A stretch of 64,000 nucleotides of DNA from Candidatus Sumerlaea chitinivorans (GTDB taxonomy: Bacteria; Sumerlaeota; Sumerlaeia; Sumerlaeales; Sumerlaeaceae): the NCBI GenBank assembly GCA_003290465.1, contig CP030759.1:248001-312000 (forward strand), in the 5' to 3' direction. Of this stretch, positions 1 through 64,000 are shown piece by piece. The position numbers and the translations under genes are program-made. The notes below the pieces were generated by a model that worked only from the letters and a program-made list of their open reading frames with translations, was not told the origin of the DNA and did no database searches. Every line of letters starts with the position of its first letter. The first letter of the stretch is position 1.

Positions 1-204
1 CAATTGCGCTTTCAGCGAAAATCGGCTTCGGGGCGGGTTCATCGTCAGGATGTTTGCGCGCCATTGCCGAAACTCCTCGATGCATTCCGAACTACAGAAG
101 ATTCCCTCGCTCATGAAAATCCGGCACTCTGCGCAAATGGGCGCCAAACACTGTTTGCATTTCGTAACAGCTTTGCGGGTGGGATGATTTTTGCACCACT
201 CCAT
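1..204 (-). CDS. B-box-like zinc-finger protein, 3' part cut off by window edge
   Basis: Only the first 68 residues are visible; the frame runs off the left edge. The ATG has an upstream GAAGGA about 9 bases away and a stop codon just before it, so the start is well supported. The visible part carries Cys4, His7, Cys16, Cys19, Cys24, Cys27, Cys37 and Cys41, the spacing of a B-box or treble-clef zinc finger (CxxH...CxxC...CxxC). In bacteria such N-terminal fingers often precede membrane segments, but that part is missing here. It is the last visible gene of a minus-strand group that also holds a secreted hydrolase. Function is unknown; zinc binding is inferred from the Cys/His pattern only. 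Confidence 0.7.
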   Translation of the reverse strand, partial: MEWCKNHPTRKAVTKCKQCLAPICAECRIFMSEGIFCSSECIEEFRQWRANILTMNPPRSRFSLKAQL

Positions 205-285
205 CGCTGTCTATTCCTTCGCCAATTCACGCATCTTGCAAGATCTCGCCACAAAAATACAGCCCACTTGTCTCGAACAAGAGCA

Positions 286-1896
286 TTAGTATTCGCGCCA
301 CTCTTCAATACTGCTTAGTGCTGGGAAAAAGAGCTCAAGCACTCGGTTGGCGAGAGCGGCGCGGGTCGTGCTTGCAGTAATCGCTTCGAATGGGAATCCT
401 AAGTAGACAATCGAGGCGTTGAGGGTACTCGACCCCACTGGTCCAACGTACATGATTCCCGCACCTTGGGTCGCATTGTACCGCAGGATCAGCGTGGCGC
501 CCGCTTGCGGGGAGATTACGTCCGGATACAGCACATTGAACATCCCGCCGGAACCGTTGTCGAAAGTCCCCGTGATTCCCTCGAAGGGGGTGCCGGGAAC
601 CCCCTCAAGGGCATAGCCGTTGCCAGCCGATCCATCGGAAACGTAATTCGCTTTTAGGTAGTTCGTCACAAACGGCACGTCGTTGATCGTGTTGGCTTTT
701 GCGATGAGATCGTAGAGAAGCTCAGAACCGGAGATAAACAGCTTTCCCCCGCCCTCAAGGTAACGCTGCAATTGGAGCTGTTCTTGATAACTCAGGGCAT
801 CATCCGTACTGGATTCGTCCCCGAGAAGCCACCACACACAATCGTAATTACGGAGGTCCACGCTCCAATCCACGACCCGCAAATTGTCCACGGAATCAAA
901 TGCGAGTGGTTTGGCAGCGATGCATTGCGCATCGCGAATTAGAAAACTGTGCGCATTGCCGCCAGATTCCGTTTTGCGCGTCCAGCGGTCGTAACCATTC
1001 ACAAGCAAGACTTTGGGCCAGCCCGAGGCGAGCCGCAGGGGCAAAATGCTCGACGGGGTGGACTCCCCACCCGCATTGAGTGCTGTGACGCGGAAGTAAT
1101 AAACCACGCTGGGAGAAAGCCCGGTCACGGGCGCTTGTTGCGCTTGTGGGCCAAGGGTAGATTCGTCGGCCACCCGTGTCCACGTGGAGAGGTCGGTACT
1201 CATATAAACCCGAAAACCGATATCTGCGGCTCCCCGAAAATCGATTACGGCGCTGGAAGAGCCAGTGGCGGTCGCGCCAATGATAGAAGGCCACGGCACC
1301 ACGTAGTTGTACCTTCGTGGCTCGTAGTTGGCATCCGTCGGTAACACTCTTCGCACGACTCGGCCGGGGCTAACACCTGTTGTACATTCGAGAAGCATCG
1401 TGAGGTTGGTGGCTGTGTATTTCTCGAAGATCCTCACGTGAGAACCTGCGTTGTTCATGAGGTCCCCCGGAGCAATCAGGGCATAGCTCGTCAGTGTTGT
1501 GACTGAGGGAAACGAACTGGTCGTATAGCGGCCCGACTTTAGACACAGTGACGCAAACCCAGAACAATCGTCACCGTAAGTCCCGCTCACAATTGCCGCC
1601 GAATTCGTGTCACCCGCCCATCCGCAATTCGTGACAACGTTTAGCCAAAACGAGTCTCGAGTGTCATAGCCTCCCCATTTGTACGCGATTCCTTGCTTCG
1701 TCCCCGTCGTGGTATATGGGCACGTTGCGTTGGCCACTCCTGAATAGATGTTACAGTCTTTGCAGGGCCATTGAAGCAGGTACATCTCGTAGCCGATTTC
1801 GAGAATTTGATCGCGTGCCATCGTGGCAGGAGCCGCAAGGGCTGCGGCTCCAGAAACCAAAACAGCGAGGGTAAGCAATAGCCGCAGGCGACTCAT
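286..1896 (-). CDS. Secreted NlpC/P60-like hydrolase with fibronectin III and C-terminal ThuA-like module
   Basis: A 536-residue exported protein. The frame is open 19 codons further upstream, but the ATG at 1896 overlaps the stop of the preceding gene (ATGA) and begins directly with a signal peptide (SRLRLLLTLAVLVSG), so I place the start there. Residues about 25-190 resemble an NlpC/P60 papain-like peptidoglycan hydrolase: GDDCSGF gives nucleophile Cys111, and GSHVRIF gives the general-base His153. A fibronectin type III segment follows (about 195-295). The last 240 residues form a flavodoxin/ThuA-like module (VLLVNGYDRW start, WWLLGDE, then GGGKLFISGSE) that is also found at the C-terminus of the large amidase at 47.6 kb. 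It is translationally coupled to the NHL-like gene upstream. The substrate is probably murein; this is inference. Confidence 0.75.
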   Translation of the reverse strand: MSRLRLLLTLAVLVSGAAALAAPATMARDQILEIGYEMYLLQWPCKDCNIYSGVANATCPYTTTGTKQGIAYKWGGYDTRDSFWLNVVTNCGWAGDTNSAAIVSGTYGDDCSGFASLCLKSGRYTTSSFPSVTTLTSYALIAPGDLMNNAGSHVRIFEKYTATNLTMLLECTTGVSPGRVVRRVLPTDANYEPRRYNYVVPWPSIIGATATGSSSAVIDFRGAADIGFRVYMSTDLSTWTRVADESTLGPQAQQAPVTGLSPSVVYYFRVTALNAGGESTPSSILPLRLASGWPKVLLVNGYDRWTRKTESGGNAHSFLIRDAQCIAAKPLAFDSVDNLRVVDWSVDLRNYDCVWWLLGDESSTDDALSYQEQLQLQRYLEGGGKLFISGSELLYDLIAKANTINDVPFVTNYLKANYVSDGSAGNGYALEGVPGTPFEGITGTFDNGSGGMFNVLYPDVISPQAGATLILRYNATQGAGIMYVGPVGSSTLNASIVYLGFPFEAITASTTRAALANRVLELFFPALSSIEEWREY

Positions 1897-2837
1897 GGGA
1901 CTACCCTTCGCGAGGTAAAGGTGACACCCTGAGGCGTGGTCAGCATCTGCCACAAAGTGCCGTCGGGGAGTACTTCAAATTTTTCGTAAACCGTAGTAAA
2001 ATAACGGTTCGGCAATTCGTAAGCAGCCGTTTCCTTTCCGTCGGAGGCAAGAACGCGAACCACCAAACGCACTGATTGAGGGCCGATCTCTTCCGTTTCG
2101 CAAATGATCGACGGTTTCGCCCCAGCCATGCCTCGGTAAATCACTGCTCCCAACCGAATCGTGTCGCTGAACCGGGGGGTGATGAATGCATGCTGCACGG
2201 TAGCTGGCCCGCGCTCATCTGCATTCTCTGCTATGGCCAACTCTACCTTGCGGTTTTCAATTCGGGAGAAGATTCGTCGTCCCCCTTCACCTCGGCGTCC
2301 TTTGCGGATCTGAAGCGGTTCTTTAGGGGTCGGCAGATTGGGGTCAAAAAGATAGACGGTCTCGTCAGGATCGTTGACGCCAACAAGCCCGTTCTCGTCG
2401 AACACCTCTTGGGCATAGCCTTCAATCAATGGCAAGTTTTCCGGCAATCGGAGCGTGCGCCGTAGCTCCCCTTGTTTGGAGAAAACTTTCACGGTGTGTG
2501 CCTCTAAAGCCAAGAGATTCCCTCGGTTGTCGAACGCAAGGGCGGTGGGTCGGACATTGTGAACCACAATGCCCCCGAACTGTCCGTTCGGATGCCACCG
2601 TTTGATTTGGCGATGAATGGTGTCCGCTACGTAGATGTCGGCATCCGGGCTCACCGCAAAACACAGTGGGCCTACGCGCTCTATTTCCTCGCCTGTCTGT
2701 AGCCCAAGAGACTCAGGGGTGTCACCCCACGGAATGGTAAAAGATGTCTGACCGTAGAGTCCCCAACTCGTGAGAAGCGCGATAGCAGTCAAAAAGCAGT
2801 GTTTCAGGTTTGAGCGTCTGGTGTGGCGCTTTATCAA
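1893..2837 (-). CDS. Secreted NHL-repeat-like beta-propeller protein
   Basis: A 314-residue protein starting at a TTG codon; no ATG occurs in frame until mid-protein, and the TTG start gives a clear signal peptide (CFLTAIALLTSWGLYGQT). Residues about 50-170 show NHL/SMP-30-like blades: FAVSPDADIYVADTIHRQIK, then ALAFDNRGNLLAL, then a VYLFDPN strand. The C-terminal part is beta-rich and ends with a similar DGTLWQM blade. Such propellers are binding scaffolds in the periplasm or at the surface. Its stop overlaps the start of the NlpC/P60-like hydrolase by four bases, so the two are co-translated and may act together at the cell wall. No catalytic residues were recognised. Confidence 0.7.
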   Translation of the reverse strand: MIKRHTRRSNLKHCFLTAIALLTSWGLYGQTSFTIPWGDTPESLGLQTGEEIERVGPLCFAVSPDADIYVADTIHRQIKRWHPNGQFGGIVVHNVRPTALAFDNRGNLLALEAHTVKVFSKQGELRRTLRLPENLPLIEGYAQEVFDENGLVGVNDPDETVYLFDPNLPTPKEPLQIRKGRRGEGGRRIFSRIENRKVELAIAENADERGPATVQHAFITPRFSDTIRLGAVIYRGMAGAKPSIICETEEIGPQSVRLVVRVLASDGKETAAYELPNRYFTTVYEKFEVLPDGTLWQMLTTPQGVTFTSRRVVP

Positions 2838-2942
2838 TGTTCTCGTGCACTCCGGTTAAGATGTCGGCACACTATTTCGTCCCGAAAATGCAAACACCAC
2901 ATTTTGGCTGCAGCGAAGCGACCGCGTGGTCTGCACAGTAGA

Positions 2943-4568
2943 CTACTCGTCTTTTGGCGGCGACTTCGTCGGATCAATGCGTTTGTAGATGCGCAGCTCG
3001 GTTTTTTCTGGTGGGCTGAGTGTCCACTTGTCGTCCGTCTCGAAAATATTTTTCCTCAATCCAAACCACTCGCGGACAAGAGAGCGGTCGGATTTGCCGA
3101 TTCGTCGGAAGTCGTCATGGTACAACACGAAGACACGTTCGCGCTTTTCAACAAGGCGTTCAAGTAAGCCGTTGATTTGGTCGGGTTGCGTGAGATCACG
3201 CGAATGAATCATTTCTGTGGGTATGCCGGGGTTGTAGCGCTGGAGAGAGCGCTCCAAGCCGCTGGGGACGACGACCAAGAAGACATCTTCCGCTGGTGAG
3301 AAGGTCTTGCTTGCCATTTTCCGAAATGCCTTCTTGACCCCATAGCCAGTATCTGTGAGCGCGGCCAGATTATAGTAGGACATGATGATCACAAAGAGGA
3401 CCGACAAAGCTATGGTCCCGACTCGCCCGGGCGCACCGTCAATCCCCGCTGCCACAAGGATCGTCACCGAGGGTAAGCACACAAGGAAGTACTCGGGACG
3501 CAGATACATCCCTGACGCAAAGCCCCCCACACACATAATGCAGAAAGCCGGCACAACAAAGGTAACCCACTGGTACATAAGGAAAGACGCAAGGCTCAGG
3601 CGAGTCCACTTTCCCACCACATCTTGTGTCTCATCTACCCACACAACATTTTCTGGTAGGGCTTCAGCCTCTGCCTCCCGTTTGCGATAGTAAATCCAGC
3701 TGAAGACGAGCGCCGTGAGAACAAGAAGATAAAGCAAGGACCGCACGAACACGCGATCGCCGTAAGCATAGCGAGGGAAATTACCCAAGGTCATTGCCAC
3801 GAGGCCCCGTGCAAGGTCAGCCAGCGATGGAGCATCTGGCCTGACGCCCACCATGCGAAATTGAGCGTAAAGAACACCTCCAACAAGCGCGGCAATGATT
3901 AAGAAAATCCCAGTTGCACTCAGAATGATGAAGCCTCGCGGCGTCTTGCGGGGCCGCAGCAGACCGAAGACAAATTGTGCTAATAACAAGAACCAGAAAA
4001 ACGGATGGGTAAGAAAACCACCCACACTGGCGATTGCCCAAAGCGTCCACTCACGTCGGCCACCTTCATCCAAGGCGCGGACACAGAAATAATTGGAAAG
4101 CACAACCCACAAAGTCAGCAGAGCGAACGAGGAAGCCTCGTTGCTTACCGCAACTGCTGTGGGATTCAAGGCGAACACCACAAGAGCAATCACAAAGGCG
4201 AGCCCACGAAGGTATCGAAATGCGTAGAAGAAAAACGCCACCCACGCGGCAACCCCGAATAGCGCCGATGGGATACGAAGGATCCAGTCGTGTGACGCAC
4301 CGAAAAGCTTGGTCCAGCCTCTCAGGATTTCGTAATAAAGTGGTAAGTGGCCATGGAAGATCTCTCGGAAAAGATTTGGACGGTCGCCCGTTGCGTAATC
4401 GAGGGCGAAGAACTCATCTCCAAAGAGTTCTTTCGTGCCAAGGGCCACCACTCGCAACAGGATGGCCAAGCAACAGCAGATAACCGCGATCAGGACCGTT
4501 TCGCGCGAAATCCGCTGTCTCGATTCTCCGAAATAGGTTTCGATTTCGACTGTTTGATCGACTGCCAA
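2943..4568 (-). CDS. GT-C fold (family 39-like) membrane glycosyltransferase
   Basis: A 541-residue polytopic membrane protein. Early acidic residues after the first membrane helix (KELFGDEFFALDYA) match the DE motif of PMT/ArnT-type glycosyltransferases, which use polyprenyl-phosphate sugars at the outer face of the inner membrane. The HLPLYYEILRGWTKLFG segment is the usual second signature. About ten hydrophobic helices follow, then a soluble C-terminal region of about 130 residues. The start is a TTG; no better codon precedes the first helix, so the exact N-terminus is uncertain. It sits between the ExeA-like ATPase and the NHL-like gene on the same strand. Acceptor and sugar cannot be read from sequence. 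Confidence 0.75.
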   Translation of the reverse strand: MAVDQTVEIETYFGESRQRISRETVLIAVICCCLAILLRVVALGTKELFGDEFFALDYATGDRPNLFREIFHGHLPLYYEILRGWTKLFGASHDWILRIPSALFGVAAWVAFFFYAFRYLRGLAFVIALVVFALNPTAVAVSNEASSFALLTLWVVLSNYFCVRALDEGGRREWTLWAIASVGGFLTHPFFWFLLLAQFVFGLLRPRKTPRGFIILSATGIFLIIAALVGGVLYAQFRMVGVRPDAPSLADLARGLVAMTLGNFPRYAYGDRVFVRSLLYLLVLTALVFSWIYYRKREAEAEALPENVVWVDETQDVVGKWTRLSLASFLMYQWVTFVVPAFCIMCVGGFASGMYLRPEYFLVCLPSVTILVAAGIDGAPGRVGTIALSVLFVIIMSYYNLAALTDTGYGVKKAFRKMASKTFSPAEDVFLVVVPSGLERSLQRYNPGIPTEMIHSRDLTQPDQINGLLERLVEKRERVFVLYHDDFRRIGKSDRSLVREWFGLRKNIFETDDKWTLSPPEKTELRIYKRIDPTKSPPKDE

Positions 4569-4713
4569 GGTGACCCGTTGTCTCCGCTCTTTACACTATT
4601 GCCACTCACTCTTTGGAAATGATCGAAATCAACGCAAGCATAACTTGCGTGGCACCGACGTGACACAAGCAAGAGGCAACTTTCCCGCCCGCCGGAAATC
4701 TTCGGCGAAATTC

Positions 4714-5598
4714 CTACGCGTCCCCAGCAACGAGCATCTCCGGCCCCACGGCGGTCATTCCGCTGCGAGCTGCCTCGAACAAAGCCATGTGACACAGCCG
4801 GTTAATTTCGCGTGGTATGCCTTGCGAACGCTCATATAAGGTCGGGTAAAAGCTGGAAGTGAATATTGTCGGTCGTCCCCCGCTCACCAAGCATCGGAAT
4901 TTCACGTACTGTTCAGTTTCCTCGCGGGTCAGTGGACGCAACCGCGCGCGAATGAACATCCGGTTGACGATGGAGGCGTACTCCGGCCGCGCAAGTTTTG
5001 TGAGGAAAAACTCTTCGCCGAAGAGGAGCAGCGTCACTAATTTGCGCTCAGGAAGTTCAATGTTCGAGAGTGTGCGCACTACCTGAAGAGCTTCCACCCC
5101 AAGGAAATGACATTCATCAATGATGATGACCAGTTTCTTGCCTGACCGGTACAGGTCGATGATGCGTTCTTGAATACCTTCCATTAGCATGTGAATAGGG
5201 GTGCGTGGCCCAAGGCCTTCCAGCCCAATCTCCCGCGCGACTTCTCGAAGCAGCCCGGTGCGGGTCATTCCCGGATAGGAGAGAACAACGATTGCCTCGT
5301 AGCGGTGCGGGTCGAGTTCTGTGAGCAAGATCTGAGTCAGAAGCGTCTTCCCCGTTCCACTAAGGGCTGTGGTCAGGCCAACCGCCACGTGCTCCTCGAT
5401 GCATCGCTTCATTTTGATGTATGCATCTTCGTGGGCTTCTGTCCGAAAAAAGAATTCGGGCTTTACGTTGTCGCCAAACGGATGTTCACGAAAACCGAAA
5501 TGGCGGATAGCGAGAGCGGTCCGCTCGTCCGAGCTATGTCCCAGACTTGTAGGAACGTGATCCACTAAATCCACGATATTCGGAGTGTGCTCACTCAT
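4714..5598 (-). CDS. ExeA/GspA-like AAA+ ATPase
   Basis: A 294-residue P-loop ATPase of the ExeA/MshM group. The N-terminal HFGFREHPFGDNVKPEFFF is the usual family opening. Walker A is LSGTGKT (about residues 63-69), Walker B is LVIIIDECH, and a sensor/winged-helix C-terminus ends in GIPREINRLCHMAL. In Aeromonas, ExeA works with ExeB to place the type II secretion secretin through peptidoglycan; relatives serve MSHA pili and transposition modules. Here there is no peptidoglycan-binding C-terminal domain and no secretin nearby. SD GGGGAG lies 8 bases before the ATG. It follows a 41-aa membrane peptide and a MerR-MinD fusion on the same strand, so the three may form one unit. Confidence 0.85.
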   Translation of the reverse strand: MSEHTPNIVDLVDHVPTSLGHSSDERTALAIRHFGFREHPFGDNVKPEFFFRTEAHEDAYIKMKRCIEEHVAVGLTTALSGTGKTLLTQILLTELDPHRYEAIVVLSYPGMTRTGLLREVAREIGLEGLGPRTPIHMLMEGIQERIIDLYRSGKKLVIIIDECHFLGVEALQVVRTLSNIELPERKLVTLLLFGEEFFLTKLARPEYASIVNRMFIRARLRPLTREETEQYVKFRCLVSGGRPTIFTSSFYPTLYERSQGIPREINRLCHMALFEAARSGMTAVGPEMLVAGDA

Positions 5599-5663
5599 CG
5601 CTTCTACTCCCCGTGCCTCAGGCTCCGCCCTCGTTAGCTTAAGCCCTATAGTCTTCTTTCACG

Positions 5664-5693
5664 GGGACGGCACCCGCCGCTGGATGCCGTCCC
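5664..5693 (-). other. Hairpin between the 41-aa peptide gene and the ExeA-like gene
   Basis: GGGACGGCA (5664-5672) and TGCCGTCCC (5685-5693) form a perfect 9-bp stem with a 12-base loop. No T-run follows on the minus strand, so it is not a standard intrinsic terminator. It could be a partial terminator, an mRNA-processing or stability element in the intergenic leader of the ExeA-like gene. Confidence 0.4.
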
Positions 5694-5726
5694 TTCCCGG
5701 CAGGCCTTTTCGACGTCCTGCGGCTG

Positions 5727-5852
5727 TCAAAAAATGTTCATATTTTCCACAATTACGACGTACACAGCGACCCCCACGGCGCAGGCGCTTGCAGTTGCTA
5801 CAATCAAGCGAGCCATCCACCGTTCCGTCGTGTTCATTGCCCGATAAATCAC
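5727..5852 (-). CDS. 41-aa single-pass membrane peptide
   Basis: A small gene of 42 codons including stop. The GTG start is preceded by AAAGGAG with an ideal 7-base gap; an in-frame ATG at 5837 would give 36 residues but lacks a good SD. The product has a charged N-terminus (NTTERWMAR) and one hydrophobic helix (LIVATASACAVGVAVYVVIV), ending ENMNIF. It lies 59 bases after the MerR-MinD-type gene and 126 bases before the ExeA-like gene, all on the minus strand. Predicted inner-membrane anchor or regulator of one of the flanking ATPases. I know no family for it. Confidence 0.6.
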   Translation of the reverse strand: MIYRAMNTTERWMARLIVATASACAVGVAVYVVIVENMNIF

Positions 5853-5911
5853 AGTCTTTCTCCTTTCATCACCCAGCTTGGTCGTTTTTCACGTTCAACT
5901 TGTTCAGGGGT

Positions 5912-7024
5912 TCACACTGCGAAGGCGCGCGATGTGTTCCCCGCCATGTTGCGCTTAAGCGCTCCCATCAGATCCGCAAAACTCGATTCTTTACGTTCGT
6001 TCACAAACACACGTGTATTGAAAATCGTGTCCACAATATCGCGGAAATTGCGAGTGATTTCAGCGTGCGGGTAGGCAAACACCACGGGGACCCGTTGTTC
6101 CGTGGCGACCCGCATTTGCTCACTATTCACGAGATAGCCAAGGTCGTTCAGCTCGTAGTTCAGGACTTTGCGAGTTGCTGCCTGAATCTTGTTGAAAACG
6201 TTCTTCGCCTCGTAGCGGTCGCTTACCATGTTGGTGATGAGCCCTATTTTTGAGTTGGGCTCCATTTCCAGCAGAATCTTAATGATGGAGAAACAGTCCG
6301 CATTTGCGGCGATGTTGGGGGTCGTCACGGCGATCACTTCGTCCGCAAACGTCGCAAACCGAAGAACGTTCTCGCTGATGCCCGCCCCCGTGTCCACCAG
6401 TAGCACATCCACTTCCTGCTCAAGTTTATCGAGTTGGCGCAGCAGGACCCGCCGTTGTTCGTCTGTGAGATTTGCCAGTTCTCGGATGCCCTGCCCGCCG
6501 CTGATGATCTGAATCCCAAGAGGCCCGCGGGTAATGATTTCCTCCAGTGGGAAATCGTTCTGGATGAGATGCACCAAGTTGAACCGCGGTTTTACCCCCA
6601 TCAGGATATGCACATTTGCCAATCCGAGATCAGCATCGAAAATGGCGACCTTTCGGCCGGTCTGTGCGATGGTGATGGCGAGATTGACCACCACACTCGT
6701 CTTTCCCACACCGCCCTTGCCGCTGGTGATTGCAATGACACGGGCATAATTGCTGCCTTTTATGGGAAGGGGATGTTTGGCACGGATTTCTTGGATGGAC
6801 GACTTGAGCTCCCGCTTTACCTCCTCGATCGTAAAACCGCGCTTATAGATAAGCTCCTTGATGCGCGTCAGAATGGCGATGTGGTCTTCGGTAAACTCGT
6901 TTTTCCCGAGCTCCATTTCACTGAAGGTGAGGAATTCGCGAAAGGCATTTTCGTAGAAGCGGATTTCGCTTTCTTCGAGCCCGGTCTTTTCGACGACCTG
7001 TTTAATAGAGAATTTGCGTATCAT
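5912..7024 (-). CDS. MerR-type HTH fused to MinD/FlhG-like ParA ATPase
   Basis: A 370-residue protein with two domains. Residues 1-75 read as a MerR-family winged helix: FSIKQVVEKTGL, SEIRFYENAF, then FTEDHIAILTRIKELIYKRG and FTIEEVKREL. Residues from about 95 are a deviant-Walker ParA/MinD ATPase: SGKGGVGKTSV with the signature lysine, FDADLGLANVHILMG, VLLVDTGAGI (Walker B) and a FlhG-like ITNMVSDRYEA segment. FlhG/YlxH ATPases control the number and position of polar machines; MerR domains bind DNA palindromes. A MerR head on a MinD body would link positioning or secretion assembly to transcription. SD GGAGGG is 11 bases upstream. No flagellar genes are in view. Classification of the domains is firm; the role is inference. 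Confidence 0.8.
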   Translation of the reverse strand: MIRKFSIKQVVEKTGLEESEIRFYENAFREFLTFSEMELGKNEFTEDHIAILTRIKELIYKRGFTIEEVKRELKSSIQEIRAKHPLPIKGSNYARVIAITSGKGGVGKTSVVVNLAITIAQTGRKVAIFDADLGLANVHILMGVKPRFNLVHLIQNDFPLEEIITRGPLGIQIISGGQGIRELANLTDEQRRVLLRQLDKLEQEVDVLLVDTGAGISENVLRFATFADEVIAVTTPNIAANADCFSIIKILLEMEPNSKIGLITNMVSDRYEAKNVFNKIQAATRKVLNYELNDLGYLVNSEQMRVATEQRVPVVFAYPHAEITRNFRDIVDTIFNTRVFVNERKESSFADLMGALKRNMAGNTSRAFAV

Positions 7025-7368
7025 TGGGTGCGCTACCCTCCGCTGGTGCCTTCCTCAGCGTTTGCGCCTCCGGCTCAAACGCTGCCGATCTGCATCGGTC
7101 ACTGTCGCTGGTGCACGCTCCTTGCTGGCGATCGTCCATAGGACCTCGGACCACGATAGCCAGCACACTGTTCAACTTCTTCGCTCCTTAGACGAAAAGA
7201 GGCGTTTTTTGTCAATAAGTAATGTTGAAAAATTGTCCTCCGGGCATCGTCCGTCAATTTTGGGCTGATCGCTTGCGTGTCGGTATACGATGGGCCAGCG
7301 ACAAAAAACGAAACGTGAATGCCCGGGGGCAGATAGCGATATTTTGCGACCAAGCCGAAGGCACCACG
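7025..7368. other. Intergenic region between the divergent MerR-MinD fusion gene and thiS
   Basis: A 344-base stretch with no convincing gene. It must hold divergent promoters for the minus-strand ATPase gene and plus-strand thiS, but no clear -35/-10 pair stands out. It contains one strong inverted repeat (7056-7084, listed separately). I looked for a TPP riboswitch before thiS (conserved CTGAGA region) and did not find one. Confidence 0.5.
7056..7084 (-). other. 5'-UTR hairpin before the MerR-MinD gene
   Basis: CAGCGTTTG (7056-7064) and CAAACGCTG (7076-7084) are perfect 9-base arms; an inner GCC/GGC pair extends the stem with one mismatch. It lies 32 bases before the minus-strand start codon, between any promoter and the SD. 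It could be an operator dyad for the protein's own MerR-type domain or an RNA hairpin controlling its translation. Confidence 0.45.
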
Positions 7369-7575
7369 ATGAAACTTACAGTAAATGGCAAAAACGAAAC
7401 CGTAAGCGACGAAGTGCGGACCATCGTCGATCTTCTTGCTGCGTTGAACATTCCGCGCGAGCAGGTCGCGGTCATGCTCAACGGCGATGTGATTCGTCGA
7501 GCGGACCACGAGCAAACCGAGCTCCACGACGGTGACACAGTCGAGATCATCACCATCGTCGGCGGAGGGCAGTGA
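7369..7575 (+). CDS. thiS: ThiS sulfur-carrier protein
   Basis: A 68-residue beta-grasp ubiquitin-like protein. In thiamine synthesis ThiS is adenylated on its C-terminal glycine by ThiF, thiocarboxylated, and gives sulfur to thiazole synthase ThiG. Visible features: MKLTVNGK start, VDLLAALNIP, VAVMLNGDVIRRAD, and the diagnostic DGDTVEIITIVGGG tail. The frame stays open upstream, but ATG 7369 has GAAGG before it and begins at the usual first residue of the family. One extra glutamine follows the terminal glycines (VGGGQ). No thiG, thiF or thiH is adjacent, so it stands alone, convergent with a GNAT gene. Confidence 0.85.
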   Translation: MKLTVNGKNETVSDEVRTIVDLLAALNIPREQVAVMLNGDVIRRADHEQTELHDGDTVEIITIVGGGQ

Positions 7576-7584
7576 GCGCGGGCG

Positions 7585-8088
7585 TCAGTCCTTCCGCTCG
7601 AGAATCGCGTCGAACTGATCGCGGGTTAGACGGAATGGATACCATTCTTTCATATGTCGCGCGCCGTAGCGCTTGAAGAACTCCTGCGCACTGACGTTCC
7701 AATCCAACGTCACCCATTCCATCCGTCCGCATCCACGCTCTTTGGCGATCTCGACACATTTTCGGAAAAGCGCCGACCCAACTTTGTAGCCGCGATATTC
7801 TGGTAAGACAAAGATGTCTTCTAAATACAGCGTCGGTAAGGCAAGGAAGGTGGAGTACGTCTCGAACACGAATGCGTAGCCAACGGCTTTCCCGTCTACT
7901 TCAGCCAAATAGACCTCGAATCGGGGATGCGGGGCAAAAGCATCCCGGATGAGCCGCCGCTGAGCTTCTTCATCCGGCGGGGTGAGTTTTTCATAATCCG
8001 CCAGAGCGAGAATCAGCCGGATCATCGCGTCGGCATCTTCCGGCTGCGCACGGCGCACAATAACTGGCTTTGGCATTTGATTTTCCAT
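7585..8088 (-). CDS. GNAT N-acetyltransferase, diamine (SSAT-like)
   Basis: A 167-residue GNAT-fold enzyme that should move acetyl from acetyl-CoA to an amine. VIVRRAQPEDADAMIRLI opens the fold; YLEDIFVLPEYRGYKVGSAL holds the acetyl-CoA pyrophosphate-binding RGxxxGS turn; VTLDWNVSAQEFFKRYGA is beta5/alpha4. The LEDIFV...W-N...FYKR-like arrangement is that of spermidine/spermine N1-acetyltransferases, so a polyamine or diamine substrate is likely. I use ATG 8088; the longer reading (8157) would start inside the terminator of the upstream slipin gene. It is convergent with thiS. Confidence 0.8.
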   Translation of the reverse strand: MENQMPKPVIVRRAQPEDADAMIRLILALADYEKLTPPDEEAQRRLIRDAFAPHPRFEVYLAEVDGKAVGYAFVFETYSTFLALPTLYLEDIFVLPEYRGYKVGSALFRKCVEIAKERGCGRMEWVTLDWNVSAQEFFKRYGARHMKEWYPFRLTRDQFDAILERKD

Positions 8089-8124
8089 GCTCCAAATCCT
8101 GCAGAGAAAGTGCGTTCGGGGGTC

Positions 8125-8154
8125 AAAGAAAAACGTGGCAGATTTCTGCCACGT
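8125..8154 (-). terminator. Intrinsic terminator of the slipin gene
   Basis: On the minus strand ACGTGGCAG, a 4-base loop and CTGCCACGT form a perfect 9-bp stem (8133-8154) followed by TTTTTCTTTG. It lies about 95 bases after the slipin stop codon (8251) and before the GNAT start. Confidence 0.85.
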
Positions 8155-8250
8155 CACCTTGCGAAGCCTTGCGCAGCGCGCCTACTTGTTCTCTGAAAGT
8201 TGCGCCGAGCTTCCCAAACCAACAGCGTAGCGTACTTTTCCCTTATGCTA

Positions 8251-9093
8251 TTACGAAGCTTCGGAAGTTGGGGGCTGAGGGGCTTGTTTCTTGGGCGCGA
8301 ATCCACCGCCCTCCATCCCGAAGGTTCGTAGCATTTCTAACGGGAAGGGGAAGACGATGGTTGAGCTCTTCTCAGCACTAATCTCAACCAGCGTCTGGAG
8401 ATAACGCATCTGCATGGCCATTGGGTGGGCGGCCATCATGTCAGCGGCAGCCACGAGCTTCTCGGCAGCTTGGAATTCCCCCTCTGCGCCAATCACTTTT
8501 GCACGCCGCTCGCGCTCTGCCTCTGCCTGACGAGCCATGGCGCGCTGCATCTCTTGGGGCAGATCGACTTTCTTAATTTCAACAGCTGTAACCTTTACGC
8601 CCCAGGCATCTGTCTGCTTATCCAAAATCGATTGAAGCTCAATATTGAGCTTTTCGCGTTCGGCCAGCAGATCGTCCAATTCGACCTGCCCCAACACGCT
8701 TCGCAGGGTGGTCTGTGACATTTGGGAAGTCGCAAACAGGTAATCCTCGACGGCAACAATCGCTTTTGTAGGATCAACCACCTGAAAGTACACAACCGCA
8801 TTGACATGTACCGAAACGTTGTCGCGCGTGATGATGTCCTGTGGTGGGACGTCCAAGGTCACGATCCGCAGGCTGATCTTTACCATGCGATCAATTGGCC
8901 AAAAAATGAGCACGAGCCCGGGGCCTTTCGGCGCGGGAAGCAACCGACCAAGCCGAAAGACGACGCCGCGTTCGTACTCATTGAGGACGTTGATGCATTT
9001 GAGCAGATAACCGATAATCAGAATGATCGCGACCAGGTAGGGGCCTTGCAGAAGTGTGAAAATCCACGGTAGGGTTTGTCCGCCGGATGACAT
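8251..9093 (-). CDS. Slipin / stomatin-like SPFH (band 7) membrane protein
   Basis: A 280-residue SPFH protein. One N-terminal membrane helix ([13 protein letters not shown]) is followed by [31 protein letters not shown] and VGAVVYF-type strands of the band-7 domain, then a coiled-coil helix rich in Glu/Ala/Arg ([20 protein letters not shown]) and a C-terminal FPFPLEML patch. Slipins oligomerise in membrane microdomains and usually pair with an NfeD protease; no nfeD is next to it here. ATG 9093 has AAGGAGGA 8 bases upstream, and the longer frame to 9198 has no such signal. A strong terminator follows, so it is probably transcribed alone. Confidence 0.88.
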
Positions 9094-9266
9094 GCTTAGC
9101 TTCCTCCTTACCTCTTCATTGCGGTACGTTGCCAACCGTAGCCTAAAAGTTGGGGTAAGTGCCACGAAATTCGGACGAGGCCAAGATTTTGTTGGCAAGA
9201 GCCGGAATCCGTGTGCAATAGCTTCGCTCCTGAAGTATCACTTGTAGATCGGCAAAGAGGGAGCGC

Positions 9267-10898
9267 GTGGAAGCCAAGCCCGCAGCGGTAGAAATGATCG
9301 AAGTCACCCGTCGTTTCGCGCGCGTGGTGGCGAACGACCGCGTGAACTTGCGGGTGGAGCCGGGCGAGATCCATGCCATTGTGGGAGAAAACGGCGCCGG
9401 CAAATCCACCCTAATGAAGATCCTTTATGGGCTTTATCGGCCCGATAGCGGTACAATCCGTGTCCATGGCCGCGAAGTGCATTTTCGTTCCCCTGCGGAT
9501 GCGATTGCTGCAGGCATCGGGATGGTGCACCAGCACTTCATGCTGATTCAAACTTTTACGGTTGCCGAGAACGTAGTTCTTGGGGACGAGCGGACGCGTC
9601 GGGGGCTCTTTTTTCCGGATGACGCAGTCAGGCGTGTTGCTGAGCTCGCAAAGGGCTTTCAGATTGCAGTCGACCCCGCGGCGCGCGTCGGAGATCTTAG
9701 CGTCGGACAGCAGCAACGCGTCGAAATCCTGAAAATTCTGTACCGTCAGGCCGACATCATCATCCTGGATGAGCCAACCGCCGTGCTCACCCCGCAAGAA
9801 ACCGATGCGCTGTTCGACACGGTTCGCTCGCTTCGAGCTCAGGGAAAGACCATCATCATCATCACGCACAAGCTGCGTGAAGTTATGGCGCTCTCTGATC
9901 GGCTGACCATTCTTCGTGCTGGGCGCAATGTGGCAACGCTGGTTACCGCCGAAACCAACCCAGAAGAAATTGCACGCTTGATGGTGGGCCGTTCGATCTC
10001 GTTGCCGGTTCTTGCTCTCGATGCGCACCCAATCGCGCCCTCGGCAACCCCAGAAGAAAGTGATCAGGATGCTGGTGCCCCGCGCACAACGGAGCGAGCA
10101 GAGGTAGCATTGTCCCCAAGCGCCAATGGCAAACCAGTTCTTCGCCTTGAGGAAGTAAGTCTGCAACGTAAGGCGGCGCCCCCACTCCTTTCCGATGTGA
10201 CGTTTGATGTGAGGCAGGGAGAAATTCTCGGGATTGCGGGCGTGGAGGGGAATGGGCAGCGCGAGCTGGTTGAGGTCATCACGGGTCTCACCCGGCCCAC
10301 GCATGGACGGATTTGGATTTTGGATCGGGAAGTGACCCAGTTCCCGCCGAGGGAAAAGTTTGCCGCTGGGTTAGCCTGTATCCCCGAAGATCGTCAGCGA
10401 CAGGGATTGATTCTCGATTTCACGCTTCGCGAGAATCTTTTGCTGGGACGCCACCATGAGCCGCATTTTCGTCGCCAGCTGCGTGGCGAAGGGTGTCGTC
10501 GACTTCTTGAGGAGTTCGATGTCCGCCCACCCGATCCCCGCTTGCGCGCCTCCCAACTGAGCGGCGGCAATCAGCAGAAAGTCATTGTCGCGCGGGAAAT
10601 GACGCGCGGGGCTCCCCTCCTTGTGGCAGCGCAGCCCACTCGCGGAATTGATCTCGGAGCCATTGAGTTTATCCACCGCAAATTGTTGGAAATGCGAGCG
10701 AATGGCGTTGCAATTCTGCTGATCTCGGCCGAACTCACGGAGATTTTAGCGCTGAGCGACCGAGTGGCTGTGATGTTTGGCGGAAGGATTGTCTTTATGG
10801 CAGAAAACCGTGGCCTAACCGAGCACGACCTTGGGATTCACATGGCGGGTGGCTCGAAAAACGACGCGAGTGCGACACCATTGGGAGGAATTGCGTAG
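9267..10898 (+). CDS. ABC transporter ATPase, nucleoside/simple-sugar (BMP) type, two fused domains
   Basis: A 543-residue duplicated ABC ATPase of the RbsA/YufO group, energising import of nucleosides or simple sugars. First half: Walker A GENGAGKST, signature LSVGQQQRVEI, Walker B IIILDEPTAVLTP, and a GIGMVHQHFMLI Q-loop, the last typical of the BMP/YufO branch. Second half: degenerate Walker A GVEGNGQREL, signature LSGGNQQKVIVAREM and AAQPTRGIDLGA, with the glutamate of Walker B replaced by Gln as is usual for this family. The start is GTG after GAGGGAG. The permease gene begins 4 bases after its stop, so the two are one operon. Confidence 0.9.
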   Translation: MEAKPAAVEMIEVTRRFARVVANDRVNLRVEPGEIHAIVGENGAGKSTLMKILYGLYRPDSGTIRVHGREVHFRSPADAIAAGIGMVHQHFMLIQTFTVAENVVLGDERTRRGLFFPDDAVRRVAELAKGFQIAVDPAARVGDLSVGQQQRVEILKILYRQADIIILDEPTAVLTPQETDALFDTVRSLRAQGKTIIIITHKLREVMALSDRLTILRAGRNVATLVTAETNPEEIARLMVGRSISLPVLALDAHPIAPSATPEESDQDAGAPRTTERAEVALSPSANGKPVLRLEEVSLQRKAAPPLLSDVTFDVRQGEILGIAGVEGNGQRELVEVITGLTRPTHGRIWILDREVTQFPPREKFAAGLACIPEDRQRQGLILDFTLRENLLLGRHHEPHFRRQLRGEGCRRLLEEFDVRPPDPRLRASQLSGGNQQKVIVAREMTRGAPLLVAAQPTRGIDLGAIEFIHRKLLEMRANGVAILLISAELTEILALSDRVAVMFGGRIVFMAENRGLTEHDLGIHMAGGSKNDASATPLGGIA

Positions 10899-10902
10899 GC
10901 TA

Positions 10903-11997
10903 ATGTTACGTTGGTTCCTGCAAAGCATTATCGCCCCGGCTCTCGCACTTATCGCTTCGATTTGCGTAGGAATGCTGTTCCTGTGGGTAACCGGTTATCC
11001 GGTGTTCACGACTTTCCAAGCCATTATTCAGCAAAGCTTTCAGGATTGGTACGGCTTCGGCCAAGTGCTCCACACGACGACTCTTCTGACGTTTACGGGT
11101 CTTGCCGTGGCTGTGGCGTTTCATGCGGGCTTGTTCAACATTGGGGCAGAAGGTCAGCTCTACATTGGTGCGATGGCGCTCGGGATTGTCGGCTATTACC
11201 TCTCGAAACTACCAAAGGAAGTAGTGATGCAAGTTCCTTCACTGCTCGCGATTGTCGGCCTCTGCTTGGTTGCAATGTTGGCCGCTGGCGTTTACGCGCT
11301 CATCCCCGGAGTGCTCAAGGTTCTCACGGGCGCCCACGAGGTGATCACGACCATCATGATGAACTTCATCGCTCTGGCATGGATCAATTATCTTCTCCGC
11401 TATGATCCAAATAGCTTTGCGGTGCCGGCCACGGTCCGTACGCCAGCATTTCCGCAAGCGTTCCGGCTTCCAAAGCTTTCTACGGTGTGGCCCGTGTTCC
11501 AAGGCTCGATCGTGAACTGCTCGCTATTCATTGCTGTCGGGGCAGCCGTGATCGTTTGGGCATTTCTTCGCTTTACGAAAACGGGATTTGAATTGCGCGC
11601 AGTTGGAAAGAACTCGTTGGCGGCACGTCTTGCTGGGATTGCCCCCGGTCGCCTCACCATTCTCGCCATGTTTGTGAGCGGGGCTTTGGCGGGGCTGGTG
11701 GGCGTCGCTTTCGTGCTGGGCCACAAGGGTTACTTCGAAGAGGGGTTCTCCGCGGGGCTCGGATTTTTGGGGATCGCCGTGGCTCTGCTTGCGTACAATC
11801 ACCCAATCGGGGTGCTCTTCACGGCGTTTCTTTTCGGAGTCCTCAATTATGGAAAGGTCGCGGCCGCTGGAGAAATCCCGATGGATATCATTAACATCCT
11901 TGAGGCCACGATGATCTTTAGCATCGTGATTGTGAACCGCCTGATGTCGAATTTCCTCCAGCAATTGGCAAAGCGGCGCCTTGCTGCCTCCGGGTAA
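10903..11997 (+). CDS. ABC transporter permease, BMP/YufP type
   Basis: A 364-residue inner-membrane permease of the branched-chain/simple-sugar superfamily. About ten hydrophobic helices are visible; the hallmark VAFHAGLFNIGAEGQLYIGA (about residues 65-85) and VLTGAHEVITTIMMNFIAL loops match YufP/NupP-type nucleoside permeases. The FELRAVGKNSLAARLAGI loop is the site that couples to the ATPase. ATG 10903 lies 4 bases after the ATPase stop, with GGGAGGA further upstream; an earlier in-frame ATG would overlap the ATPase by 68 bases. Members of this family normally come with a second permease and a BMP-type lipoprotein, neither of which follows. Confidence 0.88.
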   Translation: MLRWFLQSIIAPALALIASICVGMLFLWVTGYPVFTTFQAIIQQSFQDWYGFGQVLHTTTLLTFTGLAVAVAFHAGLFNIGAEGQLYIGAMALGIVGYYLSKLPKEVVMQVPSLLAIVGLCLVAMLAAGVYALIPGVLKVLTGAHEVITTIMMNFIALAWINYLLRYDPNSFAVPATVRTPAFPQAFRLPKLSTVWPVFQGSIVNCSLFIAVGAAVIVWAFLRFTKTGFELRAVGKNSLAARLAGIAPGRLTILAMFVSGALAGLVGVAFVLGHKGYFEEGFSAGLGFLGIAVALLAYNHPIGVLFTAFLFGVLNYGKVAAAGEIPMDIINILEATMIFSIVIVNRLMSNFLQQLAKRRLAASG

Positions 11998-12122
11998 AGG
12001 CGTGGGCCGTGGAGCGAATGCCAGGCCCAGAGTAGGGTAATGAGACTCGGCGACTGAAGTACCAGTACTGTACACTTTCGCGAGCGCAATGGCGGCTGCG
12101 CAAGCCGGTCTGATGAGGCCCG

Positions 12123-13259
12123 ATGAGCGAAACTCGAGAAATTCTGGATAGTGCATCTTTGAGTGTTTCCTCTCCTCAGGCATGGCGGATAGGTTCCCTT
12201 GCTTTGCGCAGCCGAATCCTGCCTGCTCCCATGTGCAATATCAGCGATCGCCCGTTTCGAGAGATCCTCCGGGAGTTTGGCGCGGATCTCGTTTATACGC
12301 AGATGATCTCGGCAGAGGGTCTCGTGCGGGGCGATAAGGGCACGTGGGAACTCCTCGATATTGCGGGCGAGGCACCTCCTGTTGCGGTTCAGTTGCTCGG
12401 CTCAAATCCGGATTCATTAGCGAGAGCGGCCCAAATTCTCGAGGAGCGGGGAGCAGCCCTTGTGGACCTCAACATGGGATGCCCAGCACGAAAAGTCACC
12501 GGCAACATGGGGGGAAGCGCGCTCATGAGATGTCCAGAATTGGTGGCGCAGATCGTACGCAAGGTCAAACGGGCCATCTCGGTCCCGTTCACCGTGAAAA
12601 TGCGGGCGGGATGGGATGAGGAGAATCTTTCGTGCTTGGAGTTAGCGAAGATCTGCGAAGCGGAGGGCGCGGACGCGGTGACGCTACACGCACGTACTCG
12701 CCAACAGGGCTATAAGGGCCGCGCAGACTGGTCGCTCATTGCTCGCCTCAAGGAGTCTGTAAGCATTCCCGTGATTGGCAACGGCGATGTGACTTCGCCT
12801 GCCGATGCTGTGCGGATGATTCGCGAAACCCACTGCGACGCGGTGATGATTGGCCGCGGATTGATCGGAAATCCTTGGCTTTTGCGTGCCTGTGAGCAGG
12901 CAATGAATGATTTCTATCTCGGGCGCATTCGTCATGAATCAGAAGTTCCCGACGACGATGTGGTGATTCAGGAGGAAGATGGGCTGCGCGTGCCGGTGCG
13001 GATCCCGTACTACATGCGAGGAACGACACTGGAAGAGCGCTTGGACTTGCTGCTGAAGCATACTCGCGCGATGGTGAAAGCCAAAGGCGAGCGGCGCGGG
13101 GTGTTGGAAATGCGCAAACACGCTATCCACTACATTCGTGGCCTTCACAGTTGCAAGGCACTGCGCGAGCGCCTCATGCACGTGGACACTCTGGAGGGGG
13201 TTGAGGAGGCAGTGCGGGCTTATCGCGCTTTTCTAAGCGCGGGAGACACCCAGGCTTGA
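12123..13259 (+). CDS. dusB: tRNA-dihydrouridine synthase
   Basis: A 378-residue FMN-dependent TIM-barrel enzyme that reduces uridines in tRNA D-loops with NADPH. Landmarks in order: LPAPMCNISDRPFREI (substrate/FMN strand 1), VQLLGSNPDSLA, LNMGCPARKVTGNMGGSALM with the catalytic Cys, VKMRAGWDEE, LHARTRQQGYKGRADW, VIGNGDVTSPADA and MIGRGLIGNPWLL for the FMN phosphate. The helical C-terminal domain includes HAIHYIRGLHSCKALR. Length and motifs fit the DusB branch; DusA/DusC differ in the C-terminal domain. It stands between the ABC permease and larE, with 51 bases before the latter. Confidence 0.88.
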   Translation: MSETREILDSASLSVSSPQAWRIGSLALRSRILPAPMCNISDRPFREILREFGADLVYTQMISAEGLVRGDKGTWELLDIAGEAPPVAVQLLGSNPDSLARAAQILEERGAALVDLNMGCPARKVTGNMGGSALMRCPELVAQIVRKVKRAISVPFTVKMRAGWDEENLSCLELAKICEAEGADAVTLHARTRQQGYKGRADWSLIARLKESVSIPVIGNGDVTSPADAVRMIRETHCDAVMIGRGLIGNPWLLRACEQAMNDFYLGRIRHESEVPDDDVVIQEEDGLRVPVRIPYYMRGTTLEERLDLLLKHTRAMVKAKGERRGVLEMRKHAIHYIRGLHSCKALRERLMHVDTLEGVEEAVRAYRAFLSAGDTQA

Positions 13260-13310
13260 TGGTCGAAGATCTCAGAGAACAAAGCGCCATCTCTACACAT
13301 AGTTGAGTCC

Positions 13311-14156
13311 GTGGAAATGAGACCCGAAGTTGTACAGAAATATGAGCGGCTGAAGGCAGCCTTCCGGCAAAAGGGACGAGTCTTAGTTGCGCTTTCCGGT
13401 GGGGTGGATTCGACGCTTCTCCAAGCACTGGCGCATGAGGTGTTGGGATTTGAGAATGCAATTTGTGTGACGGCCAAGAGTGAGACCCTCACAGAAGCTG
13501 AGTTTCAGGAGGTGTGTGCATTAGCTCGCGAACGGGGGTGGAATCACCACGTCATCGAATACTCCGAGCTCGAGATCCCCAATTACGCGCAGAATCCGGT
13601 GAACCGCTGCTATTTTTGTAAGACGGAGCTCTTCTCAAAATTACGCGAGTTGGCTCGGCAGTTTGGTTGTGATGCGATCGTTGAGGGAACAAACTACGAC
13701 GACCGCGGCGATTATCGCCCCGGTATGCAAGCCGCACGAGAGCAAGGTACGTGGGCCCCTCTGCTCGAATGTGAGATTACGAAGGAAGAAATTCGTGAGA
13801 TGGCCCGCGAGTTGGGTCTTCCCACGTGGTCCAAACCCTCGGGCGCCTGCCTTTCGTCGCGTTTTCCATATGGGACGGCGATTACTCGTGAAGGATTGCA
13901 ACAGGTTGCTGCGGCGGAAACCTTCCTGCGTGAATTGGGATTTACGCAGGTCCGGGTTCGTCACCATGGCAATCTGGCAAGGATCGAAGTACTACCTAAC
14001 GAGTTGCCTCGTTTCGCCGATCGGGAATTTGCTGTGAGGGTTGCTGAAAAGCTCCGCGAGATCGGTTACGTTTACGTGACTTTGGACCTCTTGGGTTACC
14101 GCACGGGAAGCATGAATGAGGTGCTGCGGTCTGCGACTCCGTCGCTCGGAAGCTAA
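13311..14156 (+). CDS. larE: LarE-like ATP-dependent sacrificial sulfur transferase
   Basis: A 281-residue PP-loop enzyme. LarE activates pyridinium-dicarboxylate mononucleotide and donates sulfur to build the nickel-pincer cofactor of lactate racemase. The PP-loop is VALSGGVDSTLL; NPVNRCYFCKTELF is the family Cys motif; VEGTNYDDRGDYRPG follows; KPSGACLSSRFPYG carries the cysteine equivalent to the sacrificial Cys176 of Lactiplantibacillus LarE. The start is GTG 13311, with an in-frame ATG two codons later as an alternative. No larA, larB or larC is in the window, so its partner genes must be elsewhere or the protein serves another sulfur transfer. Confidence 0.85.
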   Translation: MEMRPEVVQKYERLKAAFRQKGRVLVALSGGVDSTLLQALAHEVLGFENAICVTAKSETLTEAEFQEVCALARERGWNHHVIEYSELEIPNYAQNPVNRCYFCKTELFSKLRELARQFGCDAIVEGTNYDDRGDYRPGMQAAREQGTWAPLLECEITKEEIREMARELGLPTWSKPSGACLSSRFPYGTAITREGLQQVAAAETFLRELGFTQVRVRHHGNLARIEVLPNELPRFADREFAVRVAEKLREIGYVYVTLDLLGYRTGSMNEVLRSATPSLGS

Positions 14157-14290
14157 TACCCGCGTGCGATGCAGATGCTTTTCTCGCCCAAAGTACATCT
14201 GTTAAGGACTGGGAATCTTAGTCCGTCTTTAGGCCATGTTTAGCGCTTTCTTCTTGCGAGTTGGGGGTAGTCGGGGGAGAAAATCCAGGT

Positions 14291-14584
14291 ATGGAGATTA
14301 CCCCAAAGCGTGCTGCCTATCTGAAGGCAGAGTTCGAGTGCTTCGTTCGCATTGGTCTCGACGAGCAAGCGCGTCGGCAAACCATCGCAGAGATCGAAGA
14401 GTATTTTGCCGCGGGAGGCAGCCGCCCACTTCCTCATTTTCGTTACGAGTTTTCCTATCCTGAGGAGAGTGAGATCACCTATATCGTGGATTTTGAGCCT
14501 GACCTCCGACAGCTGGCACGCTTGTGGGAGTTTTTGAACAAGTGGTCCATCGAGGAAGTCCGAGAAATGACCTCCCTATTGTAA
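14291..14584 (+). CDS. Small hypothetical protein, 97 aa
   Basis: A short acidic protein beginning at ATG 14291 after a purine-rich GGGGGAGA element; upstream in-frame ATG 14261 lacks such a signal. The sequence is mostly helical (ITPKRAAYLKAEFECFV, ARRQTIAEIEEYFAAGG) with a beta-like YRYEFSYPEESEIT-type middle (HFRYEFSYPEESEITYIV) and ends EEVREMTSLL. No signal peptide or membrane helix. Codon use resembles its neighbours, and the frame is much cleaner than the overlapping alternatives. I recognise no family. It is convergent with the FAD-dependent gene. Confidence 0.6.
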   Translation: MEITPKRAAYLKAEFECFVRIGLDEQARRQTIAEIEEYFAAGGSRPLPHFRYEFSYPEESEITYIVDFEPDLRQLARLWEFLNKWSIEEVREMTSLL

Positions 14585-14643
14585 GGAATCGTGCAGTTCG
14601 GTCAGTCAGCCCAGGCCTCGCCTCAAGCCCTTGGTTGCTTCAC

Positions 14644-16074
14644 TCAGTCAACGATCCTGAAATGATCAAACTGGTGAAGGTTGGCATACCAAGCCGGTGC
14701 CGGTTCCATTGGCTGGAGTGCTAAAGTCTCAGCCGCACGAATCCCCATCAGCATCGAATGATCCATGTTGTTGTGATTGAAAAGTCCTTGCCGGCCGGTG
14801 CTCAGCAGATTAGGCACCTGCGCAAGCTCACGGCACACCTTCTCGAGCTCTGTCCGAAAACCCCGCGTGTAGATCGGATAGGCGTGACGAAGACGCTGGC
14901 ACGCGACGGACTCAATTTCCTCGCGGCGGGCTAATCCGACAGCAAGCAGATCGTGCACCACAAGTTCACCGATTTGCTCATCGGTCATACGCCACAGGTG
15001 AGAATCCCAACGAGCCGTCACCTCAAACACGACCAATGTGCTGCCTTCGGGCGCCATGCTCGGATCAAAATTCCGAGGTTCATACGCGCGATTGAAGACT
15101 AAATGTTCCTCCGGAAAATACAGCCAAGTGTTCGGGGTGAGCTGCGGGCGACGGAAGGCCACACCGACAAGAATCATGCCCACGTATTCCAAGCGTCGTG
15201 CGGCTTCCTGAGCAGCCTGCACGGGAATGTGCTCAGCGACCATTTCAACGAGTTCCGGCAGCGGGATCGTCGAGATGACGTAGTCGCAAGCCACCCGACG
15301 TTGTTGAGTTCCATCCAACGCCCGGAAACCGACACTGCGCACACGGTTCTCCTCGATTTGCAGGTTCGTGGCCTGCCAGCCAGTTTCAAGGTGACCGCCC
15401 CCGCGCTCAACGCGTTGCGCAAGATTGCGCACCAAGTTCTCCACGCCCCCGCGGATGTAGGTGAAGGTTCCCAGTGCCGTTTGTTGGCCTTTGCGCTCGG
15501 GGGCCCCAATGAGCCGCCGCACAAGCCGATTGGTGTTGCCGGCACTCACGCGCACCCGAGCGATCTCCTCGCTCAAGGCCTCAGGCGGTGTCTTCCAAAC
15601 TTTTTGAGTGTACGGGCGGATAATGAGTTCGTAGACGCCGCGACCAAATGCGTGAACCATGGCCTCGGCATAATTCGAAGGCTGCTTGATCAGCGCACGA
15701 AGGCGCCCTCCTACCGCACTAAGCGCCAAGAAGCCCATTCTGAGGAAACCCATTTCGCGAAGCAGTTCCGTAGCTCGCACGGGGTAAGTGTAGAAATGGT
15801 TCTGCAGGAGGAGTTCGCTCCTACGTTCGACGACCAATGCTTGGTCCGACTCGATGAGCTCAGGGAGCAGGCGTTCGATCTCGGGCAGCTCCGTATAAAT
15901 TCGATGCGGGCCGAGATCAGCCGAAAACTGCCCGATCTGCCATTTGCGCGCCAAACCGCCTGCGGTCGCTTCTTGCTCGAAGACGTAGACCTCCCAGTGG
16001 GGCTGGAGCTCCAGCAATCGGTAGGCAGCAGCAAGCCCGGCAACTCCCGCTCCGAGAATGACTACACGAGTCAC
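14644..16074 (-). CDS. FAD-dependent amine-oxidase / protoporphyrinogen-oxidase-like protein
   Basis: A 476-residue flavoprotein. The N-terminal VVILGAGVAGLAAAYRLLE is the Rossmann FAD dinucleotide-binding fingerprint, followed by VYVFEQEATAGGLARKW (GG motif contacting FAD) and DLGPHRIY. VISTIPLPELV is the usual second flavin motif, and the C-terminal STGRQGLFNHNNMDHSMLMG region closes the FAD site. The overall pattern matches the NAD(P)/FAD-dependent oxidoreductase group containing HemG/PpoX-like, carotene desaturase and UDP-galactopyranose-mutase-like enzymes; the substrate is unresolved. The start is GTG with AAGGAG 11 bases upstream. It lies after the AsmA-like gene on the same strand, about 200 bases apart. 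Confidence 0.78.
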   Translation of the reverse strand: MTRVVILGAGVAGLAAAYRLLELQPHWEVYVFEQEATAGGLARKWQIGQFSADLGPHRIYTELPEIERLLPELIESDQALVVERRSELLLQNHFYTYPVRATELLREMGFLRMGFLALSAVGGRLRALIKQPSNYAEAMVHAFGRGVYELIIRPYTQKVWKTPPEALSEEIARVRVSAGNTNRLVRRLIGAPERKGQQTALGTFTYIRGGVENLVRNLAQRVERGGGHLETGWQATNLQIEENRVRSVGFRALDGTQQRRVACDYVISTIPLPELVEMVAEHIPVQAAQEAARRLEYVGMILVGVAFRRPQLTPNTWLYFPEEHLVFNRAYEPRNFDPSMAPEGSTLVVFEVTARWDSHLWRMTDEQIGELVVHDLLAVGLARREEIESVACQRLRHAYPIYTRGFRTELEKVCRELAQVPNLLSTGRQGLFNHNNMDHSMLMGIRAAETLALQPMEPAPAWYANLHQFDHFRIVD

Positions 16075-16252
16075 TGTTCTGCGGGCTCCTTGCCTTTCAC
16101 CGCTGAGTGGACTGTGTTCACGCGTTCAGACGACTGCATTGAGCAGATGATTCTCATCGGAGTGTTCGCTTTTGTTACTGGAGCGAATCACCGCAAATTC
16201 ACTGTTGGGTCGGGAATCCTCGTCCGTACAAGGATAGCTTCTCTCTGTGATA

Positions 16253-16272
16253 AGCGAAACATAAGTTTCGCT
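16253..16272 (-). other. Small hairpin at the end of the AsmA-like gene
   Basis: AGCGAAAC, ATAA, GTTTCGCT: a perfect 8-bp inverted repeat overlapping the stop codon of the AsmA-like gene. No T-run follows on the minus strand, so it may act as a weak terminator or an mRNA 3'-end protector only. Confidence 0.35.
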
Positions 16273-19200
16273 ACTCTGGGCGTGGGGGCAGGATCCCCTG
16301 AACCATGGGAAGGGGGACTGGCTGAATAGAGGGGTTGGCTGCGGGCCCCGAAACGCGAAAAGCCATGATCCATCGACCCAAGGTTCGATCGGCAAATCTT
16401 GCGAGTTCGTCAACGATGGGAAGCCCTCCAAGAAGCGTGGATTCGAAAATGTTTAGCCGCACGATTGAATCGATGCTGTGGTTTTGGAGGAAATACTTCC
16501 CGTGCAGTTCAAGCAGCAGGCCTTCTGTTTCCAACGCAACGTGATCGCACGTCAGCACGCCGTCTTTGATTCGGAATTCGGTGTTTGGCTTGGAATTGTA
16601 GACCGATTTTTCAAAGAATCCTCGGCGCGTCTGCGTCAAATTCAGGAATTGAAAGAGACGGAGTATAAAGGGGAGGCGTCCTACTTCTACCTCGTAGAGC
16701 GTCGCCGAGCCGCTGCCCGACAGTCGCGAGGAATCGGCGCGGACTCCTTCAAGCGAAATTCGGGCGGTGATGGTGCCGTTGACAGTGCGCGGATCCGTAA
16801 AGACCCAGCGCATCACAGGAGGGATCTGCACATGCTCGAGATTCACTTGAGCTCCCCAGCGAGGAAAGTTGGCAGGCTCGTCTTTGCGTGAGATAATGTA
16901 ACCTTCTCCTGCCATGATGCCGCCGAATCCCTCGATTCGTACACGGCGAAATTCGGTACGTCGTTCTGGCTCTCCTTGAGTGTAGAAATACGCCACCACC
17001 CCAGTTCCACGCCCAGCTTGGAGGCCTTTGTATGTGACGCGGTTCGCTGAAAACGTACCTTCCAATTCAAAGTGCCTGTGTCCCTGCGGGGGAGGACCAC
17101 CCCGTGGGGCCTCCATGCCCCAGCCCGTCAACCAAGTGTCGAGCTTGGCTTCGCCCTCGGTTTCAGCACGAAAGATAATTTTCGGGAGGTTGCCCGGCAC
17201 AAATGTAATTGTTCCGCTGACACGGCAATTCTTTGTGTCTGCCATGTCACATGTCGCCGGCTGCCCCTCCGGTACAAGCAAAGTGATGCCGTCCAAAATG
17301 CCCGTTCCTCGAAAGTTTGCGAGCTCAGCGCGTGGGACCGAAAGACCGTAGGGGAGTGTTCGAGCCGGAGGCATGGAACGATGGCGGATCGTTGCCCCGC
17401 GCTCGTTGTTGCCTACTGTTACAGTGCCTTTGAGTTGAAAGGTTCCATCTTGAAATGCGGAACTGATCCGACGGGGAAGTTCCGTGAGGCTCGCCACGGG
17501 TCGAAGCGAGTTGCTCGCTGTGGCCTGCCCCGCGCTCGGCGTCATAAGCTGAATTCGCACGTCTCCTTGCGCCGGACCTGCCAGCTCATACCACCGCGCG
17601 ATTTTCGGAGAAATGCGCATCAACGTCTCTAAGTCAAAACTTGAGCGAGCTGCGATCGTCACCTGTTTCGCGTCGGCGCTAAAGTCCGCCGTAAGGGGAG
17701 TTCCGTTGACCTCGGCGGCTACTTTTGAAATCTCAAGATTGCCCGTAGTGCTCTGGTAACGTAGTTGCGCATTTGCTCGGCGGATATCCGCGTCCACAAC
17801 ATCGTTGCGGAGGCTAAATCCTGCGTTTGCCACTGTACCCTCGACACTAAACGATGATTTGGGAATATCCGTCAGGGGAATGGCAAACCGCAGACGAGCT
17901 TCTGCGGCTCCTGTTACATTGCTCGCCGGCAAAGGACGTTGGGAGTTGCGCGAGAGGTACCCGACCAGCTCCGCCAATTCAAGTTTCACAGTCGCTGTTC
18001 CAGTCGCCACGGCGTTCTCCCAAAAGCCACCCGTGCCGCTGATCATCCCCTCGATGTCGATGTGGTTATGGTCGAGCCTTCCCTGAAGGCGGTTAATTCG
18101 CAGCGTTTCGTTCTCGAAGGTAACGGAACCGTTGACCTCTCGAATGGGCGCCGGTAGCCGCGGATGGCTCACGGCAACTTGGCGAAATTGCATGTTCCCG
18201 CGAAGGCGTGGGGGCTGGGTTAGCTTGCGATCGCTCAAGTCCACCACCTGTTCATAGTCACCTTGGCTTTCCAGCAGCCCCTCGATCAGTGTGAGCTCAT
18301 CCAGTAACAAACCGCGACGCAGCGGAGGCACGGTACGCGCGACGGTCGCAAGGTCGGCCAACGAAGATTTCAGGTGCCAATTCAGACGTATAACTCCAGA
18401 GCGCGACGTGAGGAGATCTCCTTGGAAATCGCCTTCCGCACGGATCGTACTTTCCTTGAGTGATGCAGCGAGCTGGCGTAGGACTACGCGCTGAGGCTCA
18501 AACGAAAGCTCTCCGCCCACCTCGCGTAGTGGATCTCTTAGCCCATCGAGAGCTACCGTTGCGCTTGTGACACGTACGGTCCCCAGAAGCGAATGAATCC
18601 TCTCGGGGGTTCCCGCAAACGCAATTTGCCCTCGCAAACCATCTGGTGGGAGATCAAACGATGCATGCTGTTGTGAGGCAAAGGCTGCAAGGATCTGGGC
18701 CCATGAACCTCCGAATCGCTCAAATCGAACACCTAAATCATAAGCGAGTGGAGATAGGCCGATCCGCCCACTAAGTTCAACCGCAGCGTTCGGGCTCTGC
18801 AGATTGAGGCGTTCGATTTCGATTTCTTTCGATGATTGGGTGAGTCGCAACGCCCACGAGAAGTCCAATGCTTGGTCTGAAAACTGGAGTTTGCGGGTTG
18901 GGAGACTCACATAGAGAGTTTGCGCCGTTGCGCCCCCAAAACACCGAAGTTCTTGCTCCTCACGCAGAACGCGCAAATTCAAGCTAACCTGCTCAGCAGT
19001 CGCTCTTAGGGGGGGCATCGGAATGAGTACGTTCTGAACCGCTAACTGCGGCATGATGAGTTCAGCCCGGAGGTCATCCGATCCCAAAATGCTCAGGCTC
19101 ATCTGGAAGGGAGTGCTGGCGTGGCCAAGTTCCACGATTCCCTCGGCACGGCCATCGTAACGCTTCTCATCAGCTGCACGTACTCTCAGATTCGTAAGGG

Positions 19201-19807
19201 ACAAGGTCACGCTGGTGGGAGAGAACTCCTTGCCTCGCGGGCGCGAGGGCAAAGCAATCACTGCGGTCTCCTTGCGGATCAGCCGCACCGAAGCGTCACG
19301 GATTTCAACAGCTTGAATGGGAGGGACCCGTTCTCCAGTACGGACCTGATTCTCCGCTTGGATTCGCTCGAGCAATGAGCGGAAGGGGGGCGCCAATTGC
19401 AGGCCGTGCTCATCATAGATAAACTCAAGGGGCGATGGACTTTCAATTGTGATGGTCCCGATGATTTTGCGTGAGAGTCCGACCAGCGCGAACGGGTTGA
19501 GCTGAATCGAGACGCGTTCGGCGCTCACAATGGGTGCTGCTTGCTCAGCATCGGCAAGCAACATGGGCCTGCGCACGACGCACTTAAGTTGACCCAGAAA
19601 GAAACCAGCGGATTCGAATTCCAGTTTGGCGTGTGTGGCAAGTTCGACTTGAGTGCGTAGTTTCTCCGTGAGCCACTGCGCCTCGAGGGGCACGTTGTAG
19701 ACTAAAATGAGGAGGGCGGCTGCGATGGAAATGCCCAGCAAGGAAACACGCCAGATCCAAATTCTGAGTTTTGAGCGGTTGCGCGATGGCTTCTTGCGCG
19801 GTGGCAC
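16271..19807 (-). CDS. AsmA/YhdP-like large envelope protein
   Basis: A 1178-residue protein with a basic N-terminus (PPRKKPSRNRSKLR), one membrane helix (IWRVSLLGISIAAALLILVY) and then a very long beta-rich region made of repeated amphipathic strands, the build of AsmA, YhdP and TamB proteins, which bridge inner and outer membrane and carry lipids. The C-terminus (ISLEGVRADSSRLSGSGSA, VGRLPFILRLFQFLNLTQT, then a late GGLPIVDELARFADRTLG stretch) matches the AsmA-like C-terminal domain best. No signal cleavage site, so it is anchored and periplasmic. GTG start with AGGAA upstream. Lipid-transport function is inferred from family. Confidence 0.75.
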   Translation of the reverse strand: MPPRKKPSRNRSKLRIWIWRVSLLGISIAAALLILVYNVPLEAQWLTEKLRTQVELATHAKLEFESAGFFLGQLKCVVRRPMLLADAEQAAPIVSAERVSIQLNPFALVGLSRKIIGTITIESPSPLEFIYDEHGLQLAPPFRSLLERIQAENQVRTGERVPPIQAVEIRDASVRLIRKETAVIALPSRPRGKEFSPTSVTLSLTNLRVRAADEKRYDGRAEGIVELGHASTPFQMSLSILGSDDLRAELIMPQLAVQNVLIPMPPLRATAEQVSLNLRVLREEQELRCFGGATAQTLYVSLPTRKLQFSDQALDFSWALRLTQSSKEIEIERLNLQSPNAAVELSGRIGLSPLAYDLGVRFERFGGSWAQILAAFASQQHASFDLPPDGLRGQIAFAGTPERIHSLLGTVRVTSATVALDGLRDPLREVGGELSFEPQRVVLRQLAASLKESTIRAEGDFQGDLLTSRSGVIRLNWHLKSSLADLATVARTVPPLRRGLLLDELTLIEGLLESQGDYEQVVDLSDRKLTQPPRLRGNMQFRQVAVSHPRLPAPIREVNGSVTFENETLRINRLQGRLDHNHIDIEGMISGTGGFWENAVATGTATVKLELAELVGYLSRNSQRPLPASNVTGAAEARLRFAIPLTDIPKSSFSVEGTVANAGFSLRNDVVDADIRRANAQLRYQSTTGNLEISKVAAEVNGTPLTADFSADAKQVTIAARSSFDLETLMRISPKIARWYELAGPAQGDVRIQLMTPSAGQATASNSLRPVASLTELPRRISSAFQDGTFQLKGTVTVGNNERGATIRHRSMPPARTLPYGLSVPRAELANFRGTGILDGITLLVPEGQPATCDMADTKNCRVSGTITFVPGNLPKIIFRAETEGEAKLDTWLTGWGMEAPRGGPPPQGHRHFELEGTFSANRVTYKGLQAGRGTGVVAYFYTQGEPERRTEFRRVRIEGFGGIMAGEGYIISRKDEPANFPRWGAQVNLEHVQIPPVMRWVFTDPRTVNGTITARISLEGVRADSSRLSGSGSATLYEVEVGRLPFILRLFQFLNLTQTRRGFFEKSVYNSKPNTEFRIKDGVLTCDHVALETEGLLLELHGKYFLQNHSIDSIVRLNIFESTLLGGLPIVDELARFADRTLGRWIMAFRVSGPAANPSIQPVPLPMVQGILPPRPE

Positions 19808-19960
19808 GGCTGGCGAGTTCCTAACTATGATAACTCAGCGTCTTGGGTAACTTGCGGCACGGTACCGCAGTTGGTCGGCCGATGTAGCTCTGCGACACAA
19901 AACCTCGGCATCATCCGTGGCTTGCATTCCTCCGCAGCGTTCCAAGAGAATACTTGTGTT

Positions 19961-20599
19961 ATGGTCATCACCGGTTTCAAGGCTGGAAAACGCAAGAGCG
20001 ATCCTTTCACCGTCGAACTCTCTACGGGAGACACCTTCCAATTAGACGCCGAATTAATCGTTCGGTTCCAGCTCAAAAAAGGAATGGAGCTGAATACCGA
20101 TTTTCGGCAAAGACTTGAAGAAGAGCAGGCCACGCTGTTGGCGCGCCGTCGGTTGGTGCGGTATTTGTCAGGTCGGCGAAAAACCAAAAAAGAAGCCGAA
20201 GAGTATCTACGCAGATTGGGATTCAAGGACCGCGCAGTTGCCGCTGCAATCCAAGGGGCCACGGAGTTAGGGTTGCTCAACGATGAAAGCTATGCGATCG
20301 CATATCGGCGTACGCAGGAGCGCATTTCGGCAAAAGGCTACCGCGCCATTGAGCACGAACTCATCGCAAGAGGCGTTGCACCCAGCGTTGCCCGCAAGGC
20401 CATTGCGGATGCCACTTCGCGTGAATACCAGCTGCAACTCGCGAACCAACTTGCAGAAAAACGGAGGCGTGCACTGGCCGATCTTGACCCTATGAAAGGG
20501 CGTCAGCGGCTGAGCAACTTTCTTCTGCGTCGCGGGTTCGATGCTGAGGTCGTCTCAGAAGTTGTGCGAAAGTTTTACGGGGATTCAGAAAACGATTGA
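19961..20599 (+). CDS. recX: Regulatory protein RecX
   Basis: A 212-residue protein with the helical-repeat build of RecX, which binds the RecA filament groove and limits recombination. Landmarks: ARRRLVRYLSGRRKTKKEAE, EYLRRLGF, AIQGATELGLLNDESYAIAY, RRTQERISAKGYRAIEHEL, ARGVAPSVARKAI and a last repeat RLSNFLLRRGFDAEVVSEVV. The first 60 residues (ITGFKAGKRKSDPFTVELS) form an extra beta-strand region seen in some RecX proteins. ATG 19961 begins at the family start; the open frame further upstream lacks homology. No recA is adjacent. Confidence 0.85.
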   Translation: MVITGFKAGKRKSDPFTVELSTGDTFQLDAELIVRFQLKKGMELNTDFRQRLEEEQATLLARRRLVRYLSGRRKTKKEAEEYLRRLGFKDRAVAAAIQGATELGLLNDESYAIAYRRTQERISAKGYRAIEHELIARGVAPSVARKAIADATSREYQLQLANQLAEKRRRALADLDPMKGRQRLSNFLLRRGFDAEVVSEVVRKFYGDSEND

Positions 20600-20728
20600 A
20601 AACCGTAGGTTGACGAAGGCGAACAAAACATCACACATTCGTTAGATTGTGCTGCGGGCACGGCTTGTAACAGCCCGCAACGGACAGCGGTGCCAAAATG
20701 CTAAATTGTTATCAGAGGGACAGACGCG

Positions 20729-21970
20729 ATGCGAGCGGAAGATCTACGAGGTAAAACGATTGCTTTTGCGGCTTCAGGCGGATTGGACAGTTGCACTATC
20801 ACCCGCTGGCTGGCTGATCAGGGGGTGAAGGTGGTGTGTGTGACTTTGGATCTTGGCCAGCCCGATGATCCGGATCTTGAAGCCGTACGTCAGCGAATGC
20901 TGGCGTCAGGGGCCGCCGAAGCGCACGTACTGGACGGCCGTGAAGCTCTGGCTCGCGAGGGCATGAAGGTCATCCATGCACAAGCAAAATATGAAGGTGA
21001 CTATTGGAACACGACCGGCATTGCTCGCCACGTCACCACTCGCATCATTCTGGATTTCATGCGCCAGCGTGGGATTACCGTTCTTAGCCATGGTGCAACA
21101 GGTCGCGGCAACGACCAAGTCCGCTTTCAAATTGTCACCAACATGCTTGAGCCAGACTTTCAGGTCTATGCCCCATGGCGAGATGAGTCGTTCCTGCATG
21201 CCTTTGGTGGGCGAAAAGAGATGATTGATTTTTGCCTCGAGCGCGGCATCCCCATCAAGGCCTCTCACGATAAGCCCTATAGCACCGACGCAAATTTGCT
21301 TGGTTTGACTCATGAAGCGGGAAAACTCGAATCGCTGAAAGAAGGAGCCTTCAGCATCGATCCGGAATTTGGGGTGCTTCCCACGCAGGCGCCCGATACG
21401 CCGGAGCGCTTTGTCGTCCGGTTCGAACAGGGCATGCCCGTTGCGGTGAATGGAAAACCTGTCAGCATCCTTGAGGCATTCCAAGAGGCAAATGCCGCTG
21501 GCGGCCGGAATGGCGTGGGAATTGCCTTGCACCTTGTGGAAAACCGCTTTGTAGGGATCAAATCGCGCGGAGTTTATGAAACCCCTGCCATGGCAGTGTT
21601 GGGCCGTGCCTACGAGTATCTTCTCCAACTCATCTTGGACCGGCGTGCGCGGCGACTCTTCACAACGTTGTCGGAGTACCTCGCGGAGCAGATCTATCAA
21701 GGGTATTGGTTTGATACCGGCTCAGCGGCAGCAAAGGAAGCCGTAGCGGCGTTCACCCAATTTGCCACCGGAACCATCGCCCTCGACCTCTACAAAGGGA
21801 ACGCGATTTTTGCTTATGCTGAAGATGTTCCGCATTGTGTTTACTCGGAGACCGCCGCATCCATGGAGAAGGTCGGGGAATTTAACCACGCCGACTCGGA
21901 AGGCTTCCTGAATGTGTTGGGTGTCTCGGCGCGAATTCTTGCTCGTGCGGGGCAGGTCAACCGTCAGTAG
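20729..21970 (+). CDS. argG: Argininosuccinate synthase
   Basis: A 413-residue enzyme joining citrulline and aspartate with ATP in arginine synthesis. The P-loop-like AFAASGGLDSCTITRWL binds ATP; LSHGATGRGNDQVRF is the citrulline/aspartate motif; KPYSTDANLLGLTHEAG, GVYETPAMAVLGRAYEYL and WFDTGSAAAKEAV follow in family order. GAGGGA lies before the ATG. No other arg genes are beside it. Its stop overlaps the convergent TIGR02757 gene by 7 bases. Some divergence from the common AASGGLDTS and GKGNDQVRFE forms (LDSC, GRGNDQVRFQ) suggests the less common subclass. Confidence 0.92.
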   Translation: MRAEDLRGKTIAFAASGGLDSCTITRWLADQGVKVVCVTLDLGQPDDPDLEAVRQRMLASGAAEAHVLDGREALAREGMKVIHAQAKYEGDYWNTTGIARHVTTRIILDFMRQRGITVLSHGATGRGNDQVRFQIVTNMLEPDFQVYAPWRDESFLHAFGGRKEMIDFCLERGIPIKASHDKPYSTDANLLGLTHEAGKLESLKEGAFSIDPEFGVLPTQAPDTPERFVVRFEQGMPVAVNGKPVSILEAFQEANAAGGRNGVGIALHLVENRFVGIKSRGVYETPAMAVLGRAYEYLLQLILDRRARRLFTTLSEYLAEQIYQGYWFDTGSAAAKEAVAAFTQFATGTIALDLYKGNAIFAYAEDVPHCVYSETAASMEKVGEFNHADSEGFLNVLGVSARILARAGQVNRQ

Positions 21971-22878
21971 GCGCGGTTCAGACTTCTCTGCTGCCGCGTG
22001 AGCGCCCCACAGAGCTTGCACACGGGCTTGAGCTCGCAAGCGGCACATGCCCGCAGGCTTGGCTGTGTTGGGCATTCTTGCAGAATCCCAAGGTGACACA
22101 GCGCAAAATCATAGCGCGTGGGATCGTGCGGAGAAATCTGCCGGAACGCCTCGGTGACTTTTCGTGCTGCTTTCAATGAGGCGCTGGAACCTTCCAAAAG
22201 TCCGAGGTTGGCGGTAATCCGCCGGATGTGGCTATCGAGCGGCATGAGGAGCTTGCTTGGCGAAACGCTTGGCCATAGGCCAAGATCAATGCCGTCTCGT
22301 GGGCGCACAACCCACCGGAGAAAAAGAAACCAACGCTTGCATGCACTCCCGGCTGCCGGGCGTGGTACAAGATGCTTAAAGGAGTGTTTCGCAAGGATGC
22401 GCTCCTTGTTGTAACCTCGGGGCAGCGGTTCGTCCAACAGGCGTCCGACAAAGCGATCTAATGCTGGCGCCAAGTCCACGTCGCGCTCATCCACACACTC
22501 CCGAAACCTTGCTTCAAGGGAGGCCTTCCTGGTGAAGCGATGGAGCAAGGCGCACATGGCCGCAAGGTCCTCTCCCTCCGTGAAGCGATGCTTGAAATCC
22601 TCAAGCCGGCGGATTGCATCCCGTGGCTGAAAATCGCGGACAAACGCCGCCGGTTGCCAGTCCATGCGTTCGTACAAGTCTCGAAGGTCTTTGAGGATTT
22701 GCCCGACCTGTCCGTAAGCTAAGAGGGCTGCGAAAAGGGCCGCGACCTCCTGATCTTCGGGCGTGGAGAATTCGTGCACGAGTGCCAGTGGATCCGCGTA
22801 AAGGAATCGTGGATGATGGTAGCTCGCGTAGATGCGCTCAAGGTACTCAGTCAGGTCCTGCTGCCTAAATGGGTTCAT
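21964..22878 (-). CDS. TIGR02757 (DUF2400) family protein with a Cys cluster
   Basis: A 304-residue cytoplasmic protein of the TIGR02757/DUF2400 family. Landmarks: HHPRFLYADPLALVHEF, EVAALFAALLAYGQVGQI, KHLVPRPAAGSACKRWFLFL, LGLWPSVSPSKLLMPLDSH and RYDFALCHLGI. These regions recall the helix-rich HhH-GPD DNA glycosylase fold. The C-terminus carries C-x8-C-x2-C-x5-C (CPTQPSLRAC, AAC, ELKPVC), close to the iron-sulfur loop of endonuclease III and MutY. It follows htpX by 34 bases on the same strand, so lemA-htpX-this gene look like one operon. Family assignment is fairly sure; DNA-repair function is inference. Confidence 0.78.
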   Translation of the reverse strand: MNPFRQQDLTEYLERIYASYHHPRFLYADPLALVHEFSTPEDQEVAALFAALLAYGQVGQILKDLRDLYERMDWQPAAFVRDFQPRDAIRRLEDFKHRFTEGEDLAAMCALLHRFTRKASLEARFRECVDERDVDLAPALDRFVGRLLDEPLPRGYNKERILAKHSFKHLVPRPAAGSACKRWFLFLRWVVRPRDGIDLGLWPSVSPSKLLMPLDSHIRRITANLGLLEGSSASLKAARKVTEAFRQISPHDPTRYDFALCHLGILQECPTQPSLRACAACELKPVCKLCGALTRQQRSLNRAY

Positions 22879-22912
22879 TCGCCCTCAAAATACCGCGGCT
22901 GAGCGATGTTGC

Positions 22913-23938
22913 TCATGCCCGCGCGGACTCTGAATGCATTTGAGCTTCGCGCATGAGGGCGGATCGGTGCAACACCGAACGGCCAATCACACTTCGTGCG
23001 GCTTGTTCGTAGGCCGTAAAGGTCCCACCGGCCATGCGGCGCAGAATTTCGATACGCTTTTCGGTCGGTGGATGAGTCGAGAAGATGCTGTCGGCGCCTT
23101 CAACGGCAAGTGGGTTAATGATGAACATGGGAGCTGCTGCGCGGTTGACAGCGGTCATTTCGGCCGCTTGGGCTTCTATTTTCTCAAGCGCTGACGCTAA
23201 TCCCTCTGGGTAACGCGTGTAGACGGCCGCACACGCGTCGGCAAGATATTCGCGCCTTCGGGAGCTGGCGAAATAAATGATTTGGGCAAGAATTGGGGCG
23301 AGCAAGCTCACGAGTAAGGCGATCAAAAGTGCAATCGTAACGGCCTGGTTTCCTTGTTTTCTGTCTCTATCCGTGTTACTGCTAACCGACTGGAACCGAA
23401 CTAACCGCCATGTCAGATCAGCCATGACAACGATCGCGCCGAGCATTACGGCCATCAGTGTCATGAATCTCGTGTCTTGATTCTTGATGTGTGCTACTTC
23501 ATGGGCAACCACTCCTTGCAGCTCGTCACGCGTTAGAAGATCCAGGAGTCCCGCAGTGACAGCAATTCCCGCCTTCTCTGGGCTTCGACCAAAAGCAAAG
23601 GCGTTGGGTGCCCACTCATTGATGATGTAAACGTCAGGTACTTTCGGTAAGCCGGCCGCGATACTCATTTCCTCTACCACGTTGTGGAGAATGGGAAGAT
23701 CCTCGCGGCTGAGTTTGCGTGCGTCCATGTTCGCAAAAACGACCGCTGTCGGGGACGCAGCATAAATGAGGTAAAGTATCAGAAAAATGAGAGTCCCTAT
23801 TCCCAACCCAATATGCATCCCTTCTTCAGTAGGGACGATCGCAAAGCCAAGCGCGGCACTCGTGCCCGCGAACAGCACAAACATAAACAGGATTAAGACA
23901 ACGGATCGTCTTCTATTGGATCGGATTTGCTCCCACAT
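22913..23938 (-). CDS. htpX: HtpX-like M48 zinc metalloprotease
   Basis: A 341-residue inner-membrane protease of the M48B family, which degrades misfolded membrane proteins. Two N-terminal membrane helices are followed by VYIINEWAPNAFAFGRSPEK and GVVAHEVAHIKNQDTRFMTL, whose HEVAH motif binds zinc. Two further hydrophobic helices and RRREYLADACAAVYTRYPEG supply the third (glutamate) ligand; FSTHPPTEKRIEIL closes the domain. AGGAA precedes the ATG. It directly follows lemA, the usual partner of htpX in many bacteria. Confidence 0.92.
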   Translation of the reverse strand: MWEQIRSNRRRSVVLILFMFVLFAGTSAALGFAIVPTEEGMHIGLGIGTLIFLILYLIYAASPTAVVFANMDARKLSREDLPILHNVVEEMSIAAGLPKVPDVYIINEWAPNAFAFGRSPEKAGIAVTAGLLDLLTRDELQGVVAHEVAHIKNQDTRFMTLMAVMLGAIVVMADLTWRLVRFQSVSSNTDRDRKQGNQAVTIALLIALLVSLLAPILAQIIYFASSRRREYLADACAAVYTRYPEGLASALEKIEAQAAEMTAVNRAAAPMFIINPLAVEGADSIFSTHPPTEKRIEILRRMAGGTFTAYEQAARSVIGRSVLHRSALMREAQMHSESARA

Positions 23939-24042
23939 TGGATGCGTTCCTCACGGAGACAAAGACGACGTTCTTCTCCGGCACAGGCTGCACTTTGCCC
24001 ATTGCCGCGAAATGTACCCCACGCTAATGCAAATTGGATGGC

Positions 24043-24597
24043 TCAGAAACTTACTTTTGGTGCTTCTCGCACGGCCGCTTCCTGCACTTCGAAGAATTCC
24101 TTCTTGGTAAACGCAAAGATTCCCGCGATGATATTGGTCGGGAACTGTTGGATTCGTGCATTATACCTCATGACCGAGTCGTTGTAGTACTGTCGGGCAA
24201 AGGCGATTTTGTTCTCGGTGGAAGCCAGTTCTTCCTGCAGTTGCAGAAAGTTCTCGTTGGCTTTCAGATTGGGATACGCTTCGGCCAATGCGAACAAGGA
24301 CTTGAGGGTCCCAGTTAGAATGTTCTCTGCTTCAGCCTTCTCGGCGACTCCTGTAGCTTGCATGGCCATTGCGCGGGCCTGAATGACTTTTTCCAAAGTC
24401 TGTCGCTCGTGGGCCGCATAGCCTTTGACCGTTTCCACCAAGTTGGGAATGAGGTCATAGCGGCGCCTAAGCTGCACATCAATTTGGGCCCATGCGTTTT
24501 CCACTTCTGTCCGCATGGCAATAAGCGAGTTGTACGTCCCAATGACCCAGAACAGGATGATTAGCAAAAGGACCAGCACAACAATCAGAGCTGTCAT
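24043..24597 (-). CDS. lemA: LemA family protein
   Basis: A 184-residue protein with one N-terminal membrane helix ([18 protein letters not shown]) and an amphipathic helical bundle. Family signatures are [39 protein letters not shown], split as [20 protein letters not shown] here, then [20 protein letters not shown] and [12 protein letters not shown]. LemA proteins are surface or periplasm-facing four-helix proteins of unclear role, often with HtpX. SD GAGGAGA sits before the ATG. The htpX gene follows after 104 bases. Confidence 0.92.
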
Positions 24598-24816
24598 GCC
24601 ACTTCTCCTCGTCTTCTTAGAATCTCCCGGTTCTGAGGCAAATCTTCACGACCCCATCTTTGCCCTTCGCCCCAGGTATGTACGTCTCGAATTTACTATT
24701 ACCGCCTTACTGCCTGTCACGTCTTTTTTGTATCTTAACAATACGCAGGTAACCAGATTTGGCTTGTCCCCACATCAGCCGCACAGCTATTATTTGAAGG
24801 TGGAGGTGATTGGGCC

Positions 24817-25416
24817 ATGCGACCACCCTTATGGAACACGGGCTCTTGTCCTCGCAACCCCTTTGAGCGCTACGCTCCTGTCTGGCTCATTCTCGCAATG
24901 CTCTCGATTCCGTTTCTTGCGCACACAACGACTGTTCCGTTAGGAGGGAAAATCGTGAAATTCGAACTCACGAGCACGGCATTTCGTGCGGGCGAAATGA
25001 TTCCGTCGAAATACACTTGCGATGGACCGGATGTGTCCCCGCCCTTGGCTTGGACTGGCGTGCCTCAAGGCACACAAAGTTTGGCTCTGATCGTGGATGA
25101 TCCTGATGCGCCGCGCGGAACATGGGTACATTGGGTGCTTTACGACATTCCTGCTCAGGAGTCGTCGTTGCCGGAAGCGGTACCGCCAGATCCTCAGCTC
25201 AAAAATGGGGCGCGAAACGGGAAGAACGATTTTCAGCGCCTTGGATATGGGGGGCCTTGCCCACCGAGCGGCACCCATCGGTACTTCTTCAAACTCTACG
25301 CACTTGATAAGAAATTGGGCTTGCCGTCAGGAGCGACGAAAGCAGAGGTGCTGAAGGCCATGGAGGGACACATCCTCGGCCAAGCAGAACTCATGGGCAC
25401 CTACAAGCGTCGCTAA
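24817..25416 (+). CDS. YbhB/YbcL-type PEBP protein
   Basis: A phosphatidylethanolamine-binding-like protein; 199 residues from ATG 24817, or 153 from an in-frame GTG at 24955. Family motifs: IPSKYTCDGPDVSPPLAW, ALIVDDPDAPRGTWVHWVLY with the conserved DDPDAP and HW pocket residues, and GPCPPSGTHRYFFKLYALD. The long form has a signal-peptide-like N-terminus (APVWLILAMLSIPFLA) and a good SD (GGAGGTGAT, 7 bases before ATG). The short form has another strong SD (TTAGGAGGG) before GTG. Both are plausible: one secreted, one cytoplasmic. The ligand is unknown. Confidence 0.8.
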   Translation: MRPPLWNTGSCPRNPFERYAPVWLILAMLSIPFLAHTTTVPLGGKIVKFELTSTAFRAGEMIPSKYTCDGPDVSPPLAWTGVPQGTQSLALIVDDPDAPRGTWVHWVLYDIPAQESSLPEAVPPDPQLKNGARNGKNDFQRLGYGGPCPPSGTHRYFFKLYALDKKLGLPSGATKAEVLKAMEGHILGQAELMGTYKRR

Positions 25417-25440
25417 AGGATGAGGCAACGAGCTCAGTGA

Positions 25441-25974
25441 CTATGCGTTGAAATGCTCGATTGAGAAGAGGTCCTCCTCGCGGCGCTCCGCACAGTCGCG
25501 TGACTGGCGCTCGAGGTCATTCACTGTGCCCACGCTGATTTCTTTCAGATAGGCAAGGTTCGGCCGGAGGAGCAGGCGCAGCTTCCGGTCTTGTGCGTTT
25601 CGGACGCTGACGTGAATGAAGTCGGGGGTGGCCACCTCGCTCCAGAGCAGGTCCAGCCGTCCCTCACTATTTCCGGTCGCAACGGCGAGCCCATCGATCA
25701 GGCACGAGTAGGGAGTGGAAGCTGGGATGTGTGAGGTGATCACGAGCTCGTGGCTTCCCCATTTCGTCCCGGTTTCACGCAGAATCGCCTGACCCATTCG
25801 GTAGCCGAGCACATTCCATGGTCCAACATGGCCGTGGCGATTCTCAATTTCCTTCCACCAATCCTCGGATTCTTGACCTCGATTCCATCCGGCTTCGCCT
25901 GACCGAGCACGCCGAACGGTAATCTTCACTTCCCCTGAAAATGTGTGAGAATGTTCATGAGGTGAATCATGCAT
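25441..25974 (-). CDS. FmdE-like (formylmethanofuran dehydrogenase subunit E family) protein
   Basis: A 177-residue protein. RHGHVGPWNVLGYRMGQAI matches the FmdE family core, although the Cys found in the canonical GHLCPG form is absent. ASTPYSCLIDGLAVATGN is the second family region with the retained Cys. The N-terminus is His-rich (MHDSPHEHSHTFSGEV), hinting at metal binding. GGAGG lies 10 bases before ATG 25974; the longer frame to 26055 has no signal. FmdE-like proteins occur widely outside methanogens with unknown roles, often with metal or molybdenum functions. It follows the prepilin gene on the same strand, separated by a strong hairpin. Confidence 0.65.
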   Translation of the reverse strand: MHDSPHEHSHTFSGEVKITVRRARSGEAGWNRGQESEDWWKEIENRHGHVGPWNVLGYRMGQAILRETGTKWGSHELVITSHIPASTPYSCLIDGLAVATGNSEGRLDLLWSEVATPDFIHVSVRNAQDRKLRLLLRPNLAYLKEISVGTVNDLERQSRDCAERREEDLFSIEHFNA

Positions 25975-26003
25975 TGCGGAGCTACCTCCAAGAAAAGTGC
26001 AAG

Positions 26004-26036
26004 CAAGGGCACCACAGTTTTCCTGTAGTGCCCTTG
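26004..26036 (-). terminator. Hairpin terminator between prepilin and FmdE-like genes
   Basis: CAAGGGCAC (26004-26012) and GTGCCCTTG (26028-26036) pair over 9 bases and the stem extends by four more inner pairs after one mismatch. On the minus strand it is followed by CTTGCACTTTTCTTGG, a poor T-run, so termination after the prepilin gene is probably partial. Confidence 0.55.
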
Positions 26037-26082
26037 ATTTACCGATGAGTGTCAATGAGATGCCGCCGTTTATACAGAAATC

Positions 26083-26718
26083 TTATTGGCGCGGAACACT
26101 CTCGGAATACCGCTGCGTGCGTACGACGTCGCCGTTACTCACGGTCCCATTTGTTGGGTCGTAAATAATGTTCAGCTTTGCGTCCGCTCCGCGATCCCCG
26201 TCCGGCCCACAGCCGATGAGCCGCCACGCCCCGGTTTTCTCAAAAAGCTGTTGAGCGTCGGCGGGCGGCGAGCCAGCCAGATTCGGCGAAAACAGGTGGT
26301 ATTGCATGTTGATGTAGTTGATGTAGCGGATAAAGGGTTCAGGGCCGATAATCTTGTCAGCAAAAGGGTCATTGGGCCGACTCGTAATGTATGCGATTGG
26401 CGTGGTCAGGTGGTAGTGGGGGAACTCGTTCGGATCATACAGCCCGCGGTTAATCGCCGGCTCGTAAACAGTTCCGTCTGGCTTGATTTGGCCGTAGAGC
26501 GGATAGGTGTTGTTATCGACCGCGTAAGACTCTATTGCTGTCGTGAGCGAGCGCATATCGGCTTTGCAACGCGCAACTTTGGAGCGCGTCTGTGCTTCCA
26601 AGAAATTTGGTACTGCAATCGCTGCTAAGATAGCAATAATGGCTACCACGATGAGCAACTCGATGAGAGTGAATGCCGGCGAATGAGTTCGGCGAGGATT
26701 CGAGGAAAACCAACGCAT
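26083..26718 (-). CDS. Type II secretion/pilus-type prepilin (GspG/H-like)
   Basis: A 211-residue prepilin. The N-terminus HSPA/FTLIELLIVVAIIAILA has the leader cleavage site, Glu+5 and the hydrophobic assembly helix; the residue before the cleavage is Ala15 instead of the nearly invariant Gly. The middle (VARCKADMRSLTTAIESYAV) is the pseudopilin globular start. The end (GCGPDGDRGAD, YDPTNGTVSNGDVVRTQ) is a signature of pseudopilins in many candidate-phylum and PVC/Armatimonadota genomes. SD GGAGG sits 12 bases upstream, directly after a 29-bp palindrome. No secretion-machinery gene is adjacent. Confidence 0.9.
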   Translation of the reverse strand: MRWFSSNPRRTHSPAFTLIELLIVVAIIAILAAIAVPNFLEAQTRSKVARCKADMRSLTTAIESYAVDNNTYPLYGQIKPDGTVYEPAINRGLYDPNEFPHYHLTTPIAYITSRPNDPFADKIIGPEPFIRYINYINMQYHLFSPNLAGSPPADAQQLFEKTGAWRLIGCGPDGDRGADAKLNIIYDPTNGTVSNGDVVRTQRYSESVPRQ

Positions 26719-26734
26719 TTTTAAGAAAACCTCC

Positions 26735-26763
26735 GTTCACACGATTTTCAAAATCGTGTGAAC
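26735..26763. promoter_or_regulatory. 29-bp perfect palindrome upstream of the prepilin gene
   Basis: GTTCACACGATTTT, a single central C, and AAAATCGTGTGAAC make two perfect 14-base arms. It sits between the divergent prepilin (start 26718) and nikR (start 26886) genes, two bases before the prepilin SD. It may be an operator for a dimeric regulator, or an mRNA hairpin next to the SD. It does not match the NikR operator (GTATGA-N16-TCATAC). Confidence 0.65.
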
Positions 26764-26885
26764 GCTTATCTGTTTGCGAAGGTGGGTCAACATAAAAAAT
26801 CGTCATGTCGGGAAAAATCTTTCGACCAAGGCCAGAAGTAATGTATGCACAGGCTCTGGAAGAAACGATAGCATAGGAGTGGGCC

Positions 26886-27311
26886 GTGACCAAAAAGGGT
26901 GTCGAACGCTATACGGTTTCCATGGACGGGCAATTGCTCGCCAAATTCGATTCTCTCATCGCAAGGAAAGGCTACGCAAACCGGAGTGAGGCCATTCGGG
27001 ATCTCATTCGGGCGGCGCTGGTGGAAGACGAGTGGGCCCGGGCCGACGAAAAGGTGGCAGCTACGGTTACGCTCGTGTATGACCACCACCGTCGGCAGAT
27101 CGCAGAGACGCTCGCCGAAATCCAGCACCACCATCACGATCTTGTCGTCTCCGCCACCCATGTGCACCTCGATAATGAGAATTGCCTCGAGGTGGTCATC
27201 CTACGCGGGAAGGCCTCTGCAGTTCGCGCGCTTGCGGACGAACTGATTGCCTGTAAAGGTGTGAAACACGGCAAAACGGTTATGACCACAGAGGGGCGAG
27301 ATCTTCCCTGA
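26886..27311 (+). CDS. nikR: Nickel-responsive transcriptional regulator NikR
   Basis: A 141-residue ribbon-helix-helix repressor. The N-terminal RHH domain is [20 protein letters not shown] followed by [16 protein letters not shown]. The C-terminal ACT-like domain holds the nickel ligands: His81 (in the IQHHHH stretch), and His92, His94 and Cys100 in [10 protein letters not shown], with exactly the spacing of E. coli His76, His87, His89 and Cys95. Start is GTG with AGGAG 7 bases upstream. NikR represses nickel import; no nickel transporter is nearby, and the gene is divergent from the prepilin. larE at 13.3 kb also concerns nickel. Confidence 0.92.
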
Positions 27312-27490
27312 GAAAGCGCCCCCAAATGGGTGCGCCTCCTGCAGAAGGGGATGCACGCCCAAACCGACGATAGGCGATTCCAACGGACTGCAGAGTCACG
27401 CGGTGGCTCTGGGGTGCATGAGGGAATAGCTTTTGGGGCGAGTTGTTTACATTGCGTAATCTTTGCTCGTGAGGAGAAGCACTCAGGACG

Positions 27491-29065
27491 ATGCCATTGA
27501 ATAAGCGCCTTGCTGGGATTTTGCTGCATCCGACATCATTGCCGGGTCGTTACGGCATTGGCGATTTGGGGCCGGAAGCTTACCGATTTCTTGAGTGGGT
27601 GGAAGCGGCGGGCCTTGCCTATTGGCAAGTGTTGCCCCTCGGTCCCACAAGTTTTGGGGACTCCCCGTATCAGTGCTTCTCCGCATTCGCTGGCAATCCG
27701 TTGCTGATTAGTCCTGAGGAGTTGGTGAAAGATGGCCTCCTCCTTCCGGACGAAATCACCCCACCGCCATTTCCAGTAGGTCGTGTGGACTACGGCTGGG
27801 TAATTCAGTGGAAGCGCGGATTGTTGGAGAAAGCATACGAGCGTTTCCAAACAGGCGCCACCGAAGAGTTGTCCGCCCGCTTCGATGCGTTTTGTCACCG
27901 CGAAGACGTCAGCAAGTGGCTCGACGATTATGCGTTATTTATGGCGTGCAAGGATGCCCACGCGGGGCAGCCATGGAACACGTGGGAGCCGGAGCTTCGC
28001 GCCTTCCGGGCGGCGGCTGTACGGCGAGCACGCAAGGAGCTCGAGCACGCGATCGGATATCATCGTTTTGCGCAGTTCCTCTTTTTTCTTCAATGGGAGC
28101 GCTTGCGAGCGGATGCCCACCGCCGTGGGATCGAAATCATCGGCGATGCACCCATCTATGTCGCCTACGACAGCGCCGACGTTTGGGCGCACCAAGATTT
28201 GTTCTTACTGGATGAACAAGGGAACCCCACCCATGTCGCCGGCGTGCCGCCAGATTATTTCAGTGTGACTGGCCAGCTCTGGGGCAACCCGCTCTACAAC
28301 TGGAAGCGGCTCGAAAAACAGGGGTTCGGGTGGTGGATCGACCGCATGAGAAGCACCCTCGCGCTGGTGGACATTGTGCGCTTGGATCATTTCCGCGGCT
28401 TTATGGGCTATTGGAGTGTGCCTTTTGGCTCGCCGACCGCAGAACACGGAGAATGGGTTCGTGGTCCGGGGCGCAAGTTTTTTGAGCGCCTCCGGGCTGA
28501 ACTTGGCACGCTGCCGATCATCGCCGAAGACTTGGGGGAGATCACCACGGATGTCACTGAGGTGCGCAAGGAGTTTGGTCTACCCGGTATGCGCGTGATG
28601 CAGTTTGCGTGGTCTGTTGCCTCCACGAACCCCTACATCCCGGACCCCAACAATCCGTTTATGCTGCATCATCACGAACCAAACGCTGTCGTGTACACCG
28701 GCACTCACGACAATGACACAAGTCTTGGGTGGTGGCGACATACGTCGACTCCGCAGGAACGTACGTGCATGCAGCTTTATTTAGCTACCGATGGCAATGC
28801 CGCAAACTGGGATCTCATTCGCGCAAGCTTTATGTCGGTGGCGAACACGGCCATTGTTCCGGCACAAGACTTCCTCGGTCTCGACAGTGACGCACGGATG
28901 AACTTCCCCGGCCGTCCCGAAGGGAACTGGACGTGGCGGCTCGTTGAAGGCCAGCTAACTCCTGAGTTGGCACATCGCATCCGCTGCATGTTGCTTCTCT
29001 ATGAACGTTGCGCCAACCCACCGGATTTCGTAAGAAGTGCAGAGCCAAAGCGACCGCTGTACTGA
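27491..29065 (+). CDS. malQ: 4-alpha-glucanotransferase (amylomaltase)
   Basis: A 524-residue GH77 enzyme that shuffles alpha-1,4-glucan chains, in glycogen/maltodextrin metabolism. Landmarks: LLHPTSLPGRYGIGDLG, GLAYWQVLPLGPTSFGDSPY, VRLDHFRGF with the nucleophile Asp, IIAEDLGEITTDV with the acid/base Glu, and TGTHDNDTSLGWW with the third Asp. Length and order are normal for the short bacterial MalQ. It stands alone here but a GlgC-like gene lies 7 kb downstream. Confidence 0.95.
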   Translation: MPLNKRLAGILLHPTSLPGRYGIGDLGPEAYRFLEWVEAAGLAYWQVLPLGPTSFGDSPYQCFSAFAGNPLLISPEELVKDGLLLPDEITPPPFPVGRVDYGWVIQWKRGLLEKAYERFQTGATEELSARFDAFCHREDVSKWLDDYALFMACKDAHAGQPWNTWEPELRAFRAAAVRRARKELEHAIGYHRFAQFLFFLQWERLRADAHRRGIEIIGDAPIYVAYDSADVWAHQDLFLLDEQGNPTHVAGVPPDYFSVTGQLWGNPLYNWKRLEKQGFGWWIDRMRSTLALVDIVRLDHFRGFMGYWSVPFGSPTAEHGEWVRGPGRKFFERLRAELGTLPIIAEDLGEITTDVTEVRKEFGLPGMRVMQFAWSVASTNPYIPDPNNPFMLHHHEPNAVVYTGTHDNDTSLGWWRHTSTPQERTCMQLYLATDGNAANWDLIRASFMSVANTAIVPAQDFLGLDSDARMNFPGRPEGNWTWRLVEGQLTPELAHRIRCMLLLYERCANPPDFVRSAEPKRPLY

Positions 29066-29170
29066 GGTACGTCATTCGCACGCGTGCTCAGGCTGGCTAT
29101 CGAAAGATGGGAACCAGCGAACAACATGTTGCGCTCTGGCATACTCGAGCGTGATGAGCGAGCAGGCGTA

Positions 29171-30532
29171 TTAGGATTGCGTCTCTACCTGAGTGATGCG
29201 TAACCGAGCAGGGAACCCAAACCACGCAATCGGAACACCGAGTAAAACTCCTATCGCCGTCACTAACGTAAAGTAATGAATGCTGGTGGGGGTTGAGCCA
29301 AGGTAGTTTGCGCCGAGCCAGATCGAGATCAAAAGCAAGCTATTCAGGAGTAAGTTGGTGAGGGCAAATACGCGCCCGCGATACTCATCGGGAACCACGC
29401 GTTGGAGTAGTGTGTCCATGCAGACGGCAACTCCGCCTCCCACATAGCCGACCACCAAATTGACGAGATAGAGCGACCACGGCGGAAGGGGTAGCGTGAG
29501 GGTAGCAACTGTAAACGAAGCGACTGCGAAACAACCTGTTACCAGCCAGCGCAAGCTTAAGCGTCCGCCGTAGATGCCTGTCAGGAGCCCCCCGCACACC
29601 AGTCCGACGCCGAGTGCACCGTAGGCGTACCCAAGATACTCCGTTGCTTGTTCGTTGCTGGGGGAAAGCCGCAGGTAAACCAACTTAGTGACGATCGTAA
29701 AGTAGGCTCCGCCAACAAAGAAGAACCACGACTGAATAAGTGCGGCGGTGGCTGGCAACCGGTGATGCGTGAGATAACGAATTCCGTCCTGCAGCTGTCC
29801 CCAAAATGAACCCTCCGCTCGGACGCGCCTCCGCCGTTCTTCCTCATACCCAGCCACAGCCCGCGGTACCACGATCCAGAATAGCAGGAGAGCCGAGACC
29901 AGGTACGTAAGGGCATCAATGAGAAATGCGAAGCCCAACCCCGGTGGCATTTTTTCGCGCGGAAAAAGCCATCCGAGCTGATCCACGAACCAATTGGGCT
30001 GGTTCAGAGCACTGACGAGGGCACCGCCAATAACAGTCCCGAAGAGCACAGTAAGCGTTCCCATCGTCGAGGTCACTGAATTCGCTCGCAGCAGGTGCTC
30101 TTGTGGCACAATTTCCGGGATAAAAGCGCTCTTTGCAGGGGCGAACACACTTGTCGCCAAGCCAATCAGAAACACAATTGCATAAATGACGCCGGGATGG
30201 TGGGACGGAGAGATGCAAAATGGCAAAGCAAGCACAACTCCAGCCCGCAAGATGTCCATGAGGATCATGAGGCGACGGCGGTCAAACCGGTCAATGATCG
30301 GACCTGCAAATGGTCCAAACACGACGTATGCCAAGGTTGCCCAAAAGGTGATGAGATTAGCGCGATCCGATGCAATCTCCTTGCTAACACCAACCGAGAG
30401 CACGCCGATCATCGCCATTTGGTCAATTCGGTCTCCGAGGTAGGAAATCAACTGTCCTACCCAGAACTTCGAAAAATTGCGGTTGCGGAAAAGCTCCGCG
30501 AGTGACGGTTGACCAGTCGTGGCGTGTTCCAT
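29171..30532 (-). CDS. MFS transporter
   Basis: A 453-residue major-facilitator protein with about twelve hydrophobic helices. The segment FAGPIIDRFDRRRLMILMDI is the MFS loop 2-3 motif (G-x3-DRxxRR), and SVFAPAKSAFIPEIVPQEHLLRAN the family's helix-5 end, as in EntS/MFS_3 exporters and related unknown transporters. GRVFALTNLLLNSL follows a VVPDEYRGRV loop. I set the start at ATG 30532; the frame is open further upstream without a clear SD. It is divergent from the amidohydrolase gene. Substrate unknown; efflux is likely. Confidence 0.82.
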   Translation of the reverse strand: MEHATTGQPSLAELFRNRNFSKFWVGQLISYLGDRIDQMAMIGVLSVGVSKEIASDRANLITFWATLAYVVFGPFAGPIIDRFDRRRLMILMDILRAGVVLALPFCISPSHHPGVIYAIVFLIGLATSVFAPAKSAFIPEIVPQEHLLRANSVTSTMGTLTVLFGTVIGGALVSALNQPNWFVDQLGWLFPREKMPPGLGFAFLIDALTYLVSALLLFWIVVPRAVAGYEEERRRRVRAEGSFWGQLQDGIRYLTHHRLPATAALIQSWFFFVGGAYFTIVTKLVYLRLSPSNEQATEYLGYAYGALGVGLVCGGLLTGIYGGRLSLRWLVTGCFAVASFTVATLTLPLPPWSLYLVNLVVGYVGGGVAVCMDTLLQRVVPDEYRGRVFALTNLLLNSLLLISIWLGANYLGSTPTSIHYFTLVTAIGVLLGVPIAWFGFPARLRITQVETQS

Positions 30533-30642
30533 GAAGCACAATCCAATGGAAGGTGTGGAGCACATGTCAATCAGACATCCGTGGTTGCAAGCGACAAAGT
30601 TCCATCTCAAGTTGTGGAGAAGATAAGGAGGCTTTGCTAATT

Positions 30643-32262
30643 ATGAAATGCCTGAGATGTGGCGTTGCCTTAGGGATTGCTCTGGTGTCATGGATGGCTT
30701 GGGCGGCACCGAGCTATGATCTCATCATCCGGGGCGGGCGGATCGTGGACGGGACGGGGGCACCTTGGTTTCGGGGTGATGTGGCGATTACAGCTGGAAA
30801 AATCGTGGCGGTGGGAGTACTTGATTCCGAAGCCACAGCGACTCGTGTCGTTGATGCTCAAGAACAGTACGTGGCACCCGGTTTCATTGACGTTCACACC
30901 CACTGCGAGGACGACTTGTTGCGTTTACCCACTGCGGAGAACTTCATCCGCATGGGGGTGACCACCGTGGTCACCGGCAACTGTGGGGGCTCCTATCTCA
31001 ATCTTGCCGAGGCGTTTACAACTCACACTCGCACTGGAATCGGCGTGAACATGGCAAGCTTGATCGGACACAACTCGGTCAGGCGGGCCGTGATGGGGAA
31101 TGTGGCCCGAGATCCCACCACCACCGAGATCGAAGCAATGAAGGGCCTTGTCGAGAAAGCGATGCGCGATGGCGCCGTGGGCCTTTCGACCGGCCTAATT
31201 TATACCCCCGGAACGTACTCCAAGATGGATGAGATTGTTGAGTTGGCAAAAGTCGCAGCGCGTTACGGTGGCATCTACGCCACCCACATGCGAAGCGAAG
31301 GCATTAGCATTTTTGAGGCGATGGAAGAAGCCCTTGAAGTGGGGCGCCGCGCACATATTCCTGTTCAGATCTCCCACCACAAAATTGTGGCTCCATTCCG
31401 ATTTGGGCAAACCACAGCAACGCTTGCTCTCATTGACCGCGCTCGCGAGGAAGGACTGGACGTCGCACCCGATCAGTACGTTTACACCGCCTCCTCAACT
31501 TCGATCTCCAGCATGCTGCCCGACTGGGCAATTGAAGGTTCACGCGAAGAGATAAGAAAACGCCTAACAACTACGGACACTCGTGCTCGAGTCATCGCAG
31601 GGCTCATCGAGGAGCGACGCGATAAGTCCGGTCGCAAAGACTTGGGCTATGCGATCGTGGCGAATTGCCGTAGCGACCCTTCTCTCAACGGCAAGAGCAT
31701 CCTCGAAATTGCACGTGAGCGATTCGGCTCCGAGACATGGGACGCGCAAGCACAAGTTGTGGTGGACATTGTCACCAGCGGAGGAGCCAGCATGGTGTTC
31801 CACTCGATGGATGAAAGCGATGTTCAGAGGATCGCGTGTTACCCCTATACAGCCTTTGCGAGCGACTCGGGCGTGCGAGAGTTCGGCGTCGGAGTTCCTC
31901 ATCCGCGCGGCTACGGCAACAATGCGCGCGTTCTGGCGAGGTATGTGCGAGAGCAGAAGCTTTTGCGCCTTGAAGACGCGGTGCGCCGCATGACCTCGCT
32001 GCCGGCTCAAAGATTTCGATTTTTCGATCGTGGTCTTGTGCGTCCCGGCATGGCAGCGGATCTCGTGGTCTTTGATTTGAAGCAAGTGCGCGACGCCTCA
32101 ACCTTCGAGCAGCCGCACGCTTATGCTGAGGGGTTTTCGTATGTCCTTGTCAATGGTGTGCCTGTCATTGAGGGGGGCAAGACCACTGGCTTGCGCCCCG
32201 GACAGATTCTTTATGGGCCTGGAAAGGAGAAGATACCCAGCGCCCTCTCCTCTGCAAATTAG
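30643..32262 (+). CDS. Exported N-acyl-D-amino-acid deacylase-type amidohydrolase
   Basis: A 539-residue amidohydrolase with a signal peptide (CGVALGIALVSWMAWAAP). AGGAGG is 11 bases before ATG 30643. YDLIIRGGRIVDGTGAPWFRGDVAI is the standard start; APGFIDVHTHCEDDLLRLPT carries the metal-binding HTH; VGLSTGLIYTPGTYSKMDEI, GIYATHMRSEG and VQISHHKI give further metal residues; ASDSGVREFG and RGLVRPGMAADLVVFD close the fold. This is the D-aminoacylase/N-acyl-D-glutamate deacylase branch, used on D-amino acids or on murein fragments. The signal peptide points to the periplasm. Specificity is unknown. Confidence 0.85.
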   Translation: MKCLRCGVALGIALVSWMAWAAPSYDLIIRGGRIVDGTGAPWFRGDVAITAGKIVAVGVLDSEATATRVVDAQEQYVAPGFIDVHTHCEDDLLRLPTAENFIRMGVTTVVTGNCGGSYLNLAEAFTTHTRTGIGVNMASLIGHNSVRRAVMGNVARDPTTTEIEAMKGLVEKAMRDGAVGLSTGLIYTPGTYSKMDEIVELAKVAARYGGIYATHMRSEGISIFEAMEEALEVGRRAHIPVQISHHKIVAPFRFGQTTATLALIDRAREEGLDVAPDQYVYTASSTSISSMLPDWAIEGSREEIRKRLTTTDTRARVIAGLIEERRDKSGRKDLGYAIVANCRSDPSLNGKSILEIARERFGSETWDAQAQVVVDIVTSGGASMVFHSMDESDVQRIACYPYTAFASDSGVREFGVGVPHPRGYGNNARVLARYVREQKLLRLEDAVRRMTSLPAQRFRFFDRGLVRPGMAADLVVFDLKQVRDASTFEQPHAYAEGFSYVLVNGVPVIEGGKTTGLRPGQILYGPGKEKIPSALSSAN

Positions 32263-32407
32263 GAGACCACCCACGCTCTATGGTTGATGCCGCGGAGGGT
32301 AAAATGCGGTCACGCTGCCGACATGGGCTAACAGCCCCTCCTGTTCGTAAACCTATGGGCTACAGCCTAAGAGGTGAGGCAAGAACTCGGGAGTCTGTGT
32401 CCCTGTT

Positions 32408-34624
32408 ATGGTAAAGAGACAAACCGATCAAGTTCCTCAGTGGGGATCATGGGTAGCTTCGGGAGGCGTTGCGCTTGCTGCGGTAGCAGCGCTCAGTGTG
32501 GTTGCTTGGGCTCAGTGGCCTATACGCGTGCCAGTAAGTCAGGACCAGGCGGACGCTCATGTTTCAGTGTTCGCAGCGCTTAGCGGCGCAGTAGCCTTGC
32601 TTGCTGCGTTTTTGCGTTTCCTGGGGTCGGCGTGGTTCTGGAAGATTCAACTCGCATGGCTGCTTTGGTTTGTGGCCACCGTTGGGTGGGGGAATTTAAT
32701 TCTGCGAGCCGTCGGCAAGCGGAGTGTCCCGTGCAATTCCTCAATTATCGCGTTCGCCGTTGGGTTTCTGGGGATAGGGCTGTTTGTTTTTCTTTATGGG
32801 CAGGTCCCCGGCGCATTGAGTCCGCACGGAAGTGTCGTGCTTCTGACGCTTCTTCTTGTTGGCGGACTGGCATGCCGTCTAACCCAGCGTTCCCACTGGG
32901 TGCGGCCGGTTGGCTGTCTTCGAAAGTGTTTTCTCAGGTGGCAACGCGCCAACTGGGCCGAACGGTTAGCGTGGCTGTTTATCCTGCTCACGTGGATTTG
33001 GCTTTGGATGTATGCGCTGACACCGCCCATACAGTCGGATGGGCTTCGCTACCATCTTGGCGCTCCGCAGGAATATCTAAAGCACGGAAAAATAGCCCAT
33101 TTGCCACTGAACGCTTTCAGCAATTTCCCGTTTCTCCCCGAGATGCATTTCTTGCTCGCACTTGCCGCCGGAGTCCCTGAAACCGCGCAACTCATGCATC
33201 TAACCGCGTTTATCCTGTGTGTCCTGGCACTGCATCAACTGACAGGGTTTGCGTGTGCGGCTTGGCTGCGTTATGTCACGCCCCGCCCGAGCCTGCAAGC
33301 TGTCCGATGGATACCCGCCTTCTTGTTTACCAGTGTCCCCGCATTTGGAGTCGTGAGTGCGTGGCCATTCATTGATCAATTCGTGACGCTTTTTCTCGTA
33401 CTGGGATTCTACGCCCTGTTCCGTGCTTTTGAAGGCGCTGGTGAATCCTATTTTGCGATTGCGGGGCTGATGATAGGTGGAGCACTCGGCTCGAAGTATA
33501 CAAGTTTAGCCTTCTGCGCGATCCTTGGACTCCTTGCGGTTGCAGAGTTGGGAATCTCTTTGGGTCTGCGCGACGTGGCTGTGGTCAAACGGTTAGGGCG
33601 CGGACTCTTGCTTGCAGGCGTCGTGGCACTTCTTGCTGGGAGCGCTTGGTACATCCGGAATACGCTCGTTGTGGGCAACCCAATTTATCCTCTGGGAATT
33701 TCTGTTTTCGGCGGCGGGGATTTTACGAGTGAAAATGCAGCTCTCTACGCTCGGAAGATGGCGGAGAAAGGATGCCCGAAGGAAGTTGGCTATTTCTTAC
33801 GTGCGCCGTGGGATGCAACTTTTTCGTGGACTCGGTTTGAGCGGCATTTTCCGGGAGGCGTCCTTCTATTTGTTACGATTGCTGGCGTGACGGGTTGGGG
33901 ACTCGCCTCCGTGGCGAGTGCTCGACGCCAAGCTCGATTTGTTTTCTATTGTGGCTGGGCGGGCCTTGCGGCCACGGCGCTCTGGTTTTTCACCTACCAA
34001 AGCAACCGAATGCTGGGTCCTTCGATTGCATTGTTTATCCCTTGCGCGACCGCCGCCGTGAGTCTTGTTTCGGCGAAGTCGCCTCATCTTCGTCGCGTGG
34101 TGCTCGTATGCGCCTTCCTTGTGGGCGCCCACGGCATACTGTGGACAATTCAGTACGTAAGTACGGTCCACCGCCCACCAGCCGCATACTATTTCAAGGG
34201 AGCCATGTCGCGAGACGAGTATATAGGCGAAGCGCTCAACTATTATCGCGCGTTTCAATATCTGAATGAGCATGTGCCCCCTGGTGAGCGAGTGTTGCTG
34301 ATCGGGGAACACCGGATTTTTTACGCGAAATTTGATGCTGTTTGGAGCGATTGGTTCGATACACCGGCGGTGCTGCACCTAATTCGGCAACACCGCGTGC
34401 AGTCGGTTAGTGATCTGATTCATGCGTTAGATCACGAGCGCATTCGCTGGATTCTTGTGAATGACCTCGAACTTGCTCCGCAATTCCATCAGTATTGGCT
34501 TCCCCGTTTCCGGGATCACGAATGGAGGCTTGTGGAAGGTCTACTGGAATCGCCAGCGTACGAGCGGGTGACCACAGTTTCGGCGGGTAGGATTCTGCAC
34601 CGAAAACAAGGGGTGAAACCATGA
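32408..34624 (+). CDS. GT-C type membrane glycosyltransferase
   Basis: A 738-residue polytopic protein with about a dozen hydrophobic helices and a soluble C-terminal region. The loop TPPIQSDGLRYHLGAPQEYL, followed by NFPFLPEMHFLLALA, resembles the metal/polyprenyl-sugar loop of GT39/GT83-type enzymes. Its ATG overlaps no gene, and its TGA overlaps the start of the next GT87-like gene (ATGA at 34621), so the two are co-translated. Probable role: adding a sugar from a lipid carrier on the periplasmic side, to LPS, glycoprotein or a secreted glycan. Confidence 0.7.
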   Translation: MVKRQTDQVPQWGSWVASGGVALAAVAALSVVAWAQWPIRVPVSQDQADAHVSVFAALSGAVALLAAFLRFLGSAWFWKIQLAWLLWFVATVGWGNLILRAVGKRSVPCNSSIIAFAVGFLGIGLFVFLYGQVPGALSPHGSVVLLTLLLVGGLACRLTQRSHWVRPVGCLRKCFLRWQRANWAERLAWLFILLTWIWLWMYALTPPIQSDGLRYHLGAPQEYLKHGKIAHLPLNAFSNFPFLPEMHFLLALAAGVPETAQLMHLTAFILCVLALHQLTGFACAAWLRYVTPRPSLQAVRWIPAFLFTSVPAFGVVSAWPFIDQFVTLFLVLGFYALFRAFEGAGESYFAIAGLMIGGALGSKYTSLAFCAILGLLAVAELGISLGLRDVAVVKRLGRGLLLAGVVALLAGSAWYIRNTLVVGNPIYPLGISVFGGGDFTSENAALYARKMAEKGCPKEVGYFLRAPWDATFSWTRFERHFPGGVLLFVTIAGVTGWGLASVASARRQARFVFYCGWAGLAATALWFFTYQSNRMLGPSIALFIPCATAAVSLVSAKSPHLRRVVLVCAFLVGAHGILWTIQYVSTVHRPPAAYYFKGAMSRDEYIGEALNYYRAFQYLNEHVPPGERVLLIGEHRIFYAKFDAVWSDWFDTPAVLHLIRQHRVQSVSDLIHALDHERIRWILVNDLELAPQFHQYWLPRFRDHEWRLVEGLLESPAYERVTTVSAGRILHRKQGVKP

Positions 34625-35976
34625 AGTTGTCCCACGCCCGGCTGCTTGTCACCCGTTGCCTTTCTCACCCCCTCAGTCTTGTCGTAGTGTTGATCATTTA
34701 TGTGGTCCGGCAAGTGGCGATCCCGCTCATTCATTTGCATTCCAATGACTTCAAGCATCTCTATGCGGGAATACATGCCATCTGGCGGGGCGAGGATCCT
34801 TATACTGCTCCTTCGCTTTTGCGCGTCGCTGCTGAATGTGGCTTGGGTGATGCAGCTTTGAACCCGTATGTATATTTGCCGTTCACGGGGCTGGTGCTTG
34901 GTTTTCTTAAGTTTTTCTCATTCCACACGGCGGCACACATTTGGTTCTTTGCGAATCATGCGATGATATTCATTAGCGGCTACCTGTTCGCGCGCAGCCT
35001 TGTTGAAACATTTCCAGAGTTGCGCAAGCCCGAGAGTCTACGCGCGATTGTGTGCATGTATTTACTTACTATGGCATTTAGCCATCCTCTGACCCGCAAC
35101 TTGACGGCTGGCCAGCTTAACTGCGTGCTCCTGCTTGTTTATTTGTTAGCATTTCAAGCGCTACAGGCGAGGCGAGAAAATCTGGGCGGGGCCCTGCTTG
35201 GCTTTGGCGCAATGTTCAAGCTAAGCCCTGCCGTATTTGTGCTTTTTTTCGGGCTCACGCGCCGACGAAAAGCGCTCATCGCCATGGTGCTCAGCATGGT
35301 CCTGCTTAGCCTGCTTTCGATTGCTACAGCTGGAATTCGCGTGCATCTCGATTTCTTCCCTGTGTTGCGCCAAATGGGTTATGGCCGCTCCACATGGCAG
35401 GAATACGGGGCCACGTTCTGGAAAGACCCTTGGAACCAAAGTCTAAACTCGCTGTGGACTCATCTTGTGGTAGCTGGCAATGGAGTGACGGTCGCGTGGT
35501 GGGGTGGAACACAGAGTGTCGCAAACCTCCTGACGTGGTGTTCCTCAGCACTGCTTCTTGCTCTCTATGTGTGGGGCGGCCTTCGGATGGCGAGGACCGA
35601 GCAGCTTTTTCGCTCGCAAGGGAGCGAAACCGCCGGTGGCCTGAGCGCTCGCGAGGCGAGCTTTTATCAAGCAACAGTACTTCTTTCGCTTCTCTTGCCC
35701 TCGCTCATGTGGGACCATTACCTCGTCCAGACCATCTTCCCGTTTGGGTGGCTCTTAGCGCATGCGTGGGTCCATCGCCGGTACGCGCAGTTGTTGATTC
35801 TTGTCGTTGCGCTTGTCGGCACGCTGGTGCCATGGGCCTACGATGCAGAGCGATTCCGAACGGGGTGGGGTGTCCTCTTGATGAGCGTAATGCTGTATCC
35901 TGTCCTTCTCGCCTACGTAATCGCCGTAGGCGAAGCCGCCTCCGCTGCAAAAACGTTGCAACCTCGTCCTTCGTGA
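34621..35976 (+). CDS. DUF2029 / GT87-family membrane glycosyltransferase
   Basis: A 451-residue polytopic protein of the DUF2029 family, which includes polyprenol-phosphate-mannose-dependent mannosyltransferases. Landmarks: SNDFKHLYAGIHAIWRGEDPY (Asp in the first periplasmic loop), LNPYVYLPFTGLVLGF, TAGQLNCVLLLVYLLAF and FGAMFKLSPAVFVLF. About ten helices. It is coupled to the preceding GT-C gene through the ATGA overlap, so the two probably act on one glycan. It precedes the glgC-like gene by 76 bases. Confidence 0.78.
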   Translation: MKLSHARLLVTRCLSHPLSLVVVLIIYVVRQVAIPLIHLHSNDFKHLYAGIHAIWRGEDPYTAPSLLRVAAECGLGDAALNPYVYLPFTGLVLGFLKFFSFHTAAHIWFFANHAMIFISGYLFARSLVETFPELRKPESLRAIVCMYLLTMAFSHPLTRNLTAGQLNCVLLLVYLLAFQALQARRENLGGALLGFGAMFKLSPAVFVLFFGLTRRRKALIAMVLSMVLLSLLSIATAGIRVHLDFFPVLRQMGYGRSTWQEYGATFWKDPWNQSLNSLWTHLVVAGNGVTVAWWGGTQSVANLLTWCSSALLLALYVWGGLRMARTEQLFRSQGSETAGGLSAREASFYQATVLLSLLLPSLMWDHYLVQTIFPFGWLLAHAWVHRRYAQLLILVVALVGTLVPWAYDAERFRTGWGVLLMSVMLYPVLLAYVIAVGEAASAAKTLQPRPS

Positions 35977-36052
35977 GCGGAAATGTGGCAGGAATTTGGG
36001 TTGAGGTGCATTACGCAGACGAGAATCGTTGGGTGGGCCAAGGGAACGTGTT

Positions 36053-37270
36053 ATGACTCGAAAGACCATTGCTCTTGTATTGGCTGGCGGCAAGACAGGT
36101 CAGTACGGTGTGCTGACCAGAAATCGAGCGAAAGGCGCGCTCACTTTTGCCGGCCATTATCGCATCATTGATTTTACGCTTTCGAATCTGAAGCACTCGC
36201 GGATCGAGAACATCGGCCTTGTGATCCAATACCTACCAGCGTCGCTCATCGAGCATGTGGGGGTGGGGCAGCACTGGGATCTCAACGGCTATGGGCGATG
36301 CCTAAAAATTATGCCGCCGTTCGTCGGTGTCGAGAAGACAGAATGGTACAAAGGCACCGCCGATGCACTTTATCAGAACTGGAATTTTGTTCAAGATTTG
36401 GATCCCGAACTCATCGTCGTGGCGAGCGGCGAGCACGTGTATCATCTCAATTTCTGCGAGGCGATCGCATTCCATCGCGACAATAACGCCGATGTAACGA
36501 TGATCACCTGTGAACTTCGCCCTGAGCAGTGTCGCACGCGTTTTGGATACGTGCTCGTTGGCGACAACATGCGTGTGGAACGTTTCTGCGAAAAGCCAGC
36601 GGTCCCGCCATGTACCACCGCTTCCACGGGGATGTATGTTTTCCGGCGCGAGGTTTTGGAAGAGCTACTTGCGAAAAATGCCCAAGAGGATAAGCACAAT
36701 CTTGCAAAGGATGTTCTCGAGCCCATCGTGCACGAACTGAACTCCTTTGCTTATCCTATGCAGGGGCCATGGGAATACATGGAGAACGTCGCGGATTACT
36801 TCGATACGCACATGCGCTTTTTGCGCCAAGACGGCTTTGAAATGTTGCGGCAATGGGGGATTATCACAAATCTGGAATTTCGCGATGTAGGGGTTGCGCC
36901 CGCTGCACGTATTGGCACGCACGCCAACGTGTCAGAAAGCCTCGTATGTTCAAAATGCTTCATTGAAGGGACCGTGGAGAATTCGATCCTTTCGCCGGGC
37001 GTTCAGGTGCAAAGAGGCGCAGTGGTGAGAAATTCTATCCTCATGCACGATTGTGTGGTTGAGGAAGGCGCCGTGCTCGAGCACGTGATCTCTGACCGCG
37101 ATGCGGTATTTGGCGAACAGTGTCGAGTCGGAAGTGCGGAAGCGCCCGCTTACCCAGATCCTGCAATGGGGCGATTGACCCTTGTCGGCAAAGCGGCTCG
37201 CATTGAAGCAGGGGCAATCGTTCAGCAAGGAAAAGAAGTGCCCCACCGCGGGGTTGTCCCGGCGCGATGA
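36053..37270 (+). CDS. GlgC-like sugar-1-phosphate nucleotidyltransferase, altered active-site motifs
   Basis: A 405-residue protein with an N-terminal nucleotidyltransferase and a C-terminal left-handed beta-helix (hexapeptide repeats such as CFIEGTVENSIL, VRNSILMHDCVVEEGAVL). It aligns best with glucose-1-phosphate adenylyltransferase: RAKGALTFAGHYRIIDFTLSN, WYKGTADALYQNW, EKPAVPP and ASTGMYVF are all present. However, the nucleotide loop reads LAGGKTGQYGVL instead of GGxGxRLxPL, and the catalytic GDH is GEH. The GlgC label is therefore unsure: it may use another sugar or be a regulator. AGGGAA precedes ATG 36053. Confidence 0.75.
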   Translation: MTRKTIALVLAGGKTGQYGVLTRNRAKGALTFAGHYRIIDFTLSNLKHSRIENIGLVIQYLPASLIEHVGVGQHWDLNGYGRCLKIMPPFVGVEKTEWYKGTADALYQNWNFVQDLDPELIVVASGEHVYHLNFCEAIAFHRDNNADVTMITCELRPEQCRTRFGYVLVGDNMRVERFCEKPAVPPCTTASTGMYVFRREVLEELLAKNAQEDKHNLAKDVLEPIVHELNSFAYPMQGPWEYMENVADYFDTHMRFLRQDGFEMLRQWGIITNLEFRDVGVAPAARIGTHANVSESLVCSKCFIEGTVENSILSPGVQVQRGAVVRNSILMHDCVVEEGAVLEHVISDRDAVFGEQCRVGSAEAPAYPDPAMGRLTLVGKAARIEAGAIVQQGKEVPHRGVVPAR

Positions 37271-37306
37271 GGCACGAACGTGAATCGTTGAAGCTACTCT
37301 CTGGAC

Positions 37307-38890
37307 CTAAATCTTCGGCCCGCCCTGTCGAATCGAGGCGGGGATGTTGGTGAAGCGCTCAAAGTTCTTTGCGAACCTTGCAGCCAACGCAGCTGCTGCT
37401 TTGTCGTAGTCGGCTGGATTGGGCCAGCTATTCTTCGGCCACAGGATTTCGTCCGGCACGCCGTCAACGTGCTTAGGAACCAGGAACCCAAAGATGGGAT
37501 CGGGTTGAACCTCCGCGTTCTCTAACTTGCCAGCCAGCACAGCGTGAATGATGGCGCGGGTGTACGGCAGGTCAATTCGATGTCCTACGCCATAGGGACC
37601 AGCGATCCATCCTGTGTTAATAAGATAACATGATGCCTTGTGCTTGCGGAGTCTCTCACCAAGCATCTCTGCGTACGTGCTTGGTGGTAGCGGAAGAAAT
37701 GGAGCTCCAAAACAGCTCGAGAACACGGACTGTGGCTCTTTTACGCCTGTTTCTGTTCCAGCAAGTTTCGAGGTGTATCCACTCAAGAAATGGTACATCG
37801 CCTGTTCTTCCGTCAGCTTCGCAACGGGCGGTAACACCCCCGTGGCGTCCGCTGTAAGAAAGATCACATTGTGTGGATGGCCCCCGATGCCCGGAATCAC
37901 TGCATTCGGGATGAAGTCAATCGGGTATGCGCAACGGGTATTCTCTGTAATGAAGTTGTCGTTATAGTCTGGGTTCCGATCGTCGTCCAGAACGACGTTT
38001 TCAAGGACTGAGCCGAAGCGAATGGCGTCGTAGATTTGCGGCTCTTTTTCGCGGGTCAGCCCGATGCATTTGGCATAGCAACCTCCTTCGAAGTTGAACA
38101 CGCCATCATCACTCCACCCATGTTCATCGTCGCCGATGAGACGCCGCTCTGGGTCGGCGCTCAGCGTCGTTTTGCCTGTTCCACTCAAACCAAAGAACAG
38201 CGCAACATCCCCGTTTGCGCCCATGTTTGCCGAGCAGTGCATTGGAAGCACGCCTTGGCGGGGCAAGAGGTAGTTCATCACCGTGAAAATGCTTTTCTTC
38301 ATCTCGCCTGCGTATCGTGTCCCGCCAATGATTACGATTCGCCGCTCATAGTTGATGATGATAAAGGCGTCGGAATTCGTGTGGTCCCGCTCCGGGCGGG
38401 AACGGAAACCTGGAACGCAAATGAGCGTGAAAGCGGGGCGGTGGGTTTTCAGTTCTTCTTTTGTGGGACGAATGAAAAGTTGATGAACAAAGAGGTTGTG
38501 CCATGCCAGCTCCGTCTTGATTCGGATAGGAAGACGATACTTTGGATCTGCTCCACAATAGCCATCAAAGACGTACATCGTGTGTTGACGGACGTACTCC
38601 GCCACGCGACCAAAGAGGGAATCAAAGTGCTCTGGTTCCATCGGGGCGTTTGTTTCCCAATGCACAAGCTTTGCAGCTTCCCCAGAACGCACAATGAATT
38701 TATCCTTTGGGGAACGACCCGTGCGTGGGGCTGTGATCGCGTTGAACGCCCCGTTGGTTGCAAGCTGTCCTTCCTTGTGAGCAATCGCAAATTCTATGAG
38801 TTGAGGGACACTGCAGTTACGAATTGCATGACCGGGAACGGCAACACGGAATTCTTGCAACGCCTCGTCGTGGGTTAGGTCCGGTTGCAT
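37307..38890 (-). CDS. pckA: Phosphoenolpyruvate carboxykinase (ATP)
   Basis: A 527-residue enzyme converting oxaloacetate and ATP to PEP, CO2 and ADP in gluconeogenesis. Landmarks: [33 protein letters not shown], the kinase-1a P-loop [31 protein letters not shown] (kinase-2 Mg site), and [15 protein letters not shown]. This is the ATP-dependent PckA type, not the GTP type. AAAGGAGAG lies 8 bases before the ATG. It is convergent with the glgC-like gene. Confidence 0.96.
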
Positions 38891-38974
38891 GAGGCATCTC
38901 TCCTTTTGGGGATTATCATAACGTCATTTGAGGGCGATCTTTTGGCCACTGATTCACGTGTGCACACGCGACGC

Positions 38975-40234
38975 TTAGGCGCTTTCCTTCTTCTCTCGCT
39001 CGATATAGCGCGGAGCCGCTTTCCCCTCGATCACGTCGCTATCAATCTCCACCGCTGCAATCTCTGCGCTCTTTGAAGGTAGGTCGAACATGATGTCGAG
39101 CATGACGTTTTCAAGGATTGCCCGCAGCCCCCGTGCACCCGTCTCCATCTTAAGAGCCATTTGAGCGATAGTGCGGAGTGCTGCTGGTGTGAAGGTCAGT
39201 TCCACGCCCTCCAACTCGAAAAACTTCTTGTACTGTTTAATGATCGCGTTGCGCGGCTCAGTCAGGATTTGGATGAGCTCTTTTTCACCCAGCTTGTCGA
39301 GGGTTGCGACCACCGGAAGGCGCCCAATGAATTCAGGAATAAAGCCGAACTTCAGCAGGTCGTGCGGAGTGACCTGTGCAAGCAGCTTTCCGATGTTTTG
39401 GTTGCGCCGGGAGACAATCTCTGCGCCAAACCCCATGCTCTTGGCAGAAACGCGGTGCTCGATGATTTTCTCGAGACCTGTGAACGCGCCGCCGCAAATG
39501 AACAGAATGTTGGTCGTGTCGATCGTAATGTATTCTTGATGGGGATGTTTGCGTCCGCCCCCCGGTGGGACGTTGGCCACTGTGCCCTCGAGGATCTTGA
39601 GCAAGGCTTGCTGCACGCCCTCGCCGCTGACGTCGCGGGTGATTGAGACGTTTTGAGTGGTGCGCGCAATCTTGTCGATCTCATCGATGTACACGATGCC
39701 GCGTTCCGCGCGCTCCTTATCCTGCCCTGCGTTTTGCCAGAGTTTGAGCAGAATGTTTTCCACGTCCTCGCCGACATAGCCGGCCTGCGTGAGCGTGGTG
39801 GCGTCAGCGATCGCAAACGGTACGTCGAGGATTTTTGCAAGAGTTTGCGCCAGTAGCGTTTTACCACTGCCCGTTGGACCGATTAGTAGAATGTTAGATT
39901 TCTCCAGCTCGACGTCCTCATTGCAGTAATTGAACATGATGCGCTTGTAGTGGTTGTGGACAGCGACGCTGAGGATCTTCTTGGTCCGCTCTTGGGAAAT
40001 GACGTACTGGTCAAGGATTTCCTTAATTTCGCGTGGCGACGGAAGGCGCTTCACCCCTTGGAGCGCGGCTTCCTCGGCGCGGAGCATCTCCTCTTGGCGC
40101 AGGCGCTCGCTGCACTGCATGATGCAGTCGTCGCAAATATACACGCTCGTGGCGCTATCTTTGCTTGGTAGTCCTCGAAATAGCGTCCGCACCGCGTGTT
40201 GATCTTTACCGCAAAACGAGCACCTAAGCCTCAT
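38975..40234 (-). CDS. clpX: ATP-dependent Clp protease ATP-binding subunit ClpX
   Basis: A 419-residue AAA+ unfoldase. The N-terminal zinc finger uses Cys5, Cys8, Cys34 and Cys37. Walker A is [16 protein letters not shown], the pore loop [12 protein letters not shown], Walker [20 protein letters not shown] corresponds to the IGF loop that docks ClpP, so partnership with ClpP is expected, though clpP is not adjacent. [15 protein letters not shown] and [18 protein letters not shown] complete the family pattern. Confidence 0.96.
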
Positions 40235-40727
40235 TCGTCTGTGTCTAATCCTATGCCTAAAATTGCTGAAAGGTCTTTACCGCTTTCAGGGCGTAGCTTA
40301 GAGCAATAAAATGTTTCGGCAAGTTTTATTTGGCGGCCCCCATGGTTCCCCTGTGGGGTATGCGCAAAATACTTCTCGCGAACAAAGAAATGCGCGGGGC
40401 CCACACTGGCCATTTACGGCTTTCGCCAGCCCTCGGAGAACTTCCCACTGGCTTTTTTGCATCTGATCGGCACCTCGTGTTCCCTTTCACGCTCCCAAAG
40501 TCACGATTTTGCAATCGCTTAGAGCTCAAAGTCCCGTGGGACGTATGCTGAGAATGAAGTTTTGGATCGCAAGAATGTTTTCCTGTCCGACAGACGCTCC
40601 AATTGTGCTTGATTCGCTCGGCACAGTTGGGTTTTGTAGCAACGCACCCTCACGTGCACAAATGTTTTGAGCGAGATTCACGCTGGGGTGTAGGACGCTC
40701 CTTTACTTAGCTTGAGGTGAAAGACGA
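40235..40727. other. 493-base gap between clpX and ftsZ
   Basis: Divergent intergenic region. No convincing gene: the longest open frames (40330-40551 plus; 40326-40529 minus) show no SD, no family and arginine/serine-rich shadow-like content. It contains a small CCCCA/TGGGG repeat near 40336-40358 and A/T-rich stretches that probably hold the clpX and ftsZ promoters, but no clear -35/-10 pair. No tRNA or riboswitch recognised. Confidence 0.5.
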
Positions 40728-42083
40728 ATGCCAAGTGTGATCCAATTCGAAAAAGAGTTTGTTCCCGGCGCAAGAATCAAGGTGGTCGGGGTCGGCGGCG
40801 GTGGGACCAATGCCGTGGACAGCATGGTCGAGTCCGGAATGCAGGGAGTTGAATTCTATGTCATCAATACGGACGTTCAAGCCCTTGATCGGAGTCGGGT
40901 CCCCACGAAAATCCAAATTGGGAAGGAATTGACAGGTGGCCGGGGGGCCGGAGCCGATCCCACGATCGGCAAGCAGGCGGCCGAGGCGGCACGCGAAGAA
41001 ATCACCGAGGCCCTCAATGGGGCGGACATGGTGTTCGTGACGGCTGGTTTGGGCGGTGGAACTGGGACTGGCGCAGCCCCAGTTGTAGCTCAAATTGCCA
41101 AAGAGTTGGGCATTCTCACGGTTGCCGTCGTGACCAGGCCGTTCCGCTTTGAAGGCGCCAAACGCATGCGCCAAGCGCAGGAAGGTCTCGACCAGCTGCG
41201 GCGTTTTGTCGACACGTGCATCGTGGTTTCGAACGACCGCTTGCTGGAAGTGGCGGGGCGAAAGGCTACTTTGGTGGAAGCTTTTAACGTCGCGAACGAA
41301 GTCCTGCGAATGGGTGTCTCGAGCATCAGTGATCTCATTAGCATTCCGGGGCTAATCAATGTGGACTTTGCTGACGTTCGCGCGATCATGAATCAGACCG
41401 GCGGCGCGGTGATGGGCGTTGGCGTTGGCAAGGGCGAGAATCGGGCCATCGAAGCAATGAAGAAAGCTTGCCAGAGTCCGCTTCTTGACAAGATCGAAAT
41501 CAACGGCGCCCGTGGCGTGCTGATCTGCATCACCGGTGGTCCGGACCTGACGCTGTTTGAGGTGAACGAGGCAACCACTCAGGTGTTCGAAGCAGCCGCC
41601 CCCGATGCGAATATCATCTTTGGCGCGGTGATTGACGAGCGGATGAAGGACGAAGTCCGCGTCACGATTATCGCAACAGGCTTTGACGACAAATCGCAAG
41701 CCCATGCCCCCGCAACCTATGCGCCACCGACGCGCCTGCAGGCTTCCGCGCTTGAGTCGTCCGAGAAACAAGCCGAGGCAGAGACGATTTTTTCAAGCTC
41801 TGGGAGCTCCAAGCCCTCGCACGTTTCGGTAGCTTTCGAGCGGTCTGAGGAGAAGCCGAAGTCCGATTCTACCGGTGTGGGGAGTGCTGAGAAGAGCGCG
41901 AGTGAAGCGCCGCGAAAAGATGACACTGAGCCTCGGCTGAGTTTTGCGGACACACTTCAGCCTGCGACACCTGCCCCGGCCGAGGAGGCGCCACGCACTG
42001 CCTCAACCTCCAAGCCGTCGTACGCGGAGGATGATGGCGAGATGCCGGCGATTCTTCTCAGGCGTCGCAATCTCTATCAGTGA
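40728..42083 (+). CDS. ftsZ: Cell division protein FtsZ
   Basis: A 451-residue tubulin-like GTPase forming the Z-ring. [16 protein letters not shown] starts the GTP-binding domain; the tubulin signature is [14 protein letters not shown]; the T7 synergy loop is [11 protein letters not shown]. After residue about 320 comes a long Ser/Pro/Glu-rich linker (about 115 residues), ending in a conserved peptide, [13 protein letters not shown], likely binding FtsA/ZipA-type partners. SD GAGGTGA precedes the ATG. It stands outside the usual division/cell-wall cluster, next to clpX and LPS genes. Confidence 0.96.
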
Positions 42084-42253
42084 CTCATGCGAGGATCCCT
42101 AAGGACAGAATGTGCCGCCACCAATCGGCGGGATGTCGGCGTCTGTGCTAACGTGCTCTCCGCACGAGCGAGATGCGAGGTGCCAAAGGTGGTTCACGAC
42201 TCCGAGGCGCGTGGCCTACTCATCGTGCGAAGCGGCGGCAAGTTGTAGCTATC

Positions 42254-43021
42254 ATGCGCAAAAAGCTGACAATACTGATTCCCACCTACAACGAGGAGCG
42301 AAACATTCGCGAGGCCATTGAGTGCTCGCGATGGGCAGATGAAATCCTCGTGGTGGATTCATTTAGTACAGACGCCACCCCCCAAATCGCCGCCGAGATG
42401 GGCGCGCGGGTTCTGCAGCACGAGTACGTGAATTCGGCTGCACAGAAAAACTGGGCCATTCCGCAGGCATCGTGCGAGTGGGTGATGGTACTCGACGCGG
42501 ACGAACGAATTCCCCCTGCGCTTCGCGACGAAATTTTGGCATTTTTGGAGAACCCGGGCGACGTTGCCGGTTTGCGGATCTACCGGGATAATCATTTCAT
42601 GGGCAGGCGCATTCGATATTGTGGATGGCAGGATGATAGCGTGCTGCGAGTTTTCCCCCGCGACCGAGGACGCTACCTTGAACGTGAGGTTCATGCAGAC
42701 GTCGTCGTTGATGGCCCGGTCAAAGTCCTGCGCAACAAGCTCTACCACAACACGTTTGAGAGTTTTGATCAGTACATGCGAAAGTTCGATCGCTACACGA
42801 CGTGGGCAGCTGGCGATCGTGCTAAAACAACCCGCAAGGTCACGGCAGTGCACCTTTTCTTGCGTCCGGCGTGGCGCTTTTTCCGTCAGTACTTTTTGCG
42901 TTTTGGGTTCCTTGATGGGCGAGCCGGCTTGATCATTTGCATGCTTGCGGCATTCAGCGTGTTTCTCAAATATGCGAAACTTTGGGAGCGGCAGGAGCGC
43001 GAACAACGGGAGCGCAAATGA
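42254..43021 (+). CDS. Family 2 glycosyltransferase, LPS-core (WaaE/KdtX-like)
   Basis: A 255-residue GT-A enzyme. KLTILIPTYNEERNIREAIE and DEILVVDSFSTDATPQIA start the fold; VMVLDADERIPPALRDEI is the DxD metal site. ARVLQHEYVNSAAQKNWAI and the middle YRDNHFMGRRIRYCGW match the WaaE beta-glucosyltransferase group acting on LPS inner core. A C-terminal helical region includes LRPAWRFFRQYFLRFGFLDG. ATG 42254 starts the family domain; upstream reading is unsupported. Its stop overlaps the waaF start (ATGA). Confidence 0.82.
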   Translation: MRKKLTILIPTYNEERNIREAIECSRWADEILVVDSFSTDATPQIAAEMGARVLQHEYVNSAAQKNWAIPQASCEWVMVLDADERIPPALRDEILAFLENPGDVAGLRIYRDNHFMGRRIRYCGWQDDSVLRVFPRDRGRYLEREVHADVVVDGPVKVLRNKLYHNTFESFDQYMRKFDRYTTWAAGDRAKTTRKVTAVHLFLRPAWRFFRQYFLRFGFLDGRAGLIICMLAAFSVFLKYAKLWERQEREQRERK

Positions 43022-44145
43022 AAATTCTGATCAAAGCCCCCAACTGGATCGGCGATTCTGTCATGGCAACACCCGCCATCCGCTATCTCCGCCAGCAAGC
43101 GCCTGAGGCCCAACTCGATATCTTGTGCAGAAAAGGCGTTGCAGGTGTTTTGCAAGATCACCCCGACAAGAATCGCCTGATTGTTTTTGATGACCGACGT
43201 CCGCGGGCCGACCAAATCAAGGAACTCCGCAAGGAGCGCTACGACGCAATCGCATTATTGCCAAATTCATTTCGAGCCGCGTGGTTTGCGATGCGGCTTG
43301 GAATCCCGCATCGGGTGGGATTCGCGCGAGCTGGACGGCGCCTCTTGCTCACCCATGCTATACCTTACGACCGAACCTACTGGCAAACTCCGACGCCAAG
43401 TCCCATCTCGCGCAAAAGCCGTAAGGCAACAACAGAGCCCGGTGCCATTGGACACATGGTGGAGTATTACGGGAGGATTTGCGAAGCAACTTTGCGGGCA
43501 GTTGGATTCTCGCCCACACCTTTTGAGTGCGACCGCGCGCTATGCAATCCTCCGCTCATCTTGCCCATTTCGGAAGCGGCAGTTGCAAGGGTGCAAACCG
43601 TTCTCGAGAAAGAGGCTCTCGTAGACCGCCCTATGGTCGCAGTGCATCCAGGGGGAGCTTATGGTGGAGCAAAGCGATGGCCATTGCCCAAGCTTGCTCA
43701 GGCTGCCAAGCTTGTTGCAAGATCCCTTGGCAATGACGCTGTGGTCGTCTCTGCTGCTGGTCCCGCCGAGCATGAAATGAACTTCCAATTGGCGCAGGAG
43801 CTGGACATTCCATTTCTTTCGTTAGGTGAGCAGCTGGATCTCCCCGCCCTTGCAGCGCTCCTTGCTCGGGTCCGGGTTTTGATTACGAATGATTCTGGAG
43901 TCATGCACATGGGGGCAGCGGTGGGGACGCCAACCGTTGCAGTGTTTGGTTCAACGGATTGGAACGTGACCGCGCCATGGTCCCGTCGGGCGAGAGTCGT
44001 GCGACAGTCGCCCCCCTGCGCCCCCTGTTTCTTGCGGGAATGCCCCATTGATCATGCGTGCATGTTAGCGATAAGCCCGGAGCTGGTGGCAACCGAGGCA
44101 GTGCAACTGATCCGCGAATGCAATGAGGGCCTGTCCAATGGGTGA
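43018..44145 (+). CDS. waaF: ADP-heptose:LPS heptosyltransferase II
   Basis: A 375-residue family 9 glycosyltransferase that adds heptose to the inner LPS core from ADP-L-glycero-D-manno-heptose. Landmarks: ILIKAPNWIGDSVMATPAI, YDAIALLPNSFRAAW, VAVHPGGAYGGAKRWP, ITNDSGVMHMGAAVGTPTVA, FGSTDWNVTAPWS and PCAPCFLRECPIDHACM. ATG 43018 overlaps the preceding stop by four bases; the last eight bases overlap the next glycosyltransferase. Its presence argues for an LPS-bearing outer membrane. Confidence 0.92.
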   Translation: MKILIKAPNWIGDSVMATPAIRYLRQQAPEAQLDILCRKGVAGVLQDHPDKNRLIVFDDRRPRADQIKELRKERYDAIALLPNSFRAAWFAMRLGIPHRVGFARAGRRLLLTHAIPYDRTYWQTPTPSPISRKSRKATTEPGAIGHMVEYYGRICEATLRAVGFSPTPFECDRALCNPPLILPISEAAVARVQTVLEKEALVDRPMVAVHPGGAYGGAKRWPLPKLAQAAKLVARSLGNDAVVVSAAGPAEHEMNFQLAQELDIPFLSLGEQLDLPALAALLARVRVLITNDSGVMHMGAAVGTPTVAVFGSTDWNVTAPWSRRARVVRQSPPCAPCFLRECPIDHACMLAISPELVATEAVQLIRECNEGLSNG

Positions 44146-45259
44146 GCAGGTGCACCGAGTTCTTCATCTGTCCACGGAGAAGGGGTGGCGTGGGGGAGAA
44201 CGACAAGTTAAATTGCTAACAAATGGTTTGCTGAGCCGCGGAATTGAGATCCGCGTCGCATGCCCACCCGATAGCGAGCTGTTTCATGATCGGGCAGAAG
44301 CTAACGTTGCGATCCCGTGGAGGGTGCGCAGTGAATTTGACCCGGTTGCCGTTGCAAACCTGATTTCCCATGTCCGCAGGTTTCGTCCTCAGCTTATTCA
44401 TGCGCACACCTCGCATGCTCATTCCATTGCATGGCTCGCAGCGCGTTTTGTAGGCCTGCCAGTTGTTGTCTCACGTCGCGTGGATTTTCCTATAGCCGGC
44501 AACTGGGCAGCACGCTGGAAGTATCTCTCGTCCTCGGTTTGGTTCATCGCCATTTCCGAAGGGGTTCGCAACGTCCTGCTCGGCGGGGGAGTTGATCCGC
44601 ACCGAGTCACAGTTGTCCATAGTGGGGTCGACCTGGACCGTTATCCATTCAGAAGTGGAGGGCGCGACCATGCGGAGGCAGCCAAGTGGGGGGTGCAACC
44701 TCACGAGTACTTGCTGATCAACGTTGCGGCACTCACCGACCACAAGGATCAGTCAACGCTTTTGCGAGCTGCTGCGGAGTTGCGCCGGATTCGAGACGAT
44801 TGGCGGCTCGTCATTGCAGGCGAAGGCGAACTGCGAGCCCACCTTGAGCGGCTTGTTGCAGAACTCGAACTGGGTTCGAAGGTTTGCTTTGCAGGGTACG
44901 TTCGCAATCTTGCTCCCCTCTACAGGGCGGCGGATTTGTTTGTCCTGTCCTCACACCTTGAAGGTCTGTGCACCTCGTTATTGGATGCGATGTTGGCGGG
45001 TGTGCCGGTGATTGCGACCCGCACGGGCGGTGTGCCTGAAGTTGTTGAAGACGGAAGAACTGGGCGCTTGGTCCCACCACGGGATCCGGTCGTGCTGGCT
45101 CAGACGATTGCGGAGCTGCTTGACCGTCGTGAATTGCGACACACCTACGCACACAATGCTCGCGAGAAAGTGGAGCGGGAGTTTTCGGCTGAGCAAATGG
45201 TCGAAGGGACCCTGTGCTTTTACGCGCACGTTTTGGAGCAGTGGAAAAGTTCGCCGTGA
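44138..45259 (+). CDS. Family 4 glycosyltransferase
   Basis: A 373-residue GT-B enzyme. VLHLSTEKGWRGGERQVKLL is the N-terminal acceptor-domain motif; QLIHAHTSHAHSIAWLAA and VVSRRVDFPI follow; the donor site is LFVLSSHLEGLCTSLLDAML with the EGLC variant of the EGFG/EGLP motif, then GGVPEVVEDGRTGRLVPPRD. ATG 44138 overlaps the waaF stop. Together with waaF and the WaaE-like gene it makes an LPS-core unit. The donor sugar cannot be read. Confidence 0.85.
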   Translation: MGEQVHRVLHLSTEKGWRGGERQVKLLTNGLLSRGIEIRVACPPDSELFHDRAEANVAIPWRVRSEFDPVAVANLISHVRRFRPQLIHAHTSHAHSIAWLAARFVGLPVVVSRRVDFPIAGNWAARWKYLSSSVWFIAISEGVRNVLLGGGVDPHRVTVVHSGVDLDRYPFRSGGRDHAEAAKWGVQPHEYLLINVAALTDHKDQSTLLRAAAELRRIRDDWRLVIAGEGELRAHLERLVAELELGSKVCFAGYVRNLAPLYRAADLFVLSSHLEGLCTSLLDAMLAGVPVIATRTGGVPEVVEDGRTGRLVPPRDPVVLAQTIAELLDRRELRHTYAHNAREKVEREFSAEQMVEGTLCFYAHVLEQWKSSP

Positions 45260-45322
45260 TCGTGCAAGAAGATAAAAAAACAGTTGCATGAATTCGGCGC
45301 TTGTGATGTATACGTGAATACA

Positions 45323-45409
45323 ATGATTCCCGCAAACTACATGCGCACAATTGTGAACCGCCTCGCTGCGGTAGTAGTAGCGCTTGTAGTCGTAGGCCTT
45401 GCGCCGTAG
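45323..45409 (+). CDS. ilvBN valine-rich leader peptide (28 aa)
   Basis: ATG to TAG gives 28 residues with a valine-rich end: RLAAVVVALVVVGLAP. Val codons GTA-GTA-GTA occupy 45371-45379, and GTA-GTC-GTA 45386-45394. A shorter in-frame start exists at ATG 45341 (22 residues) and a GTG at 45314. No strong SD is visible. The composition and position resemble E. coli IvbL, the leader of ilvBN. It lies inside a set of competing hairpins and ends 124 bases before ilvB. Confidence 0.8.
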   Translation: MIPANYMRTIVNRLAAVVVALVVVGLAP

Positions 45410-45452
45410 CGGGGATCGAGTCTGACTGATTGATTGACGCCCCCGCCGGCGC
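45361..45452 (+). promoter_or_regulatory. Attenuator: pause hairpin 1:2 and antiterminator 2:3
   Basis: Segment 1 (45361-45371, CCTCGCTGCGG) can pair with segment 2 (45404-45414) over 11 positions with two G-U pairs. Segment 2, extended to 45401-45414 (GCGCCGTAGCGGGG), can instead pair with segment 3 (45441-45452, CCCCGCCGGCGC) as 12 perfect pairs with a 2-base TA bulge. Segment 3 also forms the left arm of the terminator. A ribosome stalled on the Val codons covers segment 1 and frees 2 for 3; a ribosome at the stop codon covers 2 and allows the terminator. Inferred folding; not measured. Confidence 0.75.
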
Positions 45453-45480
45453 AGAGGTCGGCGGGGGCGATTCCTTTTCC
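45438..45480 (+). terminator. Attenuator terminator before ilvB
   Basis: CGCCCCCGCC (45438-45447) and GGCGGGGGCG (45460-45469) form a 10-bp GC stem, extendable by one pair, with a 12-base loop, followed by ATTCCTTTTCC. The T-run is interrupted but the stem is very stable. It lies 54 bases before the ilvB start. Confidence 0.82.
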
Positions 45481-45533
45481 CCCTTCCCACCTCCTGCTCC
45501 GTCGGGTCGGCAGTCGAAAGGAGAAAACAACCG

Positions 45534-47225
45534 ATGGAAGCAACTGGAGCACAAATCATCACTATACTCCTCGAGCGTCATGGCATCCGGTATATCCCGG
45601 GAATACCGGGAGGGGCGAACTTGCCGCTCTACGATGCACTTCGTGCGAGCTCGATTCAGCACATTCTCGCACGACATGAGCAGGGCGGTGGGTTCATCGC
45701 TCAAGGAATTGCCCGTTCCACGGGCCGGACTGCTGTGTGTTTCGCCACCTCGGGACCCGGAGCGACGAACCTGCTGACAGCAATTGCCGACGCTAAGCTC
45801 GATTCCGTGCCTCTTGTGGCGATCACTGGCCAAGTGCCATTGCGCATGGTCGGGACGGACGCTTTTCAGGAGATCGACACATACGGGCTCACCATTCCAA
45901 TCTCGAAGCACAATTACTTGGCACGGTCCGCTGAGGAACTTCTCGAGATTCTACCGGAGGCTTTCCGCATTGCGGCGAGTGGGCGGCCGGGGCCCGTCGT
46001 GATTGACGTCCCCAAAGACGTTCAGAACCAAAAAGTGCAATTTGACCGATTGCCAGATCCACTCCCGCTGGAGCCCCTTCCCGTGCCCACACCAGAAGCA
46101 ATCCGGGCTGCGTTGGAGCTCATCGAGCGTGCGCGACGTCCGGTGATTCTCATCGGAGCTGGCGTCGTGAACGCACAAGCGGGGCCAGCAGTCATCCAAC
46201 TTGCTGAGAAGCTCTCCGCGCCCATGGCCTCCACGCTTCACGGGTTGGGAGCGGTTCCGTCCAATCATCCAGCGATGCTTGGAATGGTCGGGATGCATGG
46301 AGCAAAGTCTACCAACCTCATTTTGCATGAGGCGGACCTGTTGATTGCGCTCGGCATGCGCTTTGATGACCGCGCTACAGGGAAAGCGGAGGAGTTCTGT
46401 CCGCAGGCAGCAATTCTCCATGTGGACATCGACCGGAGTGAACTCGGCAAAATAAAAACCCCAAGCGTTGCGGTGCAAGCTGACGTTGGCATGTTTCTGA
46501 AAGCGGTCCTCGACGAACTGCCACCTGCTGGATGTCGGGCCGAGTGGTTGGCACGGGTGGAGCACCTGCGAGACCAGTATCCGTTGGATACCCCGGGAGC
46601 AAATGACCCGCTTCAACCCTACGGCGCTGTCCTACAGACTGCACGCATTCTGGAAAAGGATCCTCCTATCGTCGTCACCGACGTCGGCCAGCATCAGATG
46701 TGGACGGCACAAGCTTTCCCCTTCTCGTTCAACCGTCAGTGGCTGACCTCGGGCGGACTCGGCACGATGGGTTTTGGGTTGCCCGCCGCGATCGGCGCTG
46801 CCTTGGCCAATCCGCATAAGACGGTGGTGTGTTTCAGTGGCGACGGTAGCTTGCTGATGAACATTCAGGAATTTGCCACGGCCGCCGAGCTGGGCGTGAA
46901 CGTCAAGGTGATGCTCATGAACAATGCTCACCTTGGCCTCGTGCGGCAGCAGCAGGAATTGTTTTATGGTGGGCGCTACCATGCTTCACGCTTCGAGGCC
47001 CAGCCCGATTTCGTCGCAATTGCGCGTGCGTTTGGCGTGGCTGGCTACGACCTCGGTTCGACGAGCGATCCGCTGGATCTCTTGGAGCAGGCGCTGCTTG
47101 CAGAGGGGCCATGCTTGGTGAACGTGCCAATTCCAGAGACGATGAACGTGCTGCCCATGGTGCCACCGGGCGCTCCTAACACCCAAATGATCGAAGGAGG
47201 AACTTATGCATCCGCAAGTCGCTGA
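45534..47225 (+). CDS. ilvB: Acetolactate synthase large subunit (AHAS I type)
   Basis: A 563-residue thiamine-diphosphate enzyme making acetolactate or acetohydroxybutyrate for valine, leucine and isoleucine. Glu49 in HILARHEQGGGFIAQG is the cofactor-activating residue; SGPGATNLLTAIADAKLDS, GTDAFQEIDTYGLTIPISKH, DVGQHQMWTAQAFPF and the TPP/Mg motif SGDGSLLMN...MNN follow. GTDAFQE and the end MVPPGAPNTQM resemble E. coli IlvB (isozyme I) closely. AAAGGAG lies before the ATG. Regulated by the valine attenuator just upstream. ilvN overlaps its last 20 bases. Confidence 0.95.
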   Translation: MEATGAQIITILLERHGIRYIPGIPGGANLPLYDALRASSIQHILARHEQGGGFIAQGIARSTGRTAVCFATSGPGATNLLTAIADAKLDSVPLVAITGQVPLRMVGTDAFQEIDTYGLTIPISKHNYLARSAEELLEILPEAFRIAASGRPGPVVIDVPKDVQNQKVQFDRLPDPLPLEPLPVPTPEAIRAALELIERARRPVILIGAGVVNAQAGPAVIQLAEKLSAPMASTLHGLGAVPSNHPAMLGMVGMHGAKSTNLILHEADLLIALGMRFDDRATGKAEEFCPQAAILHVDIDRSELGKIKTPSVAVQADVGMFLKAVLDELPPAGCRAEWLARVEHLRDQYPLDTPGANDPLQPYGAVLQTARILEKDPPIVVTDVGQHQMWTAQAFPFSFNRQWLTSGGLGTMGFGLPAAIGAALANPHKTVVCFSGDGSLLMNIQEFATAAELGVNVKVMLMNNAHLGLVRQQQELFYGGRYHASRFEAQPDFVAIARAFGVAGYDLGSTSDPLDLLEQALLAEGPCLVNVPIPETMNVLPMVPPGAPNTQMIEGGTYASASR

Positions 47226-47544
47226 AAACAACCTGCATCCGGCGGAGGAAATCATTCGAGATGCACGCCGCCCAGTGCTTCGCCTCATTGTGCGGAATCA
47301 TCCTGGTGTCATGTCGCATATTTGTGGGCTCTTTGCCCGGCGAGCATTCAACGTGGAGGCGATCCTGTGCCTACCGATTGGCGACGGATCGCGTAGCGTG
47401 ATCCTCCTGCTCGTGGATGAGGACGAACGACTGGATCAGCTCATTCGTCAGCTCGAGAAGCTTCACGATGTCCTCGAAATTCATCGTGAATCTGATGGCC
47501 ATGAACCTTTTGAGGCGATGGCACGCTATCTTGAGTCGCACTGA
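47206..47544 (+). CDS. ilvN: Acetolactate synthase small subunit (IlvN-like)
   Basis: A 112-residue ACT-domain regulator of IlvB, giving valine feedback control and full activity. LRLIVRNHPGVMSHICGLFA and RRAFNVEAILCLPIGDG are the ACT motifs. It lacks the second domain of IlvH-type subunits (about 160 residues) and so matches the short E. coli IlvN. SD GGAGG lies before the ATG inside the end of ilvB (20-base overlap), so the two are coupled. Confidence 0.93.
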   Translation: MHPQVAENNLHPAEEIIRDARRPVLRLIVRNHPGVMSHICGLFARRAFNVEAILCLPIGDGSRSVILLLVDEDERLDQLIRQLEKLHDVLEIHRESDGHEPFEAMARYLESH

Positions 47545-47566
47545 GCCACCGTCGGTAGATTCGGGC

Positions 47567-47608
47567 TGGGCGGACTCCTCGGCAGATCAACGCTTGAGAG
47601 TCCGCCCA
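47567..47608. terminator. Hairpin between convergent ilvN and amidase genes
   Basis: TGGGCGGACTC (47567-47577) and GAGTCCGCCCA (47598-47608) form a perfect 11-bp stem with a 20-base loop, in the 79-base gap between convergent genes. No T-run on either side, so it is at best a weak two-way terminator or 3'-end stabiliser. Confidence 0.5.
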
Positions 47609-47623
47609 CCTTGGCTATTCACT

Positions 47624-50600
47624 CTACGGTTGGGCAGATGAGTTCTGGGGCGGAGGCAGTGGAACATTTAGCGCGGATTGGAGCAGGCTGGAACGATTGC
47701 GTTCCCCAGTCACACACTCCAGTGGAAACGCCATGACGACAACTTCGCCGTTTCCGCTTCGGGCAGCAACAGCCGCCCCGACACCGCTATCTTCGTAGCG
47801 CAGCCATAGGACGCCGTCCTTTGCTGCATTCGCCACACCGCCCACTGCACTGGGGGCGTACACACCATCTTCGCCGATACCGCTGCTGATGTGAAAGCGC
47901 GCGCCCTTAGTATCCTTCCCGAGCGTGAGGAGAAGATTGCGGGACTTTGACGCGTGATCCGTTGTCCACTTGCACCGCAAAGTGTTTTTCAGAAACGCCT
48001 GTCCTGCAGCGTCCGCGCCCGGCCCCAACACGAGGTCCGTGGCGACGTAGCTCCCAGACGCGATGAGCTTCCCGCCTGCCGCAAGGTAACGTTGGATAAA
48101 GTCGCGATGGACTACCGGCCACGTTTGGAAAGCAGGCTGCATGCGGTCAGCCTCGCCTTGCCCCGCTGCGTGGGCGGGAGGAGGCAGCGTTGTCCGCTGC
48201 TCGCCAAGAATCCAGTCCACAGCCGCGTACTGCTGGCGAGTCACTGCTGGGTCGAGCAAGGGTATAGCCTCTGCGGTGACAGAATCGAAACCCCACTGAC
48301 AATCTGCGAAAGCTTGGCCATGGCGTCGGACCAAATCACGTGGCTTTCCCAGAACCTGTGTGGTTTCCAAATCCCCGAAGGAAGCGCCGTGCCCGGGTTG
48401 CGCGTTATTGAAGGGAGTGTCTTCGCCCACCCATGCGTGGTTTCGGTCAAAGTCGTATTGGTCCCCCGTGAGGCCGGCGTGCCAACCCTCGGTAACCCCG
48501 CGGTCCAGCTGACGATTCACGCCTTCCCGCGCGTACGTGCCCGCGGAACTTAGGGTAATATCGCGCCCAGTTTCCATGGCGGGACCGCAGAGGCGCGTGA
48601 ACGCATTGACAATCAAGGCGCGCGGAGCTGGCTTCCCAACGCACACGCTGAGTTCGTCCGAAAGTAGGGATTCCCCACCTTCGTTGATGGCACTAAGCGC
48701 AAAGCTTTCGATGGCCCACGGATTCGCGCTGATCAGTGGGACTTCGACAGACGTCGTGCTTCCATCTCCGACAAGGGTACCGTTATCCCAGCCGCCGTTG
48801 CCAACGCGGCGATAAAGGACAAAAGCCGTGGCGCGGGCTCGTGGTTCGAGCGGATCGTTTGTCCAGTTCCAGACGAGTCTGACTTTTCCATTGCGTGCAA
48901 ATGCGCCCAGCAGGCGTGGAGGCAAGGGAGTTGGCACGGGCTCGAACCCATACTCGGTAGCTAAGAATCGCAGCATTCCCTTGTAGATGGCCCGTGCGAC
49001 ATCACGCTTGAAACGCGGGTCCAACATGAACTTCATGTCGTCGTAATTCTGGTGCGAGAGGAGTTCGATCAGGACCGTGGGGACGTGTGGCCGCCGTGCC
49101 TCGGCCAGGTCGCGTTCGGCCAAATCACGCCGGGTCCACGAGCTGCAATAAAGAGCTCGAATATCCTCAACGATTTGGGTCTGCACGAGATCTGCAAGAT
49201 CGCGGCTCAGCATGCGATCTCGACCGTCGGGGAAGACGGCTTGCTTATCCTCACCGCGTAATTTGTAAATGCTGAGTGTGCCCACCGTTCCAGTGGCGAT
49301 TCCCGCATCGGTATGGAGCGCAAAAGCGAGGTCGACGGGCACCCCCTTGCCGCCAAAGGCAGGATTGGCCGCAGGGCCGCGCGGAGCTCCCAAGAGATAA
49401 TTCACAAACTCCGGACGGCTGGCGTAATCACGCATGTACTCGTCCTTGCCGGCGGGATAGAAAACTGGCAGCTCCGCCCCACTGTACTGGAACCAATACC
49501 ACGCACCCTCCGCGTATCTCGGAAACCCGCTGACCTGACCTTCACGAGCGACATTCCCCATGCCTCCGCCAATCTTCACTGCGTCGGCGCTTAGGGTGCC
49601 ATTTGTATCGCTTGCGGCAACCAGCTCCACTCGTCCTCGGTCGGGGTTTACTCCGCTGGCAAAGCGGAAAGTCCCCAAATAAACCCACATGTTGCCCATC
49701 ATTTGCTGATTTACGCGAAACTCGGTTGTGCCACCCGTGTGATGCACACGGTACAGGGCGTTGGTTGCACGGTCTGTGCCTCCCGCATAGGAAACGTAGA
49801 CTGCATAGTCGCCATCGGTGGGAATGCGAGGAATCCACTCGAAGCTTCCCTGACCAAACCCGCGTTGCCATTCGTGGCTAAGTCCGAGAGTATGGGGGTT
49901 CACCTTCTCGTCGTACTGGCGGACACCGGACCGAAAACCAGCAGCGGCACTGGGTCGAAATCCCGTGGCGCGGACGAATCCACATCCACCGCTCCTGAGC
50001 TCGCCACCGTCCTCGTCATCCACCACGACCTCGTTCACTTGGTAATCGCGTTCGCGGCACGAAATCACCACCGCACCGGCGTTCTCCAGCATGGGAATGA
50101 GGTAGTTATTGACGATGGACATGGTTAACAGGTCTTCGACCGTTGTGAACATTCTTGGCCGTTGCCATTCCCATTGCTGGGTCGTCTCGGCATAGTAACG
50201 ACCGTGGCTCGCCCACACGACAATGTGACGCCCCGCCAAACCATGCGTCGGTTTCGGAATGCCCGGCCGAACCCGCTCGACGAGCGGCGTTTTGGCGTGT
50301 GGTGGGGCAGTGGTGGGCCCGCAACGCGGACTCGAGTGGGCACGGTAGGCGGGAGGCACGTAATCTTCGATTGGACGTCCACCAACGACTACCCGGATTT
50401 CCGCCGAGGACGTTCGTCCAAGCTGTCCCGCTACCTCTGTCTTGAGCGCTTGGACATCTGAGGGGCGCCATGGACGTTCAACCGCACGTGAAGAGAATTC
50501 TACTTCCACAAATGCATTCGACGGTGTGATGCGTACCACCTTGGTTTTCGTCGGCAACATGGATGCCAATGGGCCGGTGGTCACTTCCAGACTCAGCGCC

Positions 50601-50713
50601 GTCGACTGGCCAGTGGTAGACGGTGGAGGGGTTTGTGGCTGCGAAAAAGCCTCGTGCCCTCCAAGGAGTAGGAAGACCAGCACGCAAAGGTACTTTGAAC
50701 ATTTGACCGACAT
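47624..50713 (-). CDS. Large secreted amidase-like protein with golvesin-like insert, Fn3 and ThuA-like module
   Basis: A 1029-residue exported protein (signal peptide CVLVFLLLGGHEAFS). The Amidase_3-type murein hydrolase core is visible in two pieces: the start at about 155-215 (RHIVVWASHGRYYAE, then a long helix) and the end at about 450-620 (VDLAFALHTDAG, then VPTVLIELLSHQN). Between them sits a golvesin-like beta domain (YVSYAGGTDRATNALYRV, GRVELVAASDTNGTLSADAV). A fibronectin III follows (LVWNWTNDP...ALSAINEGGES), then a ThuA-like module (ALIVNAFTRL, VDWILGEQ, AAGGKLIASGSYVATDLV, VVMAFPLECV). The first zinc His is unusual (ASHG for PGHG). SD GAGG precedes the ATG. Related to proteins labelled xanthan lyase in Bacteroidota. 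Confidence 0.75.
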   Translation of the reverse strand: MSVKCSKYLCVLVFLLLGGHEAFSQPQTPPPSTTGQSTALSLEVTTGPLASMLPTKTKVVRITPSNAFVEVEFSSRAVERPWRPSDVQALKTEVAGQLGRTSSAEIRVVVGGRPIEDYVPPAYRAHSSPRCGPTTAPPHAKTPLVERVRPGIPKPTHGLAGRHIVVWASHGRYYAETTQQWEWQRPRMFTTVEDLLTMSIVNNYLIPMLENAGAVVISCRERDYQVNEVVVDDEDGGELRSGGCGFVRATGFRPSAAAGFRSGVRQYDEKVNPHTLGLSHEWQRGFGQGSFEWIPRIPTDGDYAVYVSYAGGTDRATNALYRVHHTGGTTEFRVNQQMMGNMWVYLGTFRFASGVNPDRGRVELVAASDTNGTLSADAVKIGGGMGNVAREGQVSGFPRYAEGAWYWFQYSGAELPVFYPAGKDEYMRDYASRPEFVNYLLGAPRGPAANPAFGGKGVPVDLAFALHTDAGIATGTVGTLSIYKLRGEDKQAVFPDGRDRMLSRDLADLVQTQIVEDIRALYCSSWTRRDLAERDLAEARRPHVPTVLIELLSHQNYDDMKFMLDPRFKRDVARAIYKGMLRFLATEYGFEPVPTPLPPRLLGAFARNGKVRLVWNWTNDPLEPRARATAFVLYRRVGNGGWDNGTLVGDGSTTSVEVPLISANPWAIESFALSAINEGGESLLSDELSVCVGKPAPRALIVNAFTRLCGPAMETGRDITLSSAGTYAREGVNRQLDRGVTEGWHAGLTGDQYDFDRNHAWVGEDTPFNNAQPGHGASFGDLETTQVLGKPRDLVRRHGQAFADCQWGFDSVTAEAIPLLDPAVTRQQYAAVDWILGEQRTTLPPPAHAAGQGEADRMQPAFQTWPVVHRDFIQRYLAAGGKLIASGSYVATDLVLGPGADAAGQAFLKNTLRCKWTTDHASKSRNLLLTLGKDTKGARFHISSGIGEDGVYAPSAVGGVANAAKDGVLWLRYEDSGVGAAVAARSGNGEVVVMAFPLECVTGERNRSSLLQSALNVPLPPPQNSSAQP

Positions 50714-51016
50714 TGTTTGACCTCTTCGTCGACGTAGCGTTCTATTACTTACGGGCGCGGCCGGAACTGTAGGGACGGACCCAAACTTGCAACCTCAGCG
50801 TGGAAGTGCACCGCGGAAACCTGCGTTCACGTAACGCTTCGTCCGTTCCTTACTCTTGATTTGAAGACAGGCAAGAGAGATTTCGGCGTAGAAACGCGTG
50901 CAACTCGAGCATAGTGCCACTCTCGTCGCTCGCGTCACGAAGCAGGTGTAAGGAGTCTCCAGCAACGGCAGGAAGGCGTACGACTTGCCCTGCTCACGCC
51001 CACCGAGCGAATGCTC
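50714..51016. other. 303-base intergenic gap
   Basis: Between the hypothetical secreted protein and the large amidase, both on the minus strand. I see no convincing gene, no strong terminator and no clear promoter; it likely holds the promoter for the amidase gene. Confidence 0.4.
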
Positions 51017-52405
51017 TTACTTCTTGCACACCTTGAGCGCCAGCTCATTGAGGGTTGCCACGAATTGCTCGGACTTGCAGGTTTTGCTGAACAGAATCTT
51101 CCCATTCGGGTCACAAGCGACAACCGCCAGCGTTTGATCCGGAAGCCTTAGGGCGCCTCGCAGTGTGGGCGTCTCGGGTTGATTTAGGTAATAAGCGGGG
51201 GGAGAATACGACCTCACGTTAAGGAATTTCGGATCCTGATAGTCACTGAGAATGATGCAAGGCGCTGGCTTCGTGAGATACTGCTCAACGAGTAACTTGA
51301 TGGGGATAGAGCGAGTGACAATAGCGATGACTGGCTGAGATTCGCAGCGCGCTCGGATCGTCTCCACTAAGTTTGCTTCGTCCATTGGCAACGTCATTTG
51401 CGGTCTCGGATAGGACTCATAGGATGTCACCCCACCGAGATCGCCAAACACGAGGATCAGCGGTTTTTGGCCCTCTGTGGCGCTAAGAAGAGTATCTCGG
51501 TTCCAGAGTTTGCGTGCCACGATGTCTGTAGCATAAAAGGCGGGCAGTTCTGTGATGGGTTTGGGCTCTACCAGTTCGGAAGTCAGGGTATTTAGCGGTG
51601 GCCCGTCGATCTGAGCGATGGTGATTTCCGACAAGTCCTCAGCAAGCGACTCGACAACGAACACGAAATCCCTTATGCGCAGCAGACCGTTGAAGGGTCC
51701 ACTTGTACTCAGCGTAGGAATGTCTGGGCGATTTGCAAACGTGATGCTTAAGTTAACTTTGAGGTCCGGTGGAACTTTCCTACCCTCCATCCCCGACATG
51801 CTCGCGGAAAAAACCAAGTTTCCCTGTTCAACCTTCCCAGATAGCTGTGTTGGCACCATTAAGCTGCTGCGAATGGACAATTCACCCTGCGCGGTAGTTT
51901 CCACTGCTACTTGCATTTTCACAGGAAACTGGCTAAGCTTGTTGACCCCGATTGGCTCGCATGTGCACTGATACTCTATTTTTGCTGGATTGCCTCCCAA
52001 CACGTTGCCGCGCGCGATCTGTTTGGCCGGACCGCCACTCTTGGGGATTCCCAGCACCAGCACATCCGAAACCATGTACTGATAGGTGAGAAATGGCATA
52101 TTATCAACTTTGCGTGCGTACGCGACGAACACCATGTCGCACGCTGAGCCAATCAGTTGCTTATACTGGAACTTCTCATTCCGGAGCACTCGGTCGGCTT
52201 TGGGATCCACGGGTGTGGCAGGCGCTGGCGAATTGTTTGGGTAGGCTGGGTAAGGAGCTTCGTCAGCCGAGACACTTGCTGTAAGCGGAATGTGAATTCG
52301 GGGCGCTGTGGATGGCGCATCGCTGCGGATTTTGTTCTCAGCACCGAAGCTCCAAGTGGCGAAAAGAGCAAATACGATGATCGCGTACTTCTGGTAGCAC
52401 TTCAT
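51017..52405 (-). CDS. Secreted protein of unknown function, 462 aa
   Basis: A 462-residue protein with a signal peptide (YAIIVFALFATWSFGAEN). AGGAGG lies 6 bases before the ATG. The first two thirds are beta-rich with no recognised domain (KFQYKQLIGSACDMVFVAYA; KIEYQCTCEPIGVNKL; LSGKVEQGNLVFSASMSGME). The last 160 residues (KPLILVFGDLGGVTSYESYP, VIAIVTRSIPIKLL, LAVVACDPNGKILFSKTCKS) have the strand pattern of a thioredoxin/AhpC-like domain, but the CxxC site is absent. It ends in LKVCKK. In the exported cluster between the amidase and the beta-propeller protein. No function assigned. Confidence 0.65.
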   Translation of the reverse strand: MKCYQKYAIIVFALFATWSFGAENKIRSDAPSTAPRIHIPLTASVSADEAPYPAYPNNSPAPATPVDPKADRVLRNEKFQYKQLIGSACDMVFVAYARKVDNMPFLTYQYMVSDVLVLGIPKSGGPAKQIARGNVLGGNPAKIEYQCTCEPIGVNKLSQFPVKMQVAVETTAQGELSIRSSLMVPTQLSGKVEQGNLVFSASMSGMEGRKVPPDLKVNLSITFANRPDIPTLSTSGPFNGLLRIRDFVFVVESLAEDLSEITIAQIDGPPLNTLTSELVEPKPITELPAFYATDIVARKLWNRDTLLSATEGQKPLILVFGDLGGVTSYESYPRPQMTLPMDEANLVETIRARCESQPVIAIVTRSIPIKLLVEQYLTKPAPCIILSDYQDPKFLNVRSYSPPAYYLNQPETPTLRGALRLPDQTLAVVACDPNGKILFSKTCKSEQFVATLNELALKVCKK

Positions 52406-52649
52406 TAGGGTTCCTCCTTAATCATCACGGACTATCGGAGCATTCATCTCGTAATGTGTGCGGTTTTTGTGGTAGTTTTGCGACGAGCTCAGCTTGGCCT
52501 ACGGCCTGCCCAAATTCAATAGCCAACGGGATGAACGGGTCGTTATTCCCGTTGATTTGAAAGGCGAACCCCTGCACTCTCGCTCGTGAATGACGAAGGA
52601 GATACTCAAGCACCACTCAGCCATGCTCCGAAATGTGAAGGAAGATCGT

Positions 52650-55016
52650 ATGTTAGCTCGCACAATAAACATCGTTTGGCGTGGGACATCCGGGATCACC
52701 CTGCGGCTGCGCACACCAGTCTTGGCAGCGCTTGCTACGACGTTGCTGTGGGCATCCGTCAGCTACGGCGTTGAAACGAAGGTTCTGCGCGACGAAACCT
52801 TCGCCGATTTCAATCAGGGTGAATCCACTGGAACCGAGATTCTCTCCACGGGGAAACTTCGAATCGGCCCGCTGCCCAAACGCCTCATGCGGAGTGATGA
52901 CGCGATTGCGTGGAAAGTGGCGCTTGATCGCTACGATGCGAACATGTTTGTGGCGACAGGGCACGACGGCAAGGTCTGGCGTGTCGAACCAAATGGAAAG
53001 ACCGAGCTGTGGGCAGATCTGGAGGAGGTGGAGGTCACCGCAATCACCGTAGATCTAACCGGTGGTGTGTTGGTGGGCGCATCCCCGGGCGGGCGGATTT
53101 ACCGCATTGTCGAGGCCGGCAAGCCCCGCTTATTCTTCGAGACGAAAGAGCAGCACGTGTGGGACCTGATTTTCGACCGAAATGGCGTGCTCTACGTTGC
53201 AACGGGTCCCAATGGAAAGATTTTCCGAGTCCGCGGAGAGCAAAATGGTGAGCTCTACTACGACTCCGAAGCGACGAATGTGATGGGGCTTGGATTTGAC
53301 AGCGAAGGTAGCCTCCTTGCGGCCACGCAGGGCAAAGCCATGGTGTTGCGTATTTCGAAGCCCAACGCGGCTTATGTTTTGTACTCAGCTACTGAAGATG
53401 AGTGCCGGTCGCTTACCGTAGACAACAATGGGAACATTTACGTGGCAGTGAACAGTGCGCGACTGTCGTCGTTGTTTGATCGTCTTGGCGCTGACAAAAC
53501 CGCCCAGAGTCAGACGCAGAATACCTCGAGTGCCTCAGCTACAACCCGGCCAGCCGGTGGAGAGGTTCGGGAGATTGTGGCGGGCATGACGAGCGCTCTT
53601 GCTTCACTGAGCGGGCAAAGCTTTGTCGTACAGATTCAACCCTCTGGCTTTGTGATGAATTTCTGGAACGCGGTGGAAAGTCCCATTCATTCGATACTTG
53701 CTGCACCTGATGGCAATGGCGTCTTTGTGGCCGCCGGAAAAAAGGGGAAAATTTACCGTCTGTTCACTGACTCGAATTACTCGCTCGTTGCTGACGTGGA
53801 AGAGCAGTCCGTGCTTTCGTTCACCTCGCATAACGGGCGTGTGTTTTTCACAACTGCGAACCGCGCTGCCTTGTACGAACTCAGTGATGCCTCAACGAGC
53901 GAGAGCCTCTTTGCATCCCGCCCACTGAATGGCAACTCCACCGTGGCTTGGGGTAACTTGATGATTAACGCTAACGTCCCCGAGGGCACCTCGTTCAGTG
54001 TGGATACGCGCACTGGCAATACCGCCGATCCTTTCGATGCAACGTGGAGCGAGTGGGCAGAGGCGACGCGTTTGGATGACCAACTCTTTCGCCCTAAGAA
54101 AGCGGTCGCCCAATATCTGCAGTATCGTTTACGGCTTCGGACAGCGAAGAAATCGGCCTCGCCTCAGATCGACAGTGTGCAGGTCTTCTATGTTCAGCGT
54201 AATGCTCCCCCGATCCTACGCGATATTCGCGTGGAAAAAGTGGGGGGCGAGAGTGCACCATTGCCCGCGGCGACCCCCACGCCTGCCGCTTCACCTCGAA
54301 CGGGGGAAGCCCCAGCCCAACCAAGTCGGCAGGACAGTGGAGATGCAGCAAAATCCTCGGCGGGTGCTGCTCTGTGGGCGATGATCGCAGGACGCGACAG
54401 TTCGGCTATGGGCGGGGCTCCCAGCGCTGCAAGAGTTGGGGCGGAGCAAAACTCCGCGCGTTTCAACGTGACATGGGACGCCACCGACCCCAATGGCGAT
54501 CGCTTGATTTATCGGATCGCGCTGAAGGCAGAGGACGAAACGGAGTGGCGCTGGATCGAGAAAGAGCTTTCTGCCAATCGCATTACGATTGGAACCGAGA
54601 ACTTGGCCGATGGACTCTACCGAGTCCAAGTCGAGGCGACCGACCGTCTGCAGAACCCCGATGACCAACTTGCCACAGCGACTTTGGTCAGCAATGTGTT
54701 CGTCGTGGATAATTCTCCGCCAACCATCCGGGTCACGTCGGTAAAGCAGGTTGCGCCAAACAAGTGGGAGCTCGCCGCAAGTGCCTCGGATAGCCTGTCC
54801 ATGATTTCAGCCGCTGCGTTCAATGTCGATACAGCGAAGGAATGGCGTGCTCTGAGTCCCACGGATGGGATTTTTGACGACAAGACCGAAGAGTTTCGCT
54901 TTGTGGTCGAGCCCGACGAGCAGACGAAAGAGCATGTTGTACGCCTGCGAGTCACAGACCGCGAAGGCAACACAAAGGTGGAGAAAACGATTCTGCGGCC
55001 GAACGGCTCTCGATAG
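52650..55016 (+). CDS. Secreted beta-propeller plus Ig-like protein, 788 aa
   Basis: A 788-residue protein with a long signal peptide (RTPVLAALATTLLWASVSYG). ATG 52650 has GAAGGA 6-8 bases upstream; the frame is open to 52590 without such a signal. Residues about 50-430 hold repeated propeller blades (MFVATGHDGKVWRVEPNGK, GVLVGASPGGRIYRI, VLYVATGPNGKIFRV, GVFVAAGKKGKIYRLF). Then a sugar-binding-like strand region, a Pro/Ala linker, and an Ig/fibronectin-like end (FNVTWDATDPNGDRLIYRI, LYRVQVEATDRLQN). Probable surface or periplasmic binding scaffold. Convergent with the 992-residue protein. Confidence 0.72.
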   Translation: MLARTINIVWRGTSGITLRLRTPVLAALATTLLWASVSYGVETKVLRDETFADFNQGESTGTEILSTGKLRIGPLPKRLMRSDDAIAWKVALDRYDANMFVATGHDGKVWRVEPNGKTELWADLEEVEVTAITVDLTGGVLVGASPGGRIYRIVEAGKPRLFFETKEQHVWDLIFDRNGVLYVATGPNGKIFRVRGEQNGELYYDSEATNVMGLGFDSEGSLLAATQGKAMVLRISKPNAAYVLYSATEDECRSLTVDNNGNIYVAVNSARLSSLFDRLGADKTAQSQTQNTSSASATTRPAGGEVREIVAGMTSALASLSGQSFVVQIQPSGFVMNFWNAVESPIHSILAAPDGNGVFVAAGKKGKIYRLFTDSNYSLVADVEEQSVLSFTSHNGRVFFTTANRAALYELSDASTSESLFASRPLNGNSTVAWGNLMINANVPEGTSFSVDTRTGNTADPFDATWSEWAEATRLDDQLFRPKKAVAQYLQYRLRLRTAKKSASPQIDSVQVFYVQRNAPPILRDIRVEKVGGESAPLPAATPTPAASPRTGEAPAQPSRQDSGDAAKSSAGAALWAMIAGRDSSAMGGAPSAARVGAEQNSARFNVTWDATDPNGDRLIYRIALKAEDETEWRWIEKELSANRITIGTENLADGLYRVQVEATDRLQNPDDQLATATLVSNVFVVDNSPPTIRVTSVKQVAPNKWELAASASDSLSMISAAAFNVDTAKEWRALSPTDGIFDDKTEEFRFVVEPDEQTKEHVVRLRVTDREGNTKVEKTILRPNGSR

Positions 55017-55230
55017 TCGTGGTTGAGCGGCCTGCCCCTCTTCTCTCCACGCCATCCCGTCAGGGTGCGATGGTGATGTGCCCGATGGCACTTGGGGCAT
55101 TTGCCGCCGCAAGCGCTCAAAAAGGCAAAGGTAGCCCCAGTTCCCAGCTGTTTGCTCACGCAAGAAAGTTCGCCGTGGTGCCAAGAAGTAGCTATTTGTG
55201 GAGCGTTCAGCGCAACGTCTGCAGGGATGA

Positions 55231-58209
55231 CTACTCCGCTGCCTCGACCGTCCCATCAGGATTGACACGCACCTCGCCAAGCGCTGCATCACCGATGGAG
55301 ACGCTATAAAGGCCGGGTGGCAGTTCCGCTTCCAGTACATTCCCATGCCACTCTGGACGAATGAGTTGCCCAGTGTCGCGGTTGAGCATTTGGACTGGTT
55401 GCCCAGGAAGAACCGCGAATTGCGGAGGCAGTGTGAAGCTGACGCGTGGCGGCGGCGTCACATCAATTTCAACCTGGGCGGACAGCTCCTCGCTCGTGAC
55501 CCTCACACTCTTCTGTCCCGACCGTTGTTGTCCTTGGTCCTGAACTGTGACGCGAATCAGATAGAGGTCGGGGGGCAAATCCTCAAAGGCGAAGGAGCCA
55601 TCGGATGAACTCACGGTTTTGCGTGGCGTGAAGTCAGGATCCGTCTGCGATACAAGTTCAACGATGACGCTTTCTACTGGTGCCTTGTCTTTCAACACTC
55701 TTCCCTGAATGCTCCCCAGCCGCAAAGGTCTCAGTTTGATTTCTGTGACTCGCCTTGAATCCACGCGTACATTCTCAGCGCTTGCGTTGTAACTTTCGCT
55801 CGTAACAAGGACGAGATAGTCCCCGGGCGGCAGCGCTGGAAACGAGAAGGTGCCATTTTGTGCCGTCGTGGAGAACTCGGTGGTGCACTTGCCGTCCGGC
55901 AAGACCATGTTCGTCGCAACAACTTCTGCAACAACTTCTTCGCCACCTTCCAAGGTTCCCCTAAGACTGCCGGTGGCACCGGGCACGATGCGGATCGGCA
56001 TGGGTGGCGGATTGGTCGGGTCCCACGCAATGGGCTCCGAGACCCCCACCGAGTGAGCGGCATCAATTGCCACCAGCCGATAAGTCCCTTCGGGTGGGCC
56101 CGGGATTGCTTCTTCTTGGCCACCAATTGCAGTAATTTCGCTGATCGGTAAGCCCTGCAATTGTTTGGCATGTGTCCCGCTTCCCCATGGCTGGATGCGC
56201 ATGAGGTAGACTTTCCATTGGGTTGTCGGATCAGCTTCGACCTTCAACCGCAAGGAAGCGCGCGATTTGAGAACAATCTCGAGGTGATCGCATGGAAGGG
56301 GAACATCGCGTTTTTCCCATGGCGCAAAACCAGAATGGTCCACGCGGACGAGCTCGATAGTGTCGCCCTCAACCTCTGGGACGAGGAATTTCCCATCGGG
56401 AGAGCACTCCACTTTCGAAGCACGAGTGGAACCGTCCGGCATTCGGACGTAGTATAGCACGGTAGCGCCTCCCACGGGCTGGTTGTTCTCGTCACGTACG
56501 GAGCCCGCAAACAGTTTGCCTGCCTCGAGCTCGATGACAACCTCGCGGTGTTCGCCGGGCCGGAGAACAAGAGCGGACGTTTTCCGAATTGGCGAGCCGA
56601 CTTTTGTTGCTTCGAGGAGCATTTCCCCAGAGGGCAAACACGGGAAACGAAATGAGCCATCCTGCTTGCAGTCGACCTCGCCAATCCAGCCGACACCGTT
56701 CCCGTGCTCGTCCTGAGCAGCGAAAACACGAGCCAAAAGACGTGGGCCCGTGGTGCTTTCGGCGCTTTCGGAAGAACTCTTGCTCCGAACGACTCCACGC
56801 ACGCTTGCCGCATTGTGGAGCGTCAAAGTCACTGCAGTGTCCTTGGACTTCGGAGCTAAGCTTACTTTCAGGAGGGGGGAAGACCATTCAAAGCTGTCGG
56901 AGACATACAGCCAGCCCTCACTGGTTTCGCGCAGCCGCAATCGGGCTGGCGAGGTGGTGACTCCTTGGTTGATGAGCTTGCCATCTTTAGGGGCAAAATA
57001 CATTGTGAGTGAGCGCGTGGTAAATTCGAGGCCTTGAATGTTCACGTGAAGGCGTGCGAGACGGCGCACCCAGACGGTTTGTCCCACCAAATTACGGAAT
57101 CCGTCTGCATCCTCGTTGCGGCTGAGGGCGCCCGGGGGCGGAGCCGCAACAGTGAAGCCGCTTTCTTCTTCAATCTCAATCCACGGCTTGCCAGTCTGCC
57201 AGAGTGGGCCAATTCGGAAGTGGCCGTGGGCGTCACTCGTGGTGCGGAGATCTTCAATTCGCAGGCAAACCCCTCCCACCGGTGTGCTTGTTTCCGCATC
57301 GAAAGTCGTTCCTTCAAAGAAGTAACCGTCTGAGACTTCCACCGTCACGTTCCGGCCTGCATCACGCGGAAACTCCAGCGTGAGGACCCGTGAGATTCGT
57401 GGCGAAGGCACAATGGCTTCGAGACTAAAGTTTCCTGCCGGCATTCCATCAACTTGGAAGTGCCCGTGCTCATCTGCCTTGACGATGAGATCGAATCCGT
57501 TTCCGTTGAAACGCAGAAGTTGACCTGCAAAGGTCTGGGGATCCTGAGACCGCGAACGCACCATACCACCGATTGCATAGCCACCCTTCCGTAGCTGCAC
57601 GCGCACGTCGGTCTGCCCGGCTTGAACCATGACATTCTGAATCTCATAGCCGAGTTTTCGCACAAGGAACTGGTAGGGTTGCTTGGGCATCAACCCATCA
57701 AATTCGAATCTCCCGTCGGACCCCGTCACGGTCCACTGCGGTACATGTCGCCGTGCAATCGCCGGTTCCATGTCGATGGATCCTACGATCGGCCCAACCT
57801 CCGCTCCAGAGACCGGCTGCCCCGCTTCATCTACGACGACGCCATCTACGCGCTCTCCACGTTCGAGGGCAAGACCCACCGTTTGCCCTTTTGCCAAAAT
57901 TTCGGGAGACAATGCGAATTTGGTACGTCGATATCCGTTTGCCCAAGCGATGATGAGGGTCGGCGTTGTCTCAGAAATGCTAAAGGAGAAACGGCCTTGA
58001 TCGTCAGTAGCCGTTTCCTCCGCCGGCTTCCAAAACTCCGGAAAAAATATTTCGGAAAATTGCGTGAGAATTTGAACCTTCGCGCTGGGAAGGTGGCGTC
58101 GGTTTACGTCTGTTACAATGCCGGTAAGTTGTGCGCCAACAGCAACTTGCAAACACGCCAACGAGAAAACGCACAAAACGAAAATTTGTTGTTGATTTTT
58201 CAAAAACAT
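55231..58209 (-). CDS. Secreted carboxypeptidase-regulatory-like repeat protein, 992 aa
   Basis: A 992-residue protein with a signal peptide (FVLCVFSLACLQVAVGAQ). Repeated carboxypeptidase-regulatory-like (CarboxypepD_reg/SdrD-like) beta domains run throughout: LTGIVTDVNRRHLPSAKVQI, DGVVVDEAGQPVSGAEV, GSVRDENNQPVGGATVLYYV, GSLRGTLEGGEEVVAEVV, and GSIQGRVLKDKAPVESVIV, each with a GxF-type strand (DGRFEFDGLMP, DGSFRFPCLP). No catalytic domain. Such proteins act as extracellular or periplasmic scaffolds. Divergent from the PD40-like protein at 58.3 kb. Confidence 0.78.
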   Translation of the reverse strand: MFLKNQQQIFVLCVFSLACLQVAVGAQLTGIVTDVNRRHLPSAKVQILTQFSEIFFPEFWKPAEETATDDQGRFSFSISETTPTLIIAWANGYRRTKFALSPEILAKGQTVGLALERGERVDGVVVDEAGQPVSGAEVGPIVGSIDMEPAIARRHVPQWTVTGSDGRFEFDGLMPKQPYQFLVRKLGYEIQNVMVQAGQTDVRVQLRKGGYAIGGMVRSRSQDPQTFAGQLLRFNGNGFDLIVKADEHGHFQVDGMPAGNFSLEAIVPSPRISRVLTLEFPRDAGRNVTVEVSDGYFFEGTTFDAETSTPVGGVCLRIEDLRTTSDAHGHFRIGPLWQTGKPWIEIEEESGFTVAAPPPGALSRNEDADGFRNLVGQTVWVRRLARLHVNIQGLEFTTRSLTMYFAPKDGKLINQGVTTSPARLRLRETSEGWLYVSDSFEWSSPLLKVSLAPKSKDTAVTLTLHNAASVRGVVRSKSSSESAESTTGPRLLARVFAAQDEHGNGVGWIGEVDCKQDGSFRFPCLPSGEMLLEATKVGSPIRKTSALVLRPGEHREVVIELEAGKLFAGSVRDENNQPVGGATVLYYVRMPDGSTRASKVECSPDGKFLVPEVEGDTIELVRVDHSGFAPWEKRDVPLPCDHLEIVLKSRASLRLKVEADPTTQWKVYLMRIQPWGSGTHAKQLQGLPISEITAIGGQEEAIPGPPEGTYRLVAIDAAHSVGVSEPIAWDPTNPPPMPIRIVPGATGSLRGTLEGGEEVVAEVVATNMVLPDGKCTTEFSTTAQNGTFSFPALPPGDYLVLVTSESYNASAENVRVDSRRVTEIKLRPLRLGSIQGRVLKDKAPVESVIVELVSQTDPDFTPRKTVSSSDGSFAFEDLPPDLYLIRVTVQDQGQQRSGQKSVRVTSEELSAQVEIDVTPPPRVSFTLPPQFAVLPGQPVQMLNRDTGQLIRPEWHGNVLEAELPPGLYSVSIGDAALGEVRVNPDGTVEAAE

Positions 58210-58262
58210 TTTGGTTGCCTATAGGGTCAGACTTTTACGCGCTGGAACCCAAAACGCGGCCC

Positions 58263-59288
58263 ATGAGTGATTCAGCAAATATTCGCAACACGAATTCTAA
58301 TGCAAGGTTCATTTTCGTGGGTGTTGCAAGTCTGTTACTGGGGGGCGTGCTGTGGTGGCGTTTTGCTGAACCGAAAAGGGTCGAGGAGCCTTCATCCGGC
58401 AAGTCCTCCTCTCAGGCCCTTTCAAAGAGCGCGAACTCCACGACAGCCTCCGTGGCTCGACTAGAGAACGTCTTCTTTCTACCGGAGGCTGATCAAAGCT
58501 ATGCCTCCCAGCCTCGTGTCTCATCTCGCAAGCAACCAGTGGTGAATGGTACGCGGCGGTTGGGTCCCCCGCGTGCTGTCACGTCAAAAGCCGAGGGAGA
58601 ATTCATAGCACCTCGTTGGTCTCCCGATGGCCTGGAGCTTTTGTTCTCGCGGCCGGGCTATGCGGGGCTCTTCGTGAAAGGGGCCGACGGGGGGAAGCTG
58701 ATTCAGGTCACGGATAAAGAAGGCGTAGGGTTCAAGACCAAATGGAATCCTGACGGCAGCATCACTGCGCTGTCCAACACCGGTGAAAAACAGACGTTCT
58801 TGCCCGATGGCACCCCCGCCGAGGGCCCCTCTCCGTACGATGACGATTCGTATGTGGGGGCTTTCACCAAAGATGACAAAGTCTATTACCGCGCGGCACC
58901 AGGAGAACCGGCTCGGGTGGTGAGCGAAGGTGATGATCGCTTTTATGGCGGGGTGGTGAGCCCGGATGGTCGTTACATTGTTTATAATGGCCTCTACTCG
59001 GGGCTGTACATTAAGCCGCTCGATGGGAGTGGTCCCACCGTGTACCTTGGCGAAGGCTACTCTCCCTCGTGGCTACCCGACAGTTCTGGGATTGTCTACA
59101 ACATCTCCGTGGACGATGGCCATCAGATCCTCGCAAGCGATCTCTATCTTGCGACGGTGGACGGGACGAACATTTCGAATCTCACTCAGACCCCCGACAC
59201 GATCGAACTGAATCCATCGGTAAGCCCAGATGGGTCCGCGGTTGCGTACGAGTCTGACGGCGTGATTTACGTCGCACCACTTTATTAG
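58263..59288 (+). CDS. Membrane-anchored TolB/PD40-like beta-propeller protein
   Basis: A 341-residue protein with one N-terminal membrane helix (FIFVGVASLLLGGVLWW) and a periplasmic beta-propeller. Blades: APRWSPDGLELLFSRPG, FKTKWNPDGSITALSNT, GGVVSPDGRYIVYNG, PSWLPDSSGIVYNISVD and PSVSPDGSAVAYES, all WD40-like (PD40) as in TolB. The longer frame to 58131 would overlap the divergent gene at its start, so ATG 58263 is used; the SD is weak. It sits next to the amidase at 59.4 kb. Confidence 0.75.
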   Translation: MSDSANIRNTNSNARFIFVGVASLLLGGVLWWRFAEPKRVEEPSSGKSSSQALSKSANSTTASVARLENVFFLPEADQSYASQPRVSSRKQPVVNGTRRLGPPRAVTSKAEGEFIAPRWSPDGLELLFSRPGYAGLFVKGADGGKLIQVTDKEGVGFKTKWNPDGSITALSNTGEKQTFLPDGTPAEGPSPYDDDSYVGAFTKDDKVYYRAAPGEPARVVSEGDDRFYGGVVSPDGRYIVYNGLYSGLYIKPLDGSGPTVYLGEGYSPSWLPDSSGIVYNISVDDGHQILASDLYLATVDGTNISNLTQTPDTIELNPSVSPDGSAVAYESDGVIYVAPLY

Positions 59289-59308
59289 AAAGGAGGTTGA
59301 GAACGAAA

Positions 59309-59422
59309 GTGCCTTTCCGACGAGCAGTGAGCTCTGTGGGGAGAGGAAAGGCGGCGCGTGCAGCCTGCCTGAGTGGCTGTAACCATTTTACACCGCAAAC
59401 ACCTCAATTCAAGGAGGGGTAA
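59309..59422 (+). CDS. Possible 37-aa leader ORF before the amidase
   Basis: GTG start 12 bases after AAAGGAGG, ending TAA two bases before the amidase ATG, so translation could be coupled. The product (PFRRAVSSVGRGKAARAACL...) has no known domain. The same DNA contains a GCCTTTCC/GGAAAGGC hairpin (59311-59352). It may equally be just a 5' UTR. Confidence 0.25.
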   Translation: MPFRRAVSSVGRGKAARAACLSGCNHFTPQTPQFKEG

Positions 59423-59424
59423 AG

Positions 59425-60459
59425 ATGAGGCTTTACACTACACTTGCCGTCCTTGTGGCGGCGACGTCCCTTTCGTGGGCACAGACCGCGAAAGTGTGCA
59501 TCGACCCGGGTCATGGTGGTTCCGACTCGGGTGCCGTTGGGAATGGGCAACAAGAGAAAACAAACGTCCTGAACACCGGCCTGAAGTTTAAAGCTTGGTT
59601 GGACAAGGACACGCAAGATCCCAACGGCGGCGGATCGTGGAACGTGATCATGACCCGTTCTACAGATGTGTATGTCTCGCTCCAAGGCCGTTGCGACATT
59701 GCGAACAACAATGGCGCGAACCGCTTCATGAGCATCCACAACAATGCTGCGTCCGATACCTCAGCGAATGGTACGGAGACGTTCTCGTATTCGTCCACCG
59801 GCACCGCGGCGGATCTCCGGAACAAGATTCAAGACCGGATGATTCAGGCGTGGAACCGTACGAATCGCGGCGTGAAGACAGCAAGCTTCTACGTGCTGGT
59901 TTATACGAACATGCCGGCCACCCTCAGCGAGCTTGCTTTTATCACCAACGCGGGAGACGCTGTGTACACGGGTAGCTCCTCGTGGCAGGATGTAGCTGGC
60001 AAGGCCCACATGTTCGCCCTTCAGAACCACTATGGCTTGACCGCATACACTCCGGTAACGGCCCAAAACTACATCGTCGACAACGGTACGTCGGGGTTCA
60101 GCGCGTCAAGCAACTGGTGGACGAGCACGTCAACCGCGGGCTATTATGGGACGAACTATCATGTCCGTGGGACTGCGGCAGTGAGCGATCCAGCGCAGTG
60201 GACTGCCAACCTCGCGGCGTCCGGCAACTACCAGATCTACGCATGGTGGACGGCCGGCACGAACCGTGCGCCAAGTGCCCCGTACATTCTGCCTAACGGC
60301 ACAACGGTGAACGTGAACCAGCAGGCGAACGGCGGCCAGTGGAATCTGCTTGGCACGGTCAACCTGTCTGCAGGCAATCAGACCACGAAGCTGTCCTGCT
60401 GGACCACGAGCGGCTACTACGTGATTGCCGACGCGATCAAGTACTACGGGCCACAGTGA
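59425..60459 (+). CDS. Secreted N-acetylmuramoyl-L-alanine amidase with C-terminal golvesin-like domain
   Basis: A 344-residue exported protein (signal peptide TTLAVLVAATSLSWAQ). The Amidase_3 zinc enzyme is complete: VCIDPGHGGSDSGAVGNG (first His), EKTNVLN (zinc Glu), FMSIHNNAASDTSANGTETF (second His), and LSELAFITNAGDA with the catalytic Glu. From about residue 215 follows a golvesin/XlyA-like beta domain (YIVDNGTSGFSASSNWWTS, YQIYAWWTAGTNRAPSAPY, VNVNQQANGGQW, VIADAIKYYG). SD GGAGGGG lies before the ATG. A strong terminator follows, so it is probably its own unit. It cuts murein amide bonds, likely in the periplasm. Confidence 0.9.
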   Translation: MRLYTTLAVLVAATSLSWAQTAKVCIDPGHGGSDSGAVGNGQQEKTNVLNTGLKFKAWLDKDTQDPNGGGSWNVIMTRSTDVYVSLQGRCDIANNNGANRFMSIHNNAASDTSANGTETFSYSSTGTAADLRNKIQDRMIQAWNRTNRGVKTASFYVLVYTNMPATLSELAFITNAGDAVYTGSSSWQDVAGKAHMFALQNHYGLTAYTPVTAQNYIVDNGTSGFSASSNWWTSTSTAGYYGTNYHVRGTAAVSDPAQWTANLAASGNYQIYAWWTAGTNRAPSAPYILPNGTTVNVNQQANGGQWNLLGTVNLSAGNQTTKLSCWTTSGYYVIADAIKYYGPQ

Positions 60460-60480
60460 TTTCGTCTTGTATCCTTAAAG

Positions 60481-60517
60481 CGGGGGGAGAGTCCGAACTC
60501 TCTCCCCGTTTTCTTTT
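60481..60517 (+). terminator. Intrinsic terminator after the amidase gene
   Basis: CGGGGGGAGAGT and ACTCTCTCCCCG form a 12-bp stem (one G-U pair) with loop CCGA, followed by TTTTCTTTT. It begins 21 bases after the amidase stop codon. Confidence 0.92.
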
Positions 60518-60558
60518 GTCCGCCACGACAGATTCGTCATGAAGGAATACGCGCGTCT

Positions 60559-62982
60559 ATGAAGTCGACATTCCATTTGCTCGTTTTGATTGTTGGATTA
60601 TGCTCGGTGGCACCGACTTTTGCATCCGGGAACGAAGTGAGCACAGAAACCCTCCTGCGCGATGCGATCCGAGCGACCGCGCAGCGCAATTTGACAAGCG
60701 CGACCGCTTGCTACCAGCAGTTGTGCCAGCGGGAGCCTGAAACGGGTTATCCACTGTTCGCCCGTTACCTTTCACGAACGCGCCAGACGACGGCAGCGGA
60801 GTCTCTTCGGGCTGAGCTAACACGCTTGCCCCTCTCGTCACTTGGGAAAGCCCGCACCGCCGTCGCGCTCGGCGAAACCACTGCTGCGATCGAAATGCTT
60901 TCACGTGCACCTGAGAGTGATGACCTCTACGCCCGGACCATTCTCTTATATGCTCTGCTAAACGAACAGGGCGAACGTGTGGAAGCGCGCAGACAAATCC
61001 TTCGTGCGATTCAAGCCCCATCGCTCACACCGTATGAAAGGCGCGATCTGTTTCGAAAGCTCTTGGCTGATGTGGCTGCGGCAGATCTCGGCTCAGTGTT
61101 ACTTTCAGTATTTGCCGATTTTGTGCAGCATGGGGAGTTTGATACGCCCCAGCTTCGTGAGATGGCCACGGATGCGCTCAGTGCGTGCGATGGGCAACCC
61201 GGCTTTGCCGAGCTACGGACCACGCTTTCAGAAAATGCGACCACAAACCCACTGGCCGCTTGGCTCTCTGCGCTTGTCGCCCAACGCGCAGGCGACGTTG
61301 CCTTAGCACAGAGCTATCTGGAAAGGACATGGGCTGAAACCTCTGCGACGCGCACGGGGTCGCTCGTCGGGGAGGAACTTGCCAAGTTCTTAGTTGCTCA
61401 GCCTACCAAAGCGGAGACCATCTACCGACAGCTAATCACAATCGGACGGAATCCTGACCGGGTCCGACTCTTACTGGCGCAATTTCTTTTCAAACAGAAA
61501 CGCTACCGGGAGGTGTGTGCGCTACTTGAGAGCATTGACCGATCGAAGCTCGACGAAACTCAACGGCGGTTGCTTTCAAACATGCGGCTGACTGCAATGG
61601 CGACGTACGCGCCCGCGGCAGAGGTAGTCCGTGCTTTTGAGGAGGAAGCGGCCGGCAGGAATTGGGAGCAATTGCGCGAGTTGGCGGAAGCGCCGTTTCT
61701 GTTGCTTCCCGAAACCCCACAACATCTCGAATTTCGCAAGGCACTCCAGGCGCGTTTTCGCGAGACCACTGCGCCCGTCGAACTCTACGTGCTTATGCTG
61801 AGTACTGAACATCAGTTGCGCTCGCAGGAGGCAATGGTGGCTGCCCTACGTGCTTACGTGGAAGCTCGCCCCCATGAATACGCTGCCGTGGATGAATACG
61901 CGACCGCTGCAGGGATCCGAGCAATTCAATTGGTTTCCGGGCCTCATGAAACAACCCCGCCCCTCTCCCAGATTCAGGAAGCGGTAGACGAGGCTGCTCG
62001 AGCATTGTGGAAGGTCGTACAAAACCGTCCCTACGCTTTAGAACCCTATCAACGACTGATGAGCCTCTACAAGACTTGCCAGATGCCGGACAAAGCACGC
62101 GAGGTCCCACTGGCTTTGACAAAGCATACCTCCGCAACGGTCGAGGAAATCCATTTGGCAGCCTACTTATTAGCACAGGAAGGGTTCACCACCGATTCCA
62201 TCTCGCTGTACGAGGAAGCGATCCGTAAGGCCCCAGAAATTGGCCGTTACAAGATGAATCTTGCCTACGCATACCAAGCCCTCGGCCGAAACGAGGAAGC
62301 GATGGCAATCTACCGTCGCTTGTTTGTCGAAGGGAGTTTTGGGCGCCAGCATCACATTCACCAGCTCGTCGAGGATGCGTATGCGCTGGCCGAAAAAATG
62401 GGGACGTTAGAGGATCTGTTGAAATTCTGGAACGAGTTGCGCACAAAACCTGACATTCCGCAGCGCAATGAATTTCTTGAACACGTTGCTCGCCACCTCC
62501 TCTCGAAAAAACGCTATTCCGAAGCTCAGGCATTTGCGGAAACGTTAATTCGAGATTGTCCCGACGACCGAGACGCAGCGGAAATCTTGCTTGCGGAAAT
62601 CGCGCTTGCGCAGGGTGAGATCAGCCGCGCTCGAGGAATTTTTATGGAGCGAGCCTCGCGCGCGAAAAGCGAGCAAGACAGAATCCGAGTGCGTGCGGAC
62701 TATGCAGCGCTCTTAGCGAGTTATCAGCTTGTCGATCAAGCCGTCGAGGAGTGGTTATCCGTTGCCCGCGAGTATTCGGCTTCACCTGCAGCAGGCCGGT
62801 GTTATCTTTACGCTGCCCAAGCTTATTTGACCTCGGGCAAGCGCACACAGGCCCGGGAGCTTGTTGCTACCTATCTTAGCCGAAACTATGGCGATTTGGA
62901 CGGCGAGCGCTTGGCTCGAGAACTCATGGAAAAGGTCAATGCGCAGGAACTCGGCGGCGCCTCTCGACCCACGGGCAAATAG
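60559..62982 (+). CDS. Exported TPR-repeat protein, 807 aa
   Basis: An 807-residue helical protein with a signal peptide (LLVLIVGLCSVAPTFASG). TPR-like helix pairs run throughout, e.g. ATACYQQLCQREPETGYPLF, LLAQFLFKQKRYREVCALLE, SLYEEAIRKAPEIGRYKMNL, AYAYQALGRNEEAMAIYRRL and RCYLYAAQAYLTSGKRTQAR. TPR arrays hold protein complexes; in the envelope they serve outer-membrane assembly, gliding or polysaccharide export. No membrane anchor follows the signal peptide. SD GAAGGA lies upstream. Confidence 0.8.
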   Translation: MKSTFHLLVLIVGLCSVAPTFASGNEVSTETLLRDAIRATAQRNLTSATACYQQLCQREPETGYPLFARYLSRTRQTTAAESLRAELTRLPLSSLGKARTAVALGETTAAIEMLSRAPESDDLYARTILLYALLNEQGERVEARRQILRAIQAPSLTPYERRDLFRKLLADVAAADLGSVLLSVFADFVQHGEFDTPQLREMATDALSACDGQPGFAELRTTLSENATTNPLAAWLSALVAQRAGDVALAQSYLERTWAETSATRTGSLVGEELAKFLVAQPTKAETIYRQLITIGRNPDRVRLLLAQFLFKQKRYREVCALLESIDRSKLDETQRRLLSNMRLTAMATYAPAAEVVRAFEEEAAGRNWEQLRELAEAPFLLLPETPQHLEFRKALQARFRETTAPVELYVLMLSTEHQLRSQEAMVAALRAYVEARPHEYAAVDEYATAAGIRAIQLVSGPHETTPPLSQIQEAVDEAARALWKVVQNRPYALEPYQRLMSLYKTCQMPDKAREVPLALTKHTSATVEEIHLAAYLLAQEGFTTDSISLYEEAIRKAPEIGRYKMNLAYAYQALGRNEEAMAIYRRLFVEGSFGRQHHIHQLVEDAYALAEKMGTLEDLLKFWNELRTKPDIPQRNEFLEHVARHLLSKKRYSEAQAFAETLIRDCPDDRDAAEILLAEIALAQGEISRARGIFMERASRAKSEQDRIRVRADYAALLASYQLVDQAVEEWLSVAREYSASPAAGRCYLYAAQAYLTSGKRTQARELVATYLSRNYGDLDGERLARELMEKVNAQELGGASRPTGK

Positions 62983-63136
62983 GGCTTCGAGTGTCCCGGT
63001 TGCCAAACTGTTTATGGACAGGTGGCCTATAGAAATCAGTTGAAGTAGGGCCCCAACGCGTGGCTAAATCTCCAGCAGTGGCTGGGTACGTGGTTCCTTA
63101 AAACGTAAATTCACGCCCCTAAGGAGGTGAAGCCTA

Positions 63137-63304
63137 ATGAAAGCAATCCTCGTAGCTGTTGCAGCAATGCTTTTGCTGAGTGCCTGTTGTTACCGCCCGA
63201 CCCCGCGGCCGTGTCCGCCCGCCCCAAGCTATGTGGCACCATCGTGTAGCCCATGTGCTCCGGCTAAACCGGTGAAGGCAGTGGGAGAAGCTGTTGAGAA
63301 GTAA
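63137..63304 (+). CDS. Small lipoprotein, 55 aa
   Basis: ATG after a perfect AAGGAGGTGA. The product begins KAILVAVAAMLLLSAC-C: a type II signal peptide with lipobox LSAC, so a mature lipoprotein of about 38 residues. The mature part is Cys/Pro-rich (CYRPTPRPCPPAPSY) and ends AKPVKAVGEAVEK. A second lipoprotein gene with a similar ending follows 128 bases later. Cys-rich content suggests disulfide bonding. No known family. Confidence 0.8.
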   Translation: MKAILVAVAAMLLLSACCYRPTPRPCPPAPSYVAPSCSPCAPAKPVKAVGEAVEK

Positions 63305-63340
63305 CTGCCCCACAAAAAATTAAGGGACAGTGAATTTTTC

Positions 63341-63364
63341 CGTTGCATTGCAGTTTATGCAACG
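63341..63364. other. Inverted repeat between the two lipoprotein genes
   Basis: CGTTGCAT, an 8-base spacer and ATGCAACG: perfect 8-base arms. No T-run follows. It may be an operator or an RNA hairpin in the leader of the second lipoprotein gene. Confidence 0.35.
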
Positions 63365-63432
63365 TAGGTTAGACAGTGATTTCATCGGGAAGTTCCCGTA
63401 GAAATGCACACAAAGGTTAGGAGGAATTTAGG

Positions 63433-63570
63433 ATGAAGGCTGTCACGCTTGCAGTGCTGGTCGTTTTGGCAATTAGCTTCAGCGGCTGTGCCAACCTGAA
63501 GGCCCGCACGGCCCCGAAGGCGCCTGCTGCGAAGCCCGCAAAGTGCGCGGTGAAGACCGTCGAGAAGTAA
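63433..63570 (+). CDS. Small lipoprotein, 45 aa
   Basis: ATG after TTAGGAGGAA. The product begins KAVTLAVLVVLAISFSGC: lipobox FSGC, giving a mature lipoprotein of about 27 residues. It is Lys/Ala/Pro-rich (LKARTAPKAPAAKPAK) and ends CAVKTVEK, similar to the lipoprotein just upstream, so they look like diverged duplicates. A strong terminator follows 30 bases later. Confidence 0.82.
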   Translation: MKAVTLAVLVVLAISFSGCANLKARTAPKAPAAKPAKCAVKTVEK

Positions 63571-63599
63571 CTCTTCTCGCCATTGTTTCAAAAGTCGTG

Positions 63600-63637
63600 C
63601 CCCTTGTTCCGACCCCGGAACAAGGGGTGTTTTCTTT
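63600..63637 (+). terminator. Intrinsic terminator after the lipoprotein genes
   Basis: CCCCTTGTTCCG and CGGAACAAGGGG form a perfect 12-bp stem with loop ACCC, followed by TGTTTTCTTT. Confidence 0.92.
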
Positions 63638-63708
63638 GAAGATGAGTCCGCCTCGACTGATGAATATGACGAAGCCCCCTGCCTCAATCCCAGTGCAGGA
63701 ACATCACG

Positions 63709-64000
63709 ATGAGTGAGCAGGAATCTCGAACTCCACTGGAGCTACAACGCAGTTTTTGTCGCAAGCTTGAGCAACTCGCGGGTGAACCGGTAATCATCCG
63801 TTTCAACCGCAATCGCAGCGTGTTCCTTTCAGTCGTTCGAAGATCTGGGCGCTTGCATCTTTCTGTCCATGAGTGTTTTTTGACGGCGCCGAATAATGTC
63901 ATTGAGTCACTGGCGCGCTACGTATTGCGCTCGAGTTTATCCGCACGTCGCGTACTCCAAGATTTTTTTGAATTGTGGTGTGAGACTCATGGTCGTCCCC
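63709..64000 (+). CDS. Probable SprT-like protein, 5' part (cut by window edge)
   Basis: Only 97 codons are visible. ATG 63709 has AGGA 8 bases upstream. VIIRFNRNRSVFLSVVRRSG, RLHLSVHECFLTAPNNVIES and LARYVL match the N-terminal part of bacterial SprT-like zinc metalloprotease proteins, whose HExxH site would come later, beyond the edge. No signal peptide. The label rests on this short region, so it is tentative. Confidence 0.5.
   Translation, partial: MSEQESRTPLELQRSFCRKLEQLAGEPVIIRFNRNRSVFLSVVRRSGRLHLSVHECFLTAPNNVIESLARYVLRSSLSARRVLQDFFELWCETHGRP

Follow-up and report, generated by a model that had tools for sequence, protein, structure and literature searches.

A predicted valine attenuator of the ivbL type, with its leader peptide, upstream of ilvBN in the phylum Sumerlaeota

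The ilvBN operon of Candidatus Sumerlaea chitinivorans is preceded by what is very probably a ribosome-mediated transcription attenuator of these genes, homologous to the ivbL element of Escherichia coli and responsive to charged tRNA-Val; the tRNA sensed is probably above all the one that reads GTA and GTC. The element lies in the 64-kb stretch of genomic DNA analyzed here, referred to below as the window. A complete valine attenuator of the ivbL-ilvBN type had been proposed from the sequence of this locus, and the leader sequence, its relatives, its codon use and RNA folding all back the proposal, regulation by valine being predicted. Much of the literature sets amino-acid leader attenuators mostly in Proteobacteria and Actinobacteria; hints from other phyla came later. 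A recognizable relative of ivbL in a phylum sampled through 40 genomes, tied across several phyla to one type of enzyme, opens the question of whether a gene and its RNA control move together.

The leader ORF is present as the original prediction had described it, Val-rich and 28 codons long (Table 1). Six of its seven Val codons fall within the last 12 codons, and five of the seven are GTA, a codon that makes up 9.4% of Val codons in the genes of the window and none of the 39 in IlvB (p 1.3e-4). The other Sumerlaeota leaders chiefly use GTA and GTC for valine, and rare control codons would raise the sensitivity of the switch. Like the ivbL type, the locus thus has, close upstream of ilvB, a short ORF in which Val codons cluster; it is kept in relatives, its translation being predicted. 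A scan of both strands of the window turned up no other short ORF that is rich in branched-chain codons and has a terminator after it; a strict scan returned five terminator-like sites, only one of which, the ilvBN leader terminator, had a branched-chain-rich short ORF ahead of it.

Table 1. Features of the ilvBN leader region and of the two genes downstream, in window coordinates
Feature	Position	Strand	Details
Candidate promoter	45284-45314	+	-35-like TTGCAT at 45284-45289, -10-like TATACG at 45309-45314
Leader peptide ORF	45323-45409	+	ATG at 45323, TAG at 45407-45409; 28 codons, MIPANYMRTIVNRLAAVVVALVVVGLAP then stop; ends Ala-Pro-stop
Segment 1, best supported	45325-45333	+	pairs with 45409-45417; minimum-energy fold; compensatory changes in L003 and L004
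Segment 1, as originally predicted	45361-45371	+	can pair with 45404-45414; isolated fold only; not conserved in L003 and L004
Control codons	45371-45394	+	GTA GTA GTA GCG CTT GTA GTC GTA; GTA enrichment, binomial p 1.3e-4
Segment 2, antiterminator 5' side	45399-45414	+	spans the leader stop codon
Segment 3, antiterminator 3' side	45441-45453	+	takes in the terminator loop bases CGGCGC
Intrinsic terminator hairpin	45438-45469	+	13 pairs, 45438-45450 with 45457-45469, loop of 6; then ATTCCTTTTC
ilvB, AHAS-I-type acetolactate synthase large subunit	45534-47225	+	PRK08155 842.6 bits (curated cut-off 870); TIGR00118 652 (cut-off 538)
ilvN, AHAS small subunit	47206-47544	+	PRK08178 133.8 bits (cut-off 128); Pfam ACT_AHAS_ss

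Folding of the leader and its parts yielded both an antiterminator (2:3) and a terminator (3:4), in accordance with the pairings first noted. The antiterminator joins 45401-45414 to 45441-45452 through 12 pairs, with a two-base bulge (UA) inside the stop codon that segment 2 spans. Folded in isolation, this segment reaches -29.1 kcal/mol (z -3.2), and the base of its helix extends by one or two pairs, to about 45399. The terminator hairpin had been described as ten pairs followed by a T-rich tail, which understated its length, since the helix has 13 continuous pairs; the tail (ATTCCTTTTC) is an interrupted, weak T run. The hairpin folds at -32.6 kcal/mol (z -4.2), with none of 200 shuffled sequences as stable, and the fold of the whole leader is likewise more stable than those of 200 shuffles (z -4.2).

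Comparative evidence was obtained for both structures. The terminator helix covaries, with four pairs changed on both sides and a covariation score above those of all 500 shuffles. Column-wise covariation of the antiterminator in a fixed alignment was not significant, because the register of the pairing shifts among genomes. In a swap test on 17 diverse sequences, the pairing of each segment 2 with its own segment 3 was matched by none of 10000 permutations, a result that persists after removal of row and column effects, i.e. of the general pairing strength of each segment. Within Sumerlaeota alone the same test was not significant (n = 6, p 0.13), as the six sequences have much sequence in common. 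Pairing with the last two codons of the leader explains why the terminator loop bases GGCGC, which take no part in the terminator helix, hardly vary. Folds and swap test thus indicate an antiterminator incompatible with the terminator and masked when a ribosome sits on the stop codon.

Segment 1 calls for a revision. It had been placed at 45361-45371, and the 11 pairs with 45404-45414, two of them G-U, do exist and form when 45356-45420 is folded alone. At minimum energy the complete leader lacks them and instead pairs 45325-45333 with 45409-45417; as a conserved feature, the stem of 45361-45371 was rejected for the two nearest relatives (L003 and L004). In both of these, the stem formed by codons 1-4 shows changes matched across its sides (GAUUCCCGC/GCGGGGAUC; GCAUCCCGC/GCGGGGAUGC; GCAACCCGC/GCGGGGUUGC). 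In L005 and L006, segment 2 finds its best partner just 5' of the Val codons, as had been proposed for the window. Possible 1:2 pairings occur in most relatives, at varying places; the stem seems to be wanted while its position drifts. By analogy with trp, his and ilv attenuators, its role would be to favor termination of an untranslated leader.

With ample Val-tRNA, a ribosome would reach the stop codon and cover segment 2; the 3:4 hairpin would then form, and transcription would stop near 45475-45480. With Val-tRNA scarce, the ribosome would stall on the control codons and leave segment 2 free to pair with segment 3 once this is made, and RNA polymerase would continue into ilvBN. We infer these steps of stalling, termination and valine response, and predict the order of folding, for a leader whose ORF, pairings and conservation are observed. 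In folds of the growing transcript, the antiterminator is preferred for 3' ends 45446-45466 when the ribosome is stalled at codon 17, and for 3' ends 45446-45463 when it is stalled at codon 22; it never formed with the ribosome on the stop codon. Past 45469, the complete terminator is more stable wherever the ribosome sits, so that the decision must be kinetic, the antiterminator being assumed, as usual, to form first.

Transcription may start at the leader ATG or close to it, as suggested by two observations within the family of the window (f1). A TTGCAT box lies 38-41 bases 5' of the leader ATG in three members (the window, L003 and L004), and Shine-Dalgarno pairing is weak at the leader ATGs of the family (+0.7 to -6.1 kcal/mol, vs -7.9 to -9.5 at its ilvB genes). 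The candidate promoter of Table 1 would put the transcript start at the ATG or a few bases before it. A consensus promoter scan gave no site over threshold, and a leaderless or nearly leaderless f1 transcript is therefore a guess. The leader peptide of ilvBNC in Corynebacterium glutamicum reportedly lacks a ribosome-binding site (title of Morbach 2000, as cited in PMC10272879).

The genes downstream agree with an ivbL-type element. PRK08155 is the best NCBIfam family for ilvB, which scores slightly below the cut-off, and ilvN lies above that of PRK08178; IlvB falls in the AHAS-I clade, and the predicted target of control is the AHAS I pair, as in the ivbL type. The two genes overlap by 20 bases, and each has a strong ribosome-binding site of its own. 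The genome encodes a second AHAS large subunit, an ordinary one with 42% identity, some 50 kb upstream (G000:C1:243089-244813).

On the original proposal, the leader ORF and its stems should recur in relatives. AHAS-I-type IlvB was found in 8 of the 40 Sumerlaeota genomes sampled, the remainder having ordinary AHAS only, and the window protein is 58-76% identical to the other seven. Leader and terminator are kept at all eight loci: the leaders are Val-rich, count 25-34 codons with a Val run and all end in GCG CCN stop (Ala-Pro), and a GC-rich terminator follows 25-34 bases past the stop. A model of the 87-nt core scored 74.8 bits at the element, which belongs to its training set, and 18.1 bits at the next best site in the genome. 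A blind covariance model was built from eight Pseudomonadota sequences only, none from Sumerlaeota; in the 3.29-Mb genome, it finds the element with 44.6 bits (E 2.8e-7), and no other site reaches E <= 0.01. Across Sumerlaeota, the best seven matches of the blind model are all Val-leader elements, and the eighth element (G011, 30.8 bits) ranks under two unexplained matches at 35-36 bits.

A joint model applied to 398 Pseudomonadota genomes returned 10 matches above 55 bits, all of them 5' of AHAS-I ilvB, while the following matches, at 45.6 bits and lower, do not precede this gene. Among weak matches (25-46 bits) in other genomes, at the loci examined, some (L129, L133) precede AHAS-I ilvB and others precede DAHP synthase or nothing notable, so a score lower than about 46 bits does not count as evidence on its own. 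The claim of homology is carried by score and position jointly, not by score alone.

Val leaders before related ilvB genes occur in Pseudomonadota, Myxococcota, Bacteroidota, Spirochaetota, Fibrobacterota and three further groups. The ivbL-like arrangement 5' of AHAS-I ilvB is found in Enterobacteriaceae (the known ivbL), in other Pseudomonadota, in the G053 group (three genomes from a lineage of another phylum), in G063 and in G156. Remoter members of the IlvB clade with Val-rich leaders, most of them with clear terminators, come from Myxococcota (L048, its leader ending VVVVVVDAP before the stop), Spirochaetota (L046 and L047), Fibrobacterota (L055) and Bacteroidota (L084). In a tree of 36 IlvB sequences, whose inner supports are modest, the AHAS-I group forms one clade (99/95), nearly all of it with a Val leader. 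Family f1 adjoins a group that includes G063, the G053 group and all Pseudomonadota; the three other Sumerlaeota members (families f5 and f6) are placed elsewhere, with weaker support. A single clade for all eight Sumerlaeota IlvBs, a group named before the tree, was weakly rejected (AU p 0.029).

An independent origin in Sumerlaeota, the likeness to ivbL being forced by function, would be in keeping with leader attenuators of ilvB having evolved more than once (Corynebacterium ilvB-II, ilvB-OMG and the Leptospira ilvB motif; PMC10272879, PMC8632094) and with the differing leaders before other Sumerlaeota AHAS genes, which suggest repeated origin. We nevertheless consider it unlikely in view of the single AHAS-I clade, of the GCGCC-stop and CCGGCGC core that most Val leaders have in common, and of the detection of the element by a model blind to Sumerlaeota. 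Chances are slimmer still for a plain terminator of an unrelated upstream transcript lying beside a chance Val-rich ORF: the upstream glycosyltransferase gene ends at 45259, which makes a terminator in the gap unremarkable in itself, but the leader, the position of its stop and the antiterminator partner are kept at all eight Sumerlaeota AHAS-I loci and in other phyla, the loop is conserved for a pairing outside the terminator, and the leader is enriched in GTA. A riboswitch or T-box binding a ligand or tRNA directly, with the ORF incidental, is highly improbable, for although the ilvB genes of other bacteria use T-boxes and a T-box-like leader (GGTGGTACCGCG) precedes the AHAS-I ilvB of Fusibacter, the window and 11 related loci match no Rfam family at gathering score (nor was there a meaningful match at E up to 5), an aptamer has no room beside the ORF, and the ORF is conserved.

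The position of the Pseudomonadota genes, nested in the IlvB tree among the other genes with Val leaders, and the rejected Sumerlaeota clade suggest that gene and control probably moved together between phyla. AHAS-I is patchy (8/40 Sumerlaeota and about 10/398 Pseudomonadota genomes), and tree and occurrence together favor exchange between phyla with the control attached. Two expectations attached to the original prediction, a wider range of the mechanism and an operon that moved with its control, both gain support from the tie of the element to AHAS-I IlvB across several phyla, which suggests that enzyme genes and switch have been inherited and exchanged together. More tentatively, and with somewhat less than even confidence, we put forward that the AHAS-I genes and the valine attenuator are one ancient cassette that travels between phyla as a unit, with E. 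coli ivbL-ilvBN a late recipient, and that in f1 the leader ORF is translated from an mRNA with little or no 5' untranslated region, so that its first codons also serve as segment 1.

Several neighboring systems were noted along the way. Ordinary AHAS genes of other Sumerlaeota families carry different branched-chain leaders followed by terminators (L117, L119, L120, L122 and L014/L146, of the same class as the window); with endings such as V-R-R-P, V-R-L-P or LVLVVAIIIVA, these may be additional attenuators that arose separately. In L129 (G156; -363..-94) and in L084 (-351..-118), a single AHAS-I ilvB is preceded by a tandem of Val-rich leader ORFs, two in number and each with its own terminator; they are predicted to be tandem leader-peptide attenuators in two unrelated lineages. 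Long Val-rich leaders that do not end in Ala-Pro were seen before ilvB in L034 (Accumulibacter) and L035 (Azospira); their antiterminator pairing is weak, so the layout of the switch may differ. In Fusibacter paucivorans (L042), the T-box-like leader, recognized by eye, lies about 150 bases 5' of AHAS-I ilvB, where there is no Val leader, and would mean that one kind of control has replaced another before this gene. Before DAHP synthase in four Pseudomonadota loci (L158, L159, L161 and L162), a short ORF with many Tyr, Phe and Trp residues (e.g. GYFFYGYWF) is followed by a terminator, and judging by sequence these leaders would resemble an aromatic amino acid attenuator.

The mechanism is textbook: this is very probably a real, complete and ordinary valine attenuator in an unusual lineage, and its interest is mainly evolutionary. 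Its reach is wider than the literature we found, though ivbL-like elements may already have been described in some of these phyla. A paper of 2010 held that only Proteobacteria and Actinobacteria had been shown to have leader-peptide systems, its authors then adding Firmicutes (PMC2965389); uORF attenuation of ilvB has been argued to be common, ilvB-OMG of various phyla included (PMC10272879). Rfam holds no family for the element, nor for the E. coli ivbL locus, and the sequences gathered here offer a seed alignment for such a family, as well as a putative valine sensor open to leader-swap reporter work in E. coli.

Among known systems, the Corynebacterium ilvB-II motif and ilvBNC attenuator also combine a branched-chain-rich uORF with attenuation before ilvB (PMC10272879, PMC11857589), but they concern another enzyme group (ilvBNC) in another phylum, a distinction drawn by description. 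The ilvB-OMG and Leptospira ilvB motifs likewise have uORFs rich in branched-chain amino acids before ilvB, ilvB-OMG in several phyla (PMC10272879, PMC8632094); unlike these, neither the window nor its related loci match an Rfam family at gathering score. The closest likeness is to ivbL-ilvBN of E. coli and Enterobacteriaceae, from which the element differs in a longer antiterminator helix (GCGGGG with CCCCGC past the stop) and a longer terminator, in GTA instead of GTG/GTC as main Val codon, in a weak leader Shine-Dalgarno with a perhaps leaderless transcript, and in having few Leu control codons, whereas the 32-codon ivbL, with twelve Val and Leu codons, responds to both amino acids (PMC11187965). 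The two share a Val-rich leader of 28-34 codons ending in Ala-Pro-stop, an antiterminator formed from the last codons, the stop and the bases that follow, a GC-rich terminator with CCCCGCCGGCGC, and AHAS-I genes downstream, and the likeness is close enough for a model made from Pseudomonadota only to find the element.
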